The notes under the pieces are model-generated. The model did not search any database, had not been told where the DNA came from, and was given only the letters and a program-made list of their open reading frames with translations. From Robiginitomaculum sp. (GTDB lineage: Bacteria > Pseudomonadota > Alphaproteobacteria > Caulobacterales > Maricaulaceae): a stretch of DNA of 64,000 nucleotides. The DNA is taken from the NCBI GenBank assembly GCA_021776615.1, contig JAJFFO010000012.1, positions 1 to 64,000 of the forward strand, read 5' to 3'. The position numbers were made by a program, and so were the translations under genes. Below are positions 1-64,000 of this stretch, piece after piece (within the stretch, counting starts at the first letter, position 1; each line of letters opens with the position of its first letter).

Positions 1-245
1 AGCGCAAAACCCAGCCGGTACAAAAAGGGTCAATAAGCTTAAATTTTGCGCCCTTTATTCGCCAAATTTTGCCGCATAAACATAACATAAGGGACCAATG
101 AGGGGCGGCTAAGGGACACATGCCAAGGGTCATTTGATACTCGTGTGATCCTACGTTTGCCCTTCGATAACTATCCTCAGGATAACACCTCATTCGTCAC
201 CCCCCGCTTCGCCGCCCCGACGAAGGTCAAAAAGCAGAACCACAC

Positions 246-391
246 TTTTCACCCCTTCTCCCCCATCCTTGCTTTGGGGAGGGAGAAGGTTGGGATGAGG
301 GGTAAAGGGCCTGTAGGTTATCAGGGGAGAGCGAGAGCTTTCTACTCTTCCACCCCTCACCTCTATCCTCTCCCCATGGGAGAGGAGGAAG
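246..391. repeat. Dispersed intergenic repeat, copy A (about 145 bp)
   Basis: This segment is nearly identical to 1767-1911. It opens with a C-rich run, a large inverted repeat (CCCCTTCTCCC against GGGAGAAGG), a middle part that differs between copies, and a second inverted repeat around CTCTCCCCATGGGAGAG. Both copies lie in the same orientation on either side of the hydrolase gene at 628-1371. The composition resembles C-rich/G-rich intergenic repeats scattered through many proteobacterial genomes. Short open frames cross it, but they follow the repeat and are not believable genes. Confidence 0.85.
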
Positions 392-452
392 AGGAAGTAT
401 AATTATATCTGAATCAGGGCGCGGGGATGAGGGGTGTCAGTTTTGATATTGA

Positions 453-504
453 TGCTCATTCAACATTAAAGCTTTTTTAGGTGCTTATTCAACATCAAAA
501 CTTT
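453..504. repeat. Pair of 23-bp direct repeats, possible operator
   Basis: Two near-identical 23-bp units at 453-475 and 482-504 share TGCT.ATTCAACAT.AAA.CTTT and are spaced 29 bp start to start. GTTTTGAT at 440-447 is also the inverse of ATCAAAAC at 494-501. They lie just ahead of a tiny open frame (520-594) and the hydrolase gene at 628, so they may be a regulator site or a small duplication. No regulator gene is nearby. Confidence 0.5.
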
Positions 505-519
505 AGAGAGGTAACTCTC

Positions 520-594
520 ATGGTTGATAGTATCGCACCTAACCAGGCAAAACCCGGCACTCCTGTTTCAGGCGATATGGTAAGTTACGGTTAG
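520..594 (+). CDS. Possible 24-residue leader peptide or small protein
   Basis: An ATG at 520 opens a 24-codon frame ending in TAG at 592-594. It is preceded by a purine-rich GAGAGG eight bases upstream. That ribosome site is also the left arm of a perfect hairpin, GAGAG-GTAA-CTCTC, at 506-519, so the folded RNA would hide it. The frame ends 33 bases before the hydrolase start. It could be a leader peptide, the remnant of a longer gene, or chance. I recognise no family. Confidence 0.25.
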   Translation: MVDSIAPNQAKPGTPVSGDMVSYG

Positions 595-627
595 ATCAAT
601 TGCACTTAACAATTAATAGGAAATATT

Positions 628-1371
628 ATGCCATCACTACTAAAGTTATTCTCAGTTGCATTATTTGCGGCAACGATCAGCAGCCAAGCAAACGCCAGCC
701 AAGCAACCGAGCTTACCTTAACGACAGAGCAAGGCTTTGAACTTAAAGCGGATTATTATCAACCCGAAAACGCTGAAGAAAGAGCCGTGCTTTTATTACA
801 TCAATGCAACTTTAACCGCACTATGTATGACGACATAGGAAAAGGTCTCAGCCTGCGTGGCGTTCATGCACTAAGCTTAGATTTTCGCGGGTTCGGCGGG
901 AGCATTAACGAAGAGACTGATCGGAAAAAATTCGGAAGAAGTGCATTGTTGGGTTATATGAAGCATTGGCCAAAAGATGTGCAATTGGCTTATAATTTTC
1001 TACGCCAGAAAGTAGGCAAGGATGGGATCATTGGTGTGGTAGGGGCAAGTTGTGGTGGCCGGCAAACAAAAATAGTCGCAGAAAACAATCCTATCAATGC
1101 GATTAGTTTCTTTTCATCAAACGTGGTCCATAATGACGATGACGAAACCATTGCTGATTACAAATCGATCTCTAAAAAACCAACTTTATTTATTTCGGCA
1201 GAAGAAGACGGCACCTTTGACGGCACTCAAAGGGCCTTTACCTTAAATGAAAACGTAAATTCTAAATTTATTTCCTATAAAGGTGGCGCTCATGGCTATC
1301 CCTTGTTGGAACAGGATAAACACTTGTCCAATACGATGGTTGATTGGTTTGATAGCAACTTAGTCAAATAA
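628..1371 (+). CDS. Exported alpha/beta hydrolase (dienelactone hydrolase-like)
   Basis: The 247-residue protein begins with a signal peptide, probably cut after ANA at residue 23, so it should act in the periplasm. The mature part is an alpha/beta hydrolase. The nucleophile elbow is GASCG with Ser142, the likely acid is in EED near 193-195, and the likely histidine is His223 in GGAHGY. An early LLLHQC strand carries the oxyanion region. The substrate is unknown; esters or lactones are typical for the family. A ribosome site AGGAAAT precedes the ATG. The gene is visibly richer in A and T than its neighbours and sits alone between two copies of a dispersed repeat, which suggests recent acquisition. 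The hydrolase class is secure and the exact reaction is not. Confidence 0.82.
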   Translation: MPSLLKLFSVALFAATISSQANASQATELTLTTEQGFELKADYYQPENAEERAVLLLHQCNFNRTMYDDIGKGLSLRGVHALSLDFRGFGGSINEETDRKKFGRSALLGYMKHWPKDVQLAYNFLRQKVGKDGIIGVVGASCGGRQTKIVAENNPINAISFFSSNVVHNDDDETIADYKSISKKPTLFISAEEDGTFDGTQRAFTLNENVNSKFISYKGGAHGYPLLEQDKHLSNTMVDWFDSNLVK

Positions 1372-1414
1372 TCACCCGATTAGCGACCATTGTTCACCGC
1401 TCAAAATAGCAGGC

Positions 1415-1432
1415 TGTACCCCGTCAGGTACA
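1415..1432. other. Small hairpin after the hydrolase gene
   Basis: TGTACC and GGTACA pair around a six-base loop, 43 bases after the hydrolase stop. No T run follows, so it is not a convincing intrinsic terminator. It may belong to the repeat island that starts here. Confidence 0.3.
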
Positions 1433-1437
1433 CGAAA

Positions 1438-1700
1438 TGATTCCGGCGGCGGGGGCCTTAGCCGGAATGACGCTTTACCCCCCCCTCTTCCGTCACCCTC
1501 CGGCTTGACCGGAGGATCCATCTCAGGGGCGAGCGCAGATTAGATGATTGCGTGGGTCCGCCGGTCAAGCCGGAGGATGACGAGATGTGTATTAGGGGCA
1601 CTATGCCCTCTCTGGCCGTCACCCCGGCGTAGGCCGGGGTCCACCTTTCGTGTGTTTCAAGCCGCAAAAAGAGTGGATTCCGGCCTGCGCCGGAATGACG
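1438..1700. repeat. Array of five REP-like palindromic units
   Basis: Five hairpin units of about 30 bp lie at 1438-1472, 1491-1520, 1553-1582, 1617-1644 and 1673-1700. Each has the plan CGTCA, a GC-rich stem such as CCCCGGC/GCCGGGG, then GGTCCA or GGATCCA. Units two and four read forward; units one, three and five read reverse, giving two head-to-head pairs. This is the layout of REP/BIME-type intergenic repeats. With copy B of the longer repeat it fills the 563 bp between the hydrolase and rarD; I see no gene there. Confidence 0.85.
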
Positions 1701-1766
1701 AAGTGAGGGGCAGCACACAACGACAAAGGCTGGGGCTTGGATGACGAAAAATGGTTGAAGAGCGCC

Positions 1767-1911
1767 TTTTCACCCCTTCTCCCCCATCCTTGCTTTGGGG
1801 AGGGAGAAGGTTGGGATGAGGGGTAAAGGGCCTGTAGATTACCAAGGAAGCGAGCACTTTCTACTTCGTTACCCCTCACCTCTATCCTCTCCCCATGGGA
1901 GAGGAGGAAGG
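1767..1911. repeat. Dispersed intergenic repeat, copy B
   Basis: This is the second copy of the 145-bp element at 246-391, in the same orientation. Both ends are almost unchanged and the middle 25 bases differ. It ends about 20 bases from the stop of rarD, so its hairpins could act as a transcription end for that gene. Confidence 0.85.
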
Positions 1912-1934
1912 GGCGCGCGCCGTCTTTTATTTCG

Positions 1935-2858
1935 CTATGCGCTTAATTTTTTGCCATTTTTATTCGGCGTGGCCGGGCGTTTTCGCCATAGGTCGAAAGT
2001 GTAGAGCGCCAGGCCAGCCCAGATGAAACCGAATGTGGTCAGCGCGCCGAGGCTGAGTTTTTCGCCAAAATATATTGCCATGGCAAATTGAGCGCTGGGG
2101 GCGATGTATTGCATAAGCCCAAGAACCGAAAGCGGAATACGCCGGGCGGCAAAGGCGAACAGGGTCAGGGGCGCGGCAATGGTCACGCCGCCAACCAGCA
2201 GCAATGCTTTGGTAGACAATGTGCCGCTAAGCAAATGCCCGGCGCCGTGCATTTCCATCCAGAAAATCGCGCCAAATATAAACGGTGCCACCAGCAGCGT
2301 TTCAACAAACAATCCTTCGGTAGCCTCCGCCGCGACGGTTTTGCGCAACAAGCCATAGCTGCCAAAGGAGAAAGCCAGTGCCAAGGCGATCCATGGCGGC
2401 TCGCCGACCACGACAATTTGGTTGAGCACGCCGACCGCCGCCAAGCCCACGGCCAGCCAGCGCCATTTATTCAAACGCTCGCGCAGAAACACCACCCCAA
2501 GGGCAACATTGAAAAGCGGGTTGATGAAATAGCCAAGCGCGGCATCAGCCAAATGGCTATTCATCGCCGCCCACGCATAAACCAGCCAATTTACCGAAAT
2601 CAGCAGCGTGCTTAAAAACAAGGTGCCTATGACTTTAGGGTTTTTAAAAAGTGCAAAAGCGCGGGGCATTCCACCGGTAAACACCAGCACGCCAAACAGC
2701 AAAACAAAGGTCCAGCCAATGCGGTGGAAAGTTACTTCGAACGCGCTGACGCTCGCAGGAAATGCCCGGAAATACAGCGGCATAAAGCCCCAGAGCAAAA
2801 AAGCGCCCAAGGCGGCAAGGGTGCCGCGCCGCGTATCAACCAAAGAGGAAGAGGGCAA
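1935..2858 (-). CDS. rarD: RarD-type EamA family transporter
   Basis: This 307-residue inner membrane protein has about ten hydrophobic segments arranged as two EamA halves. It opens with the family-typical GTLAALGAFLLWGFMPLYF stretch and contains INWLVYAWA-like and QYIAP segments typical of RarD (chloramphenicol-sensitive protein) relatives. Substrates of this subfamily are poorly defined. It directly follows asd on the same strand: the TTG start abuts the asd TAA stop with no space, so the two are probably co-transcribed and translationally coupled. No strong ribosome site is seen for the TTG, so the start is less certain than the family. Confidence 0.9.
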   Translation of the reverse strand: MPSSSLVDTRRGTLAALGAFLLWGFMPLYFRAFPASVSAFEVTFHRIGWTFVLLFGVLVFTGGMPRAFALFKNPKVIGTLFLSTLLISVNWLVYAWAAMNSHLADAALGYFINPLFNVALGVVFLRERLNKWRWLAVGLAAVGVLNQIVVVGEPPWIALALAFSFGSYGLLRKTVAAEATEGLFVETLLVAPFIFGAIFWMEMHGAGHLLSGTLSTKALLLVGGVTIAAPLTLFAFAARRIPLSVLGLMQYIAPSAQFAMAIYFGEKLSLGALTTFGFIWAGLALYTFDLWRKRPATPNKNGKKLSA

Positions 2859-3872
2859 TTAAATGATACCGCGATTGCGGGCCAATTCAGCAATTTGTAC
2901 GGCGTTAAGCGCACCGCCTTTACGCAGATTATCAGCCACGACCCACATGCTCAAACCATGGTCCAGCGATTTATCTTCGCGAATACGCGACACATAAACC
3001 GCAAACTCGCCGGAGCTTTCCACCGGGGTCATATAGCCGCCGTCTTCGTGCTTATCGATGACCATCAGACCGGGGGATTCGCGCAGCAGCGATTTGGCCG
3101 CGGCGGCGCTCATTGGCCGTTCCAGCTCGACATTGACGGCCTCGCCATGACCGACAAATACCGGCACGCGCACGCAGGTGGCGCTGACCTTAATGTTCGG
3201 GTCGAGCATTTTATGTGTCTCATTGATCATTTTGTGCTCTTCGCGAGTGCCGCCATCGCCCATAAATGCATCCACTTGCGGGATGACGTTAAAAGCAATT
3301 TGCTTGGGAAAGTTGGCGATTGTCGGGCTGTCGGTAACGTAAATGCCTTTGGTCTGGTCCCACAATTCGTCCATAGCCGCTTTGCCGGCACCGGAAACCG
3401 ATTGATAGGTGGAGACAACAATGCGCTTGATCTTGGCGGCATCGTGTATTGGCTTTAGCGCCACCAGCATTTGAATGGTCGAGCAATTGGGATTGGCAAC
3501 AATGTTTTTTACCCGTGCGCCCATAATCGCATCGGCATTCACTTCGGGCACGATCAGCGGCACATCCTTGTCCATACGAAACGCCGAAGAATTATCAATC
3601 ACCAACGCCCCGGCAGCCGTAATTTTGGGGACCCACTTTTCAGCTACAGCGCTGCCCGCAGCCATAAACACCAAATCCACCTTGGAAAAATCAAACTGCT
3701 CAATGTCTTCACATTTGAGATCGCGATCGCCAAACGATACCTCACGCCCCATTGAACCGCGCGACGCCAAAACGTGCATGCTATCGAGCGCAAATAAGCG
3801 CTCGTCCAGGATCGCCAATATTTCGCGGCCAATGTTACCGGTCGCGCCGACCAATGCTACATTAATGCCCAT
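2859..3872 (-). CDS. asd: Aspartate-semialdehyde dehydrogenase
   Basis: The enzyme reduces aspartyl phosphate with NADPH to aspartate semialdehyde, the branch point to lysine/diaminopimelate, threonine and methionine. The 337-residue length is normal. The nucleotide-binding motif GATGNIG is at residues 9-15 and the active-site cysteine is Cys130 in NPNCST. The C-terminal part carries the conserved HxGHGEAV-type segment (VGHGEAVNVE). It is the first gene of a two-gene unit with rarD. Upstream lie 295 bp to the next gene on the same strand, holding only that gene's terminator. Confidence 0.97.
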   Translation of the reverse strand: MGINVALVGATGNIGREILAILDERLFALDSMHVLASRGSMGREVSFGDRDLKCEDIEQFDFSKVDLVFMAAGSAVAEKWVPKITAAGALVIDNSSAFRMDKDVPLIVPEVNADAIMGARVKNIVANPNCSTIQMLVALKPIHDAAKIKRIVVSTYQSVSGAGKAAMDELWDQTKGIYVTDSPTIANFPKQIAFNVIPQVDAFMGDGGTREEHKMINETHKMLDPNIKVSATCVRVPVFVGHGEAVNVELERPMSAAAAKSLLRESPGLMVIDKHEDGGYMTPVESSGEFAVYVSRIREDKSLDHGLSMWVVADNLRKGGALNAVQIAELARNRGII

Positions 3873-4060
3873 TTTGTTTTCCTACCGTATTTTCAAAGAC
3901 AAGCAGCCGACACGGCCCCCCTCTTTATTTCAAGAACACCCCTTTATTTCATGAATAGCCCGTTGGCCAAGCTCGGATCGCAATTGAAGGTGTGTTTGCC
4001 CCCTAAAACTTTATCGAATTTGCGCACAATTTGAGCCAAACCGGCACCCGGACATAAAAA

Positions 4061-4090
4061 ATCCCGCGCCCTAACTTAAGGACGCGGGAT
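4061..4090 (-). terminator. Intrinsic terminator for the gene at 4168-4653
   Basis: ATCCCGCG (4061-4068) pairs with CGCGGGAT (4083-4090) around a 14-base loop. Read on the minus strand the stem is followed by a run of T (complement of AAAAAA at 4057-4062). It lies 78 bases beyond the stop codon of the minus-strand gene. Confidence 0.75.
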
Positions 4091-4167
4091 AAAGGCGGGC
4101 TCCGGGGGGAGTGAGCTACAAGGCCGAGCTATGGTTCCAGCCTCGTCCGCCAAGTCAGGGTAATGCC

Positions 4168-4653
4168 TTACTTCGAAGCAGCGAGCTTAATGCCAGCCAA
4201 CAGATCGACATTGGCTTGGGCAAATTCGCCTTTTGGCAAAGCCGCCGCCGCGGTGAAATCGGCAAGCGCAATGCTTTCATTGCCAGCCAGATAATTGATC
4301 ACGCCGCGATTATTCACGGCCTGCCAGTTTGTTGCCGACAATTCGATAGCGGCATCACAGGCGGCCAAAGCCTCATCCAGCGCATTTTGCTGGCCAAGGC
4401 TGGCGCACAAAATGGTGTAGGCAATGGCACGGCGGGATTTTTTAAAGCCCTTGGCCGCGCCTTTCGTGGCGTAGTTAGCGGCTTTTTCGTAATTGCCACG
4501 CTCATAGGACTTGAAACCAAGACGGGTATAGGTGTTCGCGGCATTTTGTACGGCAAAGCTTGGGGCGGTGGTTTCAGCGACGGCGGCGGGGAGGCCAACC
4601 AAAGCGAAACTAGCAGTTGCCGCCAAGGCGGCTAATCCAAAACGGTAAGACAT
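4168..4653 (-). CDS. Small exported TPR-like protein
   Basis: The 161-residue protein starts at the ATG preceded by GAGGAGAAA and has a clear signal peptide ending VGLPAAVAE. The mature part is alpha-helical with Ala-rich 34-residue-like repeats (for example YTRLGFKSYERGNYEKAANY and later INYLAGNESIALADF), typical of tetratricopeptide repeats. It probably acts as a periplasmic scaffold; no partner is evident. An upstream in-frame ATG is less likely because it would bury the signal peptide. Its promoter region contains two perfect dyads (4668-4730), so expression may be tightly controlled. The family assignment is moderate and no function is claimed. Confidence 0.75.
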   Translation of the reverse strand: MSYRFGLAALAATASFALVGLPAAVAETTAPSFAVQNAANTYTRLGFKSYERGNYEKAANYATKGAAKGFKKSRRAIAYTILCASLGQQNALDEALAACDAAIELSATNWQAVNNRGVINYLAGNESIALADFTAAAALPKGEFAQANVDLLAGIKLAASK

Positions 4654-4667
4654 CGTGTTTCTCCTCA

Positions 4668-4730
4668 TCAAACGATCAGTCACATATAGGGTGCGATTGA
4701 TCGTTTGAAAAGTAAACAATGTTTACTTTT
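4668..4730. promoter_or_regulatory. Two perfect inverted repeats upstream of the TPR gene
   Basis: TCAAACGATCA (4668-4678) and TGATCGTTTGA (4698-4708) form an 11-bp inverted repeat with 19 bp between. Adjoining it, AAAAGTAAAC (4708-4717) and GTTTACTTTT (4721-4730) form a 10-bp inverted repeat around AAT. The first sits directly before the ribosome site of the minus-strand gene and could be a leader hairpin. The second looks like a dimeric repressor site. No obvious TetR gene is next to it; the LysR gene at 4954 is the only nearby regulator. Confidence 0.6.
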
Positions 4731-4953
4731 TTTGTATATCGATCATTCATTATTGTATGGTGAGGCGGAACCTTCAATGTTTGGCTATCTTTCGCGCGAC
4801 CCTTATGCGTTGAGCCCCTTAAATTCAAGGGTCGACACCCTAAATAGATAAGCTAACATAATGGTATTATCGGTGCTGTTATGGCAAAAGACCATGAATT
4901 GTTATTGCAGGTCAGTCATTCATCTATGAATGCGAATTTAAAGGGCAAGGCAT

Positions 4954-5895
4954 ATGAATAAATATTGGGCGGACTTCCCCATCCTGCTGGCAGTGGCTGA
5001 AATTGGCAGTTTAACCGCCGCCGGACAGAAATTGGGCGTCAGCCAACCGACGGCCGGACGGCGCATTCGGGCGCTGGAAGAGTATTTTGGCGCACCTTTA
5101 TTGACCAAAGAGGGTAGCCGCCTGATACCCACCGCGTTTGGCGAAACCGTGCTGATCCGTATTCGCCGTATGCAGGACGAGGCCGACGCCATTGACCGCG
5201 CCAGCGCCGGTGCTGATCAGGATCTGGCCGGGCCGGTGCGCTTATCGTGCACTGAGGGCATTGGCGATTTATGGCTGCCTTATGTGATGAAGGCGTTTCG
5301 CGATGAACACCCGGAAACCCAAATTGAAGTTTTGATTGACCATCGCTCGGTTAATCTGGCCCAGCGCGAGGCGGACATTGCCTTGCGCTGGATGGGGCCG
5401 GGCAATCAAAACAGCCTGATTGGGCGCAAAGTTATGACCGTTGGCTTCGGGCTTTATGCCGCTCATTCCTATATCCAACGCCATGGACGACCGGTGACGC
5501 CCGAAGATTTGCACGAGCATGAGGGGGTGGTTATCTCGCCGGCCAATGGCACGGAATTTTGGCCAGATGAACTCAGCAAACCCAGCCACAAGCCCAGCAC
5601 AACCGTCTATCGCTCCAATTCCTGGCATGCCCAAGGCCAGGCGGTGGCCGCCGGGCATGGCATTGGCGTATTGGCATATTTCAGTTGGCCGCCAAAAATG
5701 AACCCGGCACCGGTTGAGCGTTTACTGCCTGAATTTGGCTTTTCCGAAGATTTGTGGGTCGTCGCCCATGAGGATTTACGTAAAACCCCGCGCATTCGCA
5801 TGGTGTATGATTATGTGGTCAATGCCCTGCTGCGCGACCGCGAATATTTTGAACAGGGCACCAACCCAAAATACGCGCCCGACTTCGCCCGATAA
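4954..5895 (+). CDS. LysR family transcriptional regulator
   Basis: The 313-residue protein has an N-terminal winged helix at about residues 5-65, including the recognition segment GSLTAAGQKLGVSQPTAGRR. An effector-binding domain of the LysR type follows from about residue 90. The target and inducer are unknown. It is divergent from the exported TPR protein with a 300-bp gap containing two dyads, so that gene is a candidate target. On the other side priA converges with a 6-bp gap. Confidence 0.93.
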   Translation: MNKYWADFPILLAVAEIGSLTAAGQKLGVSQPTAGRRIRALEEYFGAPLLTKEGSRLIPTAFGETVLIRIRRMQDEADAIDRASAGADQDLAGPVRLSCTEGIGDLWLPYVMKAFRDEHPETQIEVLIDHRSVNLAQREADIALRWMGPGNQNSLIGRKVMTVGFGLYAAHSYIQRHGRPVTPEDLHEHEGVVISPANGTEFWPDELSKPSHKPSTTVYRSNSWHAQGQAVAAGHGIGVLAYFSWPPKMNPAPVERLLPEFGFSEDLWVVAHEDLRKTPRIRMVYDYVVNALLRDREYFEQGTNPKYAPDFAR

Positions 5896-5901
5896 GCACC
5901 A

Positions 5902-8082
5902 TCACAAAAACGAATACGGGTCGATATCAACTTTGAGGCGGATGCTGCGTGGCAGATCAATGCGGCTGCGCCAGGCGGCGATCAGGGCCGAAAGGTCAAT
6001 ACTTCTGTCGCTGCGCACCAGCACTCGCCGTCGCCAGCGTCCGCGGACTTTGGCAAACGGCGGCTCGCTTGGCCCCCAAATATCAACCCCGTCGACAAAC
6101 GGCGCCGCCGCCACAAAGCGCCGGGAGAGCGCATCCACTTCCTTCTCATTCAAGGATGAAAACACCAAAGCGGCCAGACGGCCATAGGGCGGAAAGCCCA
6201 TATCTTCGCGCAGGCCCAATTCCGCGCCGATAAAAGCCTCGCGGTCGCCAGAGCACAAAGCGGCAATGGCCTCATGGTCCGGCTGGTGGGTTTGCAATAA
6301 CGCCCGCCCGGGCCGGTCGGCGCGCCCGGCCCGGCCCGCCACCTGCACCAAAGTTTGGTAAGTGCGTTCACCAGCGCGCAAATCGGCCCCTTGCAGGCCC
6401 ATATCCGCATCGACCACGCCAACCAGCGTCAGATTGGGAAAATTATGGCCCTTGGCTGCCATTTGGGTGCCGATGAGAATGTCAATTTGCCCGGCCTCCA
6501 TGCGGCCAATCAGGCTGCGCACCTGCTCCGCCCCGTCCATCGTGTCGGACGAGAAAACCTCGGTGACAGCTTGAGGAAAACGCAGGCGCACTTCCTCCTC
6601 CAGCCTTTCCACCCCCGGCCCCACCGGGTGCAGGCTGTCTTGGGCGTCGCAAGCGGGGCAGTTTTTCGGTTTGGGCCGCGAATAGCCGGTAAGATGGCAA
6701 ACCAGACGGCCAGAAAAACGGTGCTCAACCAAATAGGTCGAACTGTCCGGCGCTTTCATGCGTTCGCCGCAATGACGGCAAATGGTCAAAGGCGCATACC
6801 CACGGCGATTGAGGAACAACAAAACCTGTTCGCGGCGCGCCAAGGTGCCATCCATGGCTTCAAGCAGCGGCGGCGATAACCAGCACCCGGGACCGGGCGA
6901 ATGTTCGCGTAAATCGATGGTCGATATCGGCGGCAAAACGGCCGCACCTGGGCGCGCGGCCAAGCGCATATGCGCATAACGGTTGGAGCGGGCATTGACC
7001 AGCGATTCCAGTGACGGCGTCGCCGAGGCCAAAATTATCCCGGCATTGGCCATTTTAGCGCGCGCCACCGCCATGTCGCGCGCATGATATAAAACGCCCT
7101 CTTCCTGCTTGAACGAATTATCATGTTCCTCGTCCACCACAATCATACGCAAATTGGCGAAGGGCAAAAACAGTGCCGAACGCGCCCCAACGACAATGCG
7201 CGCACGGCCATGGGCCACTTCGCGCCAAACCCGGCGGCGCTGCGGCATTGACCGCTCGGAATGCCATTGAGCGGGCTGCGCGCCAAAGCGTTTCTCAAAG
7301 CGCGCCAACACATCCTGGGTCAAGGCAATTTCGGGCAATAGCACCAATACTTGCGCGGTTTCATCGCGCGCTAACACATCCGCCAATGCCTCAAAATACA
7401 CTTCGGTTTTGCCGGACCCGGTCACCCCGTCAAGCAAAGCCGGGGCGAAAGCATCGCCCTTGTTAAGCGCCACCAGCGCATCCGCCGCATGTTGTTGCGA
7501 TGCGGTAAGGGTCTTCCCCCGCAGTGATAAATCCGGCGTGGCAAACGGCTGGTCGGCACTGGCTTTGGTAGTGGTTAAGCCGCCCGCCGCCGCCAGTCCC
7601 TTGATCACCCCCACCGACACACCGGCCCGGCGCGCCAATTCTGTGGCACCAAAACTACCGCTTTGGCAGGCTTGCAAAACCTTTTCGCGCGCCGCGGTCA
7701 GCTTGGCGGGCGACGCTGGACTGCGCGCATAAGATACCTGCACCGGGGCGGGCACCAAGGCATCTGGGGTGGAGAGCACCATGCGCAACACAACGCTTTG
7801 CAAATGGCAGGTATAGCGCGCAACAAAATCGACAAAATCACGACAAGAGGCCGACAAAGGCGGCACCGGCAATTGCTGTTCAATGGTTTTGAGCGTGCGG
7901 CCTTCGTCTTGCACCCCGGCATCACGCACAGCCCAGACCACGCCGCGCATTTGCCGCGCGCCCAAAGGGGCCAACACATAATCGCCCGGTTGCACGTCCA
8001 AATCCGGCTCAATCGCATAATCAAACGGTTCGGGCACCGGTATGGTGAACAGCACTGACGCCACCAGTTTTGGCTTGGTCAT
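5902..8082 (-). CDS. priA: Primosomal protein N', replication restart helicase
   Basis: PriA recognises stalled forks and reloads the replicative helicase. Visible features are the N-terminal DNA-binding part, Walker A in GVTGSGKTEVY, the DEEHD box of the helicase core, and the zinc-binding cysteine clusters (CRHCGER and later CPACDAQ). The GTQMAAKGHNFPNLTLVGV helicase motif and the VAGRAGR motif follow. I place the start at the ATG after GGGGAA; an in-frame GTG 36 bases upstream is possible. At about 726 residues the length fits the family. Transaldolase diverges from it, and LysR converges with it. Confidence 0.95.
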   Translation of the reverse strand: MTKPKLVASVLFTIPVPEPFDYAIEPDLDVQPGDYVLAPLGARQMRGVVWAVRDAGVQDEGRTLKTIEQQLPVPPLSASCRDFVDFVARYTCHLQSVVLRMVLSTPDALVPAPVQVSYARSPASPAKLTAAREKVLQACQSGSFGATELARRAGVSVGVIKGLAAAGGLTTTKASADQPFATPDLSLRGKTLTASQQHAADALVALNKGDAFAPALLDGVTGSGKTEVYFEALADVLARDETAQVLVLLPEIALTQDVLARFEKRFGAQPAQWHSERSMPQRRRVWREVAHGRARIVVGARSALFLPFANLRMIVVDEEHDNSFKQEEGVLYHARDMAVARAKMANAGIILASATPSLESLVNARSNRYAHMRLAARPGAAVLPPISTIDLREHSPGPGCWLSPPLLEAMDGTLARREQVLLFLNRRGYAPLTICRHCGERMKAPDSSTYLVEHRFSGRLVCHLTGYSRPKPKNCPACDAQDSLHPVGPGVERLEEEVRLRFPQAVTEVFSSDTMDGAEQVRSLIGRMEAGQIDILIGTQMAAKGHNFPNLTLVGVVDADMGLQGADLRAGERTYQTLVQVAGRAGRADRPGRALLQTHQPDHEAIAALCSGDREAFIGAELGLREDMGFPPYGRLAALVFSSLNEKEVDALSRRFVAAAPFVDGVDIWGPSEPPFAKVRGRWRRRVLVRSDRSIDLSALIAAWRSRIDLPRSIRLKVDIDPYSFL

Positions 8083-8189
8083 CCGCCATTCCCCGTCTGG
8101 CCTCGTGCCCTTGTGCACGTTAGATTAATCGAATCACTCATCATGTCAGACCGTATTCTTGATGACCGACAAAAGAGAGGGCAATTGCC

Positions 8190-8852
8190 ATGGAATTTTT
8201 TCTCGACACCGCCAATGTGGACGAGATTCGCGCCTTAATCCCCACCGGCCTGGTGGACGGCGTTACCACTAACCCGTCTTTGATTGCCAAATCCGGTCGC
8301 GACATGGTTGAGAATATAAGCGAGATTTGCGCCCTGACCAATGGCCCGGTCAGCGCCGAAGTCACCGCTATGGACGCGCAAGGCATGATCAAGGAAGGCG
8401 AATTTTTGCGCACCATCGCCCCCAATATTTGCATAAAAGTGCCGCTGACCATGGACGGCCTGAGAGCCACTTACGAGCTGACCGGCAACGGCCACCCGGT
8501 CAATGTGACCTTGTGTTTTAGCGCCAATCAAGCACTGTTGGCAGCCAAAGCCGGGGCCACTTATATATCGCCCTTTATTGGCCGCATTGACGATACCGGG
8601 GCCGACGGAATGGAATTGATCAGCGAAATTCGCGCCATTTATGACAATTTTCCCGAACTGAACACCAAAATTCTGGCGGCCAGTATTCGCACGGTTTTGC
8701 ATGTGAAGGATTCGGCGCTTATGGGCGCTGATGTGGCCACCATTCCGGCCAATATTTTAAGTGCATTGGCGAAACACCCGCTTACCGATAAAGGTCTGGC
8801 CGCGTTTATGGCCGATTGGGAAAGCACCGGCCAAAGCATTTTACCCCAATAG
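8190..8852 (+). CDS. tal: Transaldolase, small fructose-6-phosphate aldolase-like type
   Basis: The 220-residue length is that of the short TalC/MipB/FSA subfamily, a homo-oligomeric TIM barrel. The hallmark [10 protein letters not shown] is at residues 23-32, and the Schiff-base lysine is Lys83 in CIKVPLT. It probably serves the non-oxidative pentose phosphate pathway as a transaldolase. Fructose-6-phosphate aldolase activity is the alternative and cannot be separated by eye. A GAGGGCAATTGCC leader precedes the ATG. The DUF484 gene begins nine bases after the stop, so the three genes tal-DUF484-xerC probably form one unit. Confidence 0.93.
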
Positions 8853-8861
8853 GAAACCGGC

Positions 8862-9425
8862 ATGACTAAGGAAACCGGCGCTTCCATCATTGACTTCGAC
8901 ACCGCTGCCAAATTGCGGCTGGAGGGCAAGGTGCGGCGGTTGACCATGGAACGTGATGCGCTGGCGCAAACCATGCGCGACAACCATGTGGCCATGGCAC
9001 AAATTCACAGCGCCATATTGAAGCTGGTTGATGCGCGCGATCTGAGCGTGCTGGACCAGCGCCTTGGCACGCTGGCGCAGCAATCGCTGGGTGCGGACGT
9101 GCTGCGCATCCATATTGAAAGTCTGGACATACCGCGCGACAGCAAAGCGATTTTCACCGCGCCCCCTGGCTTTGTGGCGCGCATTTTGGAAGATCATAAT
9201 GAACGCCTCGGCCCGTGCACCGTCAATGCCGCCGCGCTTTATGGCGATGCGGCGGGCAGCATGGCGTCGGAAGCGCTGTTTCGGATAAATGTGCATGGCC
9301 ATGAGGGGGTTTTGGCCCTGGCAAGTGCCAACCGGCTGACCTTCAAGGTCGACCATGGTACGGATATGGCATCATTTTTCACGCGCATCATTGAACGGCT
9401 GGTGGCCGCATGGGCACCGCGCTAA
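8862..9425 (+). CDS. DUF484 family protein
   Basis: The 187-residue protein begins with a helical segment carrying LEGKVRRLTMERDALAQT (likely coiled coil) and continues into a GAF-like domain of the DUF484 family. Its function is unknown. The family is commonly encoded just upstream of xerC, as here, where the last 16 bases overlap the xerC start. The arrangement suggests translational coupling and a possible link to chromosome dimer resolution, which is inference only. Confidence 0.9.
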   Translation: MTKETGASIIDFDTAAKLRLEGKVRRLTMERDALAQTMRDNHVAMAQIHSAILKLVDARDLSVLDQRLGTLAQQSLGADVLRIHIESLDIPRDSKAIFTAPPGFVARILEDHNERLGPCTVNAAALYGDAAGSMASEALFRINVHGHEGVLALASANRLTFKVDHGTDMASFFTRIIERLVAAWAPR

Positions 9426-10372
9426 CCATTGCCGCCCACGAGGCACTTGGCCTGTTTATCAACTATTTACGCGCCGAAAGACGCCTAAGCCCCCATACGC
9501 TGGCCGCCTATGAACGCGATTTGGAAGCATTTTTTGTACATATTTGCACTCATAAGGGCAGTGCCACCACTTTGGGGCTGCTGGTCGGTTTAAAAGCGCA
9601 GGATTTTCGCAGCTATCTGGCCGCGCGGCGGCGCAGCACCCCGCCACTTTCTTCGCGTTCTTTAGCGCGGGCATTATCCTCCATTCGCAGCTTTTACCGC
9701 TATATGGAACGCCGATGGCAGCTAAAGAATGACGAACTTTCACTGATTGAGGGTCCCAAACTTGGCCGTGCGGCGCCGCGACCTTTGTCACCACAAGCCG
9801 CCAAAGAGGTGTTGGAAATTAGCGCCGTGCAAAATGCCAATGCGCCGTGGATTGCGGCCCGCAATTGCGCCTTGCTAACCTTGCTGTATGGCGCTGGCCT
9901 TCGCATTTCCGAAGCCCTTAGCCTGACCGGGGCGGATTTGCCTATAAGCGAAGTTTTACGCATTACCGGCAAAGGCAATAAAACCCGCATAGTGCCGATA
10001 CTGCCCGTGGCCCGCGACGCCATTAGTGCCTATGTGCATGCCTGCCCCTGGCCTACAGTCCGACACCAGCCGATATTTCGCGGTGTGCGCGGCGGGGCCA
10101 TGGGGGCCCGGGCCGCGCAAAAACTGATGCAAAATTTGCGCGGCCAACTTGGCTTGCCCGACACGGCCACGCCCCATGCCTTGCGCCATTCTTTCGCCAC
10201 CCATTTATTAGCCGGCGGTGGTGATTTACGCGCTTTGCAAGAACTTCTGGGCCATGAAAGCCTGTCCTCCACGCAAATATATGCTGATGTTGATGCGCAA
10301 TCGCTTTTGCGCATTTTTGACCAGGCACACCCTAAGGGCCAAGCTCATTTTAAGGATAAAAAAACCAAATAG
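9410..10372 (+). CDS. xerC: Tyrosine recombinase XerC
   Basis: The 320-residue protein is a site-specific tyrosine recombinase that acts with XerD at dif to resolve chromosome dimers. The SAM-like N-terminal domain covers about residues 10-105. The catalytic set is complete: Arg165 (GAGLRISEAL), Lys188 (GKGNKTR), His256 and Arg259 (PHALRHSF), His282 (LGHESLSSTQ) and Tyr291 (IYADVD). The DUF484 neighbour favours XerC over XerD or a phage integrase. No attachment site or mobile cargo is next to it. Confidence 0.93.
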   Translation: MGTALTIAAHEALGLFINYLRAERRLSPHTLAAYERDLEAFFVHICTHKGSATTLGLLVGLKAQDFRSYLAARRRSTPPLSSRSLARALSSIRSFYRYMERRWQLKNDELSLIEGPKLGRAAPRPLSPQAAKEVLEISAVQNANAPWIAARNCALLTLLYGAGLRISEALSLTGADLPISEVLRITGKGNKTRIVPILPVARDAISAYVHACPWPTVRHQPIFRGVRGGAMGARAAQKLMQNLRGQLGLPDTATPHALRHSFATHLLAGGGDLRALQELLGHESLSSTQIYADVDAQSLLRIFDQAHPKGQAHFKDKKTK

Positions 10373-10484
10373 AGGAAAAACCTCTGTATAGAGAGAATTT
10401 CCATGTGTGAAATAAACTGATAAGCGATTTATTCATCTTAAAAAACTATGCTAGGTTGTATATGGGGGCCGCAAAGGAAAGCGT

Positions 10485-11240
10485 ATGGACGCACATAAGG
10501 CAGATGTTGGGCTAGAGCCGTATTTGCCGTTTTTTGCCACGATTCTCAACGCACCTAACGAGCAAGAGCTGGTCGCCTGTTTTGATAAAGTCATCAAAAT
10601 GATGGGCATGGAGCTGTTTTGTTTATTCGAGGTGGCGTCGGTCGAGACCCATTGGGAACGACAATTGGTCATGGGCACTTTCCCCAATGATTATTTGGAT
10701 GCCTTTTGGAAAGAACGTCAAACTTTTGATTCCTCGCTCATTCGCTACACAAAACTGAACGGGCATCCGTTCACGGTTACCGATGTTCTATCTGATTATG
10801 ACCTGCTTACGCCAAAGGAACGTGCCTCTCTGGATAAGGCGGCGAAGGCGGGCATTACTGACGGCATGGTGTTCCCGCTAAAAGGACGATATGACCGCAT
10901 TGCCGGCATTGCCCTGACCGGCAACCCGAATAATTTAACCCCGGCGGCGCGTTGGTTGCTGTCTTGCCTAAGTGTCGGGTTTTATGAGCGGGCCTGCATT
11001 ATTGACGGCAATAGCAATCTTGAATTTCGCCACAACACCACGGGTTCCTTGACCGAACGCGAGCGCGAATGCCTGACCTGGATTGCCAAAGGCAAGACCA
11101 ATTGGGAAGTTGCCAAAGTATTAGGCATTTCAACGCGAACGGTGAAATACCATATAGAGAATGCGAAAATAAAACTGGGTACACCAAGTCGATTGGAAGC
11201 TGTTATTATCGCCCAAAGAAATGTGGATATCTTTTTATAA
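10485..11240 (+). CDS. LuxR-type regulator with autoinducer-binding domain (solo)
   Basis: The 251-residue protein has an autoinducer-binding-like domain at about residues 25-170 and a C-terminal LuxR helix-turn-helix at about 188-245 (LTERERECLTWIAKGKTNWE, then VAKVLGISTRTVKYHI). No acyl-homoserine-lactone synthase lies in the window, so it is a solo. The ligand pocket keeps the Asp of FDSSL, but the segment usually holding a conserved Trp reads HPFTVTD. It may therefore bind a different ligand or none. Upstream, AATAAA (10411-10416) and TTTATT (10428-10433) form a weak dyad. The short unknown gene at 11425 follows. Confidence 0.9.
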   Translation: MDAHKADVGLEPYLPFFATILNAPNEQELVACFDKVIKMMGMELFCLFEVASVETHWERQLVMGTFPNDYLDAFWKERQTFDSSLIRYTKLNGHPFTVTDVLSDYDLLTPKERASLDKAAKAGITDGMVFPLKGRYDRIAGIALTGNPNNLTPAARWLLSCLSVGFYERACIIDGNSNLEFRHNTTGSLTERERECLTWIAKGKTNWEVAKVLGISTRTVKYHIENAKIKLGTPSRLEAVIIAQRNVDIFL

Positions 11241-11424
11241 TTCAAAATAAAAATAAAAAATCTGCGATATAAACCCAGCTAAAAATTCTCAGTAAAATTA
11301 TAAATTCTTTTGATGCCCAAAGGTACAGGTGATCTTTTTCACCCTCTTCTTACAATCGAATCATTGGTGTGTTTTTGATTCGTTGAGGAATTGGACGGCC
11401 TCAAGAAATGCGAATCGACTGGGG

Positions 11425-11661
11425 ATGGTCATCGTGACAAAAGACGCAAATGCGGATCAGACTCGACCTGATTTTGCGACCGAAGCGTCGACCTCGGACA
11501 CGCAATTACGCCACCACATTAAAGCACATTTACGGTGGTGCGCTTTTTTAGGCGGTTCGGTGGATGAGGAAAGCATGAATGATCTGTCGCGCACACTGCA
11601 CCACACGGCCATGACTATGTTGGAATACGCACAACTGGCCGAAGACCGGTGCAAGGACTGA
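11425..11661 (+). CDS. Small protein of unknown function
   Basis: This 78-residue frame lies between the LuxR solo and radC. The start is uncertain: ATG at 11425, or GTG at 11434, which has GGGGA at better spacing. The sequence is hydrophilic with a helical second half (LRHHIKAHLRWCAFLGG and LSRTLHHTAMTMLEYAQLAE). It has no signal peptide and I recognise no family. It runs tail to tail into radC with a two-base gap. It could be a small partner of the LuxR regulator, but that rests only on position. Confidence 0.5.
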   Translation: MVIVTKDANADQTRPDFATEASTSDTQLRHHIKAHLRWCAFLGGSVDEESMNDLSRTLHHTAMTMLEYAQLAEDRCKD

Positions 11662-11663
11662 CC

Positions 11664-12356
11664 CTACATTAACCCCAGCGCCTTGAGGCTGGTGATTTGC
11701 TCACGGCCGACAATAATGTGGTCGTGCACGGTTATGTTAAGAGCCTGGGCGGCAATCATCACCTCTTTGGTCATTTCAATATCGCCTTTGGAGGGCGTCG
11801 GGTCGCCGCTTGGGTGGTTATGCACCAAAATAACCGCCGACGCGCCAAGCTCCAACGCCCGGCGCAAAACCTCGCGCGGATAGACAGAGGTGTGACTGAC
11901 GGTACCTTTGCTTTGCACCTCGTCGGCCATCAGGCGGTTTTTACGGTCCAGAAAAAATACCCGAAATTGCTCGCGCGTTTCTTGCGCCAACGCCACGCGA
12001 CAATAATCCAATATGGCGCTCCAGCTGGAGATCACCGGTCGGTTCATCACCCCTTGGCGCAACATGCGCAAAGAAGCCGCGTGGAAGATTTTTAGCTCCA
12101 AAGCCGAGGCGGCACTCATGCCCGGCATTTCCGCCAAGCGTTCCGGCGGTGCCCCCATGACCTCGGCAAGCCCGCCAAAATTTTCGATCAGGGATTTGGC
12201 CAAAGCCTTAACGTCACGGCGCGGAATAATGCGAAACAGCAGTAATTCCAAAAGCTCATAATCGGCCAGCGCATCCGAGCCACTGTGCGCAAAGCGTTCG
12301 CGCAGACGTTGTCTATGGCCATAATAATGCGGCTTTGGTTTTTCCGTGTCGCTCAT
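11664..12356 (-). CDS. radC: RadC family JAB-domain protein
   Basis: The 230-residue protein has a helix-hairpin-helix-like N-terminal part ([20 protein letters not shown]) and a C-terminal RadC/JAB metalloprotease-like domain with [14 protein letters not shown], the metal-binding His-x-His...Asp set. Despite its name, the role of RadC in DNA repair is not established. It is the last gene of a minus-strand operon, 15 bases after map. Its chromosomal housekeeping context argues against the plasmid-borne variants. Confidence 0.95.
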
Positions 12357-12371
12357 TTAACCTTATGCGCC

Positions 12372-13208
12372 TTAGGCATTAGCGCCAGATTGCGCCGGAT
12401 TATCTATGCCGGCAGGCGATTTAGTGAATATCTCTGCGCCATTCGCGGTCACCCCGATGGAATGTTCAAACTGGGCTGATAAGGAGCGATCACGGGTAAC
12501 CGCAGTCCACCCGTCCGACAGAATTTTCACCGCCGGTTTGCCCAAGTTCAGCATCGGCTCAATGGTGAAAAACATGCCTTCCTTTAGCTCCAACCCAGTG
12601 CCTTTTTGCCCATAATGCAGCACATTTGGCGCATCATGAAAGACCCGGCCCAAACCATGGCCACAAAAATCGCGCACCACGCCACAGCGTTCGCTTTCTG
12701 CATAGGATTGAATAACGTGGCCAATATCACCAAGCTGCGCGCCCGGCCGCACCACCGCTATACCGCGGCGCAAGGCTTCATAGGTTATGTCGATAAGCCG
12801 TTGCGCGCGGCGATTAATCTGCCCAATGGCAAACATGCGGCTGGTATCGCCATGCCAACCATCGACAATCAGCGTTACGTCAATATTGATAATATCGCCG
12901 TTTTTGAGCGCCTTTTCGCTTGGTATACCGTGGCACACCACATGGTTGGCCGAAATACACAGGGTTTTCGGATAGCCACGATAATAAAGACAGGCCGGGG
13001 TCGCGCCATTATCTAAAATAAACTCACGCGCCAATTTGTCGAGATCGTCAGTTACCGCGCCAATTTTTACATGTTCCGTCAGCATATCCAAACAGGCACC
13101 GGCCAAATGGCCCGCTTTGCGCATCCCCTCAAAATCTTCCGGCGTGTGCAGCTTAATCATATTCGTGCGCCCGGCGGGGGCTTCGGCGGCATCAGTAAAT
13201 GTCATCAT
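12372..13208 (-). CDS. map: Methionine aminopeptidase, type I
   Basis: The enzyme removes the N-terminal methionine from new proteins. The pita-bread fold and metal ligands are visible: two aspartates in NIDVTLIVDGWHGDTSRMF, His in FCGHGLGRVFH, Glu in FTIEPML and Glu in the FEHSIGVT segment. At 278 residues it has a 16-residue lead before MIKLHTPEDFEGMR, so a start at Met17 is possible. The first base of its ATG overlaps the stop of the thioesterase gene, indicating coupling in the operon ppk2-thioesterase-map-radC. Confidence 0.97.
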   Translation of the reverse strand: MMTFTDAAEAPAGRTNMIKLHTPEDFEGMRKAGHLAGACLDMLTEHVKIGAVTDDLDKLAREFILDNGATPACLYYRGYPKTLCISANHVVCHGIPSEKALKNGDIINIDVTLIVDGWHGDTSRMFAIGQINRRAQRLIDITYEALRRGIAVVRPGAQLGDIGHVIQSYAESERCGVVRDFCGHGLGRVFHDAPNVLHYGQKGTGLELKEGMFFTIEPMLNLGKPAVKILSDGWTAVTRDRSLSAQFEHSIGVTANGAEIFTKSPAGIDNPAQSGANA

Positions 13209-13690
13209 TATATCTTCGCTTCTTGTTCGAGAACGTCTCTAATCTGGTCTTTAACCACGTAATGTGCAACCAGTTCCGCACTCATGCGCGCAGGTTTCCC
13301 GCTATCGAGATTAAAACAAACCAGCTTCCAGTTTGAACGAAAGACGGTTTTTCCATTATCAACACGGCGGATTTGATAGCGGCGCTCGGCCCGCAAGCGC
13401 CCGTCCGACGCGGTAATCCACACCGCCACGTCAAGTTTATCGCCATCATAGCAAGAGGCCAAATAATCGGTTTCGGCGCGCACCACCGCCATGCCGCGCC
13501 GCGCTGCCGCGCAGGTCTGCTTATCAAAGCCATAACTGTCCCAATGCGCCCATGCGGCCTCGTCGAGCCATTGATTATACACCGCATTATTTACATGACC
13601 GAAGCTATCAATATGCTCTGGCCGCGCTTCTACGCGAAAAACAAAGGGGACGGGTAAATCCCAACCTTCATCGGTGCTGGCCACATTCAT
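13208..13690 (-). CDS. Acyl-CoA thioesterase, 4HBT hot-dog family
   Basis: The 160-residue protein has the hot-dog fold signature of YbgC/FadM-type thioesterases, HIDSFGHVNNAVYNQWLDEA at about residues 25-44, where the first Asp is the usual catalytic residue. It should hydrolyse acyl-CoA in the cytoplasm; the chain-length preference is unknown. Its ATG overlaps the TGA stop of ppk2 (ATGA) and its stop overlaps the map start, so it is the middle of a tightly coupled operon. Confidence 0.9.
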   Translation of the reverse strand: MNVASTDEGWDLPVPFVFRVEARPEHIDSFGHVNNAVYNQWLDEAAWAHWDSYGFDKQTCAAARRGMAVVRAETDYLASCYDGDKLDVAVWITASDGRLRAERRYQIRRVDNGKTVFRSNWKLVCFNLDSGKPARMSAELVAHYVVKDQIRDVLEQEAKI

Positions 13691-14478
13691 GGGGCCAAGA
13701 ACCCGGCACCCGCAACACCATCAGCAAAGCCGCGCACAATATCGCGGTCCACATTCTGCTTACCGGCGCTTTCCAACAAATCAGGGGCAAGCTGGTGCAA
13801 AATATCGCGCATGATATTGAGCCGCGCGGTGCGTTTTTCTTCGGCGCGTACCACCCGCCACGGACCATCCTTATGGTCGGTGTTTTGCAACATGGCGTCG
13901 CGCGCCGCGCTATAGGCTTCCCAGCGCGATTGCGCGTAAGCGTCCAGCGGGCTGAGTTTCCAGGTTTTCAAAGGATCATTCTTGCGCGCATCAAGGCGGG
14001 CTTTTTGTTCACTCTTGGTGATATCCAGCCAATATTTTAATAACACAATGCCGTCTTCCACCAGCATTTGTTCAAATTTCGGGGCGGCGTGCAGGAAGGT
14101 CTTATTTTGCGCCGGCGTACAAAATTCCATCACCGGCTCAACACCGGCGCGATTATACCAGGAGCGATTAAACAGCACCATCTCGCCGCGTGCCGGCAGA
14201 TGCGGCACATAGCGTTGAAAATACCATGAGGCGCGATCGCGATCATTAGGTTTGGGCAATGCCACAGCACGGACCTCGCGCGGCGGTAAATTCTCGGTAA
14301 TGCGCTTAATCGTGCCATCCTTGCCCGCTGCATCACGACCCTCAAACACCAGACACACGCGCAATTCGCGCTCTACCGCCCGGCGTTGCAAATGCCCAAA
14401 GGCAATTTGCAACTCTCTTAAATCGCGCTCATAGGCCTTGCGCGAAGGGCGGTCAGTATGGCGATTTTTTTTACTCAA
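13687..14478 (-). CDS. ppk2: Polyphosphate kinase 2
   Basis: PPK2 transfers phosphate between polyphosphate and nucleoside diphosphates or monophosphates. The P-loop FEGRDAAGKDGTIKRI and the Walker B/lid region FNRSWYNRAGVEPVM are present, followed by the family-typical KYWLDITKSEQKARLDAR. I choose the TTG at 14478, because GAGGAG lies six bases upstream, giving 264 residues. A longer frame to 14580 lacks a ribosome site and its lead does not resemble the family. It is the first gene of the operon ppk2-thioesterase-map-radC. The subclass (ADP or AMP use) is not assigned. Confidence 0.93.
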   Translation of the reverse strand: MSKKNRHTDRPSRKAYERDLRELQIAFGHLQRRAVERELRVCLVFEGRDAAGKDGTIKRITENLPPREVRAVALPKPNDRDRASWYFQRYVPHLPARGEMVLFNRSWYNRAGVEPVMEFCTPAQNKTFLHAAPKFEQMLVEDGIVLLKYWLDITKSEQKARLDARKNDPLKTWKLSPLDAYAQSRWEAYSAARDAMLQNTDHKDGPWRVVRAEEKRTARLNIMRDILHQLAPDLLESAGKQNVDRDIVRGFADGVAGAGFLAP

Positions 14479-14715
14479 AATATTCTCCTCTTTGCCCGGG
14501 CGCGGCATTATTTGCTGCGAAGCGATGATCGCGTGTTGCCAATCGGACACGTTGCCAGAATAACCCACGAACCCGACCAATATACGATCTTAATCATTAG
14601 TGGAATGGCGCAAATATGTATAGGAAGCGCCAATCTGCCGGCAACTGAATTGAGCTGACCGCCATTTTCGTAAAACACCAATAACCAAACCCTGTCACGA
14701 AAGAGAATTGCTGTA

Positions 14716-16947
14716 ATGAAACTCCTGAAGAAAAGCTATCTATTGTGTGCCGCCTCCAGCGCCCTCGCCGGTGCTGCCAACATCGCACAGGCCCAAACCA
14801 ACAGTTTTTTTGAAGATGAAATCATCATCACCGCCACCAAAAAGGCCAATGGCGTCAGCGTGCAGGAGGCCCCCATGGCGGTTACGGCTTTTGGGTCAGA
14901 ACAATTGGACGCCTTGCATGTCAAGGATTTGGAAAGCCTTAGCTATTCGGTTCCCAATGTTTCGCTGGATGATATCGGTACCTGGCGCGGCGCAGCGAAT
15001 TTCTCCATTCGCGGCCTTGGCATTAACAGCTCCATTCCGTCGATCGACCCCACCGTCGGCGTGTTTGCCGATGGTCTGTATCTGGGGATAACCTCCGGCG
15101 TAGTATTGGATATTTTCGATCTGGAAAGCATTGAGATTTTGCGTGGCCCCCAAGGCTTGTTATTTGGCCGCAATGTCACCGGCGGCGCCGTATTATTGCA
15201 CACCAAAAAGCCGGGCGATCAATTTGAGGCCTCGGTAAAAACTGCCATCGAAACCGGCCTGCGCGGCACCGGGGGAAATCATTATCTTATGGGTGCCGTT
15301 AGCGGGCCGCTGGTCGCGGATCGTTTATCGGTACGGGTATCTGGCTATTACAATAAGGATGATGGCTATTTCAAAAACTATGAGGGTGGTCCGGTTTTTG
15401 GACAGCCCGATAAATTTAGTAATTTTGGCGAGGCCGAAACGATTATGGTCCGCCCGACCATTGTGTTCACGCCAAATGACGATGTCGAATTTGTGCTGCG
15501 CTATGAGCATGGCGATAGCGAGGGCGATGGACCGGCGGCACAAAAACACGCCAATGGCCGGGGGCCTGTGGTTGCCGGGTTTCCAGGCTTTGATCGCAAC
15601 AGCTTTGATTTTTCCATCAATGAGGACGGTTTTTACGATAATCATTGGGATCAGCTCACCCTTGAGAGCAATTGGGGTATTGCCTTTGGCAATGGCACGA
15701 TTACCAATATTTTCGGGTTTCGCGACTTTACCAACAACACCCGCGCGGACATTGACGCCAGCCCGCGCGAAGTGTTCAGCTCTGACACCACCACCACCCA
15801 GCAACAATGGAGCAATGAATTGCGCTATGCGGGGCGGTTTGATGATCGCTTTGATCTGACCGCCGGGCTTTATTATTTTACTCAGGATGTCGGCTATCAG
15901 GAATCGCGCAATATTTTCGACGGCTTCCTAACTTTCTTTGGCGGCGGCCTGCAACGCCAAAACACTTATGGCGCGTTTGCGCAGGGCGATTATGACCTGA
16001 CTGACACCGTCACTCTCAGCCTTGGTGGCCGCTACACCTATGAAAGCAAGCGCGTCAATATTGCCACCGTGACCCTGAACACCTCACCATGCAATGTGAT
16101 TGACCAAACCTGCCCTTTTGATTTTCAGGACAGGGATTCCTGGTCCAATTTTTCGCCAAAACTGGGCCTGACTTACGCGCCCGATGATACGCTCAATGTC
16201 TATGGCCACTGGACCCGCGGATTTCGCTCCGGCGGCTATAATTTACGCAGCGCCTCTGCGCTGGTCGCCCCCGGCCCAGTCGAGGAAGAAAGAATTGATG
16301 CTTTTGAAATTGGTCTCAAAGCCCAACCCAATGGCAAAATTCGGCTTAATTCTGCGGTTTTTTTCAACGCCATTGATAATTTGCAGCGCGAAATAAATCT
16401 GGCCGACCCTAGAGCCGGTGTGGTGCAGATTATTCGCAATACCGCCGACGCCAGCATTTGGGGTTTTGAAACCGAAGCACAGATTGCGATGAATGACGCC
16501 CTGACCTTGCTTGGCTCCGTTGGTTATACTAATGGCGATTATGACAATGTGGTGTTTGATCTAAATGGCGATTTTGTCGTTGATGCTGCCGACGCGGCTT
16601 TGGATATTCCGCGCCTCGCGCCGTGGACCTATAGCGTCGGGTTTTTATACACCGGCGAATGGCAAGGCGTTGGCAGCTGGAATTTGCAATCCAGTTTTAG
16701 CCACCGCGACGCTTCCGCCTATACGGATAATAATCTTGGGGTTTTGAACAGTGCCAATATGGTAGATTTCAGCCTCAGCCTGACCACCGAGCGCCAACTC
16801 ACCATCGCGCTTTACGGCAAAAACCTGCTCAACGAAGTGACCCATGGCGGCGACACGCAATTGCCGGCCTCGCTTGGCGGCGGCACCTTCGCCCCCTTGA
16901 ACAAAGGCCGTATTATTGGTTTGGAATTGAAAATGGACTTCAATTAG
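14716..16947 (+). CDS. TonB-dependent outer membrane receptor
   Basis: The 743-residue protein has a signal peptide (cut after AQA near residue 27), a plug domain at about 35-150 (VQEAPMAVTAFGSEQLDAL, then the LRGPQGLLFGRNVTGGAV segment) and a 22-strand barrel. It ends in GLELKMDFN, one residue past the usual terminal aromatic. Such receptors import iron chelates, vitamins or carbohydrates using TonB energy. Plug wording such as the GTLFGRNxTGGA-like stretch is typical of the large subfamily found in sphingomonads and relatives. The substrate cannot be told, and no transporter or regulator neighbours it. Confidence 0.95.
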   Translation: MKLLKKSYLLCAASSALAGAANIAQAQTNSFFEDEIIITATKKANGVSVQEAPMAVTAFGSEQLDALHVKDLESLSYSVPNVSLDDIGTWRGAANFSIRGLGINSSIPSIDPTVGVFADGLYLGITSGVVLDIFDLESIEILRGPQGLLFGRNVTGGAVLLHTKKPGDQFEASVKTAIETGLRGTGGNHYLMGAVSGPLVADRLSVRVSGYYNKDDGYFKNYEGGPVFGQPDKFSNFGEAETIMVRPTIVFTPNDDVEFVLRYEHGDSEGDGPAAQKHANGRGPVVAGFPGFDRNSFDFSINEDGFYDNHWDQLTLESNWGIAFGNGTITNIFGFRDFTNNTRADIDASPREVFSSDTTTTQQQWSNELRYAGRFDDRFDLTAGLYYFTQDVGYQESRNIFDGFLTFFGGGLQRQNTYGAFAQGDYDLTDTVTLSLGGRYTYESKRVNIATVTLNTSPCNVIDQTCPFDFQDRDSWSNFSPKLGLTYAPDDTLNVYGHWTRGFRSGGYNLRSASALVAPGPVEEERIDAFEIGLKAQPNGKIRLNSAVFFNAIDNLQREINLADPRAGVVQIIRNTADASIWGFETEAQIAMNDALTLLGSVGYTNGDYDNVVFDLNGDFVVDAADAALDIPRLAPWTYSVGFLYTGEWQGVGSWNLQSSFSHRDASAYTDNNLGVLNSANMVDFSLSLTTERQLTIALYGKNLLNEVTHGGDTQLPASLGGGTFAPLNKGRIIGLELKMDFN

Positions 16948-16977
16948 GGCCGCCCCCAAAGTCCAGCCTCATAAACC

Positions 16978-17008
16978 AAAGGCGCCGCGATATGCTCGCG
17001 GCGCCTTT
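16978..17008. terminator. Bidirectional intrinsic terminator between receptor and aceA
   Basis: AAAGGCGCCGCG (16978-16989) and CGCGGCGCCTTT (16997-17008) make a perfect 12-bp stem with a seven-base loop. The stem is flanked by A and T on both sides. It lies 30 bases after the receptor stop and 16 bases after the aceA stop on the other strand, so it can serve both convergent genes. Confidence 0.9.
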
Positions 17009-17024
17009 CTTCCTTAGAGGGTAT

Positions 17025-18317
17025 TTATTCGGCGGCAGTGCTGAACTGCGCGCTTTCGGTAGATTCGCCCAAGGCAGTAGTCGAGGACTGGCCGCCGGAA
17101 ATAGCATTGGCCACGGCGTCGAAATAGCCGGTACCAACTTCGCGCTGATGGCGCGTGGCGGTATAGCCGTGTTTCTCGGAGGCAAACTCCGCCTGCTGAA
17201 GCTCTGAATACGCTGCCATGCCGCGAGTGCGGTATTCACGAGCCAATTCAAACATCCCATGATTGAGATTGTGAAATCCGGCCAGGGTGACGAATTGGTA
17301 TTTATAGCCCATGGCCCCCAATTCGCGTTGGAATTTGGCAATTGTGTCCTTGTCGAGATTGGCTTCCCAGTTAAAGCTCGGCGAGCAATTATAGGCCAGT
17401 AACTTGCCGGGGAATTGCTTGTGAATCGCTTCGGCAAAACGCCGGGCATCATCAAGATTTGGCTTGGAGGTCTCCCACCATAAAAGATCCGCAACCTTGG
17501 CATAAGCCAGCCCGCGCTTGATGCAATGGGCAACGCCATCGCCATGCAGGCGGAAAAACCCTTCCGGCGTGCGCCCCTGATCAAAGTCGATAAATTCGTG
17601 ATCGCGCTCGTCCACATCGGACGTCAACAATTTGGCGCTTTCCGCATCCGTGCGTGCCACCACCAGGGTCGGCACGCCGCACACATCTGCTGCCAGCCGC
17701 GCGGCGTTCAAATTGCGCACATGCGCCTTGGTCGGGATCAACACCTTGCCGCCAAGATGGCCGCATTTTTTCTCGGACGCCAATTGGTCTTCAAAATGCA
17801 CGCCCGCCGCCCCGGCTTCGATATAGGCTTTCATAATCTCATAACAATTCAGCGGCCCGCCAAACCCGGCTTCAGCATCGGCGACAATCGGTGCAAACCA
17901 GTCTCGCTGGGCCCCGCCCTCCGCGCACTCAATCTGGTCGGCGCGCTGTAAAGTGCGGTTAATTTTCTTCGCCAATTCGGGGCCGGAATTAGCCGGATAG
18001 AGCGATTGGTCAGGATACATCGCCCCGGCGGTATTGGCATCGGCGGCCACTTGCCAGCCCGAAAGGTAAATCGCCTTCAACCCGGCGCGAACCATCTGCA
18101 TGGCCTGATTACCGCTTAACGCCCCCAGCGCATTAATGTACGGCTCCTCATGCAGCAATTTCCATAACTGATTGGCACCGCGTTCGGCCAAGGTGTGAGT
18201 AATCGGCAAGGATCCGCGCAGGCGTTGCACTTCAGCGGCACTATAATTGCGTTCAATGCCATCAAAGCGCCCGACGGGTGCATTGGGAATTAAGGATTCA
18301 AAAATATCAGCGCTCAT
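17025..18317 (-). CDS. aceA: Isocitrate lyase
   Basis: The enzyme splits isocitrate to glyoxylate and succinate, the first step of the glyoxylate shunt for growth on acetate or fatty acids. The 430-residue length is normal. The catalytic loop KKCGHLGGK holds Cys185 (numbered from the chosen start), and the WQVAAD and YPDQSLYP segments are typical. The chosen ATG has AAGGAGGT upstream; an earlier in-frame ATG lies in that ribosome site. A perfect dyad at 18331-18348 sits just upstream. The divergent gene at 18467 encodes a ScfR/RamB-like regulator, which in other bacteria controls this pathway. Malate synthase is not in the window. Confidence 0.97.
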
Positions 18318-18330
18318 ATCAACCTCCTTC

Positions 18331-18348
18331 ATTCATCACATGATGAAT
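18331..18348. promoter_or_regulatory. Perfect 8-bp dyad upstream of aceA, candidate operator
   Basis: ATTCATCACATGATGAAT is a perfect inverted repeat with a two-base centre. It lies 14 bases before the aceA start, immediately upstream of the ribosome site. The two-base loop makes an RNA hairpin unlikely, so a protein-binding site is the better reading. The regulator could be the divergent gene at 18467. Confidence 0.5.
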
Positions 18349-18446
18349 TTTACATAACTTCGATGACAATTATGCGCAGGTGACTTGAAATTTGCACGAA
18401 AATAGAGGTTTATGTGTTCATTCTTGTGACAGATTAATTCGTCAAT

Positions 18447-18462
18447 TTGTAAAGCTTGTAAA
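18447..18462. promoter_or_regulatory. Tandem TTGTAAA repeats before the ScfR-like gene
   Basis: TTGTAAA occurs twice in TTGTAAAGCTTGTAAA, ending four bases before the ATG at 18467. ScfR/RamB regulators are known to bind AT-rich sites resembling TTTGCAAA, so this could be an autoregulatory site. The similarity is loose. Confidence 0.35.
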
Positions 18463-18466
18463 TTTT

Positions 18467-19903
18467 ATGGTAGAGAAAAAACTATTTGCCGGCGCACGGC
18501 TGAAACGCTTGCGCAAGGACTTCGGGCTTACCCAGGCGCGAATGGCCGCTGACCTTGGGGTGTCGGCAAGTTATCTTAATTTGATGGAACGCAATCAACG
18601 GCCATTGAGCGCGCGGGTGCTTATCCGTCTGGCCGAAACCTTTGAGTTCGACCTTAAAAGCTTTGCCTCGGCACCAGACCAAAGCACGCTTTTAGCCCTG
18701 CGCGAGGCGGCGGCAGACCCTGCGATTGAAGATATTGGCCTTGATTTGGCGGATCTTAAGGAACTTGCCGACGCCCACCCCCGCGCGGCGCGAGCACTGA
18801 TACAATTGCACCAAAACTATCGCGGCACCGCCAGCGATCTTGCCAATCTGGCCGACCGCTTTGATGAACGCCATGGGCATTTGGACACCAGCGAACATCC
18901 CCTGCAACAAGTACGCGATCTTTTGCAGGCCAATAATAATTATTTCCCGGCATTGGAAGCGGCAGCGGAAGGCTTTGCCGAAGAAGCACAATTATCTGGT
19001 ATGGATTTGAGTGCCGGATTGCAGGCGTATTTGGCGCAAATGCACGGGGTGCGCACGCGCTTATTGCCGCTCGAGGTAATGCGCGGTTCCTTGCGCCGGT
19101 TTGATCGCCACGCCAAACGTCTGGCCCTTAATGAGTTACTGGATGGTCCCGGGCGGGTGTTTCAATTGGCGGTGCAGATCGCGCACCTAGAGCAACGCGA
19201 TCTTCTGGACACCATGGAGGCTGCCTCTGGACTGAAGGCCAAAACCGCGCGGCGTTTCTACCGCATGGCCTTGGCCAATTATTTCGCCGCCGCGCTTATT
19301 ATGCCGTATGAGCGAACCCTGAAAGCCGCCATAAGCCTGCACTATGATCTGGAATCCCTGCGGCGGCGCTTGGGCGTAAGCCTGGAGCAACTTTGCCACC
19401 GGCTAACCAATTTGCGCAAACCCGGCGCGCGCGGGGTTAATTTTGCCATGTTGCGCGCTGATCCCGCTGGCAATATCACCAAGCGGTTCGGGCCGGAAAA
19501 TTTCGCCTATGCCAAAACCGGTGGCTCGTGCGCCAAATTGGCCTTGTGGCGCGCGTCGGAACGGTGCGGTGAAATCATCAGCCAGGCCATCGCCTTTGCT
19601 GATGGAACGCAATATTTCACCCTTGTCTGCGCGGTGCGTGCCCCCAATCTTGAAGACCCGCACAATGCTGCCCAGCGCATTCTTATGCTGGCCTGCCCGT
19701 TGGCAGAAGCAAAGCAGCTTGTTTATGCCACGCACCAAAGCCAAAGCGCTGATTTATCCGACCCCGTGCCAACACCGGTTGGCCTGAATTGTCGCCTGTG
19801 CGAACGCCAGGATTGCGCGCAACGGGCGTTTCCGCCATTGCAAAAACGCTTATATGCCGACGAAACCAAGCACGCGGCGGTGCCGTTTGCTTTCAGCCCC
19901 TAA
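18467..19903 (+). CDS. ScfR/RamB-like XRE family regulator
   Basis: The 478-residue protein starts at MVEKKLFAGARLKRLRK and has an XRE helix-turn-helix at about residues 8-62 (GLTQARMAADLGVSASYLNL). A long middle domain (IrrE/DUF955-like) follows, then a C-terminal part with the cysteine set CRLCERQDC typical of DUF2083. Proteins of this design (RamB, MccR, ScfR) regulate glyoxylate, methylcitrate or short-chain fatty acid metabolism, often sensing acyl-CoA. The divergent aceA gene fits that role. No strong ribosome site is visible at this ATG. A longer frame from 18392 is unlikely because it would run through the promoter region. Confidence 0.9.
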   Translation: MVEKKLFAGARLKRLRKDFGLTQARMAADLGVSASYLNLMERNQRPLSARVLIRLAETFEFDLKSFASAPDQSTLLALREAAADPAIEDIGLDLADLKELADAHPRAARALIQLHQNYRGTASDLANLADRFDERHGHLDTSEHPLQQVRDLLQANNNYFPALEAAAEGFAEEAQLSGMDLSAGLQAYLAQMHGVRTRLLPLEVMRGSLRRFDRHAKRLALNELLDGPGRVFQLAVQIAHLEQRDLLDTMEAASGLKAKTARRFYRMALANYFAAALIMPYERTLKAAISLHYDLESLRRRLGVSLEQLCHRLTNLRKPGARGVNFAMLRADPAGNITKRFGPENFAYAKTGGSCAKLALWRASERCGEIISQAIAFADGTQYFTLVCAVRAPNLEDPHNAAQRILMLACPLAEAKQLVYATHQSQSADLSDPVPTPVGLNCRLCERQDCAQRAFPPLQKRLYADETKHAAVPFAFSP

Positions 19904-19938
19904 TGGCTTGTGTTTTGATGATCAGGGTCAGCCAGATC

Positions 19939-20145
19939 CTAGGATTTGGGTTTTTTCTCGCGAAGGACCGTGCGTTTGGCGACTTTGGCCACTTTGCCAG
20001 TAACCTTGACGGCTTTGCTGGTTGTTGAAATGGCACCATTGGCCAGATGAAAACCTGAATTAGCGACCGCACAGCCGGATAACGCCATAATGGCAACCGG
20101 CACAAGAGCAAGTATTTTGTATTTCCCAAGCGTTTTGTATTTCAT
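19939..20145 (-). CDS. Small predicted lipoprotein
   Basis: The 68-residue product begins MKYKTLGKYKILALVPVAIM and has the lipobox LSGC at residues 20-23, so it is probably anchored in the envelope. The mature chain is about 45 residues, rich in Lys, Val and Thr (TSKAVKVTGKVAKVAKRTV). GGGGAAA precedes the ATG at good spacing. Function unknown; small basic lipoproteins of this sort are common in alphaproteobacteria. It lies downstream of mscS on the opposite strand to the ScfR gene. Confidence 0.68.
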   Translation of the reverse strand: MKYKTLGKYKILALVPVAIMALSGCAVANSGFHLANGAISTTSKAVKVTGKVAKVAKRTVLREKKPKS

Positions 20146-20238
20146 CGTATTTCCCCATCTCGGTCGTTTTCGACCCTTTTTATGGCGGCAGATATAACCC
20201 ATAGAGATTAAGGTTTGGTGAGTTGGTACGATTGGGGG

Positions 20239-21597
20239 TTATTTATCAATAATGACTTTGAGCGGCGCATCGGAAGACAAATGCACGTCGCGCTGCGGGA
20301 ACGGGAATTCAATACCGTTTTCATTGAACACGTCCCAAATCCTCAACAACACTTCGGACGAGATATTGCTGACCCCATTCTCGGCATCGCGAATCCAGAA
20401 CCGCAATTCAAGATCGATCGAATTGTCACCAAAACCTTTGAGCAGGCAAGCGGGTTTTGGTACTTTAAGGACACGCGGAATGTCTGACATCGCCTCCAAA
20501 GCCAAGGTTATAGCTTGGCGCACATCAGAATTATAAGCCACGCCAACCGAGCGTTTGACCCGCACCACCGGGTCTGAATAAGACCAATTGACGACCTTGC
20601 CAGTAACAAAGCTCTCATTAGGAATGAGATGTTCTTTGCGGTCGCGGGTGATGACCGAAGTATACCGCAGCCCCAGCGAACCAATTTTGCCATAAGTGTC
20701 GTCGACCTCAATCACATCGCCGGGTTTGATGGAACGGTCCATCAACAAAATGACGCCGGAAATGAGATTGGCAAAAATGCGCTGCAAGCCAAAACCAATA
20801 CCAAAGCTTAACGCACCACCGACAATGGCCAGAGAAGTGAAATCAAACCCGATCGTGCCCAAAGCAATAACCACCGCCATGGTAAACAGAGTTATCTGCA
20901 CCGCTTTGGAGAGCAGCAGTTGAATGGAGGGTGTCAGGCTGGGCAAGGTGCTGATGCGTTTGCGCAGAACTTTGGTCAGCACATTCGCACCCCAAAGCAA
21001 TAAAATGATGGTCACCAGACCTTTGAGCATAAGCAATGCTGACCAATTTTGATCGCCGATGTTGGGCAGGATGGTGATGTCGGTGGCGAGAAATTCGGTG
21101 ATCGGGCCAATAAAGCCAAAAATATTCAGGGCCGCCAATCCCCACGCGGAATAAGCAATAACTTTTGCCCAAAACGGTTCGGCAATAAAGCCGGTGAAAA
21201 ACCGGATAATCACCCACGCCGCGGCAAGCGAGGTGAAAACGCGCACGATCACAACCGGGCGCTCGCTGAGTTGCAAAACATATTGCGCAACAATCAGCGC
21301 GATCAGCAAAATCACCGCTGGCGTGTGTGGCCCCAGCACTTTGCCCACAGGCATAAGAAAACGCTTTAACGCATCGCGACTGGCAAAGTGGCGCCCCGGA
21401 ATTTTGATGCACGGCGTTAGCACCAACATAGCGGCAAAAGCGGCGATTACCGCGCCAACCTGAATGCCCGAATCCACACTTATAAAAGTGTCCTGCACCC
21501 ATTGTATGGCCGTGCGCAAAAGCGAGCCACCCTTGTCAGCAATCTCGACAAAGTCTTCGGTTTGCAATGTCCACAATACAGCCAATATATCTCGCAT
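20239..21597 (-). CDS. MscS family mechanosensitive ion channel
   Basis: The 452-residue protein has about six N-terminal membrane segments. The pore-lining helix and beta domain of MscS follow, from about residue 270: GGALSFGIGFGLQRIFANLI, then DRSIKPGDVIEV and LIPNESF. It releases solutes on hypo-osmotic shock; long N-terminal versions may have modulating roles. The 5' end overlaps the start region of the divergent TPR gene's longer frame. I keep the annotated start because the membrane helices begin soon after it. Confidence 0.93.
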   Translation of the reverse strand: MRDILAVLWTLQTEDFVEIADKGGSLLRTAIQWVQDTFISVDSGIQVGAVIAAFAAMLVLTPCIKIPGRHFASRDALKRFLMPVGKVLGPHTPAVILLIALIVAQYVLQLSERPVVIVRVFTSLAAAWVIIRFFTGFIAEPFWAKVIAYSAWGLAALNIFGFIGPITEFLATDITILPNIGDQNWSALLMLKGLVTIILLLWGANVLTKVLRKRISTLPSLTPSIQLLLSKAVQITLFTMAVVIALGTIGFDFTSLAIVGGALSFGIGFGLQRIFANLISGVILLMDRSIKPGDVIEVDDTYGKIGSLGLRYTSVITRDRKEHLIPNESFVTGKVVNWSYSDPVVRVKRSVGVAYNSDVRQAITLALEAMSDIPRVLKVPKPACLLKGFGDNSIDLELRFWIRDAENGVSNISSEVLLRIWDVFNENGIEFPFPQRDVHLSSDAPLKVIIDK

Positions 21598-21720
21598 GCT
21601 CGCAAATTAGACCGATCCGGCCTTGCTTGTCGATTGTCTTTTGCTGATGTTTTCGCCCGCCACAAGCATAGCAGCGTAAGGCGCTATCGCGGCATTTGCG
21701 CATTTGATACCCTCCACTTC

Positions 21721-22509
21721 ATGTTGACGCGCCACTTTATATTGACCGTATTCATGCTTGCCTTGACCGCAATGGCCGTGGCCGGGCCTGCCAATGCTGA
21801 CGCGCTGGCGTTATATCGCCTTGGCGAATATGCCTCCGCCATACAAGAGGCGGAGGCGCAAAACACCGCCGCTAGCCTTGCTTTGGCGGCGCAGGCCAGA
21901 TTGGCAATGGTCGATCTTGGCCAAAGCACTGGCAAAAAGAAGGCGTTGAAGGCTGCACTTAAAAACGCCAATGCGGCGTTAAAACTGGCACCTGATAATG
22001 CCCATGCCCATTTGATGAAAGCGGCGACGCTTGGGTTTCGCTCGCGTGGGCGCAGTAAGTTTTCCAATTATACCAAAGGTACTGCGCGCAAAAGCTTGAA
22101 ACATATCAAGGCGGCACTGGCATTGCAGCGCGAATCGCCGCGCGCCCACGCCATACTGGGTGTATGGAATTTGGAAATTATCCGCCGAGCCGGCAAAACC
22201 GGCGCGCGCATCACCGGGGCCAGTACCGAAGAAGGATTAAAAGCATGCCAGTTTGCCATTGCCCACGCCCCTGATGACGCCGCCATCGGCGTGCAATGTG
22301 GCCTATCCTTGCTGGTATTGAAGGCGCCAAAAATGCAGGCCCATGGCCTTGCCACACTGCAGGCGGCGGCCAACAATAATAGCAGCACAACCGCTTTTGA
22401 GCGTGCCATGCGCGTGCGCGCACGCGAAATTTTGGCTATCAACACGGATGATGGCATTCAGGTGGCGCAAAACCGCGCTTTGGTATATTTGAGCTTTGAA
22501 CACGAATAA
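21721..22509 (+). CDS. Exported TPR protein
   Basis: Starting at the ATG at 21721 gives 262 residues with a signal peptide ending VAGPANA. The mature part is Ala-rich helix pairs typical of tetratricopeptide repeats (ALYRLGEYASAIQEAEAQ; KNANAALKLAPDNAHAHLMK; KAALALQRESPRAHAILGV). It probably acts in the periplasm as a scaffold. The reading frame continues upstream to 21502, but that part overlaps mscS on the other strand and lacks a signal. It is followed by moeB, 17 bases on. No function is claimed. Confidence 0.76.
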   Translation: MLTRHFILTVFMLALTAMAVAGPANADALALYRLGEYASAIQEAEAQNTAASLALAAQARLAMVDLGQSTGKKKALKAALKNANAALKLAPDNAHAHLMKAATLGFRSRGRSKFSNYTKGTARKSLKHIKAALALQRESPRAHAILGVWNLEIIRRAGKTGARITGASTEEGLKACQFAIAHAPDDAAIGVQCGLSLLVLKAPKMQAHGLATLQAAANNNSSTTAFERAMRVRAREILAINTDDGIQVAQNRALVYLSFEHE

Positions 22510-22525
22510 CGATCGGCGCGGCGAA

Positions 22526-23266
22526 ATGAATGAAGCAGAAATACAGCGCTATGCGCGCCATCTGGTGCTCAAAGAAATCGGCGGCCCCGGACAGGCGGCG
22601 CTAAAAGCGGCCAAAGTATTGATCATTGGCGCCGGTGGCCTAGGCGCTCCAGCGGCACTGTATCTGGCCGCAGCGGGCGTAGGCATTCTTGGCATTATGG
22701 ATGATGACACGGTGAGTTTGAGCAATTTGCAGCGTCAAATTCTGTTTGGTGATAAAGATATTGGCCAGCCCAAAACCGAGGCCAGCGCCACTTTGCTGGC
22801 GCGCATAAACCCCCATGTGAACACCGTCCTGCACACCAGCTGGTTTGGCGACAATACCAGCAATTGTCTCCGTGATTATGATTTGGTGCTCGACGGCACC
22901 GATAATTTTGACAGCCGCTTTGCGATAAATGCGGCCTGCCATTCTTTGGCCAAACCGCTGGTATCCGGCGCCGCGATTCGCTTTGATGGACAAATTGCTT
23001 GCTTTAACTCGCACGGGGGAAACACCCCTTGCTATCAATGCCTGGTGCCGAGCTTGCCCGACGAAGCGCAAACTTGCGAAAATGCCGGCGTTGTCGGCGC
23101 ACTCACCGGTATCATTGGCGCGATGATGGCGATGGAAGCGATAAAAATAATCACCAATAGCGGCACGCCCTTGTTTGGCCGCTTGATGATTTATGACGGG
23201 CTGGCCGGGCGATGCCGCACGCTTAAATTGCCGCGCGACCCGGCCTGCAAAATTTGTGGTAATTAG
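22526..23266 (+). CDS. moeB: ThiF/MoeB/HesA family adenylyltransferase
   Basis: The enzyme adenylates the C-terminal glycine of a ubiquitin-like sulfur carrier (MoaD or ThiS). The nucleotide motif GAGGLGAPAALYL is at about residues 36-48, the adenylation site SNLQRQILF follows, and the zinc cysteines are CYQC and CKIC near the C-terminus. Length (246 residues) fits MoeB without a rhodanese domain. The choice between molybdopterin and thiamine pathways cannot be made here because no moa or thi genes are adjacent. The ATG at 22526 lies 17 bases past the stop of the TPR gene. Confidence 0.9.
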   Translation: MNEAEIQRYARHLVLKEIGGPGQAALKAAKVLIIGAGGLGAPAALYLAAAGVGILGIMDDDTVSLSNLQRQILFGDKDIGQPKTEASATLLARINPHVNTVLHTSWFGDNTSNCLRDYDLVLDGTDNFDSRFAINAACHSLAKPLVSGAAIRFDGQIACFNSHGGNTPCYQCLVPSLPDEAQTCENAGVVGALTGIIGAMMAMEAIKIITNSGTPLFGRLMIYDGLAGRCRTLKLPRDPACKICGN

Positions 23267-23270
23267 CGTT

Positions 23271-24170
23271 CTAAGATTTAGAAAGGTCGGCGTGGACGAT
23301 CCGCACCATTCGCTCGGCATTAATAAAGCCACCGCCCCATTGTTCATTTAGCGTCGCTAAAGGATCGGCGGCCACTGCCGCATCAGCGTCCAAACCATCA
23401 GCAATGGTTTTTAGAATTTTGCTGCGTACTTCTTTGAGCATAGCCAGATTATTTTGAAGATCGGCGCGATTAGCCAAAACGCCATGACCGGGAATAATTT
23501 TGGTGCTTTGCGTGATAATCGCCAAGGCCCGCTCATGTGCAGCGATGACACCATTGATCGAGCCACCAGTGCTGGTGTCAATAAAAGGGTAGCTTTTGTT
23601 GAAAAAGGTATCGCCCATATGCAAGACGTCGGCTTCCTCAAAATAAATGAGCGCATCGCCATCGGTATGGGCATTTTCCACATGTAAAATATGAATGCTT
23701 TGGCCGTTTTGATAGAAATTTATCTCTTTGGCAAAAGTGATAACCGGCAATGCCACCGCCGCTGACGCCTTAACATCATAATTAATCGCTTCAATAAAAT
23801 GGTCCTTGGTAAGGCGTTTGCGCACATTTTTATGGGCGACAATAATCGCGCCATCATTGGCAAAATTGGCATTGCCGCCCGTATGATCACCATGCCAATG
23901 GGTATTGACCAAAAACCGCACCGGCGAGCCGCTAACTTCGGCGATGGCAGCTTTGATCTTGTCTGACAAAGGCGCGAATTGATCGTCGATCAAAAAAGCG
24001 CCGTCATCACCAACACTAAGGCCCAAATTACCGCCCGACCCGGTCATCATATAGACACCGCCGCCAAGGTCAGTGGCCCGGATTTCCACGTCTTGCGCCA
24101 CAACCGGCATGCTCAGGACGGCACAAGCGCACAATCCGCTCACTAGCGTTTTTGACAAAAGTTTTTTCAT
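23271..24170 (-). CDS. Exported metallo-beta-lactamase fold hydrolase
   Basis: The 299-residue protein has a signal peptide (cut near VVAQ) and the MBL zinc site NTHWHGDHTGGN. Further ligands are seen in HVENAHTDGDAL and the later GHG segment (IIPGHGVLAN). GAGGGAA precedes the ATG. It belongs to the periplasmic MBL group that includes SoxH-like and quinoprotein-associated hydrolases; the substrate is unknown. It converges with moeB with a four-base gap. It is not near resistance genes, so calling it a beta-lactamase would be wrong. Confidence 0.92.
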   Translation of the reverse strand: MKKLLSKTLVSGLCACAVLSMPVVAQDVEIRATDLGGGVYMMTGSGGNLGLSVGDDGAFLIDDQFAPLSDKIKAAIAEVSGSPVRFLVNTHWHGDHTGGNANFANDGAIIVAHKNVRKRLTKDHFIEAINYDVKASAAVALPVITFAKEINFYQNGQSIHILHVENAHTDGDALIYFEEADVLHMGDTFFNKSYPFIDTSTGGSINGVIAAHERALAIITQSTKIIPGHGVLANRADLQNNLAMLKEVRSKILKTIADGLDADAAVAADPLATLNEQWGGGFINAERMVRIVHADLSKS

Positions 24171-24247
24171 GGCAATTCCCTCTTTGTTTTCAGGCGGCAC
24201 GGTAGCGCAAAACCCACCGGGACGGCGTCACAAATGTGTGAACACAT

Positions 24248-25234
24248 TCAGGTCAGCGCCAATATCACCCGATCCGGCGGCCGGTGGCCATCTTCAAAGG
24301 CTTTAATATTGATGATCATTTTCTCGCCCATGGCAATGCGCGTCTCAATGGTTGATGAGCCCATATGCGGCAAGGCCACTACATTATCCAAACGCAAAAG
24401 CCGCGGATCGGCCATTGGTTCGTGTTCATAAACATCCAGACCGGCACCGGCCAAGGCCCCCTGCTCCAGCAAATCCGCCAATGCTTTTTCATCAATCACA
24501 TCACCGCGTGAGGTATTCACCAAAAACCCATGGCGGGGCAGTTTCGATAAACGCTCTGCATCGAGCAAATGATAGGTTTGCGGGGTTTTGGGACAGTTGA
24601 CCGAGACAATATCCATATTGCCCAGCATGGCGTCCAGATCACCCCACCATAATGCCCCCAACTCTTCCTCAATCGCGGCGCTGACACGGTTTCGATTATG
24701 GTAATGAATTTCCAACCCGAAAGCACGCGCACGCCGGGCAATGGCCTGGCCAATGCGGCCCATGCCAACAATGCCCAGTTTTTTGCCGCTAATGCTATTG
24801 CCCATCATCCAGGTTGGCGACCAGCCGGTAAATTTGCCTTCGCGCATAATACGGGCGCTTTCCGTGAGACGACGCGGCACGGCGAGTATCAACGCCATGG
24901 CGATATCCGCCGTGTCGGCGGTTAAAACATCTGGCGTGTTGGTGACGGTAATGCCGGCTTTGGCTGCTGTCTCAAGATCAATATGGTCAATTCCGGCGCC
25001 AAAATTAGCAATCAGCTTCAGCCTGTCGCCACCAGCTTTGATAATATCGGCATCAATTTTGTCAGTAACCGTGGGGGCCAATACATCGCAACTTGCCGCC
25101 GCGGCTTTTAACGCTTCATGTGACAGCGCCGCCCCTTCCTCGTTGAGGCGGGCGTCAAACAGCGCGCAAAGCCGGTCCTCCACTGATTTTGGCAGTGCGC
25201 GGGTTACTGATACGGTTGTTTTAGTCTTGCGCAT
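24248..25234 (-). CDS. D-2-hydroxyacid dehydrogenase (glyoxylate/hydroxypyruvate reductase-like)
   Basis: The 328-residue protein has the Rossmann motif GMGRIGQAIARRARAFG and the catalytic set of the family: Arg in NTSRGDVID, Glu in the following segment and His in LPHMGSSTIETR. It probably reduces glyoxylate or hydroxypyruvate with NAD(P)H, similar to GyaR/GhrB. With isocitrate lyase nearby a role in glyoxylate handling is possible but the genes are not in one operon. The ATG at 25234 has GAAGGAAA upstream; an in-frame TTG two codons earlier exists. Confidence 0.93.
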   Translation of the reverse strand: MRKTKTTVSVTRALPKSVEDRLCALFDARLNEEGAALSHEALKAAAASCDVLAPTVTDKIDADIIKAGGDRLKLIANFGAGIDHIDLETAAKAGITVTNTPDVLTADTADIAMALILAVPRRLTESARIMREGKFTGWSPTWMMGNSISGKKLGIVGMGRIGQAIARRARAFGLEIHYHNRNRVSAAIEEELGALWWGDLDAMLGNMDIVSVNCPKTPQTYHLLDAERLSKLPRHGFLVNTSRGDVIDEKALADLLEQGALAGAGLDVYEHEPMADPRLLRLDNVVALPHMGSSTIETRIAMGEKMIINIKAFEDGHRPPDRVILALT

Positions 25235-25385
25235 TAACAAATTTTTCCTTCTCCTTGCAGGTGTAGCAAATCAGGGACATCATCGCCAAGTGCCAAAACC
25301 AATACAAACCCCAAGGCCAAGTTCAAATGTCAACGCGCAAGGCAAAAGCGCCGCGCGGTTGTCGCTGATTTTTGGGCAATCGACA

Positions 25386-25874
25386 ATGCCCCTGTTTGGA
25401 CTGTTATTAGGCCTCGTTTTGATCAGCGCGTGCATGCCAAAAGGCCAGACACGCAAACCCAGCGAGCCACCATATTTTGCCAGCTTGCGCCCCGATGAAG
25501 CGTGGGGACGCCGCGGCCCCTCCTATGATCAACCGGTATTATGGGAATACCGGCGGCGCGGCTTACCGCTATTGGTGATTGATGAAACGCCGTTCTGGCG
25601 ACAGATTTTGGACCATGAGGGCGACAAGGTGTGGATGCATAAATCCCTGCTCTCCTTGCGGGCCACGGTGATGGTTGTTTCAGCACAGCCCGCGCCGCTT
25701 TTTCGCGCCGCAGGCGATGACCAAACGGTCAGTGCTTACGCCGCCCCCTTTGCCGTGCTGCGCCTAGTGCAATGCCTTGGGGATCGCTGTCTGGTGAAGA
25801 AAGACAATATTCGGGGCTGGGCCGAAAAGCAGACGCTATGGGGCGTTGAAATTCCCGCCCCGATTACCGGCTAA
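25386..25874 (+). CDS. SH3-like domain lipoprotein
   Basis: From the ATG at 25386 the protein is 162 residues and opens MPLFGLLLGLVLISACMPKG, a lipoprotein signal with Cys16. Two SH3b-like segments follow (GLPLLVIDETPFWRQILDHE with WMHKSLLS; then YAAPFAVLRLVQC with NIRGWAEKQTLWG), as in exported bacterial SH3 proteins of the DUF1058 group. Such proteins are thought to bind cell wall or protein partners. The frame remains open far upstream, but that part is antisense to the dehydrogenase gene and is not a credible coding region. Confidence 0.8.
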   Translation: MPLFGLLLGLVLISACMPKGQTRKPSEPPYFASLRPDEAWGRRGPSYDQPVLWEYRRRGLPLLVIDETPFWRQILDHEGDKVWMHKSLLSLRATVMVVSAQPAPLFRAAGDDQTVSAYAAPFAVLRLVQCLGDRCLVKKDNIRGWAEKQTLWGVEIPAPITG

Positions 25875-25902
25875 ATTATATCAATTTGGTTTCTCGGTAA
25901 TC
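25862..25902. other. Inverted repeat across two convergent stop codons
   Basis: GATTACCG (25862-25869) pairs with CGGTAATC (25895-25902), and inside it AAATT pairs with AATTT. The structure covers the last codons of both the SH3 lipoprotein and irr. It may stop transcription in both directions, but there is no T run. Confidence 0.35.
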
Positions 25903-26345
25903 CGCACCATAAGCTCGACGCTCTTCAGGCACGTGCCCGTCGGTAATTGCGGCAGCACCACACCATGCATCACGCTGGCATCAATATCTTCCAACACGCC
26001 GGTGCTTTCATTATAGAAATGATGGTGCGGCTTTATGTTGGTGTCAAAATATACCCGTGTGGAATCCGGGGTGACCTGATCCAACAGCCCTACATCGGTA
26101 AAGGAGCGCAAGGTATTATACACCGTGGCCAGCGAAATTTTATTGCCGTTTCTATTGGCGTAATCGTAAACCGCTTCTGCCGAGAAATGGTTATTTCCAC
26201 CAGCGTTGTTTAGATAAGAAAGCAACATTACCCGATGCGCCGTTGCCCGCAGTCCTGCAGCCTCCAGCATTTCTACCGCACGCTGCGCTTGCGCCGTATA
26301 ATCAACGCTCGAATCTGCAACTGGTTTAAGCATATACACTGTCAC
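25881..26345 (-). CDS. irr: Irr-type Fur family iron/heme response regulator
   Basis: The 154-residue protein is a Fur-family winged helix regulator (recognition region ISLATVYNTLRSF) with the Irr-like KPHHHFYNE motif in the dimerisation domain. Irr senses heme or iron status in alphaproteobacteria. I place the start at GTG 26345 because GGAGG lies six bases upstream; an upstream in-frame ATG lacks a site. It is divergent from fabA-fabB-fabI, an association seen in several alphaproteobacteria. The N-terminal GCPWHD heme motif of Bradyrhizobium Irr is absent. Confidence 0.92.
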   Translation of the reverse strand: MTVYMLKPVADSSVDYTAQAQRAVEMLEAAGLRATAHRVMLLSYLNNAGGNNHFSAEAVYDYANRNGNKISLATVYNTLRSFTDVGLLDQVTPDSTRVYFDTNIKPHHHFYNESTGVLEDIDASVMHGVVLPQLPTGTCLKSVELMVRITEKPN

Positions 26346-26499
26346 GTGCCCCCTCCTGCTTGAGTGCTCACGGCTTGCATGATAGGCGAGCACAGAACAC
26401 AATAGATTTCAAAAATGGTTCATATAGTATTATGTTGATTTTGCGATATCAATTAATTGTGATTATGTTTTTCACTGATTACACAAAGGCACCGACTTT

Positions 26500-27027
26500 A
26501 TGCGGCTAACCGAAAATAGCTTCGATTACGAGGCGCTCATCCGTTCCGGACATGGTGGATTATTTGGCCCCGGCAATGCGCAACTGCCTTTACCGCCAAT
26601 GCTGATGTTTGATCGTATCACCCACATTCACGGTGACAGCGGGGCTTATGATAAGGGATATATTGAGGCCGAGCTGGATATCCGCCCCGATTTGTGGTTC
26701 TTCCCCTGCCATTTTGAGAATGATCCGGTGATGCCGGGGTGTTTGGGGCTTGATGCGCTGTGGCAATTGGTTGGTTTTTTTCTGGGGTGGACTGGCGGCG
26801 AAGGCCGCGGGCGCGCCCTTGGTGTTGGTGAAGTAAAATTCAGCGGACAGGTAACCCCGGACGTTAAGCTGGTACGCTACCGCCTTGACCTCAAACGGGT
26901 GATTAATCGTCGTCTGGTTTTAGGAATTGCAGATGGAAGCATTCAAGCCGACGGCGAGACCATATATAAGGCGAAAGACTTACGGGTTGGATTATTCCAG
27001 CCGGACCAGTCTAAAGAACAGGCATAG
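26500..27027 (+). CDS. fabA: 3-hydroxydecanoyl-ACP dehydratase/isomerase
   Basis: FabA dehydrates 3-hydroxydecanoyl-ACP and isomerises the double bond, the entry step to unsaturated fatty acids in the anaerobic pathway. The 175-residue protein has the catalytic His71 in [14 protein letters not shown] and Asp85 in the following helix ([13 protein letters not shown]), matching the E. coli residues. It is first in the operon fabA-fabB-fabI, nine bases before fabB. Regulation by the divergent Irr protein is possible. Confidence 0.96.
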
Positions 27028-27036
27028 GGCAGAAAC

Positions 27037-28254
27037 ATGCGGCGAGTCGTCATTACAGGTTTGGGAATCATTTCCAGCATCGGGCTGAACGTTGACGAAG
27101 TTGCAGCGTCGCTACGGGCTGGTAAATCGGGCATTAAAGCCCATCCAAAGTTTCAAGAAATGGGCTTTCGCTCGCAAATTGCAGCGCCGCCACCGGAGAT
27201 GGATTTAAAAGCCCTGATCGACAAACGCTTATTGCGCTTTATGGCCGAAGGTTCCGCATGGAGCTGGTTAGCGGCCAAGCAGGCGATTGAAGATAGCGGC
27301 CTTGAAGAACATGAGATTTCCAATCCGCGCACCGGGCTTATCGTCGGTTCCGGCGGCCCGTCCACCGAGACGTTGGTCAACGCCGCTGACATTGCGCGCG
27401 AAAAAGGCGTTAAACGCATTGGCCCCCTCGCCGTGCCAAAAGCCATGTCTTCCACCGGCTCCGCAACCTTGTCTACGGGGCTCAAAATTAAGGGTCTTAG
27501 CTATTCCATATCTTCGGCCTGCACCACGTCCTTGCATTGCATTGGCGCAGCGGCGGAGCAAATTCAGTGGAATAAACAGGACGTGATGGTTGCTGGCGGC
27601 GGCGAGGAGCTATTTTGGTCGATGTCGGCATTGTTTGACGCCATGGGCGCAATGTCGAGCAAATATAATGATACGCCAACCCGCGCCAGCCGCGCTTTTG
27701 ATGCCAATCGCGATGGCTTTGTCATCGCTGGCGGTGCCGGGATTGTAGTGTTGGAAGAACGCGAACATGCGCTTGCACGCGGCGCAAAAATCTATGCGGA
27801 AATCACCGGCTATGGCGCAACATCGGACGGCCATGACATGGTCCAGCCATCCGGCGAAGGCGGCGAGCGCGCCATGCGCCTGGCCATGGAAACCTCGCCG
27901 GAAAAAATTGACTATATCAACCCCCACGCCACTTCAACGCCGGTCGGCGATGTCATCGAGATGAAATCGATCCACCGCATTTTTGGCGAAGACATGCCAG
28001 CGATTTCGGCGACCAAATCCATGACCGGCCATTCCCTTGGCGGTGCCGGTGCCCAAGAGGCGATTTACAGCTTGCTGATGATGCGCGACGGCTTTATCGC
28101 CCCGTCCATCAATGTTGATAATCTCGATCCCGAGCTGGATGGCTATAACATCATCACCAAGCCAACCAAGGCCGAGCTTAATGTGATCATGTCCAATAGT
28201 TTTGGCTTTGGCGGCACCAATGGTTCAGTCATTTTTAACCGCCACGACGGGTAA
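27037..28254 (+). CDS. fabB: 3-oxoacyl-ACP synthase I
   Basis: FabB elongates the cis-unsaturated intermediate made by FabA. The 405-residue protein carries the Cys-His-His triad: Cys162 in [11 protein letters not shown], His296 in [11 protein letters not shown] and His331 in [12 protein letters not shown], with Lys326. The pairing with fabA distinguishes it from FabF. It is the second gene of the operon; fabI follows after 29 bases. Confidence 0.96.
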
Positions 28255-28283
28255 GCAATTACACAACAAATAAGGAAACATCC

Positions 28284-29117
28284 ATGAGCGATGCTGCGAC
28301 TGATGACGTCACCGAAGGATTCCCAAGAGGCAAATTAATGCGCGGCAAGCGCGGCCTGATTATGGGTGTCGCCAATAAAAACTCCATCGCCTGGGGCATT
28401 GCCCGTCAGCTTTTTGCCCAAGGGGCCGAGCTTGGCTTCACCTATCAGGGCGAAGCTTTGGCAAAACGGGTGCGCCCCTTGGCCGACAGCGTCAATGCCA
28501 GCATATTTACCCCGTGCGATGTCTCCGACGATGCCAGCATGGATGCTGCGTTTGCCGAAGTGCAGGAGAAATGGGGCGAGCTTGATTTTCTGGTGCACTC
28601 CATCGGCTTTTCCGAGCGCGGCGGCCTGCAAGGCTCATTTGTCGAAAACACCACCCGCGAAAATTTTAAACTAACCATGGATATTTCGGTATATTCATTC
28701 GTCGCCGCCGCCAAGCGCGCCTCGGCGTTAATGCATAATGGTGGATCGATGATTACCATGAGCTATCTTGGTTCTGAACGGGTAATTCCCAATTACAATG
28801 TCATGGGCGTTGCCAAAGCGGCGCTCGAATCATCAACCCGCTATATCGCCAAGGACCTTGGTCCCAAAGGCATTCGGGTGAACACCATATCCGCAGGCCC
28901 AATGCGCACCTTGGCCATGGCCGGGATTACCGGCGGGCGCGGCATGATCTCCACCGGCAAGGAATGGAGCCTGCTTAAAGAAGACACCAGCATGGAAGGC
29001 GTCGCCGGAACCGCTTTGTGGCTTTTGTCCGACCTTGGCCGCTCGGTAACCGGCGAAATGATGCACGTAGACGCCGGCTTCCACGCCGTCGGCATGCCCG
29101 AAGAAGAGGTCAGCTAA
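28284..29117 (+). CDS. fabI: Enoyl-ACP reductase (NADH)
   Basis: FabI completes each fatty acid elongation round by reducing the enoyl-ACP, and is the target of triclosan-like inhibitors. The 277-residue short-chain dehydrogenase has the FabI-type nucleotide site GVANKNSIAWGIA, Tyr161 and the catalytic Tyr171-x6-Lys178 pair (YNVMGVAK). A 20-residue lead precedes the first strand, typical of alphaproteobacterial FabI. It ends the operon fabA-fabB-fabI. Confidence 0.96.
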   Translation: MSDAATDDVTEGFPRGKLMRGKRGLIMGVANKNSIAWGIARQLFAQGAELGFTYQGEALAKRVRPLADSVNASIFTPCDVSDDASMDAAFAEVQEKWGELDFLVHSIGFSERGGLQGSFVENTTRENFKLTMDISVYSFVAAAKRASALMHNGGSMITMSYLGSERVIPNYNVMGVAKAALESSTRYIAKDLGPKGIRVNTISAGPMRTLAMAGITGGRGMISTGKEWSLLKEDTSMEGVAGTALWLLSDLGRSVTGEMMHVDAGFHAVGMPEEEVS

Positions 29118-29137
29118 AGGGCCTCTCTCTATCCGAT

Positions 29138-30808
29138 TCATTCTTCAGGTGCATAACCAGCCAGACCGGCGGCATAAGCCATGATGTGGAACAGGGTGTT
29201 TTCTTCTATGGCACCGCGCACCAGATGGGCGGAAGGGCCATCGGCGAATACGGGGACGTCTTCACCGGTATGAAAGCTGAAGCGTGTGGGGATTAGCGAT
29301 TGATTGCGAAATTCCGGGCTTTGCGGGTCAATTGCGCTTGGGTCCGGGCGCGATAAGGCCATGGTTTCATTGGCGCTATAATCGACAGCCTCGCCTTCAT
29401 TATCCTGTACCAACTGCTCCTCGGTCGCCAAAAATGTGCCGGGACCGCTGGAATATAAGAGGGTAGAATGGGTTTTGCCGTCGGCAGCGTTATCACGCGC
29501 AAACCCACCTTCATTGGCAAAACCGGTAATCGGGTTATTGCGCTTGGGGTAGCCATTAATGGTCAGCCCATGGCTGTGATCGGCGGTGACAATGATCAGC
29601 GTATCGGCCCGGTCGGTCATTGCCCGTGCGACGGCAACCGCCTGGTCAAACGCCATCACTTCTTGCAAAGCGCGCTTGGCATTATTGTCATGATTGGCAA
29701 GGTCGATCTTCGCCCCCTCAATCAATAACACATAGCCGTCATCATTTTGCGACAGCCGGGTGATCGCCGCTTTGGTCAATGCCGCCAAAGTTGGCTCCCC
29801 GGCCCCGGCCCGATGCTCGGTGCTATCTTTCATGTGCGATGGCTCAAACAGGCCAAGCACTTTGGTCGGCGTGGAAAAATCTATCGCGGCGAACTGCTCA
29901 CCATTCCACACCCATTCATGACCGGCCTTTTGCGCCCATTCATCCACCAGATTGCGGCCATCCCCCCGCTTGCCCCATTGATCGTCATACTCTGGATCAA
30001 TTTCGGTATCGGGTAAAAAGTTCTCGCGGCCACCACCAAAAGCGACCTCCAACCCGTCGCCATAAGGCCATTCAATCAGTTGGCGCGCCAGATCAACGCA
30101 GCCTTGCGCCTGCGCTTCCTCATCAAGCCTGGTATCGCGCTCCCAACCCCGACTGGCCGCATGGCCGTAGACACCGGCAGGCGTTGCGTGGGTGATGCGC
30201 GCGGTGGTCACGACGCCGGTGGCCCGGCCTGCGGTTTCCGCCAACTCGAACAAGGAAGTGAGGTTATGGCCCTTTGAAGCCGCACAATCGCCAAAGGCGA
30301 CACTTTGGTCGACACCGATGGTGCCGCGATTGACTTTGGCACCCGAGGTCAAGGCGGTAATGGTTGAGGCAGAGTCAGAAACCTGGGCATCATGGGCATA
30401 GGTGCGCGACAATGCCGTGTGGGGAAATTTCTCCATATTCAAAATATAGCTTTCGCCGTCGACATCATTTGCCTGCCCGGTGAAAATGCGCCCGGCGGTT
30501 ACGGTGGACATGCCCATGCCATCGCCAACCATCAAGATGATGTTTTTGGCCCGGCCAGTTATGCTTTGGTGCTTGAGGGCGGTGTTCAGTTGCGCGGCAC
30601 CACTTTGATAGTATGAATCAGCGCTTTGTACCGGCTTGGGTTCACGCACAATTTCCTTCACCGGTGCCGGTGCCGAAACAGGCGTTGGCCCGAGTGGGGG
30701 CACAGCCGCTACCTTCTTGCCGGGAAACCCGATCGTTGAGCAGGCGGATAATGCCGCGGCGCTGAGCGCCAATAAAACAAGGGTATTTGCTGGTTTATTT
30801 ATCATCAT
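29138..30808 (-). CDS. Alkaline phosphatase, lipoprotein form
   Basis: The 556-residue protein is of the E. coli PhoA type, a periplasmic metal-dependent phosphomonoesterase. MVGDGMGMST carries the first metal Asp, and the nucleophile is Ser146 in SDSAST. The later metal ligands are in the TADHSHGLT segment. The signal is a lipoprotein one, LSAC with Cys23, followed by a Pro-rich linker, so the enzyme is membrane-tethered rather than free. I see no Pho box upstream. It converges with fabI and diverges from the symporter at 30991. Confidence 0.95.
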   Translation of the reverse strand: MMINKPANTLVLLALSAAALSACSTIGFPGKKVAAVPPLGPTPVSAPAPVKEIVREPKPVQSADSYYQSGAAQLNTALKHQSITGRAKNIILMVGDGMGMSTVTAGRIFTGQANDVDGESYILNMEKFPHTALSRTYAHDAQVSDSASTITALTSGAKVNRGTIGVDQSVAFGDCAASKGHNLTSLFELAETAGRATGVVTTARITHATPAGVYGHAASRGWERDTRLDEEAQAQGCVDLARQLIEWPYGDGLEVAFGGGRENFLPDTEIDPEYDDQWGKRGDGRNLVDEWAQKAGHEWVWNGEQFAAIDFSTPTKVLGLFEPSHMKDSTEHRAGAGEPTLAALTKAAITRLSQNDDGYVLLIEGAKIDLANHDNNAKRALQEVMAFDQAVAVARAMTDRADTLIIVTADHSHGLTINGYPKRNNPITGFANEGGFARDNAADGKTHSTLLYSSGPGTFLATEEQLVQDNEGEAVDYSANETMALSRPDPSAIDPQSPEFRNQSLIPTRFSFHTGEDVPVFADGPSAHLVRGAIEENTLFHIMAYAAGLAGYAPEE

Positions 30809-30990
30809 ATTTCATTCATAGCCGCCACAAGGGCGTAAGGGGTCTTAAGTGTGAGCGCACAGGGTTAACAAAATGTGTGGCGAGTATTAGGCGCACGGTG
30901 AGATCGTAATTATTGATCGCTTGCTCCCTTGCGGGTCAGCGTCTAGGGTTCCGCGCAATGAAAATGCCGCAAAAGGGGTCTTAGGGGTAC

Positions 30991-32406
30991 ATGGAAAATA
31001 TTATTTCTGCGCTGAACACAGTTGATGGATGGATTTGGGGACCACCTTTGGTGGCCCTTTTATTTGGTACCGGGCTTTATTTGACCATCGGCTTGCGGCT
31101 AATGCCGCTCCGCAAATTACCCTATGCAATCTCTCTTCTTTTTGCCGGTAAAAAGAATTCTGGCGAAGGGGCCGAGGGCGAAATTTCCCCCATCGCCGCT
31201 TTGTTTACCGCTTTATCGGCGACCATTGGCACCGGCAATATCGCCGGCGTTGCCATCGCCATATCGTTGGGCGGACCCGGCGCGGTGTTCTGGATGTGGA
31301 TGACAGCGGTCGTTGGCATGGCCACCAAATATTCCGAAGCACTGCTGGCGGTGCGCTTTCGCGAAGTGGACGAAAACGGCCAGCATGTTGGCGGCCCGAT
31401 GTATTATATCAAAAACGGTATGGGCAAAAACTGGGTGTGGCTGGCTTTTGCCTACGCCATTTTGACGGCAATTGCCGCCCCGGGCACCGGCAATCTGGTG
31501 CAAGCCAATGAAGTTGCCGCTTTGCTGCATCAAAACCTTGGCCTTGCTACCTGGATTAGCGGTCTGATCATGGCCAGCCTGACATTTTTGGTGATCATGG
31601 GCGGCGTAAAATCCATTGCCAAAGTTGCCTCCTTCCTGGTGCCGATTATGGCGCTGTTTTATGTCGGCGGGGCATTGGTCGTCCTGAGTATGAATCTTGA
31701 ATTTATTCCCGCTGCCTTTGGCCAAATCTTTACCGGCGTTGTTTCTCCTGCCGCCGCCGCTGGCGGTTTCCTTGGGGCCTCGGTGATGATGGCCATTAGC
31801 CAGGGGGCCAATCGCGGCTCCTTCTCTAATGAGGCCGGACTTGGCTCTGCCGCCATTGCCCACGCCTCTGCCAACACCAATGATCCGGTGCGTCAGGGCA
31901 CGATTGCCATGCTAGGCACGTTCATTGATACCATTGTGGTGTGCACCATGACGGCTTTGGTGATTCTCACCGCGCCGATGATGTTCGCCATGGGCGGTGC
32001 CGCTGAAGGCATTCTGCCGATCTGGCAAACCGGCATTTCGTCTGGTGCAACCATAACCGCCAGCGCCTTTGGGGCGGCTATACCGGGCGGCGAATGGATC
32101 GTCACCATCGGTTTGGCGGTATTTGCCTTTACCACCATTTTGGGGTGGGCGCTGTACGGCGAGCGGTCGATGGAATTCCTGTTTGGAGTGAAAATTATTC
32201 CGTATTATCGCATCGCCTGGTGCGGCATTGTATTTTTGGGTGCGGTATATACCAGCAAGCTGGCCTGGACCCTGGCCTCAATCGGTAATGGCATGATGGC
32301 CGCACCAAACCTGATTGCCCTGCTTGGCTTATCCGGGGTGGTGTTCGCCATGACCCGCAATGCACAAAAGAAAGAAGCCGAGGCCAAAAAAGCACCAGCG
32401 GAATAA
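30991..32406 (+). CDS. Sodium:alanine/glycine symporter, AGCS family
   Basis: The 471-residue inner membrane protein has about eleven hydrophobic segments and the AGCS signature GGPGAVFWMWMTAVVGMATK at about residues 91-110. SQGANRGSFSNEAGLGSA, another family hallmark, follows later. It imports alanine or glycine with sodium. AGGGG lies just before the ATG. The leader contains CTAGGGTTCCG (30943-30953), a word found in ykkC-class riboswitches, but the rest of that RNA is not visible. No metabolic neighbour explains its substrate. Confidence 0.95.
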   Translation: MENIISALNTVDGWIWGPPLVALLFGTGLYLTIGLRLMPLRKLPYAISLLFAGKKNSGEGAEGEISPIAALFTALSATIGTGNIAGVAIAISLGGPGAVFWMWMTAVVGMATKYSEALLAVRFREVDENGQHVGGPMYYIKNGMGKNWVWLAFAYAILTAIAAPGTGNLVQANEVAALLHQNLGLATWISGLIMASLTFLVIMGGVKSIAKVASFLVPIMALFYVGGALVVLSMNLEFIPAAFGQIFTGVVSPAAAAGGFLGASVMMAISQGANRGSFSNEAGLGSAAIAHASANTNDPVRQGTIAMLGTFIDTIVVCTMTALVILTAPMMFAMGGAAEGILPIWQTGISSGATITASAFGAAIPGGEWIVTIGLAVFAFTTILGWALYGERSMEFLFGVKIIPYYRIAWCGIVFLGAVYTSKLAWTLASIGNGMMAAPNLIALLGLSGVVFAMTRNAQKKEAEAKKAPAE

Positions 32407-32444
32407 GGCGATAAACTATGTGATGGAAAGCTGGGGGTTTGGGG

Positions 32445-32464
32445 TGTTAGCCCCTACACTAACA
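32445..32464. other. Possible weak hairpin between two convergent genes
   Basis: TGTTAG (32445-32450) can pair with CTAACA (32459-32464), and the alternative GGGG/CCCC pairing (32441-32454) excludes it. It lies between the symporter and the response regulator, which converge. No T run follows, so the terminator reading is weak. Confidence 0.3.
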
Positions 32465-32466
32465 GC

Positions 32467-33021
32467 CTAGCCTTCTATCACGTTCGGCCTATTGCCTTGA
32501 TTTTGATGTTCATTGGGATCATTGAGGCCCTCGGCCGGATCATCCTTGCGCCGCCATGGGCCGCGATGGCCAGGATCCTGCCGACGACGGCGATCCGGCC
32601 CGAAATAGGATGAAGTGCGCACAAATTGGCGCGGGCGATCAATGCACGAGCCAAGCTTTTTATAAAGATCCATTGGCGTAACCGGCTTGACCATAAATTC
32701 ATTGGCCCCGGAGCGCAGCGCCTCCATTACGGTTTTGCGGTCGCCGTGCGCGGTAACCATAATGATCTGAATATAGGGATTGGGGCTATCGTCCGCATTG
32801 CGGATTAATTGTACAAATTCGGTACCATCCAGATCGCCCAGATTTTGATCGACCAAGGCAATGTCGATATGATTATCCTTAATAATCTCAAAGGCTGTGG
32901 CAGCATCGCGCGCCTCGCGTATATCACGCAGGCCAAAGCCACGCATAACCTCGCGCAGGATCAACGCCATGTGCGAATTATCTTCTAAGACCAAAATCGT
33001 GACGTTTTCTAAACCGGACAT
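32467..33021 (-). CDS. Stand-alone response regulator with basic C-terminal tail
   Basis: The receiver domain covers about residues 8-125, with acidic residues VLED, phospho-acceptor Asp in IALVDQNLGD and Lys in FMVKPVTP. After it comes no known output domain, only a polar tail with FGPDRRRRQD and PWRRKDDPAEG. It probably works by protein contact (CheY-like) or by the basic tail. No histidine kinase is in the window. The start at 33021 gives a family-like beginning (MSGLENVTILVLED); an ATG eight codons earlier is possible. Confidence 0.9.
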   Translation of the reverse strand: MSGLENVTILVLEDNSHMALILREVMRGFGLRDIREARDAATAFEIIKDNHIDIALVDQNLGDLDGTEFVQLIRNADDSPNPYIQIIMVTAHGDRKTVMEALRSGANEFMVKPVTPMDLYKKLGSCIDRPRQFVRTSSYFGPDRRRRQDPGHRGPWRRKDDPAEGLNDPNEHQNQGNRPNVIEG

Positions 33022-33162
33022 AGTTTCTATAAATGCTCCACGCATGTCGCAAGACGACGCCTATGAAACAATGATAGCGCAGAAGTCTTAACCGATAGTC
33101 ACCGGGTTTTCATGCAAAACACATCTATAACGTGTATATTTATTTCACCACTTAAAAATAAA

Positions 33163-34515
33163 TCAGGATTTTCCGGCCCAAGTCAGCCGTCGGGTGGTGG
33201 GGCGCGTGATTGGCTGCAATTGTGGCACCGTCCCCTGCAACACACTGGCATTTGGCGTCAGCCTGGGCATTTGCCCGGTGATAATTTGCCCTTCGCGATA
33301 AACCGTCTGCGCGTGCGGCGCTATAGACGATACACTGCCCGCCAGTGCCGGATAAGCATCGGGGCGGGAGCCATGGGAAGAGAAGTCACTGGAAAACACA
33401 TCGGGGTCAGAGTGGGCCCCTTGTCCATTGTTAAAGCCATGCTCTTGCACGCTTTGCGTCACCACATTCGCGCCAGCATGAGCTGAAGTATGGGTTGGGG
33501 CATAAGCTGGTGCCCGGCGGCCCTCGCGCAAAGCGGCAATGGTGTCCAGAGACAAATACCCACCATGGGCAATACCCACCGCTTCCTGATACTGGCGCAC
33601 CGCATTTTCCGTCGACAGGCCAATCCGCCCATCTATTTGATCATGGTAAAAACCAAGCTGTTGCAAATGGGTTTGTACGCCAGAAATGGCATCCGGCGTG
33701 GCGTTGGTTTTGCACAAAACCCGGATCCATCCATAGCGCTCGCTGGCCACCAATTGGCGTGTTGCCAGACGCTTGGTCGTTGGCGGCGTCGCATAGCTTT
33801 GATGCCCGGCGGCGCGGGTTAAAACCTGCGTGATGATATTGGCATATTGCGCGTCCAGCGGCACTTCGCGCACGCCGCCCGGATCAACCAATACGTGGCG
33901 GGTAATGGTGCGATAAATCGGCGCCACCGCCACCGCGCGAACGGTTTCGGGGCGAATTTGTACGCGTTTGCTTACGGTTTTGGTTTGCGCTGGCACTTCG
34001 ACCAGACAATAGACCTCGCCATTATGGGTTTGAGTGACTTTGATATTGGCGTTGGCGGCCAATGATTTGCCAGGTCTCCAGGCGGTGCGCGGCGGCGCGA
34101 CCACCACTTCTTCGCTGACGTTACGATATTGCGCCTGTTCGACCATTAATTTCTCATAGCCCGGACGCACCACAATCTGCTCGGACACAGCTTTATAAAC
34201 CGGTTGGCGCACCACATAGCGCACCCCGGCATCGCGGATAAGAATTTGTTGGTTCTGTGCGGCGAACTGCGCGTCGCTAACCTCAATGCGGCTACCGCCT
34301 TCATCCACCATTACGTCCTGATAGCGATCCTCATATTGCGCCGGGATCATCACCCGGGCAAAGCATTCGCCGGGCTGGGCATCTGGTAAATCGTCAAATG
34401 GCGTGCCCGCTGGCACACCGGCTTGCGCGGGCGCCACCGCGCTAAAGCTGATAGCAAAAAGCGCAGCCGCTGCTGTGCCTTGTTTCAGAACCTTACGAAA
34501 AGCCGGGAAAGTCAT
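33163..34515 (-). CDS. Exported protein with six repeats and a peptidoglycan-binding domain
   Basis: From the ATG at 34515 (AAGGG upstream) the protein is 450 residues with a signal peptide ending VAPAQA. The N-terminal half consists of about six degenerate repeats of 25-35 residues, each with a P.Y or A.Y start followed by alternating hydrophobic stretches (for example RQPVYKAVSEQIVVRPGYEK and APIYRTITRHVLVDPGGVRE). A PG_binding_1 domain follows at about 275-325 (LQQLGFYHDQIDGRIGLST). The C-terminus is Pro/Ser/His-rich and probably disordered. It likely anchors something to the cell wall. The start is not certain; the frame is open to 34662. Confidence 0.82.
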   Translation of the reverse strand: MTFPAFRKVLKQGTAAAALFAISFSAVAPAQAGVPAGTPFDDLPDAQPGECFARVMIPAQYEDRYQDVMVDEGGSRIEVSDAQFAAQNQQILIRDAGVRYVVRQPVYKAVSEQIVVRPGYEKLMVEQAQYRNVSEEVVVAPPRTAWRPGKSLAANANIKVTQTHNGEVYCLVEVPAQTKTVSKRVQIRPETVRAVAVAPIYRTITRHVLVDPGGVREVPLDAQYANIITQVLTRAAGHQSYATPPTTKRLATRQLVASERYGWIRVLCKTNATPDAISGVQTHLQQLGFYHDQIDGRIGLSTENAVRQYQEAVGIAHGGYLSLDTIAALREGRRAPAYAPTHTSAHAGANVVTQSVQEHGFNNGQGAHSDPDVFSSDFSSHGSRPDAYPALAGSVSSIAPHAQTVYREGQIITGQMPRLTPNASVLQGTVPQLQPITRPTTRRLTWAGKS

Positions 34516-34750
34516 GCCCACACCCTTGATTAACGTCCGCATTTTGGCCTGCCGGATGATCTCAACATCGCCCGGTGTCCCCATGCGGTACAATACCCAA
34601 ATGATTATGCAATAATGATGCACAATGAAAATGGGCCTTAAAACCTTTGTAAACCAAGACAATTAAGAATGTTTCACCAGCAATGGTGCCAAATCGGCAC
34701 AGTATTGACGATACCGCGCGGCACTTTTGTATTTACCGGTAAGCTAGAGT

Positions 34751-35119
34751 TTAGCGGCCGCGCACCCATGCCCCACTTAGCAAGCCAAGCATTGCGCCCA
34801 TGCTATTGGCCAGCAAATCCAGTGCCGATGTGGTGCGCTTTATCATTGGCAGGCCCTGTATCAATTCAATCGCGCCGCCCAGCACGAAAAGCAGAACCAA
34901 GGCAATAAGGGTAGCCCGCATGGTGCGCAATCTCCACCCAAACACCAGTAGAACACCAAGCGTAAAATAGGCCAATAAGTGCCCAACCTTGTCAGAATAA
35001 TGCACGCTGACGCTATAAAAAGCGTTGGGCCACAGCGACAACCCGACCACCGCCGCGATAGTCAGCCAAAACACAAATTGAATTTTTCGGTGGTGATGGT
35101 CGAGCAATTGGATAATCAT
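34751..35119 (-). CDS. VanZ-like small membrane protein
   Basis: The 122-residue protein has three to four hydrophobic segments and the VanZ-like features SDKVGHLLAYFTLGVL and GGAIELIQGL. VanZ-like proteins are widespread and their general role is unknown; no link to glycopeptide resistance follows. GGGAGAAG precedes the ATG at good spacing. The frame runs on upstream to 35245, but the residues there are Arg-rich and overlap the space before the AhpD-like gene. Confidence 0.8.
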   Translation of the reverse strand: MIIQLLDHHHRKIQFVFWLTIAAVVGLSLWPNAFYSVSVHYSDKVGHLLAYFTLGVLLVFGWRLRTMRATLIALVLLFVLGGAIELIQGLPMIKRTTSALDLLANSMGAMLGLLSGAWVRGR

Positions 35120-35171
35120 TACTTCTCCCGCACGGCCACGATGACCCTTGCTACGCTTTAAAGCTCTGGCC

Positions 35172-35735
35172 CTATTCGATAATGCCCTTGGCACGCGCCC
35201 ATTCGCTATAGGTGCCGCCCTTTTGCGATGCCACACTGGCCGCATTACCGGGCTTTACTGGTGGTCGCGATTTAATACCCGAACCATCCAAAATACGGTT
35301 CATGAAATTATACAAGGCGCAGACGACAACTGCATCGTTCAAAGCCTCTTCCGGCCAGCCTGCCGCAAACACCGCATCCGCGTCCGCTTGCACCATTTTT
35401 GAGGGGGTCAGCGTAAGCTTGTGCACATAGCGCAATAGCGGTTTTAGTTTTTCGTCTACCGGGGCGGTATCTATATCAGCAACCAACGCGGTTATGACGT
35501 GTTCGTCCACGCCAAAATCGGCGGCAATCGCTGTATGTGACCCGTAACAAAACACGCAGGCATTTAAGCCCGAAACCAAAGCCGCAATGGTCTCGCGTTC
35601 GGCAAAAGACAAGGCGCTATCATCATTACGCAACACCGCGTCGTGCAGTTCAATCAACGGCGCTACACCGCGCGAGAATTTTAAAAACAGCGCATCTAAA
35701 TAGGCCGGATCTTTCATGCTCGGGTAAAAACTCAT
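35172..35735 (-). CDS. AhpD-like peroxidase-related protein (CMD family)
   Basis: The 187-residue protein has the AhpD-type redox motif C60-V-F-C63-Y-G-S-H67 in a carboxymuconolactone decarboxylase fold, as in peroxidase-related enzymes. It probably reduces peroxides or disulfides using lipoyl or thiol partners. The ATG at 35735 follows GGCAGGAAT; a longer frame to 35798 is less likely. msrA lies just upstream on the same strand, so two genes for oxidant damage are adjacent. Confidence 0.88.
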   Translation of the reverse strand: MSFYPSMKDPAYLDALFLKFSRGVAPLIELHDAVLRNDDSALSFAERETIAALVSGLNACVFCYGSHTAIAADFGVDEHVITALVADIDTAPVDEKLKPLLRYVHKLTLTPSKMVQADADAVFAAGWPEEALNDAVVVCALYNFMNRILDGSGIKSRPPVKPGNAASVASQKGGTYSEWARAKGIIE

Positions 35736-35807
35736 GATGTATTCCTGCCTTTTGGGGATATATCCATTTCTATCGTTCATTCGCCGTTTGTTGGGCAAAT
35801 ATCGGGC

Positions 35808-36443
35808 CTATACGCAAGACACCCCGGTACCCTTCATATTGCAATAGCCTCCCGGCGTCTTAGCCAGATATTGCTGGTGATCTTCCTCGGCATAATAAAA
35901 CGGTACGGCCGCAACAATCTGGGTGGTAATACCGCCCATCTGGTTTTCCGTCAGACGGCTTTGATATTGCTGTTTGGAGGTTTCCGCCAGACGCAATTGC
36001 TGATCATCATTGGCAAAAATGGCGGAACGATATTGCGTCCCAACATCATTGCCCTGACGCATACCTTGTGTCGGGTCATGGTTTTCCCAAAACATCTGCA
36101 ACAATGCCTCATAGGAAATAACGCTCGGATCATAAACAAGGCGTATCGCCTCAGTATGGCCGGTATTGCCAGCACAAACATTGTAATAATTTGGGTTGGT
36201 GTCGTGACCGCCAGCATAGCCGACCATGGTCACCCAAACCCCCTTGGTCTGCCAAAACAACCGCTCGACACCCCAAAAACAGCCCATGGCAAATGTCGCC
36301 ATTTCAAAACCTTGCGGCCATGGCTCAAAAAGCGACCGCCCATTTACCGCATGGGGCGGCAGCGAGTGGGCCACCAAATCCGCCGCTGTGCGGCTATCGG
36401 TTTGCGCTTTATCAACATCAGTTTTGGGCGTGGCTTCATCCAT
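35808..36443 (-). CDS. msrA: Peptide methionine sulfoxide reductase A
   Basis: MsrA reduces (S)-methionine sulfoxide in proteins. The 211-residue product has the catalytic Cys55 in [10 protein letters not shown] and the resolving cysteines near the C-terminus ([13 protein letters not shown]). Length and residues match the E. coli-like class. A 30-residue hydrophilic lead precedes the fold. It may share regulation with the AhpD-like gene 72 bases downstream. Confidence 0.95.
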
Positions 36444-36631
36444 TATCTTTCGTCCTTGAGTGCGCCATACTGAGTAGCGATCTACTATGTAGGTTTTTTA
36501 TTAGCGGTGAAAAGCCCTAATCGACAGACCCGGCAGCGATTGCCGCTAATTCGGTCAAAATCGTCATGTGTTATCTACCCGCGCCGCTCACTTGTCCGCA
36601 GCCATTCCATGGGTATAGTGCGCGCGGCGCT

Positions 36632-36722
36632 GGTGAGGTGGCCGAGTGGTCGAAGGCGCACGCTTGGAAAGCGTGTAGGCGGTGTTCCCGTCTCGTGGGT
36701 TCGAATCCCACTCTCACCGCCA
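36632..36722 (+). tRNA. tRNA-Ser (anticodon GGA)
   Basis: The 91-nt sequence folds as a class II tRNA. The acceptor is GGTGAGG with TCTCACC (one G-U), discriminator G and encoded CCA. The anticodon stem ACGCT/AGCGT holds a loop with GGA. A long variable arm of serine type is present, and the T arm contains GGTTCGAATCCC. A run of seven T follows at 36724-36730, then three copies of a structured repeat. No integrase gene is next to it. Confidence 0.96.
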
Positions 36723-36723
36723 G

Positions 36724-36948
36724 TTTTTTTATCTCGCGGCGCGAAGATGCGCCTCCGATGGGGCGGCGAATGGTCGCCGGGGTGCGGTCGCACCCTGGGG
36801 GTAGGTCTGGGTATGATTCATTTACTTGGATCGTTTTTTATCTCGCGGCGCGAAGATGCGCCTCCGATGGGGCGGCGAATGGTCGCCGGGGCGCGGACGC
36901 ACCCTGGGGGTGGTTGTTTTTATCTCGCGGCGCGAAGATGCGCCTCCG
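36724..36948. repeat. Three copies of a structured repeat downstream of tRNA-Ser
   Basis: Copies lie at 36724-36802, 36834-36912 and 36917-36948 (the last truncated). Each begins with a T run and TATCTCGCGGCGCGAAGAT. Each full copy holds three hairpins: GGCGC/GCGCC, GGCGA/TCGCC and GGGTGCG/CGCACCC, the last with one mismatch in copy two. The first copy starts directly at the tRNA end. Together with 90 further bases they fill the 330 bp to the next gene; I see no protein gene here. Confidence 0.88.
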
Positions 36949-37052
36949 TCGCACGGTTGTGTTTTGGCATCGTAAAATTTGAAATCGTCGCTTAGGCGAA
37001 AGCGTGCTATGCACGGGGTTGGTTTTGTCCGAGCTTTTCGTTGGAGGATTAC

Positions 37053-37817
37053 ATGAACACCTTGAGATCATTGGCCCTGATTGGTGCCATTGCCCTGACC
37101 AGTGCCGCTTGTTCGGCTGATTATAATCAGAGCGCGCCGCAAATAGCCGTTGAAGATACGCGCCGCACGGCCGCGAATGTGGAGCGGGATTCGGCGCGAA
37201 AGCCGGCTGAAGTGCTCAATTTCATTGGATTAAAACAAGATGATACCGTGCTCGACTATGGTTCCGGCGGCGGCTATTGGGCGGAATTGTTTGCTGGTGC
37301 CGTAGGCGATGGCGGGAAAGTATATGCCCACAATAGCAATGGCCAACGGTTTGAATCCCGAAAAGAAGCGTTAGTAAAACAGTATGAAGCTTTCAAAAGC
37401 ATCGAACTGATGCCGGTTGGCAGAGGCGAAACATTGCCAATCGCCGACGGCAGTGTCGACACCATTATGCTTTCCTACCTTATCCATCATCTTCATTATC
37501 AAGAGGCCTCTGGCGATGCTTTGCCGGACAGCTCGGTGGCGTTATTTGAAGAATTTCGCCGTGTGCTCAAGCCCGGTGGCAGTTTCATTATCATCGAGCA
37601 TGTTGCCCAAGATGGCGCAAGCCGGGCGCAGAGCGCGCAATGGCACCGCACACCACCAGAGCTGGCAAAAGCGGATTTGATGGGATTGGGATTTGAGTTT
37701 GTCGCCGATGCGCCGGCAATATATTTCAACCCCGATGATGATCTCGCTAATAATTGGAATGAAGCCGGATTGAGAGGCAAGACCACCAGTTTTGTCCACA
37801 AATACCGCAAACCCTAA
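37053..37817 (+). CDS. SAM-dependent methyltransferase with lipoprotein signal
   Basis: The 254-residue protein begins MNTLRSLALIGAIALTSAAC, a lipoprotein signal with Cys20, and continues as a class I methyltransferase. Motif I is VLDYGSGGGYWAELF. DTIMLSYLIHHLHY and the later VLKPGGSFIIIEH are motifs of the fold. Exported proteins of this type are known (COG4798), but SAM is a cytoplasmic compound, so the true location or activity is unclear. GGAGG precedes the ATG. It stands alone between the repeats and a strong terminator. Confidence 0.86.
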   Translation: MNTLRSLALIGAIALTSAACSADYNQSAPQIAVEDTRRTAANVERDSARKPAEVLNFIGLKQDDTVLDYGSGGGYWAELFAGAVGDGGKVYAHNSNGQRFESRKEALVKQYEAFKSIELMPVGRGETLPIADGSVDTIMLSYLIHHLHYQEASGDALPDSSVALFEEFRRVLKPGGSFIIIEHVAQDGASRAQSAQWHRTPPELAKADLMGLGFEFVADAPAIYFNPDDDLANNWNEAGLRGKTTSFVHKYRKP

Positions 37818-37826
37818 TACCTATAA

Positions 37827-37854
37827 AAAACGGGCTGCCAAGGCAGCCCGTTTT
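37827..37854. terminator. Bidirectional intrinsic terminator
   Basis: AAAACGGGCTGCC (37827-37839) and GGCAGCCCGTTTT (37842-37854) form a perfect 13-bp stem with a two-base gap. T runs occur on both strands, so it serves the methyltransferase gene and, on the other strand, the ABC permease gene that ends at 37886. Confidence 0.92.
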
Positions 37855-37885
37855 CCATTCTTGCGTAATAAAAAGTGCGGGTAGG

Positions 37886-38815
37886 TTAAATCGCGCGCTT
37901 TCGCATTTCAATCGCACCGAAGATAAACCCGGCGGCGATGATGATACCCAGCCAGAACTGCGCACTGGCAATAGAGTAGGTTAAGCTGTCCCATTGAATG
38001 TCGCCGATGACGATGTTCAATATATCACGCGGCCCATCAATATCATGATCCAAGCGGGTGGTGGCATGGTCCTGCCAACCGCCCAAATGGGTGCCTAGCC
38101 AATTGCCGACAATGCTTGATTTTAGAAACATGCCTTCAACAACAACCAACACAACTGGCGTCAGTATTGCCCAAAGAAACGGCATGCGTCCGGCAAAGGA
38201 CGATACAAACAGCAACCAGGCGAGGACCGGCAGCGCCCATAAAGCCCACAGCAGATAATGCGCCATAAAGGCAAACCAGCTGCTGATCATCAAACCCAAT
38301 GGCCATAGCTCAAGCACCGGGCCGCCCTGAAAAATCATAATCAGGCTCAAAAACAGTGCGGTGAACAATTGGGCGGCTATAGCGACGGCCAAAAACATCA
38401 GGGGTGCCAAAACCAAAGGCGTAAATAACTTGGCCAATACTTCCTGCCAATCGGCGACCGGCATGGCCTTCCAAAACAGGATAGACCGGTCCCGGCGCTC
38501 CTCATAAAGCGTACCCAAAAGCGAGAAAAAGATGACAAAGGGAAGCGCTATCCACGACAGCCCGGTTGTCCAATATAGCAGCGTTACGCCTGCGGCCATT
38601 TCTCCGGGTTCTTGCTGCACTGTTTGGTTCAGGGCGTCGGCAAGGTTGGTAATACCGTTTTCCGCCATGCCGTCAAAATGGAGGATGTTGCCCACACCTA
38701 AGGAGGACAGCACCACCAGAGCCAGCGTTATGCCGGTCAGGATAAGCGGCACGAGAATATAACCATTCTTCCCGTCCAGCACTTCCCTTTTTATCAGGGC
38801 TGCAAAGGTTTTCAT
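37886..38815 (-). CDS. ABC-2 type transporter permease
   Basis: The 309-residue inner membrane protein has six or so hydrophobic segments and a large loop after the first, plus the ERRDRSILFWKAMPVADWQ stretch typical of ABC-2 permeases beside YtrA-type regulators. Its ATG overlaps the stop of the ATP-binding gene by four bases, so they form one transporter. The substrate is unknown; such GntR-controlled exporters are often linked to envelope stress or peptide antibiotics. Confidence 0.88.
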   Translation of the reverse strand: MKTFAALIKREVLDGKNGYILVPLILTGITLALVVLSSLGVGNILHFDGMAENGITNLADALNQTVQQEPGEMAAGVTLLYWTTGLSWIALPFVIFFSLLGTLYEERRDRSILFWKAMPVADWQEVLAKLFTPLVLAPLMFLAVAIAAQLFTALFLSLIMIFQGGPVLELWPLGLMISSWFAFMAHYLLWALWALPVLAWLLFVSSFAGRMPFLWAILTPVVLVVVEGMFLKSSIVGNWLGTHLGGWQDHATTRLDHDIDGPRDILNIVIGDIQWDSLTYSIASAQFWLGIIIAAGFIFGAIEMRKRAI

Positions 38816-39687
38816 TGCGGTTCTCCTGTCATGGTTGCCACGAAGATATCAGCAAGCCCGAGGCGGCGCGTTTCGCCCAAATTGGCCAGTGTTTCGTGAT
38901 CTTGGTTTTTATATACGCACGTGGATTTGCCGAAGCTTGATCCGGTAGAGATCGGGTTTAAGGCCAAGGCTTCTTTTTCTTTTCCGGGTGCCACTTGCAA
39001 TTCGATAAATTGCTGAGTGAGCGTGTCCATCTGCGCCTCGACAACAATGTCGCCATCCTTAAGGAATATGACATCGGTCAGAATATGCTCGATCTCCTCG
39101 ACCTGGTGAGTGGTGATGATTACCGTGCGGCTTTCATCAAAATACTCTTCCAAAAGGCTTTGGTAGAATTGTTTGCGAAACATGATGTCCAGACCAAGGG
39201 TCGGCTCATCAAGCACCAAAAGCTTGGCGTCGATCGACATCACCACCGCAAGGTGCAATTGCACGACCATGCCTTTGGACAAGGCCCGCACTTTACGGTC
39301 TTGCGGAATTTTGGTCCGGGACAGAAAGTCCAGCGCTTTTGGGCGGTCAAATTTCGGATGAACGGATTCAACAAAATCCAACACTTCGGAGACCTTCATC
39401 CATTTGGGCAGGGTCGCCACATCGGAAATGAAGCAAACATCTTTCATCAGCGCATCGCGCTTTTTTGACGGATCCAGACCCAAAACGCTAAGCTGGCCAT
39501 CATAAGAGGAGAGGCCAAGAACCGCATTCAACATGGTGGTTTTACCGGCGCCATTGGCACCAATAACACCAACGATACGGCCAAGCGGAATTTCAAAACT
39601 TACGCCCTTTAGTGCCTGAAACTTGCCAAAACTTTTGGCCAGATTTCGCGCCTTTATTACCGGGGCTTCAACTACAGTATCTGTCAT
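38812..39687 (-). CDS. ABC transporter ATP-binding protein
   Basis: The 291-residue protein has Walker A GANGAGKTTML, the signature region RALSKGMVVQLHLAV (LSKGM instead of the usual LSGGQ), and Walker B with LLVLDEPTLGLD. ITTHQVEEI follows with the switch His. It is the engine for the permease downstream. The GntR regulator gene ends one base before its start, so the three form a single operon. Confidence 0.94.
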   Translation of the reverse strand: MTDTVVEAPVIKARNLAKSFGKFQALKGVSFEIPLGRIVGVIGANGAGKTTMLNAVLGLSSYDGQLSVLGLDPSKKRDALMKDVCFISDVATLPKWMKVSEVLDFVESVHPKFDRPKALDFLSRTKIPQDRKVRALSKGMVVQLHLAVVMSIDAKLLVLDEPTLGLDIMFRKQFYQSLLEEYFDESRTVIITTHQVEEIEHILTDVIFLKDGDIVVEAQMDTLTQQFIELQVAPGKEKEALALNPISTGSSFGKSTCVYKNQDHETLANLGETRRLGLADIFVATMTGEPQ

Positions 39688-39688
39688 A

Positions 39689-40057
39689 TCAGCCTCCCTT
39701 CTGGCTCAAGCCGCTTTTGAGCAACTCATCGGCCTTAAAACCAAGCCGGTGAATAGTGCCCAGAATTTGCGGCCATTCTTCATCCATGAAACGCGTGCGC
39801 TCAGAGTCCAAAACCTTATTGCGCGCGCCTTCAACCACGAACATTCCCAGTCCGCGGCGCTTTTCTACTAATCCGTCCATAACCAGCTCCTGATAGGCTT
39901 TCGAGGCAGTGAGTGGATTTATTTGCAAATCCACGGCGACGTTTCTTACCGATGGTAGCGCTTCGCCTTCCGGCAATGCTCCATCCATAATCGCAACAAC
40001 TACCTTGTCCTTCAGTTGCCGGTAGATCGGTTGATCGTCCGTCCAATCCGGCGTCAT
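39689..40057 (-). CDS. GntR family regulator, YtrA type
   Basis: The 122-residue protein is short, with an N-terminal GntR winged helix (QPIYRQLKDKVVVAIMDGAL and NPLTASKAYQEL) and a small helical C-terminal part as in the YtrA subfamily. YtrA-type proteins repress the ABC transporter operon they head, as the gene order suggests here. The start is the ATG following a GGAG-like site. The intergenic region upstream is 575 bp and hairpin-dense. Confidence 0.93.
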   Translation of the reverse strand: MTPDWTDDQPIYRQLKDKVVVAIMDGALPEGEALPSVRNVAVDLQINPLTASKAYQELVMDGLVEKRRGLGMFVVEGARNKVLDSERTRFMDEEWPQILGTIHRLGFKADELLKSGLSQKGG

Positions 40058-40218
40058 GCTTACTCCTTTTCCTAAACGATAATGACCAAAAGCGAGGGCG
40101 CTATTGGCCCAGCCAGAACCATGGCCAGCACGTCATTTTGAGGCGCTAAACAATGATCTCGGCGATTGTGTATTTTCGGGTAAAGATAGGACCGTGTTGG
40201 CATTTTCGTTCCTCAGTG

Positions 40219-40350
40219 TCCTAGTTGCCCTAGGTTTTTGTTTTGACGGTGGGGGCCGGTATTGTTCCGGCCCCGCACACGTCGTCCTCATCGACGAGAT
40301 TAATATTCTCGCTTCTCATCACATCGCTACGGGGGTGCATTGCATCACCT
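40219..40350. ncRNA. Hairpin-rich gene-free segment, possible structured RNA
   Basis: Within the 575-bp gap between GntR and amidohydrolase genes lie several stems in a row. CCTAG/CTAGG (40220-40234) is followed by TTTTTGTTTT. GGGGCCGG/CCGGCCCC is at 40252-40274, CGTCG/CGACG at 40280-40296, CGAGA/TCTCG at 40295-40311 and GGTG/CACC at 40334-40349. The third and fourth share bases and are alternatives. No protein frame with a ribosome site was found. It may be a small RNA, a leader, or a chance cluster. Confidence 0.3.
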
Positions 40351-40474
40351 CTTAGTGGGCATAGATGCTGGCCTTGGGGGGGGTATTAGGCCGGTGCTGG
40401 GGTGCTTTGTTGTAGCGGTGTATTGGTTATGTAGTACACCAACTTTCATTATGCAAGCAAAAAATGGAAAATTT

Positions 40475-40487
40475 CTGCAAATTGCAG
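40475..40487. promoter_or_regulatory. Palindrome CTGCAAATTGCAG
   Basis: A perfect 6-bp palindrome with one central base lies in an AT-rich part of the same gap. It is similar in style to the AT/GC dyads bound by ScfR-type or other HTH regulators. It could also be one element of an unseen promoter. No assignment is possible. Confidence 0.3.
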
Positions 40488-40530
40488 TTAACTAATTGTT
40501 TTTATGTCAATAAATTATGTGCACGCACAC

Positions 40531-40566
40531 AAGCACCGCCACCCAAATAAAGAGGTGGCGGTGCTT
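40531..40566. terminator. Long stem-loop before the amidohydrolase 3' end
   Basis: AAGCACCGCCACC (40531-40543) pairs with GGTGGCGGTGCTT (40554-40566), a perfect 13-bp stem with a ten-base loop. It lies 67 bases past the stop of the minus-strand amidohydrolase gene, so it may end that transcript or stabilise its 3' end. No clear T run follows on either side. Confidence 0.6.
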
Positions 40567-40632
40567 TCACCCTTCTGGGCGCAATTGGCATGGCCTGTAT
40601 TGGCGTTTACCGAGGGGCTTAAGCCCTATTGG

Positions 40633-43600
40633 CTATTCCCACCAATAGGGCTTGCGAGTGAAATCGCCGGTAACTTCCTCATTCATGGTTTTGGCATCAT
40701 ACAGACGGCCATTTTGCATCACCTGCGCGATGTCGTCCGTATTGCCAATGTCGGCAAGCGGATCGCTATTGAGGATGACCAGATCGGCAAGTTTGCCCTT
40801 TTCCAGCGAGCCGATATCGCCAGCAAACCCTAAATGGGTGGCCGGCGTGATGGTTGCCGCTTTGAGCGCTTCGAGCGGGCTCATGCCGCCGCGCACAAAG
40901 GACCACATTTCCCAATGGGCGGCGAGGCCCTCTTCCTGACCATGGGCACCGATGGATACCGCCACCCCGCGATCGGCCAACAACTTGGCAGTGGCCGCAT
41001 TGACCTGATCAGAAAAATCTTCTTCTGGTGCGGTCTGCCGCCGTATGGAGCTGGCCTGCAAACGGCGCGGTGGTACGTGTTGGGACAGGATCGGGTGCCG
41101 CCATACATCCATTGCCTGACGCCAATAGCTATCGCCGCTTAGGCCGCCATAGGTGACCACAAGGGTCGGCGTGTAAGCGACTTTTGTGGCCGCGAAGAAG
41201 CTAAGAACGTCTTCATACAGCATGGATTGCGGCAAATTATGCTCAATCGAGGTAATGCCATCGGCGACAAAGGCCATGTCCATATGAAACAATGAAGCCC
41301 CTTCGGCAACCACCACCATATCCTCTTCAAGCGCGGCGGCGATAACCTGCTGGCGCTGATCACGCCGCGGCTGGTTGTAGTTTTTGATCGAATGCGCACC
41401 TTGCGCCTTTAAGCGGCGCACATGCGAAAGCGCGTCATCGGCATTGTCGATCACCGCGTAAAATCCCGGTGCCTTGGCTCCATAGACAATTTCGCCGGTC
41501 GAATAAATGCGCGGGGCCAATAGCAATCCGGCCCGCTGATATTCAGCGGCGCTAAAGGCATGACTGGCAGCATTGGAAGGATCGTGAACCGTCGTCACCC
41601 CTAAGGCCAGATGGGCAATTGCCGCCCAGTTTTGTTGCGGAATGATGTCATCACGGCCCTGAGGTCCGTGCGCGTGCGCATCAATCAAGCCCGGAATAAT
41701 GGTCTTGCCAGCAAGATCAATTTGCCGGGCATTATCGGGAATTTTCACATCATCCGCATTGCCAATAGCGGTAATTTTATTGCCCTCAATGATAATTACG
41801 CCATTTTCAATGACGCCGCCATCTGCGCCAGCCATGGTGATGATCTTGGCCCCCATCAGGGCACTCACCCCGTCCGGCTGGTCGGCTTTGACACTAAGAG
41901 AAAGGTCCGCGCCTTTGGTTGGCGGGCTATAGGCTTCGCTCTCATCTTCCCCGGCTTTTGGCTCGCCTTTTGGCATTTTGGCGATCATCTCGCCAACGCC
42001 CGCGCTGTATAGTTGCGGCCCCAAAGTCCAGCTAAGCTGCGCCCCCGCCCAGCCAATATAGCTGGCACCGTCACCACTGGCCTTAACCACCGGATTAGCA
42101 GACGCATTTCTGCCCGCACTTATGTTTTGCGGGCCGCGGGTCATGGGCATAACATAGGCATTATAGTTTTCGACAAAGGCGAGATAGTCGCCGCCGGGCG
42201 CAACCTCGAACTGAGTGATCATATCGCCAGAAGCATGAATGCGCTCGTCCTCACCAGCAAAATTGACGCTGATAAGCGAAGCTTTATCGCCATCAAACTT
42301 GGTCATAAATACCCGATCATTCTGCGCGCCAAAGTGCGGTGATGCGCCAGATTTGGTGACCCGCGCCATCGCGCCATTATCGACCGAAAGCTGATAGACG
42401 CCGGATGTTTGTGACCAATTATTGGAAGTTAAAAATCCACCCCTGCCCTTTTCAAAAACCACGGAATTGCCATCGGGGGAGAAGCGCGGCCGACGGTAAT
42501 GCCCCGGTTCTTGGGTTAATGCGCGCGCGCCAGTGCCATCGGCAGCCATGATGCGGATGGTGCCAAGATCATCGTCATTCCAGGCGACATAGACAATGCT
42601 TTGCCCATCGGCAGACCAGGACGGGAAAAACTCGCGATCGTCGCTATCGGTCAATCTTCGCGCTTTGCCATTGGGCAGCGATTTTACATAGAGATGGCCA
42701 AGCGATTCAAACACCACCTGTTTGGCATTTGGTGACAGGCTGGAAAAGCGCGGCATTTTGGTTTTGAATTTCGCCGGTGCGACTTTTACACTTGGCCGCG
42801 GCGGGTCAATAATCGTGCGGTTATCCTGTACGCGAAACGGAATAATTTCGCTCGCGCCAGTGTAGATATTGAGCTTGCGGATTTTGCCGCCAGCCCAAAA
42901 CACGATGGCGCTGGAATCCGATAACCAATCCATATTCGGATAAACACCGTGCACGGCCCAGACTTCTTGTAAATCCCGATCAAGGTCGTCATAAATTTTG
43001 CGCTCTTCGCCGCTGTGCAAGTCTTTCAAATAAAGTTTTGAAGCCATGCGCTCGCGGCGCACAAATGCCAGATATTTACCATCTGGAGATGGCGCAGGCC
43101 GCACGGAACCACCGGCCCCTGACGCGGCGGTGCTGATTTCACCAGAGCGCATTTCATAACGCTTAATGTTAAAAAGGTCGGTGTTGGAATCCTGAGCGTA
43201 GATAAATTGCCCACCGGAGGTGACGTTCTGGCTGTAATAAATATAGTCGCCATCGGCCGAGAATATCGGCTCGCCCAATTCCTTCTGGTGGGTTTCGCTT
43301 GGCCGCTTCACCAGCTTAACGCCATTGCCACCGCCCAGATGATAGAGCCAAATTTCTCCCGCGCCCAAGGAGCGCTGGGTGGTGAAATGCTTGCGTGCGG
43401 CCAGATATTGGCCGTCAGCAGACCAGGTCGGGTTATTCAGCAGTCGAAATTTTTCCTTGGTGACCTGACGTTTGTCAGACCCGTCCTTATTCATGATCCA
43501 GATATTGTCGCCACCGGCACGGTCTGAGGTAAAAGCGATTAATTGCCCATCTGGCGAAAATCGCGGCTGCATTTCCCACGGAACACCGCTGGCTATGGGT

Positions 43601-43857
43601 TTGGCGGTGCCGCCCGCCATTGGCATGACATAAATATCGCCAAGCAGATCAAAAGCGATGGTTTTGCCATCAGGGCTGACATCAAGGCTCATCCATGTGC
43701 CTTCATCAACATCAATCGCCACCTCGCGGGTAGGAAATTGCGGCGTGGCAACATCCCATTTTTCCTTTTTATCACCATCATCCTTCGCCATAAGCGGTGC
43801 TGGTAAAATGAAAGCTGCCAAACACGCGGCAAGGCAAAAGGTGAATAATTTTTTCAT
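40633..43857 (-). CDS. Exported beta-propeller amidohydrolase
   Basis: The 1074-residue protein starts at the ATG after AGGGG and has a signal peptide cut near PLMAK. Residues of about 40-700 are repeated TolB/PD40 beta-propeller segments (SPDGKTIAFD, SPDGQLIAFTSDRAG, SADGQSIVYVAWN and others). From about 740 the C-terminal part is an amidohydrolase with the metal motif GLIDAHAHG, further His in ITSIEHNLP and an Asp near LADLVILNSDPL. The family is widespread in alphaproteobacteria with unclear substrates, perhaps peptides or cyclic amides. It has a 304-bp divergent gap with DUF2948. A longer frame to 44055 lacks any signal. Confidence 0.92.
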   Translation of the reverse strand: MKKLFTFCLAACLAAFILPAPLMAKDDGDKKEKWDVATPQFPTREVAIDVDEGTWMSLDVSPDGKTIAFDLLGDIYVMPMAGGTAKPIASGVPWEMQPRFSPDGQLIAFTSDRAGGDNIWIMNKDGSDKRQVTKEKFRLLNNPTWSADGQYLAARKHFTTQRSLGAGEIWLYHLGGGNGVKLVKRPSETHQKELGEPIFSADGDYIYYSQNVTSGGQFIYAQDSNTDLFNIKRYEMRSGEISTAASGAGGSVRPAPSPDGKYLAFVRRERMASKLYLKDLHSGEERKIYDDLDRDLQEVWAVHGVYPNMDWLSDSSAIVFWAGGKIRKLNIYTGASEIIPFRVQDNRTIIDPPRPSVKVAPAKFKTKMPRFSSLSPNAKQVVFESLGHLYVKSLPNGKARRLTDSDDREFFPSWSADGQSIVYVAWNDDDLGTIRIMAADGTGARALTQEPGHYRRPRFSPDGNSVVFEKGRGGFLTSNNWSQTSGVYQLSVDNGAMARVTKSGASPHFGAQNDRVFMTKFDGDKASLISVNFAGEDERIHASGDMITQFEVAPGGDYLAFVENYNAYVMPMTRGPQNISAGRNASANPVVKASGDGASYIGWAGAQLSWTLGPQLYSAGVGEMIAKMPKGEPKAGEDESEAYSPPTKGADLSLSVKADQPDGVSALMGAKIITMAGADGGVIENGVIIIEGNKITAIGNADDVKIPDNARQIDLAGKTIIPGLIDAHAHGPQGRDDIIPQQNWAAIAHLALGVTTVHDPSNAASHAFSAAEYQRAGLLLAPRIYSTGEIVYGAKAPGFYAVIDNADDALSHVRRLKAQGAHSIKNYNQPRRDQRQQVIAAALEEDMVVVAEGASLFHMDMAFVADGITSIEHNLPQSMLYEDVLSFFAATKVAYTPTLVVTYGGLSGDSYWRQAMDVWRHPILSQHVPPRRLQASSIRRQTAPEEDFSDQVNAATAKLLADRGVAVSIGAHGQEEGLAAHWEMWSFVRGGMSPLEALKAATITPATHLGFAGDIGSLEKGKLADLVILNSDPLADIGNTDDIAQVMQNGRLYDAKTMNEEVTGDFTRKPYWWE

Positions 43858-43959
43858 GAAAAACCCCTGATCAATAATGCTTCGAACCATAAATGCGGGG
43901 GGCGTGGGATGGGTAATGGCCATTTTTTGGCTCTCATCCGGCCCCGTCATTCTTGGCGC

Positions 43960-44031
43960 TCGTCGATTGGCGCACTCTACAGGAAAATGCCCGGCCAACA
44001 CAACCAAAACGGGCGAGCACTCAATCGACGA
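43960..44031. other. Nested inverted repeat in a divergent promoter region
   Basis: TCGTCGATTG (43960-43969) and CAATCGACGA (44022-44031) are a perfect 10-bp inverted repeat 52 bp apart, with an inner pair GCCCG (43989-43993) and CGGGC (44010-44014). It lies in the 304-bp gap between the amidohydrolase and DUF2948 genes; I see no gene in that gap. It could be a regulator site with looping, or an RNA hairpin. Confidence 0.4.
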
Positions 44032-44161
44032 TGCGATTCCACTTTGCCCCCGCAATAGTGTTGGCGGTGCCGCCCTTGCATACTGGCGCTACTTCATACA
44101 GAAAACGCACGGCGACACTTTTTTGAACAAATGGCGCTTGTGGACAATGGAGATCGCAAAG

Positions 44162-44590
44162 ATGCACTTAATGGCTGCCGGCCCGGAAGATCTTCAGGTA
44201 ATTTCCGCTTTGGTGCAGGATGGGGTGGCGCGCATTAAGGATTTGCAGCGCGAGTCTGGCGCGCGGCGATTTACCTTGGGCCTTAACCGCTTTCGTTGGG
44301 AATTAGTGCAACAAGGCAAGGCACCCGCGCGGGTGCGCGCCGGATTGATGATTGACGGCGTGAGCGCCGTACGCACCCATAAAATAAGCCGGGCCAATCC
44401 CGAGGCGGTTATCGATATTTTGTCATTCAGCTTTATCGCCGATGCGGCCAATCCCCCGGCCGGGGTTTTGCAAATATTACTCGCTGGCGGCGGCGAAATT
44501 GAGCTCGACGTTGAATGTATTGACGTGACGCTTGCCGATGTAAGTCAAACCTGGCGCACGCGGCGTCTGCCCAATCACGATGACGACTGA
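44162..44590 (+). CDS. DUF2948 family protein
   Basis: The 142-residue protein starts at [20 protein letters not shown], with GGAG nine bases upstream. [12 protein letters not shown] and the IDILSFSF-like segment match the DUF2948 family of alphaproteobacteria. The function is unknown. Its end overlaps the UPF0262 gene by 11 bases. The reading frame is open farther upstream, but no family-like sequence is there. Confidence 0.85.
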
Positions 44591-45074
44591 CCCTGACCAT
44601 AACCAACGCCTTGGCCGCATCGCCAAGCTGGAATTGGACGAGCGCTCGCTGTCTGCACTGTCTGCGGATTCGGAGCATGAGCGCCGGGTAGCGATTTTTG
44701 ACCTGTTAGAGGAAAATGCGTTTCAGCCGGTGGGTGCACCCGCCGGGCCCTATGCGGTATATCTGTCCATCGCCGACCGTAAATTGGTATTTGATATTGC
44801 TTTAATGGACGGCAGTCCGGTACGGCGTTTGATTTTGTCGCTGACGCCATTTCGCCGGATTGTGCGCGATTATTTTATGATTTGCGAAAGTTATTATGAA
44901 GCCATTCGCACCGCCGCCCCAACCCAGATAGAAGCTATAGATATGGGACGGCGCGGCCTGCATAATGAAGGCTCTGAATTGTTGGAAATGCGCCTTCAGG
45001 ATAAGGTCGAAATGGATTTTGATACCGCAAGACGGCTATTTACCCTGATTAGCGTTTTGCATGTGAGGGGATGA
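44580..45074 (+). CDS. UPF0262 family protein
   Basis: The 164-residue protein begins [20 protein letters not shown] and carries the family's hallmark [20 protein letters not shown] and [11 protein letters not shown] segments. The family is confined to alphaproteobacteria and has no known function. It overlaps the DUF2948 gene and is followed four bases later by the phosphatase gene. In relatives a hisD gene is often between these partners; here it is not. Confidence 0.9.
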
Positions 45075-45078
45075 GTTT

Positions 45079-45525
45079 ATGAGCACAGCAACCTTACCCG
45101 ATTCCGTTTTGTTTGCGTGCACAATGAATTCTATCCGCTCGCCCATGGCCGCCGCTTTGTTGCGCCGCCGGGTTGGCAAATCTGTCATCGCCGATTCGTG
45201 TGGTGTGTATGATGGCTATCTCGACCCATTCATGGTGCAAGTCATGGAAGAATGGGGCGTTGATCTGGCGGAGCATGTGCCAAAAAGCTTTGAAGATTTA
45301 GACCTTCAAGCCTTCGATTTGGTGATTACCCTAACCCATGAAGCCACACAAATTGCGGAAGAAATGCTAAAGAGCAGCGCCGTGCGGCTTGAATTTTGGG
45401 AAACTCCCAACCCGACCGACGAAATGTTCGGGCCACGCGATTTACGGGTTCAGGCCTACCTTGATTGCCGCAATTTTCTTGACCGAAAAATCGCCACTTC
45501 TTTTGGTCTGCAAAAAAACCGTTAA
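45079..45525 (+). CDS. Low-molecular-weight protein-tyrosine phosphatase-like protein
   Basis: The 148-residue protein has the CX5R loop C14-T-M-N-S-I-R20 followed by SPMA, as in low-molecular-weight phosphatases and arsenate reductases of that fold. The segment that usually holds the acid Asp in a PDPT-like motif reads FWETPNPTDE, so Asn111 stands at the expected position. The next Asp is three residues on. Activity may therefore be reduced or altered. It ends the unit DUF2948-UPF0262-phosphatase and its stop overlaps the FAD dehydrogenase stop tail to tail. Confidence 0.88.
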   Translation: MSTATLPDSVLFACTMNSIRSPMAAALLRRRVGKSVIADSCGVYDGYLDPFMVQVMEEWGVDLAEHVPKSFEDLDLQAFDLVITLTHEATQIAEEMLKSSAVRLEFWETPNPTDEMFGPRDLRVQAYLDCRNFLDRKIATSFGLQKNR

Positions 45526-46925
45526 AACAATACCCGTGGGTTCATAATATTGTCCGGGTCCAAAGCGGTCTTGAAGGCGCGCATAAGGCGCATTTCAACC
45601 TCGCTTTTTTGCGCCTTTAGCGATGATTTTTTCATAATACCAATGCCGTGTTCCGCCGAAATTGACCCGCCAAGCGCCAAAGTATGCTGATAGATCGAGG
45701 CGGTTATTGCCGCCGCCAGCCCCTTGAAACTGTCGGCACTCATGGCGCGCGGTTGCAAGATATTAAAATGCACATTGCCATCGCCCACATGACCGAAAGC
45801 AAAAACCCGGCAATCGGGGCCGATGACCTGCACCGCTTGCGAGGCTTCATGGATGAAGCGCGCCATTTGCGATACCGGCACCGAAATATCGTGCTTAAGC
45901 GCTATGCCTTCACCCTTTTGCGCTGCAGAAAGCGATTCGCGTAATCGCAAAAATTGTGCCGCCTGAGCCTCGGTTTGCGCAATGGCCGCATTGAGAATAA
46001 TCCCCGCTTCCAACGCTTTGCTCAAAGCTTGATCAAGGGTGCTTTGCCCCTGCGGCGAACCAAAGATGCCAATTTCCAACAACACATGCCAAGGGGCAGG
46101 TTCGCTAAAAACTGCCCTATTCCCGGCAATATTTTTGACGGCATAGTCCACGCCGATTTGCGGGATAAGCTCAAATTTGGATATTGCATCACCATGGGCT
46201 TCGCGAACATGGCCAAGCAGGGCGATGGCCGCCTCCACACTTGGCACCGCACACCAGGCGGTTTGACGCGATGCCGGGGCGGCAAAGAGTTTAAGCGTTG
46301 CCGCGGTGATAATGCCAAGCGTGCCTTCCGCGCCGATAAACGCCTGTTTGAGATCATAACCGCTATTGTCTTTGCGCAAGCCGCTCAAACCGTCCCAAAT
46401 TTCGCCGCGCGCGGTGACAACTTCCAGCCCCAACGTCAGATCGCGGGCATTGCCATAGCGTAAAACCTCCATGCCACCGGCATTGGTCGACAGCACGCCG
46501 CCTATGCTCGCCGAGCCTTCACTGGCCAGATTTAGGGGCAATAATAGTCCCGCGTCTTTCGCCAGCGCCTTGGCCTCGGCCAACACCATGCCAGCCCCAA
46601 CGGTCAGGGTGGAATTTTGCCGATCCAGCGCCCGCATTTTGTTCAACCTTTTGGTGGAGACCAATAATTCCCCTTGAGGAATTTGGCCCCCGACCAGACC
46701 GGTATTGCCGCCTTGGGTGGTAATCGGGATATGGTTTGCCGCGCAATAAGCCACCAGTTCAGCCGTTTGTGCGGTGTCGGCAGGCAAGGCGATCAACGGC
46801 GTTTGGCCATGCCATGTGTCGCGCCATTCGTGCACAAATGGCGCGATGTCTTCGGCGTCCTGCTTGCAGCCCTTGGGACCCAAAAGCGTTTTGATATGCT
46901 CGATATGATGCGCAGCAATGCTCAT
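45522..46925 (-). CDS. FAD-linked D-2-hydroxyacid dehydrogenase (DLD/D2HGDH-like)
   Basis: The 467-residue protein has a PCMH-type FAD domain (TTQGGNTGLVGGQIP; NAGGMEVLRYGNARDLTLG) and a C-terminal FAD-linked oxidase domain with HVGDGNVHFN and SAEHGIG, which hold the metal and substrate residues. It oxidises a D-2-hydroxyacid such as D-lactate or D-2-hydroxyglutarate; the electron acceptor is unknown. Its ATG overlaps the tsaC stop by four bases. It is the last gene of the YceI operon. Confidence 0.93.
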   Translation of the reverse strand: MSIAAHHIEHIKTLLGPKGCKQDAEDIAPFVHEWRDTWHGQTPLIALPADTAQTAELVAYCAANHIPITTQGGNTGLVGGQIPQGELLVSTKRLNKMRALDRQNSTLTVGAGMVLAEAKALAKDAGLLLPLNLASEGSASIGGVLSTNAGGMEVLRYGNARDLTLGLEVVTARGEIWDGLSGLRKDNSGYDLKQAFIGAEGTLGIITAATLKLFAAPASRQTAWCAVPSVEAAIALLGHVREAHGDAISKFELIPQIGVDYAVKNIAGNRAVFSEPAPWHVLLEIGIFGSPQGQSTLDQALSKALEAGIILNAAIAQTEAQAAQFLRLRESLSAAQKGEGIALKHDISVPVSQMARFIHEASQAVQVIGPDCRVFAFGHVGDGNVHFNILQPRAMSADSFKGLAAAITASIYQHTLALGGSISAEHGIGIMKKSSLKAQKSEVEMRLMRAFKTALDPDNIMNPRVLF

Positions 46926-47569
46926 GGGCGATCAGCGGGTCTATGCTGGCACGCCAATGCCGCCATAATGGTTGCCGGGGCCAGATTTCCCTCGCGCAAG
47001 ATACGCGGCTCAGCGCCGCTCACATCCACCAATGTAGAAGCAATGCCCTGCGCGCACGGGCCATCATTATAATGCAATCCGGCACCGGCGCGAATTTCAG
47101 GGGCAATATCTTCAAAACAGCAAGGCGCCGGTGCACCCGCAATATTGGCGCTTGGTGCCGCCAGCGCACCGCCAAATTGGGCGATCATCTGCCTTATCTG
47201 CGCATGGGCCGGTACCCGTAAGCCAATGGTTGCCCCCCCGGCCATAATCGCCGGACAGACTGGTATTTGCGGTTTTGCGTTCACGATAATGGTCATGGCA
47301 CCGGGCCAGAATTTTTCGGCCAAAGCCACGGCGCGCTCATCAAACACACCAAAGCGTTGCGCCATTTGCAAATCGCTGACCAGCAGGCTGAAGCATTGGT
47401 GGTGTGGCCGTTGTTTAAGCGCATAAAGGCGAGCGATGGCATCGCTATTTTGCGCATCCGCCGCCAGCCCATAGACGGTGTCCGTGGGAATTAATAGCAA
47501 CTCCCCGCCCCGCAAAGCGCCGACGGCGCGCGGTATGTGGTTTGGCGAATTTATCAGAACCGGTTCCAT
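46922..47569 (-). CDS. tsaC: Threonylcarbamoyladenylate synthase (Sua5/YrdC/TsaC family)
   Basis: The enzyme makes threonylcarbamoyl-AMP for the universal t6A modification of tRNAs reading ANN codons. The 215-residue protein has the KRP-type motif IPTDTVYGLAADA, then LKQRPHHQCFSLLVSD and the later APSANIAG segment. The C-terminal part is short, without the Sua5 extra domain. The ATG at 47569 has no strong site; it lies 31 bases after the b561/YceI gene. Its place in the YceI operon is unexplained. Confidence 0.92.
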   Translation of the reverse strand: MEPVLINSPNHIPRAVGALRGGELLLIPTDTVYGLAADAQNSDAIARLYALKQRPHHQCFSLLVSDLQMAQRFGVFDERAVALAEKFWPGAMTIIVNAKPQIPVCPAIMAGGATIGLRVPAHAQIRQMIAQFGGALAAPSANIAGAPAPCCFEDIAPEIRAGAGLHYNDGPCAQGIASTLVDVSGAEPRILREGNLAPATIMAALACQHRPADRP

Positions 47570-47600
47570 ACCAGCATTAGAGCCTCTTGATGCGGGGCGC

Positions 47601-48836
47601 TCAAGGGCCGCGGCGGCGCTGCGCCTCGATCCGCAGATTAATCTGCACCATCTGGCTGACAAAAGTGGCGGTGCCGTCCGTGCTGGCACCAATGCCAAAG
47701 GCCAGCCGGTCAATACTGCCACGGCCCTCGGCCACGGCTTCATCACCATCAATATTGAGGCTAAAGTTTATGGTGACCGGCAGTTTTATCCCGCGCAATT
47801 GCAAAACCCCGGTCATAACATAACCGCCATCGCCATTGGCATTCACGCTTTGGCTTTCAAACACAGCATGGCTTGCCCCAGCAACATCAAACCAGTCACC
47901 TTCGGGAAGGGTTTTGTCATAGGTGCTATCGCCAGTGCTGGCCGAGCCAAGGTCTATGTGCGCGACGATATGCGCCGCCGACAGATTGTCCGGATCAAAG
48001 CTGATGTCCGCCGTCCAATTGGCAAATTGGCCCTGCACATTGCTGCCCGCATGATTAAAGTTGAAGCCAAGCGTGCTGGTTTGCGCATTGACCTGCCAAT
48101 TCCCGGCGGCGGGGATTGGGTTCTGAGCCGTGCCATTGTTTGGGGTGACCGCTCTGGTGCTGGCCGCCTGCCCGCCGATAAAGGCCAGCAATGCGAATGC
48201 CAGTGCCATTACAGCAAAAACCAACAATGCTCCCCGCGGCTTATGAGTTGGCGGCGTGCTTTTACCCAAAACGGGGATCATTCGCACCATCTCGTCATCC
48301 TTATTCAAGAACTGATGTTTTAACGCCGCGCCAACATGGAGTAACAGCAGCCCAATAGCCCCGAAGGCCAGCAATTCATGCACTTCATGAAATCCGTCAG
48401 CCAGCGCCTTTTTTTGCTCCATGCCCAATTGCGCCAAAAACCAGATATGTGGCCAGTTAAACAAGGTCAAAAACATGGTCGGGATATTTTTTGGCGAGGC
48501 CGAGACCATTGCCCAACCGGACAAGGGAATGACGATAATCAAGCCATAAAACACTAAATGGGTGGCATGGGCTGCAAACTTCTCCCACGCTTTCATGGTT
48601 ATCGGCAAAGGCGGCGGCGGGTTTAAGAGCCGCCAGCCAATACGGGCCAAAGACAGAAACAGCACCATTAAGCCAAAGCTTTTATGCAGTTGAAAAACCG
48701 TGAGCTGAATTTCTTTTGGCGCGTCCTCCATCCACAATCCAACCGGCACCAGGCCGATAATAAAAATGGCAATTAGCCAATGCAAAATAATCGCAATGCG
48801 ATTATAACGCTCCGGACTGGTCACGGTGTTTTCCAT
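47601..48836 (-). CDS. Cytochrome b561 fused to a YceI domain
   Basis: The 411-residue protein has four N-terminal membrane helices of cytochrome b561, with the heme histidines in helices such as IILHWLIAI, QLHKSFGL, HATHLVFYG and GLLLLHVGAA. After a fifth hydrophobic segment comes a periplasmic YceI lipocalin-like domain at about residues 245-400 (NAQTSTLGFNFNHAGSNVQ). YceI proteins bind isoprenoid lipids such as polyprenols or quinones, so this may pass electrons to a quinone held by the YceI part. Its ATG overlaps the stop of the preceding yceI gene (TAATG). Confidence 0.93.
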   Translation of the reverse strand: MENTVTSPERYNRIAIILHWLIAIFIIGLVPVGLWMEDAPKEIQLTVFQLHKSFGLMVLFLSLARIGWRLLNPPPPLPITMKAWEKFAAHATHLVFYGLIIVIPLSGWAMVSASPKNIPTMFLTLFNWPHIWFLAQLGMEQKKALADGFHEVHELLAFGAIGLLLLHVGAALKHQFLNKDDEMVRMIPVLGKSTPPTHKPRGALLVFAVMALAFALLAFIGGQAASTRAVTPNNGTAQNPIPAAGNWQVNAQTSTLGFNFNHAGSNVQGQFANWTADISFDPDNLSAAHIVAHIDLGSASTGDSTYDKTLPEGDWFDVAGASHAVFESQSVNANGDGGYVMTGVLQLRGIKLPVTINFSLNIDGDEAVAEGRGSIDRLAFGIGASTDGTATFVSQMVQINLRIEAQRRRGP

Positions 48837-49492
48837 TAAGGTGCCTTATAAAATTCAGCTTCAATAATGAACTCTACCGCATCGCTGACGATGGGTACAA
48901 ATGTATTTAGGCCCCAATCCGAGCGGTTCAAACTACCATGGGCGGAAAATCCGATGGCGGGATTACCGACCATAGGGTGCTTCGCAAAAGCCCCGTTCAA
49001 GGTCACATGCATGGTAATGGATTTGGTTTGCCCAAGCATGGCCATATCGCCGGTAATGGTGCCGGTATTATCGCCTTCAAGCTCAATTCCGGTCGCTTTA
49101 AAGCTAATTTGCGAAAATGCCGGTGCGTTGAGCCATTTTTCATCATTAGCCAACACCGCATCAAAATCCTCTTCTTCCGGATTCGGGAAATGGGTGCGAA
49201 TGGAGGTTGGGTCGATCTGCACTGAAAGCGTGCTGTTTTGCGGTTCCGCCGCGTCGAAATTCAAATCCACGTCGAATTTGGTAAAGCGGGCGGTATAATT
49301 GGACAGGCCAAAATGGTTCAGCCGCACCGTCAGGCTGGAATGGCTCATGTCGATATCATAAGCCCCGGAGGGTATGTCGGTTAAGGACACGGTCGCGCTT
49401 TGTGCATTAGCCGCTTTCTTGTGCGCTTCATGGGCCGAAGCGGTGGTGCTCAGCAACAGCATGGCACTGGCCAGCATTATTAGTTTTTTCAT
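48836..49492 (-). CDS. YceI-like periplasmic protein
   Basis: From MKKLIMLASAMLLLSTTASA the protein is 218 residues with a signal peptide and a single YceI domain (YDIDMSHSSLTVRLNHFGLS; FKATGIELEGDN; LNRSDWGLN). It should bind a hydrophobic isoprenoid in the periplasm. GAGGAAATT precedes the ATG, and the ATG of a longer frame lies within that site. It is the second gene of a run of three YceI domains. Confidence 0.9.
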   Translation of the reverse strand: MKKLIMLASAMLLLSTTASAHEAHKKAANAQSATVSLTDIPSGAYDIDMSHSSLTVRLNHFGLSNYTARFTKFDVDLNFDAAEPQNSTLSVQIDPTSIRTHFPNPEEEDFDAVLANDEKWLNAPAFSQISFKATGIELEGDNTGTITGDMAMLGQTKSITMHVTLNGAFAKHPMVGNPAIGFSAHGSLNRSDWGLNTFVPIVSDAVEFIIEAEFYKAP

Positions 49493-49532
49493 TTTGAATT
49501 TCCTCATCTTCATTGAAAGTTGCAAAAATTGT

Positions 49533-50135
49533 TCAGGTTTTCAAAAATTCGGCTTCAATCTGCACGCTAATCGTGTCGCCAACACCAAAATTGGACCAGG
49601 CATTAGCGCCGAATTCTGATCGGGAAAAAATGCCATTGGCGGAAAATCCCAACACTTCTCCGCCGCGTAAAATATCATGCGCGCTGCCATTGAAGCGCAC
49701 ATTAAGCGTCACCGGTTTTGTTATGGCGCGCCAAGTCAACATGCCGGTTACTTGTCCGCTCTGCGCGTCGGTGCGGGTAATTTGCGTACTTTCAAAACTA
49801 ATCTGCGGGTAGGCATCGGCATCCAAGAGACCGGCATTACTCGCCAGTTTTTTGTCAAAATCAGCCATGCCGGTATTAATTGAAGCGGCACTAATGGTCA
49901 CGCTAAGCTTACTGTTTTGCGGTGTGGCGGGGTCAAAATCCAAAGCGGCGTCAAATTCATCAAACCGGGCGGTGAATTGCGAAAGCCCCTTACCATGCGA
50001 TATACGCACAATAAGGCTGGCATGGGTTTTATCGAGCTTATAGGCGCCTTGCGGTGCTGCCGCCGGCACCACATCAGGTGTGCTCACACAGGCCGCTAAC
50101 AAAAAACAAACCATTATTATAAAAAATTGCCGCAT
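49533..50135 (-). CDS. YceI-like lipoprotein
   Basis: The 200-residue protein opens MRQFFIIMVCFLLAAC, a lipoprotein signal with Cys16, followed by a YceI domain (YKLDKTHASLIVRISHGKGL; FESTQITRTDAQSG; FSRSEFGANA). It is the first gene of the operon and would be membrane-bound. Three ATG codons precede the chosen start without a better site. A 272-bp upstream gap contains a terminator at 50261-50290 and nothing else I can name. Confidence 0.88.
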   Translation of the reverse strand: MRQFFIIMVCFLLAACVSTPDVVPAAAPQGAYKLDKTHASLIVRISHGKGLSQFTARFDEFDAALDFDPATPQNSKLSVTISAASINTGMADFDKKLASNAGLLDADAYPQISFESTQITRTDAQSGQVTGMLTWRAITKPVTLNVRFNGSAHDILRGGEVLGFSANGIFSRSEFGANAWSNFGVGDTISVQIEAEFLKT

Positions 50136-50260
50136 ACGCAGGTTATACACCATCATCAACGTCCAAAGAATGGCAAAAGCCGCCGAGCGAATTCACATTC
50201 TGTTGATGGCATCTTGGTCAGGCTGGGTAAAACTTGAGAGCACAAACATCCCAAAAAAAG

Positions 50261-50290
50261 AGGGCTGACGTATAACGCCAGCCCTTTTTA
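50261..50290. terminator. Intrinsic terminator between hisS and the YceI operon
   Basis: AGGGCTG (50261-50267) pairs with CAGCCCT (50279-50285), flanked by A7 on the left and T5 on the right. It lies downstream of hisS on the minus strand and can end that transcript before the YceI operon promoter. Confidence 0.8.
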
Positions 50291-50431
50291 GTTCGGTCGA
50301 TGAGGGGCGCTTCCTCCCCGAAAACGCCAGATAGCGCGCAAGCGCGCCGTCTCATTACATCTTTGGCGATAGCCCGCCCAAAGTCAAGCTCCGGGTCAGG
50401 GCGTAAAGTTGTGTTCATTGATAGGTTTTGT

Positions 50432-51910
50432 CTAAATTAAGGCGTCCTGCACCAATTTTAGCAGCTGTTCGCGAGGGCCAGAAGTTTGCGCCGGACGGCC
50501 GCTTCGCCATTCCTTATTATCCTCAATCTGCCCGGATAATTTGTCGCCAAGCACCAGATTTTTCACCGTGACACTATTAGCCGCACGCTCATCCTCACCA
50601 ACAATAACCACGGCCGGGGCGCCGCGTTTATCCGCATATTTCATTTGCGCCTTCATGCCGCTGCCGCCCATATACACTTCGCTGCGCATCCCGGCGGCGC
50701 GCAATTCGCTGGCCATAGCGAAATAGTCCGCCATTCTGTCCACTTCCAACGCCAAAACCACCACCGGTCCCGGCTCGACCGGGCCAAGACGGCCCAATGC
50801 GTGCAAAGCGGCGGCAAAACGCGAAACCCCGAATGAAAACCCGGTGGCCGGCACTGGCTGGCCGCGAAACCGGGCGATGAGATCGTCATAACGCCCGCCG
50901 CCGCCAGCAGAGCCAAAGCGCGCTGGTTCGCCTTTTTCATTGACCGTTTCAATGCGCAAATCCGCCTCAAACACCGGCCCGGTATAATAGCCAAGCCCAC
51001 GCACAATGGAGGGGTCGATCAAGGTGCGACCATCATCATAACCGCAGGCTTGCAAAAGCGCGGCGATGGCGCGTAATTCTTCTACGCCTTGCGCCCCGAC
51101 TGTCGACGCGCCCATCAATGGCTGCAAAGCACCAAGCGTGGCTTCCAGCGTGTCAGCACCGGCTTGGGTATAGCCAAGCACGGCAACAATACCTTGCGCA
51201 CTCAGACCCGCGCCTTTGGTGAAATCACCAGAATCATCCTTGCGCCCATCACCAAGCAGGCGAGCAACGCCATCCGCACCAAGCCGGTCGAGCTTGTCGA
51301 TGGCGCGCAAAACCCGCAATCGTTGCACCGCACCTTCCTCGGTGTCGGGCACGCCAATATTACCCAAAATGGCGTCGAGCAATTTACGGTTATTGACGCG
51401 AATGACATATTCACCGCGCGCTAGGCCCGCCGCGTCCATCACGTCAGCGGCCAACATAATCATTTCCGCATCGGCGGCCGGACCCGGCGCGCCAATGGTA
51501 TCGGCATCCACCTGAATAAATTCGCGAAAGCGCCCGGGACCGGGCTTTTCATTGCGCCATACCGGCCCCACGGCAAAACGCCGCAATGGCTTGGGCAGCG
51601 GGTCATAATTTTCCGCCACAAAGCGCGCCAGAGGCGCGGTCAAATCATAGCGCAGGGCCATCCATTGCTGGTCATCATCGGTAAAGGCGAAAACGCCCTC
51701 ATTGGGCCGGTCATCATCGGGCAGGAATTTACCCAAACAATCAGCATATTCCAAAGCCGACGTGGAAAGTGGCTCAAAGCCATGACTGGCATAAACCCCC
51801 GCCGCCGCGCCTATAAGCGCGTTCTCGGCATTGGCCAAAGTGCCAAAGCGGTCTTCAAAGCCCTTGGGTCGGCGGGCTTTGGGGCGAAAGGTTTTGACTT
51901 TTTTACTCAT
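50432..51910 (-). CDS. hisS: Histidyl-tRNA synthetase
   Basis: The class II synthetase charges tRNA-His. The 492-residue protein has motif 2 in FAVGPVWRNEKPGPGRFREF, the histidine-specific RGLGYYTGPVFEA and motif 3 in GSAGGGGRYDDLI, and a C-terminal anticodon-binding domain (MYFADKRGAP-like stretch). I start at MSKKVKTFRPKARR; an ATG six codons upstream lies in the ribosome site area. It is 36 bases downstream of pgi and probably co-transcribed. Confidence 0.96.
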   Translation of the reverse strand: MSKKVKTFRPKARRPKGFEDRFGTLANAENALIGAAAGVYASHGFEPLSTSALEYADCLGKFLPDDDRPNEGVFAFTDDDQQWMALRYDLTAPLARFVAENYDPLPKPLRRFAVGPVWRNEKPGPGRFREFIQVDADTIGAPGPAADAEMIMLAADVMDAAGLARGEYVIRVNNRKLLDAILGNIGVPDTEEGAVQRLRVLRAIDKLDRLGADGVARLLGDGRKDDSGDFTKGAGLSAQGIVAVLGYTQAGADTLEATLGALQPLMGASTVGAQGVEELRAIAALLQACGYDDGRTLIDPSIVRGLGYYTGPVFEADLRIETVNEKGEPARFGSAGGGGRYDDLIARFRGQPVPATGFSFGVSRFAAALHALGRLGPVEPGPVVVLALEVDRMADYFAMASELRAAGMRSEVYMGGSGMKAQMKYADKRGAPAVVIVGEDERAANSVTVKNLVLGDKLSGQIEDNKEWRSGRPAQTSGPREQLLKLVQDALI

Positions 51911-51946
51911 AATTTTCTCAAACTGCACGCCACCTAATCAGGTCAC

Positions 51947-53572
51947 TTAATCAGGCCGGTTTATGCGCTCCATTAGGGCTTGTGTGGAAGGGTCCATACC
52001 GTCGGTATTATGCGCGTTCAAGCGGCTCTCGAGGTCCAGCGCCAGTTTTTTACCAAGCTCAACACCCCATTGGTCAAATGGGTTAATACCGCACAAAACC
52101 GCCTGCGCCACGGTTTCATGCTCATAAAACGCAAGCAGTGCACCCAGACAAAACGGTGATAATTCGTCAAGAAGGATGGTCGATGACGGGCGATCACCGG
52201 GCATGGTTTTTTGTGCGGCCAGCCGCTCAATGGCGCTCTCTTCAACGCCCTCTTCGCGCAATTGTGCGGCGATTTCAATTGCTGGTTTACCGACCATTAA
52301 AGCGCGTGCCTGACCCAACATATTTGCCAATACGCCATTATGCTGACCGGGATTATGCTCTGCGTCTTTGACAATGCCGATAAAGTCCACCGGCACCGGC
52401 ACCGGGCCTTGGTGAAATTGCTGAAAATAGGCATGTTGGGCATTGGTGCCCTCTGCCCCGAAAATAACCGGCGAAGCAGCGAAGGCCGCAGGCTTGCCAT
52501 CCACGCCAACGGTTTTGCCGTTTGATTCCATAATCAATTGCTGCAAATAGGACGGCAATAATGCCAGCCGCGATGCATAGGGGGCGATGGCCCGCGCCTG
52601 CAAATTCAGGAAATTACGGTTCCAAAACTGGACAAGTGCAGAAAGAAAAGGTGCGTTTTTCTCAAGCGGCGTACCCAGCGTGTGCTCGTCCATCGCCGCC
52701 GCGCCTGCCAGCAATTCGTCAAAAGCACCGCCGCGCAGGGCCGCCATCAGGCTAATGCCAACTGACGACCAAAGCGAATAGCGGCCACCCACCCAATCAT
52801 ACATGGCGAACACATTGTCCGGCATGATACCAAAGGCCGCAATTGCTTCAATATTGGTCGACACCGCCGCCATATGATGGCGCGGCGCATCCGCGCCCAA
52901 ATGCTGCACCAGCCAGGCACGCGCCACATTGGCATTGGCCAGGGTTTCGCGGGTGGAAAAGGTTTTTGAAACCACCACAATCATGGTGGTTTCCGGGTCG
53001 CAGCCTTGCAAGGCGTCATTAATATCGGCGGCATCAAGATTGGCGGCAAACCGCAAAGTGATGCCCGGATTAAGCTGGCGGTGCAGCGCCTGCGCAATAA
53101 AGCGCGGTCCTAAATCTGAACCACCAATGCCAATATGCACCAATGTGTTGAGCGGCCGTCCGGTACTGCCGGTCAATTCACCCCGGCGCAGTTTTTGCCC
53201 AAAGCCGCGCATTTTGGCCAAATCATCGGCCACCAAAGATGAAATCGGCTGGCCCAAGGCGTGGGCATTGGCGTCCTTGCCGGCGCGCAGGGCCATATGT
53301 TGCGCGGCGCGGCCTTCGGCCTTATTGACCTCAGCGCCGTCCGCCATGGCCGCGAAAAATTGCGGCAAGCCGCATGAATCGGCGAATTGTATAAGCGTAT
53401 TGAGAGTTTTTTCGTCAACCTTTTGTTTTGATAAATCAGCGACCATACCCGGAGCTTGCACACGCAGGCGAGACATGCGATTCGAATCAGCCGCAAACAA
53501 GGCTGATAAAGACTGGTTCGATGCGGATGCCGCGCACTTTGCAAGCGTATTGATAATGGAATTTTTGCTCAT
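51947..53572 (-). CDS. pgi: Glucose-6-phosphate isomerase
   Basis: The enzyme interconverts glucose-6-phosphate and fructose-6-phosphate. The 541-residue protein has the family signatures VVSKTFSTRETLANA, the DWVGGRYSLWSSVG segment and the C-terminal QWGVELGKKLA. Residues for sugar phosphate binding are intact. The ATG at 53572 follows GAGGGAAAAG. A frame open to 53923 is antisense to the next gene. The start is only 28 bases from the start of the divergent gene at 53601. Confidence 0.96.
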   Translation of the reverse strand: MSKNSIINTLAKCAASASNQSLSALFAADSNRMSRLRVQAPGMVADLSKQKVDEKTLNTLIQFADSCGLPQFFAAMADGAEVNKAEGRAAQHMALRAGKDANAHALGQPISSLVADDLAKMRGFGQKLRRGELTGSTGRPLNTLVHIGIGGSDLGPRFIAQALHRQLNPGITLRFAANLDAADINDALQGCDPETTMIVVVSKTFSTRETLANANVARAWLVQHLGADAPRHHMAAVSTNIEAIAAFGIMPDNVFAMYDWVGGRYSLWSSVGISLMAALRGGAFDELLAGAAAMDEHTLGTPLEKNAPFLSALVQFWNRNFLNLQARAIAPYASRLALLPSYLQQLIMESNGKTVGVDGKPAAFAASPVIFGAEGTNAQHAYFQQFHQGPVPVPVDFIGIVKDAEHNPGQHNGVLANMLGQARALMVGKPAIEIAAQLREEGVEESAIERLAAQKTMPGDRPSSTILLDELSPFCLGALLAFYEHETVAQAVLCGINPFDQWGVELGKKLALDLESRLNAHNTDGMDPSTQALMERINRPD

Positions 53573-53600
53573 GAGTTCTTTTCCCTCGCGGCGACCGCCA

Positions 53601-54161
53601 ATGCAAGAGTGCGCCAAGGCTGTCTCGACAGTTTTTGCTGCGCTAAGAAGCGCCGGTTTAGCGCTAATCGTGCTCAGCGCCGCCGCTCCAGCTGTCGCCG
53701 ATGACCTGCTGGACGCATTGAAAAATTTCAGGACGCAAGCGCAAGATCTGGCCAAGGATGCGAAAAGCGCGTCCGTGGCGGCACGGGCCAAACCCTTTGC
53801 CCCGCCGGTCGGTTTTACCATGGCCAGCAAATTCGCCCATGGCATTGCTGATTTTAGCGATTTGGCCGCAGACCTAAGCGCCAAAATTGATGCGCAAGGC
53901 GGCCCCACAGATTTGCGTTGCATTTATCGCGGCATGGCCGAGGACGCCAAACAGCGCCTTACCGCCCTGCAAAGCGCTGCCAATGCCGGGGCGCAAGCCA
54001 TTGTTTTGGGCGACATGCAGGCCTTGTTTGAAGATGCGGTTGACATAACCCCGCAAAATGCCGCCGCGTTAAAAGATTTGCACGATGGTGCGGCGAGCGG
54101 CACAAATACTGCCAGCCAATGCACAGCATCGCCAAACCAAAAACTGGAATCGCTGCCTTAA
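53601..54161 (+). CDS. Exported protein of unknown function
   Basis: The 186-residue protein begins MQECAKAVSTVFAALRSAGL and has a signal peptide ending AAPAVADD. The mature part is helical with Ala-rich stretches (LLDALKNFRTQAQDLAKDAK; AKQRLTALQSAANAGAQAIV) and two cysteines (CIYRG, SQCTAS) that could form a disulfide. I recognise no family. The upstream frame is antisense to pgi and unlikely to be coding. Its stop overlaps the dsbD stop by four bases. Confidence 0.72.
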   Translation: MQECAKAVSTVFAALRSAGLALIVLSAAAPAVADDLLDALKNFRTQAQDLAKDAKSASVAARAKPFAPPVGFTMASKFAHGIADFSDLAADLSAKIDAQGGPTDLRCIYRGMAEDAKQRLTALQSAANAGAQAIVLGDMQALFEDAVDITPQNAAALKDLHDGAASGTNTASQCTASPNQKLESLP

Positions 54162-56239
54162 TTCGTACCGTTTTTCAGGGCCGAGATGACCATGCCTTCG
54201 GTCAATAATTGCGGCAAAATCTGCAGCGCCGTCTGGCCCGGATGATAAACCAGATATAGCGGCACACCGGCGCGGCCATGGGCGGCTAATTCGCGGGCAA
54301 TCTCATCATTGCGATTGGTCCAATCACCAACCAGATAAACCGCATTGGTTTCCGCAAAGGTGCGCTGCACCTTTTTACCGGACAGCGCCACGCGCTCGTT
54401 GACCTGGCAAGTAATGCACCAGTCGGCGGTAAAATCGACAAACACCACTTTGCCCTCGGCCTGCAGGGTTTGCGCCATGCCCGGTGCCCATGGCTGCGGC
54501 TCCAACGCACTGGCATCCTTGCCATTCAGGCCAGACCATAGCACCCATACACTGGCGATAAGCGCAACAATGGCGCTGATTTTGCCGACGCGTTCACCCT
54601 TGGCGGCCCACACCGCGAAGGCGAGGAGCACCATGGTGGCCAACACCGAAGCAACGCCGATAGACCCAGCCTGCCCTTGCAACACCCACACCAACCAAAC
54701 CGCCGCCGCAAACATCGGAAACGCCATAAGCTGGCCAAAGCGGACCATCCAATTGCCGGGTTTTGGCAAATAGCGCAAAAGCGCTGGCCAATAGCTAAGG
54801 GCAAAGAAAGGCGCGGCAAAACCGAGGCCGAGCGCGCCAAATACAGTCAGGGTAATGCCTGCTCCCTGCGTCAGCGTGAAACCAAGCGCCCAGCCCATGG
54901 CCGGGGCGGTGCAGGGTGAAGCCACCAAAACCGCCAATACGCCAGTGAAAAACGCTCCAGCATTACCGCCAGCGCCAGCCAAATTACTACCGACGCCCAT
55001 AAGCCGGTCGCCAAAGTGCAAAAATCCGAGCAACATCAGACCGAGCACGAAAAACAAAATCGCCAAACCGGCTACAAACGGTGGGTATTGCAGTTGAAAG
55101 CCCCAGCCGATTTGTTGACCGGTGGCTTTAAGCGCCACCAATAGGCCGCCCAGCGCCAAAAATGACACCATAACGCCCACAAGAAACAATACCCCATGCC
55201 GCCTGATCTCACCGGCATCTTCGTGGGCGCGGGTGACAAAACTCATGGCTTTCATGGAAAGCACCGGGAACACGCACGGCATCAAATTAAGAATGACACC
55301 GCCAATAAACGCGAACACCAAAGCTTGCAATAAAGCGCCGCCGCCCGAAGATTCTGATCCCGGGGTTTTGGTGCCGGGCATGGTCTCAGCGCCAGAACCC
55401 GCCGGAGCCGCGCCGGGTTGAACTTTCAAGGAAACCGCTTGGCCATCAAACGTCAAAATTCCGTCGATGGCCCCATGCAACCCTTCCTTGGCGCGAAAAC
55501 CCGGCTTGGTCCAAAGCGTGAAGCCGTTAGGGCCATGGGATAGCTGTTGCGGTTCGGCATGACGCACCGCGCCGGTATCGACCGGGAAGAAATAAGCCTG
55601 GCGCACATTTTTCAGCGCCTTGCCAGCAAAGCTATAGCTCAGCGTCTCGCCGTTAAGCACGGCCCCGGTTTCAATCTCGGTATCCGGCTGCGCCATCTGC
55701 GCCAAGGCGGTTTGCGCAATGGCACTCCATTCGGGGTCGGCAATACTGGTTTCACCGGTTTGCACAGTGACGGTGAAATTGCCTTCCTCGGGAATGCAAA
55801 TTTCTTCGCAAACCAGCCAGGTGATATAGGCGCTAAGGGTAAGGGTTTGGCCAAGCGCCAGATCAGCGCTGGCGCGCATCGGCACCACGTAAACCGCTTC
55901 GCCCTCATAGCCGTAATTGATCAAGGTATCGAGCGCGATGGTTTGCGGCACCGGCCATTGAATGTCGCCTGCCTCTATGCCCGGCGGCAAATCCCAATTA
56001 ATCGCGGTCGGCAGACCAGCATCGCCAGGATTCAGCCAATAGGTATGCCAATGTTCCCTAATCTCTTTTTTGAGAACAACATTAAAGGCCTCGCCCGGGG
56101 CAATAGTGGTAACATCGGCCTGCAAATGCGCGGTGATGTTTTCCGTCTTTACCGTATTGGCAAAAGCGAGATTGGCGCTGGCCAGCAAGGCCAAGGCAAA
56201 AATGGAAAGACCGACAATAATGGTCTGAAACAAGCGCAT
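54158..56239 (-). CDS. dsbD: DsbD/ScsB-like thiol:disulfide interchange protein
   Basis: The 693-residue protein has a signal peptide and a periplasmic N-terminal domain with CEEICIPEE. The eight-helix membrane domain carries the paired cysteines in LMPCVFPVLSMKAM and ASPCTAPAMG. A C-terminal thioredoxin-like domain has the active motif WCITC. It carries reducing power from cytoplasmic thioredoxin across the membrane to periplasmic partners. Whether it is DsbD or the ScsB variant cannot be told here. It converges with the unknown exported gene with a four-base overlap. Confidence 0.93.
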   Translation of the reverse strand: MRLFQTIIVGLSIFALALLASANLAFANTVKTENITAHLQADVTTIAPGEAFNVVLKKEIREHWHTYWLNPGDAGLPTAINWDLPPGIEAGDIQWPVPQTIALDTLINYGYEGEAVYVVPMRASADLALGQTLTLSAYITWLVCEEICIPEEGNFTVTVQTGETSIADPEWSAIAQTALAQMAQPDTEIETGAVLNGETLSYSFAGKALKNVRQAYFFPVDTGAVRHAEPQQLSHGPNGFTLWTKPGFRAKEGLHGAIDGILTFDGQAVSLKVQPGAAPAGSGAETMPGTKTPGSESSGGGALLQALVFAFIGGVILNLMPCVFPVLSMKAMSFVTRAHEDAGEIRRHGVLFLVGVMVSFLALGGLLVALKATGQQIGWGFQLQYPPFVAGLAILFFVLGLMLLGFLHFGDRLMGVGSNLAGAGGNAGAFFTGVLAVLVASPCTAPAMGWALGFTLTQGAGITLTVFGALGLGFAAPFFALSYWPALLRYLPKPGNWMVRFGQLMAFPMFAAAVWLVWVLQGQAGSIGVASVLATMVLLAFAVWAAKGERVGKISAIVALIASVWVLWSGLNGKDASALEPQPWAPGMAQTLQAEGKVVFVDFTADWCITCQVNERVALSGKKVQRTFAETNAVYLVGDWTNRNDEIARELAAHGRAGVPLYLVYHPGQTALQILPQLLTEGMVISALKNGTN

Positions 56240-56348
56240 ACAACATACTCCGGTAAATCGTTCGACGTGCTATAACGCCAACGCGCGGCTATGGGCAGTG
56301 CGCCTCGCGCAGAAGTGATTGGCAGCGATTTATAGTGTATCGCCAAAT

Positions 56349-57965
56349 TTATGCGCTCAACAGTTTCCCGTCCAACGCCTGATCGATGAGGGCAATGGTC
56401 TCTTGGACACCATAAATGGCGATAAAAGAACCAAATCGCGGCCCCTGACTTTGGCCCAGCAACACCTCATAAAGCGCCAAAAACCACAGCCGCAGGTTTT
56501 CAAATTCATGGGCCTTGCCAGCGGCAAAGACCAGGTTTTGCAAGGTTTGCGCATCCACATCACCGGTATGCGCCTGCAATTGCGCCCGCAAATCCACCAA
56601 CGCCGCGCACTCCTTATCATCCGGGGCACGGTAGGTTTTATTGGGTTTTACAAAATCCTGATAATAGCGAATGGCATGACCCGCCAAACGGTCCAGCAAA
56701 GGGTGCGTTTGCGCCGAGGCATCTGGCGCATAACGCGAGATGAAACCCCACAAGGTTTCCTTGTCGGCAGCATTGGCGGCGCTGACCAGATTAAGCAAAA
56801 GCGCGAACGAGACCGGCGAGTTCGCCAATGGCACGTCCCCATTGTGAATATGCCATACCGGATTAGCCATGCGCTGTACCTCATCCTGATCAGGATAAGC
56901 GCCAAGGTGCTGCAGATATTCATCCACGGCTTTGGGGATCACATCAAAGTACAGTTTTTTTGCCACACGTGGCTTTTGGAATTGATAAAGCGACAGGCTT
57001 TCCGCCGGGGCATAGGCCAACCATTCCTCGACCGAAATACCATTGCCTTTGGACTTGGATATTTTTTCGCCTTTTTCGTCCAAAAACAATTCATAGACAT
57101 ATTGTGCTGGCGGCTGCACGCCCAATATGCGGCAGATTTTCGAATAAATCGGCGCATTGTCCTGATGGTCCTTGCCGAACATTTCAAAATCGACACCCAG
57201 CGCCGCCCAGCGCATGCCAAAATCAGGCTTCCATTGCAATTTGGCATTGCCGCCAGTGACTTTAATGGTGGTTTCCGACCCGTCTTCATCTTCAAACGTT
57301 ATGGTCCCGGCTTTGGCGTCGACACTTTGCATGGGCACATAAAGCACCCGACCGGTCTTGGGCGAAATCGGCAAAAACGGGCTATAGGTCGCGCGGCGTT
57401 CCTCGCCCAAGGTCGGCAACATCACCGCCATAATTTCATCAAACTTTTCCAGCGCCCGCAGCAACATCGGATCATACTGGCCAGAGCAGTATAATTGCGT
57501 TGCCGAGAGGAACTCATACTCAAAGCCGAAGCTATCCAGAAACGCCCTTAGCCGCGCATTGTTATGGTGGGCAAAGCTTTCATATTCATTGGAAAACGGA
57601 TCTGGAACCGCGCTTAACGGCTTGCCCAAATGGGTGGCCAGCGTTTCCTGATTGGGCACGTTGGACGGAATTTTGCGCATGCCATCCATGTCATCCGACA
57701 CGCAAATCATCCGGGTTTCGATCTTATGGTCGGTCAGCACATGAAAAGCATGGCGGACCATGGCGGTACGCACCACTTCGCCAAAAGTACCAATGTGCGG
57801 CAAGCCCGATGGACCGTAGCCGGTTTCAAACACCACCGGTCCTTGCTTGGGATTACCGGCGCGTTCCATGTTGTCGAGCCGTTTTTTTAACGCCCGCGCC
57901 TGCTCAAATGGCCACGCCTTTGCTTTTTGTGCCAGGGCAACACTATCGGTATTGGTGTCGGTCAT
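56349..57965 (-). CDS. lysK: Lysyl-tRNA synthetase, class I
   Basis: This is the archaeal-type class I LysRS used by alphaproteobacteria in place of the common class II enzyme. The 538-residue protein has the class I signatures: HIGH-like [12 protein letters not shown] near residue 50 and KMSKS-like EKISKSKGN at about residue 300. [13 protein letters not shown] is typical of the family. No class II lysS is in the window. The DUF4153 gene lies 81 bases upstream on the same strand. Confidence 0.95.
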
Positions 57966-58046
57966 CTGCTCTCACTCCAGATTGGCCGAAGGGTTGGCCG
58001 AAGGATTGGCCGCACCTAAACGTGCGGCGCTGCGGGGTCAAGCGCA

Positions 58047-60290
58047 TTATGGGTTGCAGGTTCCAAACCTTGCCCTTTCTTGCATAAGCGCCTGCACCAA
58101 TGGCCCAAGGCCCATTTCGGCGCGCCTGGCATCCAGATTGTCCGGATCCTCGGTGATATCAGCAACCCAATTGCCGTTTTCGCATACGGTTTTAGTGCCA
58201 TATCGCTGCGGCTCGCCGCGGGCCAAAGCCACCTGATCATAAAGCCGGGCATAGCGCCGCCCATCAAATTCACCGGCTAAAGCGCGCGGCTCTAATATGC
58301 CCAGCACCTTTTCCTGAAACGCCGGGTCGTGATTGCCGTGCATAACAATCAGCCAGGCATCATGCTCCGCCGCCTTGCCAATCTCATCGGGATCAAGCCA
58401 TTGGCGCGCGCCAAGCAGGCCTTTGACAATTTCCAAATGCTCTTTGTCCATGGCATCGATAACCGCATTGGCTTGCAACAATTCCAGCAAAGCCTGCGCC
58501 AACGGCATGTCATTTTGGTTTTTCGATTGCGTTTCGAACAAAGCCCGCGCCCGGCGGTCTTTGGCGGCAATAGCGTTCAGACGCATCGCCTTAAAATTAG
58601 TTTCAACCTGATCCTCAAAATCTTCGCGAAAACCGTTGGCGGCGGCACTGGCGGCCTCCCATTCTTCCAAAGAGCGGGTTTGACGCGCCGCAATTATGCC
58701 TTGGCCTACGAGCTCGCGCAAAATCTGCACCGGACCGCTATCATCGGCGTTTGTTTGGCGCGCCCATTCGGTCAGAGCATTGAGCACGTCCTTGCTGTTT
58801 TCCTCAGACGTATGGACCAAAGCCCCATAATCAAAACTGGCGGCGTCCTGCATCTGCATATTCATGGGTGCTAAAATCGCATTGATGGCCGCAAACGCAT
58901 CCGGCTCCTTTTCGACCTCCGGGTCCGGTGCGATTTCCGTGCCCTCTTTTTTGGCGGTTTTATAGGTCCAATAATCATCAGCGTTCTGCGCCGACACCAT
59001 GGCAGCCAGAATTTTGGGATCATCCGATTGTTCCAATGCCGTAAAAGCGCGCTCCCCCGCCCGCCCCAGCTTGAAACGTAGGAACCCATAGTCAAACGCT
59101 TCTGGCGACACTTTACCACTTAACAGACGTCCCATTTGGTTGCGCGCCGAAACCCCAGTGGGGTCCAAAAGCGGGGTGTGCATTAGCACCAGAGTCAGCA
59201 CCCATACCCCTGCCATCAAAGTGTTTAGCTTGGCGACCGGTGGCATCCAGCTTTCATTGTTTTTGGCTAGCTCACTCAAAAGCCCGGCGAGCAGCAATAT
59301 GGTGTAGGCGGCGGTCAAGGTAAGGGCGATGAGCGCAATCATGCGCGGCGGCGTTAAGCCATAATCGCCAATGCGCATCCACAACGCAAAAGTGGCCGTC
59401 AACGTAAACACCGGCAAGATAGCCAGCGCAATCCACGACGAAAATCGCAACCAGGACGGCGGCGTCTTGGCCCCATCTTGATAAACCCCATTAAAAATAA
59501 GTTCCGACGCCAAGGCCAAGGCCAATAACAGACCCGCCGGCGTTAACGGTGCTTTTTCGAGGGTGGTGGAGCCGCCACTGATCAGGCCAATAGTAAAGGC
59601 GACCGAAAACAAAGCCGCCAATGGCAGGCCAATGCGGCAGCCAATAAGCAAAATGCTGCGCACCGTTTCGCCAAGCCGAGCATTGCTGCGGGCCAGCCCA
59701 GCAGCCAATGCCGCAGCAGCACCGCCCAAGGGCAGCAAAAATAAAGCATGGTGGGTGACGTCAGATGCCGCCTCCATGCCAAAGGCATTAAAGGCAAAAC
59801 TCCACAATAGCACAAAGGCAATGGCCGCCCCGCCGACGGCGACGGCAATCAGCATGTCTGCCAAAATGGAGGATCCCGATTGCCATAAGGCTCTATACGG
59901 CCAAAACAGCGAATTTTCCCGGAAACTGGCGCGGGCAAAGGCACTTAACAAAAACCCCAAAAGCGGCCCGCCAATTAACACCCAAAACAGCATAGTGGCG
60001 TCATTTTCGCTCGTGCTATTGGCGGAATTTATCCAGGTAAAACCGGCAATGATTGTGGCAATAAAGGTGATTACGCCAAGCCGGGCAAACATATTTTGTC
60101 GCCGCCACAATAAATAAAACCCGGCGGAGAAGGCGATGATAAAGGTGGCAGCTTGTAGCTTCTGCCCGTCCTCAATCAACTGGCCTTCAAAATCCAGAAA
60201 AAGCAGATAAAGCAAGAGGCCCGACAGCGCACCCACCACTGCCAATATCAAAAAGTCCAGTTTAGAAAATTCCTGATGTGTTTTGGTCAT
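58047..60290 (-). CDS. DUF4153 family membrane protein
   Basis: The 747-residue protein has about twelve hydrophobic segments in its first 400 residues, with RIGDYGLTPPRMIALIALTL, typical of DUF4153. The last 330 residues are polar and helical with many Asp and Glu. The function of the family is unknown; no catalytic motif is obvious. The C-terminal part may lie in the cytoplasm or periplasm. It stands between lysK and thyA without an operon partner other than lysK. Confidence 0.8.
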   Translation of the reverse strand: MTKTHQEFSKLDFLILAVVGALSGLLLYLLFLDFEGQLIEDGQKLQAATFIIAFSAGFYLLWRRQNMFARLGVITFIATIIAGFTWINSANSTSENDATMLFWVLIGGPLLGFLLSAFARASFRENSLFWPYRALWQSGSSILADMLIAVAVGGAAIAFVLLWSFAFNAFGMEAASDVTHHALFLLPLGGAAAALAAGLARSNARLGETVRSILLIGCRIGLPLAALFSVAFTIGLISGGSTTLEKAPLTPAGLLLALALASELIFNGVYQDGAKTPPSWLRFSSWIALAILPVFTLTATFALWMRIGDYGLTPPRMIALIALTLTAAYTILLLAGLLSELAKNNESWMPPVAKLNTLMAGVWVLTLVLMHTPLLDPTGVSARNQMGRLLSGKVSPEAFDYGFLRFKLGRAGERAFTALEQSDDPKILAAMVSAQNADDYWTYKTAKKEGTEIAPDPEVEKEPDAFAAINAILAPMNMQMQDAASFDYGALVHTSEENSKDVLNALTEWARQTNADDSGPVQILRELVGQGIIAARQTRSLEEWEAASAAANGFREDFEDQVETNFKAMRLNAIAAKDRRARALFETQSKNQNDMPLAQALLELLQANAVIDAMDKEHLEIVKGLLGARQWLDPDEIGKAAEHDAWLIVMHGNHDPAFQEKVLGILEPRALAGEFDGRRYARLYDQVALARGEPQRYGTKTVCENGNWVADITEDPDNLDARRAEMGLGPLVQALMQERARFGTCNP

Positions 60291-60374
60291 AACACCCCCC
60301 CTACGCAGATTTGCGTCATTTAAGCCGATGACGAATGACGCGGAATCAGCTTATCTGAATAATCGGAGGTGGTC

Positions 60375-61169
60375 ATGCGGCAATATCTTGACCTTTTGAA
60401 GGACGTTTATGACCATGGTGTGGAACGATCCGACCGCACTGGCGTCGGCACCAAAGGCGTGTTTGGACGGCAGATGCGCTTTGACCTTGCGCAAGGCTTT
60501 CCGGTCCTGACTACCAAAAAGCTGCACCTCAAATCCATCATTCACGAGCTTTTATGGTTTTTGCAAGGCAGCACTAATGTTGGTTATTTACAGCAAAACG
60601 GTGTGCGCATTTGGGATGATTGGGCCGATGAAGACGGTGAATTAGGCCCGGTATATGGCAAGCAATGGCGCTCATGGGCGACGCCCGATGGGCGGGTGAT
60701 TGACCAGATATCCGCCGCGGTCCAGCAGATTAAAGACAATCCAAACTCGCGGCGCATTATTGTTTCGGCGTGGAATCCGGCCGATATTGACACTATGGCG
60801 CTGCCGCCCTGCCATTGTTTGTTTCAATTTTTTGTTGCGAACGGAAAACTATCCTGCCAGCTTTATCAACGCTCGGCCGATATCTTTTTGGGGGTGCCGT
60901 TTAATATTGCATCTTATGCGCTGCTGACAGTGATGATGGCGCAAGTTTGCGACCTGCAACCCGGCGATTTCGTCCACAGCTTTGGCGATGTGCACCTTTA
61001 TCTGAACCATCAGAGCCAAGCAGAAGAACAATTAAAACGCACGCCGCACCCCCTGCCCCGCCTGCAAATGAATGCAAAAATTGACGACATTTTCGCGTTT
61101 CGCTTTGCGGATTTTGCGCTGGAAAACTATGATCCGCAGCCGCATATCGCCGCCAAAGTTGCCGTATAG
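60375..61169 (+). CDS. thyA: Thymidylate synthase
   Basis: ThyA methylates dUMP to dTMP using methylenetetrahydrofolate. The 264-residue length and the active-site Cys146 in [10 protein letters not shown] match E. coli ThyA exactly. [14 protein letters not shown] at residues 18-31 and [19 protein letters not shown] are also present. GGAGGT lies just before the ATG; an in-frame GTG two codons earlier overlaps that site. Folate partner folA follows 585 bases later, with the VUT gene antisense between them. Confidence 0.97.
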
Positions 61170-61173
61170 AAAA

Positions 61174-61704
61174 TTATGAAGTGGCTTCTCTTTTTTCGCC
61201 GCGCCATACCACCAGCGCGACCACCACAGCGCCCACCATTTTGCCCGCGACGGACATAAAGGCGTTGGCAAAGCTCAGCGAACCGGCACGAATAAAATTG
61301 GCACCATATAAAAACGCGACACTGTCAATCGGGGCCGCTATCAGGCTGGAGATAAATACGCGGCGCGATAATGGCCATTTGGTAAAGGTGAAGATCGCCC
61401 AGTCGACCAGTTCGGCAATAGCAAAGGCTGCGCCGGAGGCCAGTGCCAATTCTGGCCCGGCCAGCCATACGGTCAGCAACAGCGCCAATACCATTGCCAA
61501 CAAAACCTTATGGCCGATCTCGCGCTGGGCAAAATCACGAACCACCAAAATCAGGCCGGTGACCATGGTCACCGGATTAAACGACCAGCCCTCGGTAAGG
61601 GTCCAATTGGGCGCCCAGGTGAAAGACCAATTTACCAATGGAATCAGCGCCACATAGAAAAGCGTCCATTTGAACCGATTAAGCGTTGTGATAAGGGAAG
61701 GCAT
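61174..61704 (-). CDS. VUT family (queuosine precursor-type) transporter
   Basis: The 176-residue inner membrane protein has about five hydrophobic segments and the family motif LVVRDFAQREIGHKVLLAM with SGAAFAIAELVDWAIFTFTK. VUT/YhhQ proteins import queuosine precursors or related bases in E. coli. The role here is assumed from family only. GGAGA precedes the ATG. It lies on the opposite strand between thyA and folA, converging with thyA with a four-base gap. Confidence 0.85.
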   Translation of the reverse strand: MPSLITTLNRFKWTLFYVALIPLVNWSFTWAPNWTLTEGWSFNPVTMVTGLILVVRDFAQREIGHKVLLAMVLALLLTVWLAGPELALASGAAFAIAELVDWAIFTFTKWPLSRRVFISSLIAAPIDSVAFLYGANFIRAGSLSFANAFMSVAGKMVGAVVVALVVWRGEKREATS

Positions 61705-61754
61705 ATCGTCTCCATTAAACCGCACCTATTGAGCCTCGGGCCGGACCCTAAAGC

Positions 61755-62279
61755 ATGAAACCAGAAGAACAAATAATTTTGTCGATGATTGTCGCCCACG
61801 CCAAAAATGGCGTCATTGGCTATCAAGGAAAAATGCCGTGGCACATCCCCTCGGAACTGGCGCATTTTAAACGTACCACCTTGGACAAGCCGGTATTGAT
61901 GGGGCGCAAAACCTGGGAATCGCTTTTTGTGCAACCGCTACCGGGGCGCGACAATCTGGTGCTCAGTCGCGATGAAAATTATCGGGCGGCGGGGGCGGAA
62001 TGCTTTTTTGATTTTGACACCATGCTGCAATGCGGCGAGAAGCTGGCCCGGGAAAAACAAGCCAAGGAAATGGTCGTTATTGGCGGGGCCATGTTATACG
62101 CGCTGGCTCTACCTTTTGCCTCGCGGATATATCTGACCAGTGTTGATGCCGACCTTGAAGGCGATGCATGGTTTATGCCGCTGCCGGACACACAATGGCA
62201 GCGGGTCGGGACATTGGACCATACGCCATCGGATAAGGATGAATATGGCTACTCCATTAGCGTTTTTGAGCGGGTGTAA
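61755..62279 (+). CDS. folA: Dihydrofolate reductase
   Basis: FolA regenerates tetrahydrofolate after the thyA reaction. The 174-residue protein has GVIGYQGKMPWHIPSELAHF at residues 19-38, the MGRKTWESL motif and the VIGGAMLYALAL segment. These are the NADPH and folate-binding parts of the bacterial type, sensitive to trimethoprim-like drugs in general. The RHH gene follows after nine bases. Confidence 0.95.
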   Translation: MKPEEQIILSMIVAHAKNGVIGYQGKMPWHIPSELAHFKRTTLDKPVLMGRKTWESLFVQPLPGRDNLVLSRDENYRAAGAECFFDFDTMLQCGEKLAREKQAKEMVVIGGAMLYALALPFASRIYLTSVDADLEGDAWFMPLPDTQWQRVGTLDHTPSDKDEYGYSISVFERV

Positions 62280-62288
62280 AGAACGGCC

Positions 62289-62510
62289 ATGCTGGTGAAA
62301 CGCTCCATCGCCATTAGTGGTCATCGCACGTCTTTGGCGTTGGAGCCGCAATTTTGGCAAGCGCTGGAAGACGAAGCCGCCGCGCGCGATATGTCCTTGG
62401 CGCAATTGGTCGCGCACATCGATAAATCCCGCCATGCAGGCGCAGAAAAGGCCAGTTTGGCAAGCGCTTTGCGGGTTTGGTTGCTGGCACGATATCGGGA
62501 GCCAATATAA
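62289..62510 (+). CDS. Ribbon-helix-helix domain protein
   Basis: The 73-residue protein begins MLVKRSIAISGHRTSLALEP and continues with FWQALEDEAAARDMSLAQLV, the signature of the alphaproteobacterial RHH_4 family. These are likely DNA-binding dimers of unknown targets. It lies nine bases after folA, so it may be in that operon. The putA gene downstream lacks the N-terminal ribbon-helix-helix of the enterobacterial PutA, but this small protein belongs to a different family. Confidence 0.85.
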   Translation: MLVKRSIAISGHRTSLALEPQFWQALEDEAAARDMSLAQLVAHIDKSRHAGAEKASLASALRVWLLARYREPI

Positions 62511-62600
62511 GCTTTTTGCGGCGGTAAATTTTGACGCAAAAATCACTTGTCAGCGTGGTGTTTGCGCGCCAATGTCCGGCGGCCCTGACGGAGAAAGAAA

Positions 62601-64000
62601 ATGGTAGATTTGGTCAAGTGGGATAAGCTGGACGCGGACAAATTTGCGGATGAGAACGACGCGCTTAGCGATATTGCCGCGCGCGCTGATTTGAACGCCA
62701 ATGCGCAACAAGAAATCCACCAAAATGCCATCAAACTTGTGCAAGAGGCACGCGCGACCACACGCCATAAAGGCATGATGGAAAGCTTTTTGCAGGAATT
62801 TGGCCTCTCCAACAAAGAGGGCCTGGCGCTGATGTGTCTGGCCGAAGCGTTATTGCGTGTACCGGATGCGCGGACCAAGGACGCGCTAATCGCGGAAAAG
62901 ATAAGCGAAGGAGATTGGGGAGCCCATGCCGGTCAATCTGATTCTTTTTTGGTCAATGCCTCGACCTGGGGATTGATGCTAACCGGCAGTTTGATCGAGC
63001 CTGATGCAAAACTGACGCGCGATCCGGCCGGTTATGTGCGCAATATTGCCGGCCGCATCGGCGAACCGGCCATCCGCGGCGCGATGATGCAGGCCATGCG
63101 CATTATGGGCGAACAATTTGTGCTGGGCCGGTCAATCAAGCTGGCTCTTAAAAATGGCCGCGAGGGCAAGGATCCCGGCTTGCACTCGTTTGACATGTTA
63201 GGCGAAGCGGCCTGCACCCATGCCGACGCCCAGCGTTATTTTGAACGCTATCGCGATGCCATAGCCGCCGTCGCGCAAAGCCGCGGCGACGGCGCGGTGC
63301 ACGAGGTCAATGGCATTTCGGTCAAGCTTTCCGCTCTGCACCCGCGCTATGAAATGCATCATGAAGCTATTTTGTTTGAGCAAATGTACCCGATGGTGCT
63401 TGAGCTGGCGCGTGATGCCGCCAAGGCCAATATCGGCTTCTGCCTTGATGCGGAAGAGGCTGATCGCCTGGTTTTATCGTTGAAAATTTTAGAAAAGCTG
63501 GCGCACGAACCGACGCTCAAAGGATGGGATGGTCTGGGGTTGGCGGTGCAGGCCTATCAAAAACGCGCCGCCGAAGTGCTGCGCCGCTTGCAAGATTTAG
63601 CACGCATTAGCGACCACCGTTTCATGGTGCGTTTGGTGAAGGGTGCGTATTGGGACACCGAGATTAAACTCGCCCAGCAATTAGGCGTGGCCGACTTTCC
63701 GGTGTGGACCACCAAGACGGCGACCGATTTGAACTATCTGGCCTGCGCGCGGGTTTTGTTGGCGGAACCAGATCTGCTTTTTGCCCAGTTCGCCACCCAT
63801 AACGCCCATACGCTGGCCGCGGTTTCGCATATGGCCGCACAAAGCGGTGTCGATATAGAATTTCAGCGCCTGCATGGCATGGGAGAGGCGCTGTATCGGG
63901 CGGCACAAACTATATATGGCAATATTTCGTGCCGCATATATGCCCCGGTTGGCAGCCATGAAGACCTGTTGCCATATCTGGTGCGGCGCTTATTGGAAAA
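62601..64000 (+). CDS. putA: Proline dehydrogenase/delta-1-pyrroline-5-carboxylate dehydrogenase, 5' part
   Basis: The window ends inside this gene; 466 codons are present. GAGAAAGAAA precedes the ATG. The protein opens MVDLVKWDKLDADKFADEND, then an arm and the PutA helical domain. The FAD-binding proline dehydrogenase barrel covers roughly residues 150-460 (VNGISVKLSALHPRYE, MVRLVKGAYWDTEIK, FATHNAHTLAA). It oxidises proline to glutamate in two steps with FAD and NAD. There is no N-terminal ribbon-helix-helix, so it is not expected to repress its own gene. The aldehyde dehydrogenase half lies beyond the window. Confidence 0.96.
   Translation, partial: MVDLVKWDKLDADKFADENDALSDIAARADLNANAQQEIHQNAIKLVQEARATTRHKGMMESFLQEFGLSNKEGLALMCLAEALLRVPDARTKDALIAEKISEGDWGAHAGQSDSFLVNASTWGLMLTGSLIEPDAKLTRDPAGYVRNIAGRIGEPAIRGAMMQAMRIMGEQFVLGRSIKLALKNGREGKDPGLHSFDMLGEAACTHADAQRYFERYRDAIAAVAQSRGDGAVHEVNGISVKLSALHPRYEMHHEAILFEQMYPMVLELARDAAKANIGFCLDAEEADRLVLSLKILEKLAHEPTLKGWDGLGLAVQAYQKRAAEVLRRLQDLARISDHRFMVRLVKGAYWDTEIKLAQQLGVADFPVWTTKTATDLNYLACARVLLAEPDLLFAQFATHNAHTLAAVSHMAAQSGVDIEFQRLHGMGEALYRAAQTIYGNISCRIYAPVGSHEDLLPYLVRRLLE

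Follow-up and report, generated by a model that had tools for sequence, protein, structure and literature searches.

Repeats Trailing Stable RNA Genes

Small repeats that follow stable RNA genes have been recognised in E. coli since 1978, when the tRNA-linked repeats (TLRs) were first described. According to the accessible part of PMC8144298, TLRs are found in tRNA or rRNA operons behind the RNA gene, with one to five units per locus, and their hallmark is that 18-19 bp at the 3′ end of the unit exactly repeat the 3′ terminus of the RNA gene that precedes it. The same part of that source reports small RNAs produced from three TLRs of rRNA operons and gives TLRs no known function before these cases (PMC8144298). 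In Bradyrhizobium, Br-REP1 and Br-REP2 are presented, in the portion of text available, as REP-type repeats of 3′ UTRs (PMC5082802). Among the literature matches listed, repeats trailing tRNA genes in Alphaproteobacteria were undescribed, and the term "tRNA-linked repeats" referred to E. coli only.

The locus considered here belongs to a window of 64,000 nucleotides from Robiginitomaculum sp. (assembly GCA_021776615.1, contig JAJFFO010000012.1, positions 1 to 64,000 of the forward strand), in which three copies of a repeat, designated module A, stand behind tRNA-Ser(GGA). As far as TLRs are described in the accessible text, module A is like them in being a small non-coding repeat placed in tRNA/rRNA transcripts behind the RNA gene, with one to several units per locus. 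Copy 1 of the window begins within 3 nt of the tRNA end, as do 34 of 111 copies from the genus (0-3 nt), and the window holds three units, the last truncated. Regarding the end copy, the best match of window copy 1 to its tRNA is 2 nt, whereas true copies of the host tRNA 3′ end were found in the tails of units behind tRNA-Ser in genome G015 (18 nt) and tRNA-Leu(TAG) in G009 (25 nt), and a copy of 15 nt of a tRNA-Ser end in G241. Set against TLRs as described in that portion of the source, module A differs in having a covarying four-hairpin core that recurs behind many tRNAs and in being accompanied by a second module, B. Compared by description and not by sequence, module A is thus close in habit to the TLRs and may be regarded as their alphaproteobacterial counterpart in a group of marine bacteria; it is not filed as a member, since the 18-19-bp end copy is missing from the window copies.

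The Br-REP repeats share with module A a palindromic nature, an intergenic position near the 3′ ends of transcription units, and a fast-changing copy number in alphaproteobacteria. However, their printed consensus sequences are unlike the module A core by eye, and in the part of the text available neither placement at tRNA ends nor a CCA-ended tail is mentioned, the words "tRNA gene" occurring 0 times (PMC5082802). Genomic islands also have tRNA 3′ ends as a common junction, as seen in the serine-recombinase-type genes of G017 and a segment behind tRNA-Arg in G004, but module A repeats are about 110 nt long, carry no gene and occur in tandem.

The tRNA-Ser(GGA) Locus

An earlier note on this DNA, made from its letters alone, had described three structured repeats directly behind tRNA-Ser(GGA), the last one truncated and none of them part of a gene, and this description was borne out. 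The start of copy 1 falls in the T run, no more than 3 nt behind the CCA; copies 1 and 2 (78 nt each) are 97% identical, and copy 3, cut after its first hairpin, is 32 nt long and matches at 100% over 32 nt. ORFs of 162 and 138 codons cross the tRNA and the repeats and were judged to be non-genes. The features of the locus are as follows.

36592..36619 (+): promoter-like site of the tRNA gene (TTGTCC, 16 nt, TATAGT), from a consensus scan with 9 of 12 matches; weak alone (shuffles give a mean of 0.4 in the region)
36632..36722 (+): tRNA-Ser(GGA) with encoded CCA (ARAGORN; Rfam RF00005, 58.3 bits)
36725..36802 (+): module A copy 1, T run and four-hairpin core (repeat search; 94.5 bits at 36726-36798 with model R2, which was built from sequences including this copy)
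36738..36753 (+): copy 1 hairpin H1, 36738-36742 with 36749-36753 (covariation helix 1, projected onto the window)
36754..36763 (+): copy 1 small hairpin H1.5, 36754-36756 with 36761-36763 (covariation helix 2, projected)
36765..36778 (+): copy 1 hairpin H2, 36765-36768 with 36775-36778 (covariation helix 3, projected)
36780..36795 (+): copy 1 hairpin H3, 36780-36785 with 36790-36795 (covariation helix 4, projected)
36803..36833 (+): spacer or tail of copy 1 (matching the host tRNA over a suffix of 2 nt at best)
36834..36911 (+): module A copy 2 (repeat search; model R2, 90.1 bits at 36835-36907)
36917..36948 (+): module A copy 3, truncated after H1 (repeat search)

The presence of the promoter-like site upstream of the tRNA, together with a sequence scan that found no terminator-like site between tRNA-Ser(GGA) and copy 1, makes it likely that the tRNA and the module A repeats are co-transcribed. 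In relatives, the position of the spacer is frequently occupied by a tail that resembles a tRNA 3′ end and terminates in CCA; this tail is unrecognisable in window copy 1, and no copy of the tRNA end was found in the window copies. Since their tails lack a CCA end and the last copy is truncated, the array looks old or decaying. Of the ORFs adjoining the array, the one at 35808-36443 (-) looks, from a reading of its sequence, like a peptide methionine sulfoxide reductase A, and that at 37041-37817 (+) like a methyltransferase.

A Four-Hairpin Fold Supported by Covariation

The earlier note had assigned three hairpins to each full copy; the hairpins are there, although their number was slightly low, as covariation supports four, with a small one between the first and the second. 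The RNAalifold consensus (6 pairs) missed H1, and the four-hairpin structure was defined by hand from alignment A1, which comprised 80 of the 126 distinct copies collected, once partial, N-containing and near-identical copies had been removed. In A1, this structure pairs in 90.5% of cells, with two-sided changes in 14 of 18 pairs and a covariation score of 0.255 vs. 0.104 in shuffles, the observed values being reached in none of 500 shuffles, and these counts lean towards the structure because it was named by hand after the alignment had been read. When the structure was slid along the alignment, pairing dropped to 43-58%. Alignment A2, formed by 78 matches, 71 of them distinct, from further genera and families, gave 87.9% paired cells, two-sided changes in 16 of 18 pairs, 0 of 500 shuffles and 33-56% for slid versions, counts that lean too, as the A2 sequences were found and aligned by the model. 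The columns 40/49 of H1.5 were found as CG, AU, GC, UG and UA, and the tip of H1 was commonly swapped in A1 for a different self-complementary sequence.

Energy alone was rejected as proof of the fold, the z values being weak evidence (-2.5 for copy 1 with its 3′ flank, -1.1 for copy 1 alone and -0.7 for copy 2), and the structural claim therefore rests on covariation. The conservation of folding suggests that an RNA, or single-stranded DNA, form of module A matters.

A known Rfam RNA family was also rejected, because the repeats stayed below every gathering threshold of the Rfam 15 covariance models, which were passed by tRNA and RNase P RNA only. At E up to 1, the interval 36560-37060 gave sX4 at 40.2 bits (gathering threshold 70), covering the tRNA together with the beginning of copy 1, and, for the opposite strand of the tRNA, a plastid 3′-UTR family. 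A repeat search found no inverted pairs of at least 12 nt in 36300-37300, and MITE-type terminal inverted repeats were thus absent at that length.

Placement of Module A in the Genome and the Genus

The window's own genome (G000; 2.16 Mb in 25 contigs, about 71% complete) contains 24 BLAST matches to the repeat, including the three of the window, and the best one elsewhere has an E value of 8e-27, so the repeats are not a product of chance. According to ARAGORN and Rfam, module A lies in this genome directly 3′ of tRNA-Ser(GGA), tRNA-Glu(TTC), tRNA-Met(CAT) and RNase P RNA, the latter ending at position 1500 and the module A core beginning at 1502; it also stands behind tRNA-Leu(TAA), with a second small module in between. 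Six of the 29 tRNAs found are followed by module A or B in sense orientation at a distance of up to 25 nt, a fraction determined for this genome alone, and over the same distance no module lies 5′ of a tRNA or antisense to it. At another locus of this genome (L020, contig C5, near 194756-194832), a tRNA-Leu(CAA)-like sequence that neither ARAGORN nor the tRNA model called, and that may be a decayed tRNA gene, is followed by modules B and A.

BLAST matches were obtained in 22 of 61 genomes, own included, two of these by matches judged to be chance only (L073, L074). An exact-pattern scan of named genomes returned 22 loci, 18 from Robiginitomaculum sp. and four from one MAG titled Alphaproteobacteria bacterium (Dive100_bin4.84). 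The collection of 126 copies distinct by sequence, 111 of them in 17 genus genomes (G000-G017), left out six overlapping loci, the two chance matches, and the tRNA loci L025-L053 and named loci L082-L103, which were assumed to duplicate genomes already covered.

Whether copies follow other tRNA genes, a point raised by the earlier note, was answered in favour of an association with tRNAs. With copy starts extrapolated to model position 1, 34 of the 111 genus copies start 0-3 nt 3′ of the end of a same-strand tRNA, involving 17 anticodon types in 15 genomes, although 63 have no intact adjoining tRNA. By a rough estimate (40 tRNAs, 2.6 Mb), the chance of such placement is ~5e-5 per random copy, for ~0.006 copies expected, and the copies are therefore not scattered at random. 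A further 14 copies lie in tRNA trailers, seven at 13-51 nt and seven farther along arrays, and in 16 of the 63 copies without an intact tRNA a CCA remains 6-10 nt ahead of the core. A tRNA on the opposite strand within 300 nt of a genus copy was seen in one case. One to three strong module A units per locus were found in the other tRNA loci examined, and in G005 module A follows an rnpB 3′-end sequence, recognised by sequence and not by Rfam. A module A subfamily with another tail, most members of which end in CACCTAGTTA, is dispersed in G008 and G013 and does not stand behind tRNAs (L132, L140, L144, L147, L149, L152, L153, L158, L160, L161).

Module B is unrelated to module A, yet it has the same placement habit. 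A search with its pattern produced 114 matches, spread over 13 of 18 genomes, against none for a reversed control. In a sample of 50 units from the collected loci, biased towards tRNAs, 28 had a same-strand tRNA within 400 nt upstream, and 15 started 11-19 nt behind a tRNA. The module B stem varies between G-C and C-G (25/18) and between T-A and C-G (30/11). One unit was found behind an rnpB 3′-end sequence in G004, again by sequence and not by Rfam.

Tails and CCA Ends

Among the full-length genus copies directly behind tRNAs, 16 of 28 have a CCA ending 26-42 nt past the core, whereas 2000 sets of shuffled tails averaged 5.4 and never exceeded 13, and some tandem units in relatives run from CCA to CCA. 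The tails match the 3′ end of their own host tRNA better than those of others, with a mean score of 4.7 vs. 3.7 (43 direct cases, p<5e-5), and p is 0.006 without the two longest cases; the individual scores were 5-8 in 14 cases and 4 or less in 27. One possible reading of the tRNA-end copy in G015 is a target-site duplication. In one full unit, the tail forms a hairpin in which its CCA is paired. At the tRNA-Ser(GCT) locus L211 of G006, module B units have their own tRNA-Ser-like tail ending in CCGCCA, and a module A unit behind tRNA-Ser in G014 has a tail like these. Judged from these sequences, the heads look exchangeable, with tails that follow the tRNA.

Spread Within and Between Genomes

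The tRNA-Ser(GGA) gene was compared by eye in 15 close matches, 3 of 18 genomes having no close match. Module A trails it in G000 (three copies), G008, G015 and G017, and in shortened form in G014; a module-B-type unit does so in G010 and G005; neither module is present in G003, G004, G007, G009, G012, G013 and G016; and in G002 the contig ends. For 46 of 103 copies, the closest relative outside the own locus came from the same genome, against a mean of 7.9 after shuffling (p<2e-4). For the 48 tRNA-linked copies, it came from the same genome in 14 (mean 2.6, p<2e-4) and from the same tRNA type in six (mean 3.4, p 0.15), and the permutation p values are optimistic because copies of related species are not independent.

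In G006, the segments that follow tRNA-Leu(CAG) and tRNA-Thr(GGT) are homologous, the likeness starting within the tRNA 3′ ends; they are 88-90% alike over ~760 aligned nt, differ in the number of module B units, and could have arisen by segmental duplication or by gene conversion. Between species, no clean empty site matched on both flanks was found. At tRNA-Val and tRNA-Thr, the homology between species stops at the tRNA end and the far side is unmatched, and the "empty" tRNAs of G017 carry islands at their 3′ junction. In this genome, ORFs with serine-recombinase domains end inside tRNA-Lys, tRNA-Val and tRNA-Thr, entering from the 3′ side; Pfam assigned Recombinase and zinc-ribbon domains to all three and Resolvase to one, one domain being just under the cut-off. 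From the tRNA end onwards, tRNA-Lys of G017 and tRNA-Arg of G004 are followed by sequences 95.7% alike over 345 nt (loci of these observations in G017 and G004: L285, L279, L283, L288). The serine-recombinase genes at three tRNA 3′ ends of G017 indicate that such ends are landing sites in the genus.

A Probable Element of tRNA Ends and Its Alternatives

Module A is probably a short, non-autonomous element of conserved structure (about 110 nt when intact), which spreads within genomes and in many cases lands, or is kept, in sense orientation directly behind tRNA CCA ends, and sometimes behind rnpB. This reading draws on what can be observed in the sequences themselves, namely the sense placement at 0-3 nt behind many tRNAs, the four-hairpin fold, the CCA-to-CCA tandems of some relatives, the clustering by genome, and the presence or absence of copies at tRNA-Ser(GGA). 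Among the roles offered by the earlier note, that of a mobile element targeting tRNA ends gives the best fit to the within-genome spread, the patchiness at tRNA-Ser(GGA) and the tandem arrays, but the 63 of 111 copies without an intact tRNA count against it, as do the lack of a clean empty site between species, the lack of an encoded mobiliser linked to the repeats, and a window without a tRNA-end copy. In the tRNA precursor, the copies would make up the transcribed 3′ trailer, and this trailer would fold into separate hairpins, leaving the tRNA and a U-rich gap free for 3′ processing. Movement would occur by recombination at tRNA 3′ ends, mediated by the tRNA-end-like tail of the unit or by a recombinase supplied in trans. 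Since every intact unit would add a CCA end of its own, a possible next landing site, arrays could grow.

The fold kept by compensatory changes in A1 and A2, which reaches other families of the class, speaks for a functional RNA in the tRNA transcript, acting as a 3′-processing, stability or termination signal or as a source of small RNAs, and kept by selection without spreading. The absence of 5′ or antisense copies within 25 nt of tRNAs in the own genome agrees with this, as does the trailing of the same tRNA in several species of genera g9 and g7, e.g., tRNA-Leu(CAA) and tRNA-Arg(ACG), and the small RNAs from three rRNA-operon TLRs of E. coli, as given in the accessible text, offer a parallel (PMC8144298). 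Nevertheless, we consider such a role unlikely, if well short of negligible: module A or B accompanies only six of the 29 tRNAs of the own genome, the tRNA-Ser(GGA) of seven relatives has neither, copies cluster by genome and not by tRNA, and no terminator-like site separates the tRNA from copy 1. Because so few tRNAs carry a module, the general processing or termination signal proposed in the earlier note is unlikely, and a universal tRNA terminator or processing signal was rejected on this count and on the lack of a terminator-like site before copy 1. Passive local duplication at tRNA 3′ ends, by slippage during replication and by gene conversion with no insertion, agrees with the tandem arrays of near-identical units, the likeness of copies within genomes and the paired segments of G006; it seems distinctly improbable, since one copy type stands behind many unrelated tRNAs and rnpB, which have little common sequence, and a placement at 0-3 nt is hard to reach by slippage alone.

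If two unrelated folded modules are both added in sense orientation, and in part from one CCA to the next, where mature stable RNAs (tRNAs and RNase P RNA) have their 3′ ends, a mechanism that reads RNA 3′ ends would be indicated, and an RNA-guided or RNA-templated addition of non-coding DNA behind bacterial tRNA genes may be conceived for both modules, although we regard it as a long shot. More doubtful still is an RNA-borne element, in which unit RNA with a tRNA-like CCA end would be reverse-transcribed and inserted behind stable-RNA 3′ ends. The placement of both modules behind tRNA CCA ends and the rnpB end, the CCA-to-CCA arrays and the selection on the fold speak for it; however, RVT_1 turned up in no more than six of the 18 genus genomes (own included) and in 1 of 11 of good quality, it was not found in the copy-rich G013 and G016, nor in G017, and no insertion was caught in the act. 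A reverse transcriptase of the genome was rejected as the general mover on the basis of the 6 of 18 genomes.

As a covarying and patchy family of more than 100 copies that reaches other families, module A makes testable how non-coding DNA is placed at tRNA ends and whether folded trailers serve the tRNA, and it adds an RNA-like family not shown by Rfam 15 scans.

Range Beyond the Genus

Model R2 found module A in 41 of 119 genomes and 6 of 19 genera of the family (E≤0.001), and in 24 of 385 genomes, own included, and 16 of 277 genera of the class (E≤1e-5), both searches having used stricter filters by which weak matches were lost. Arrays linked to tRNAs occur in the single-contig genomes G065 and G130 and are therefore not assembly artefacts. 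A phage- or plasmid-borne repeat was rejected, as there was no match to the exact pattern in viral contigs, to the consensus unit in plasmids and phages (blastn), or to a distant relative used as query against plasmids.

Among the 23 class genomes besides the own one, a copy immediately follows a tRNA in at least six (G227, G241, G288, G341, G369, G433). ARAGORN found no tRNA in the fetched loci of G155 (3 of 3 matches examined), G382 (4 of 15), G432 (4 of 25) and G501 (3 of 5), with L229 left out of the class loci and no repeat read at L249, L297-L299 and L305, and the linkage to tRNAs is thus not universal. In these four genomes, the distant relatives are located between genes, and many begin with TTTTC-GCTCACG. 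Some distant relatives apparently lie just 3′ of stop codons, as judged by eye (e.g., L234, L235, L238, L241, L291-L294, L301, L302, L306).
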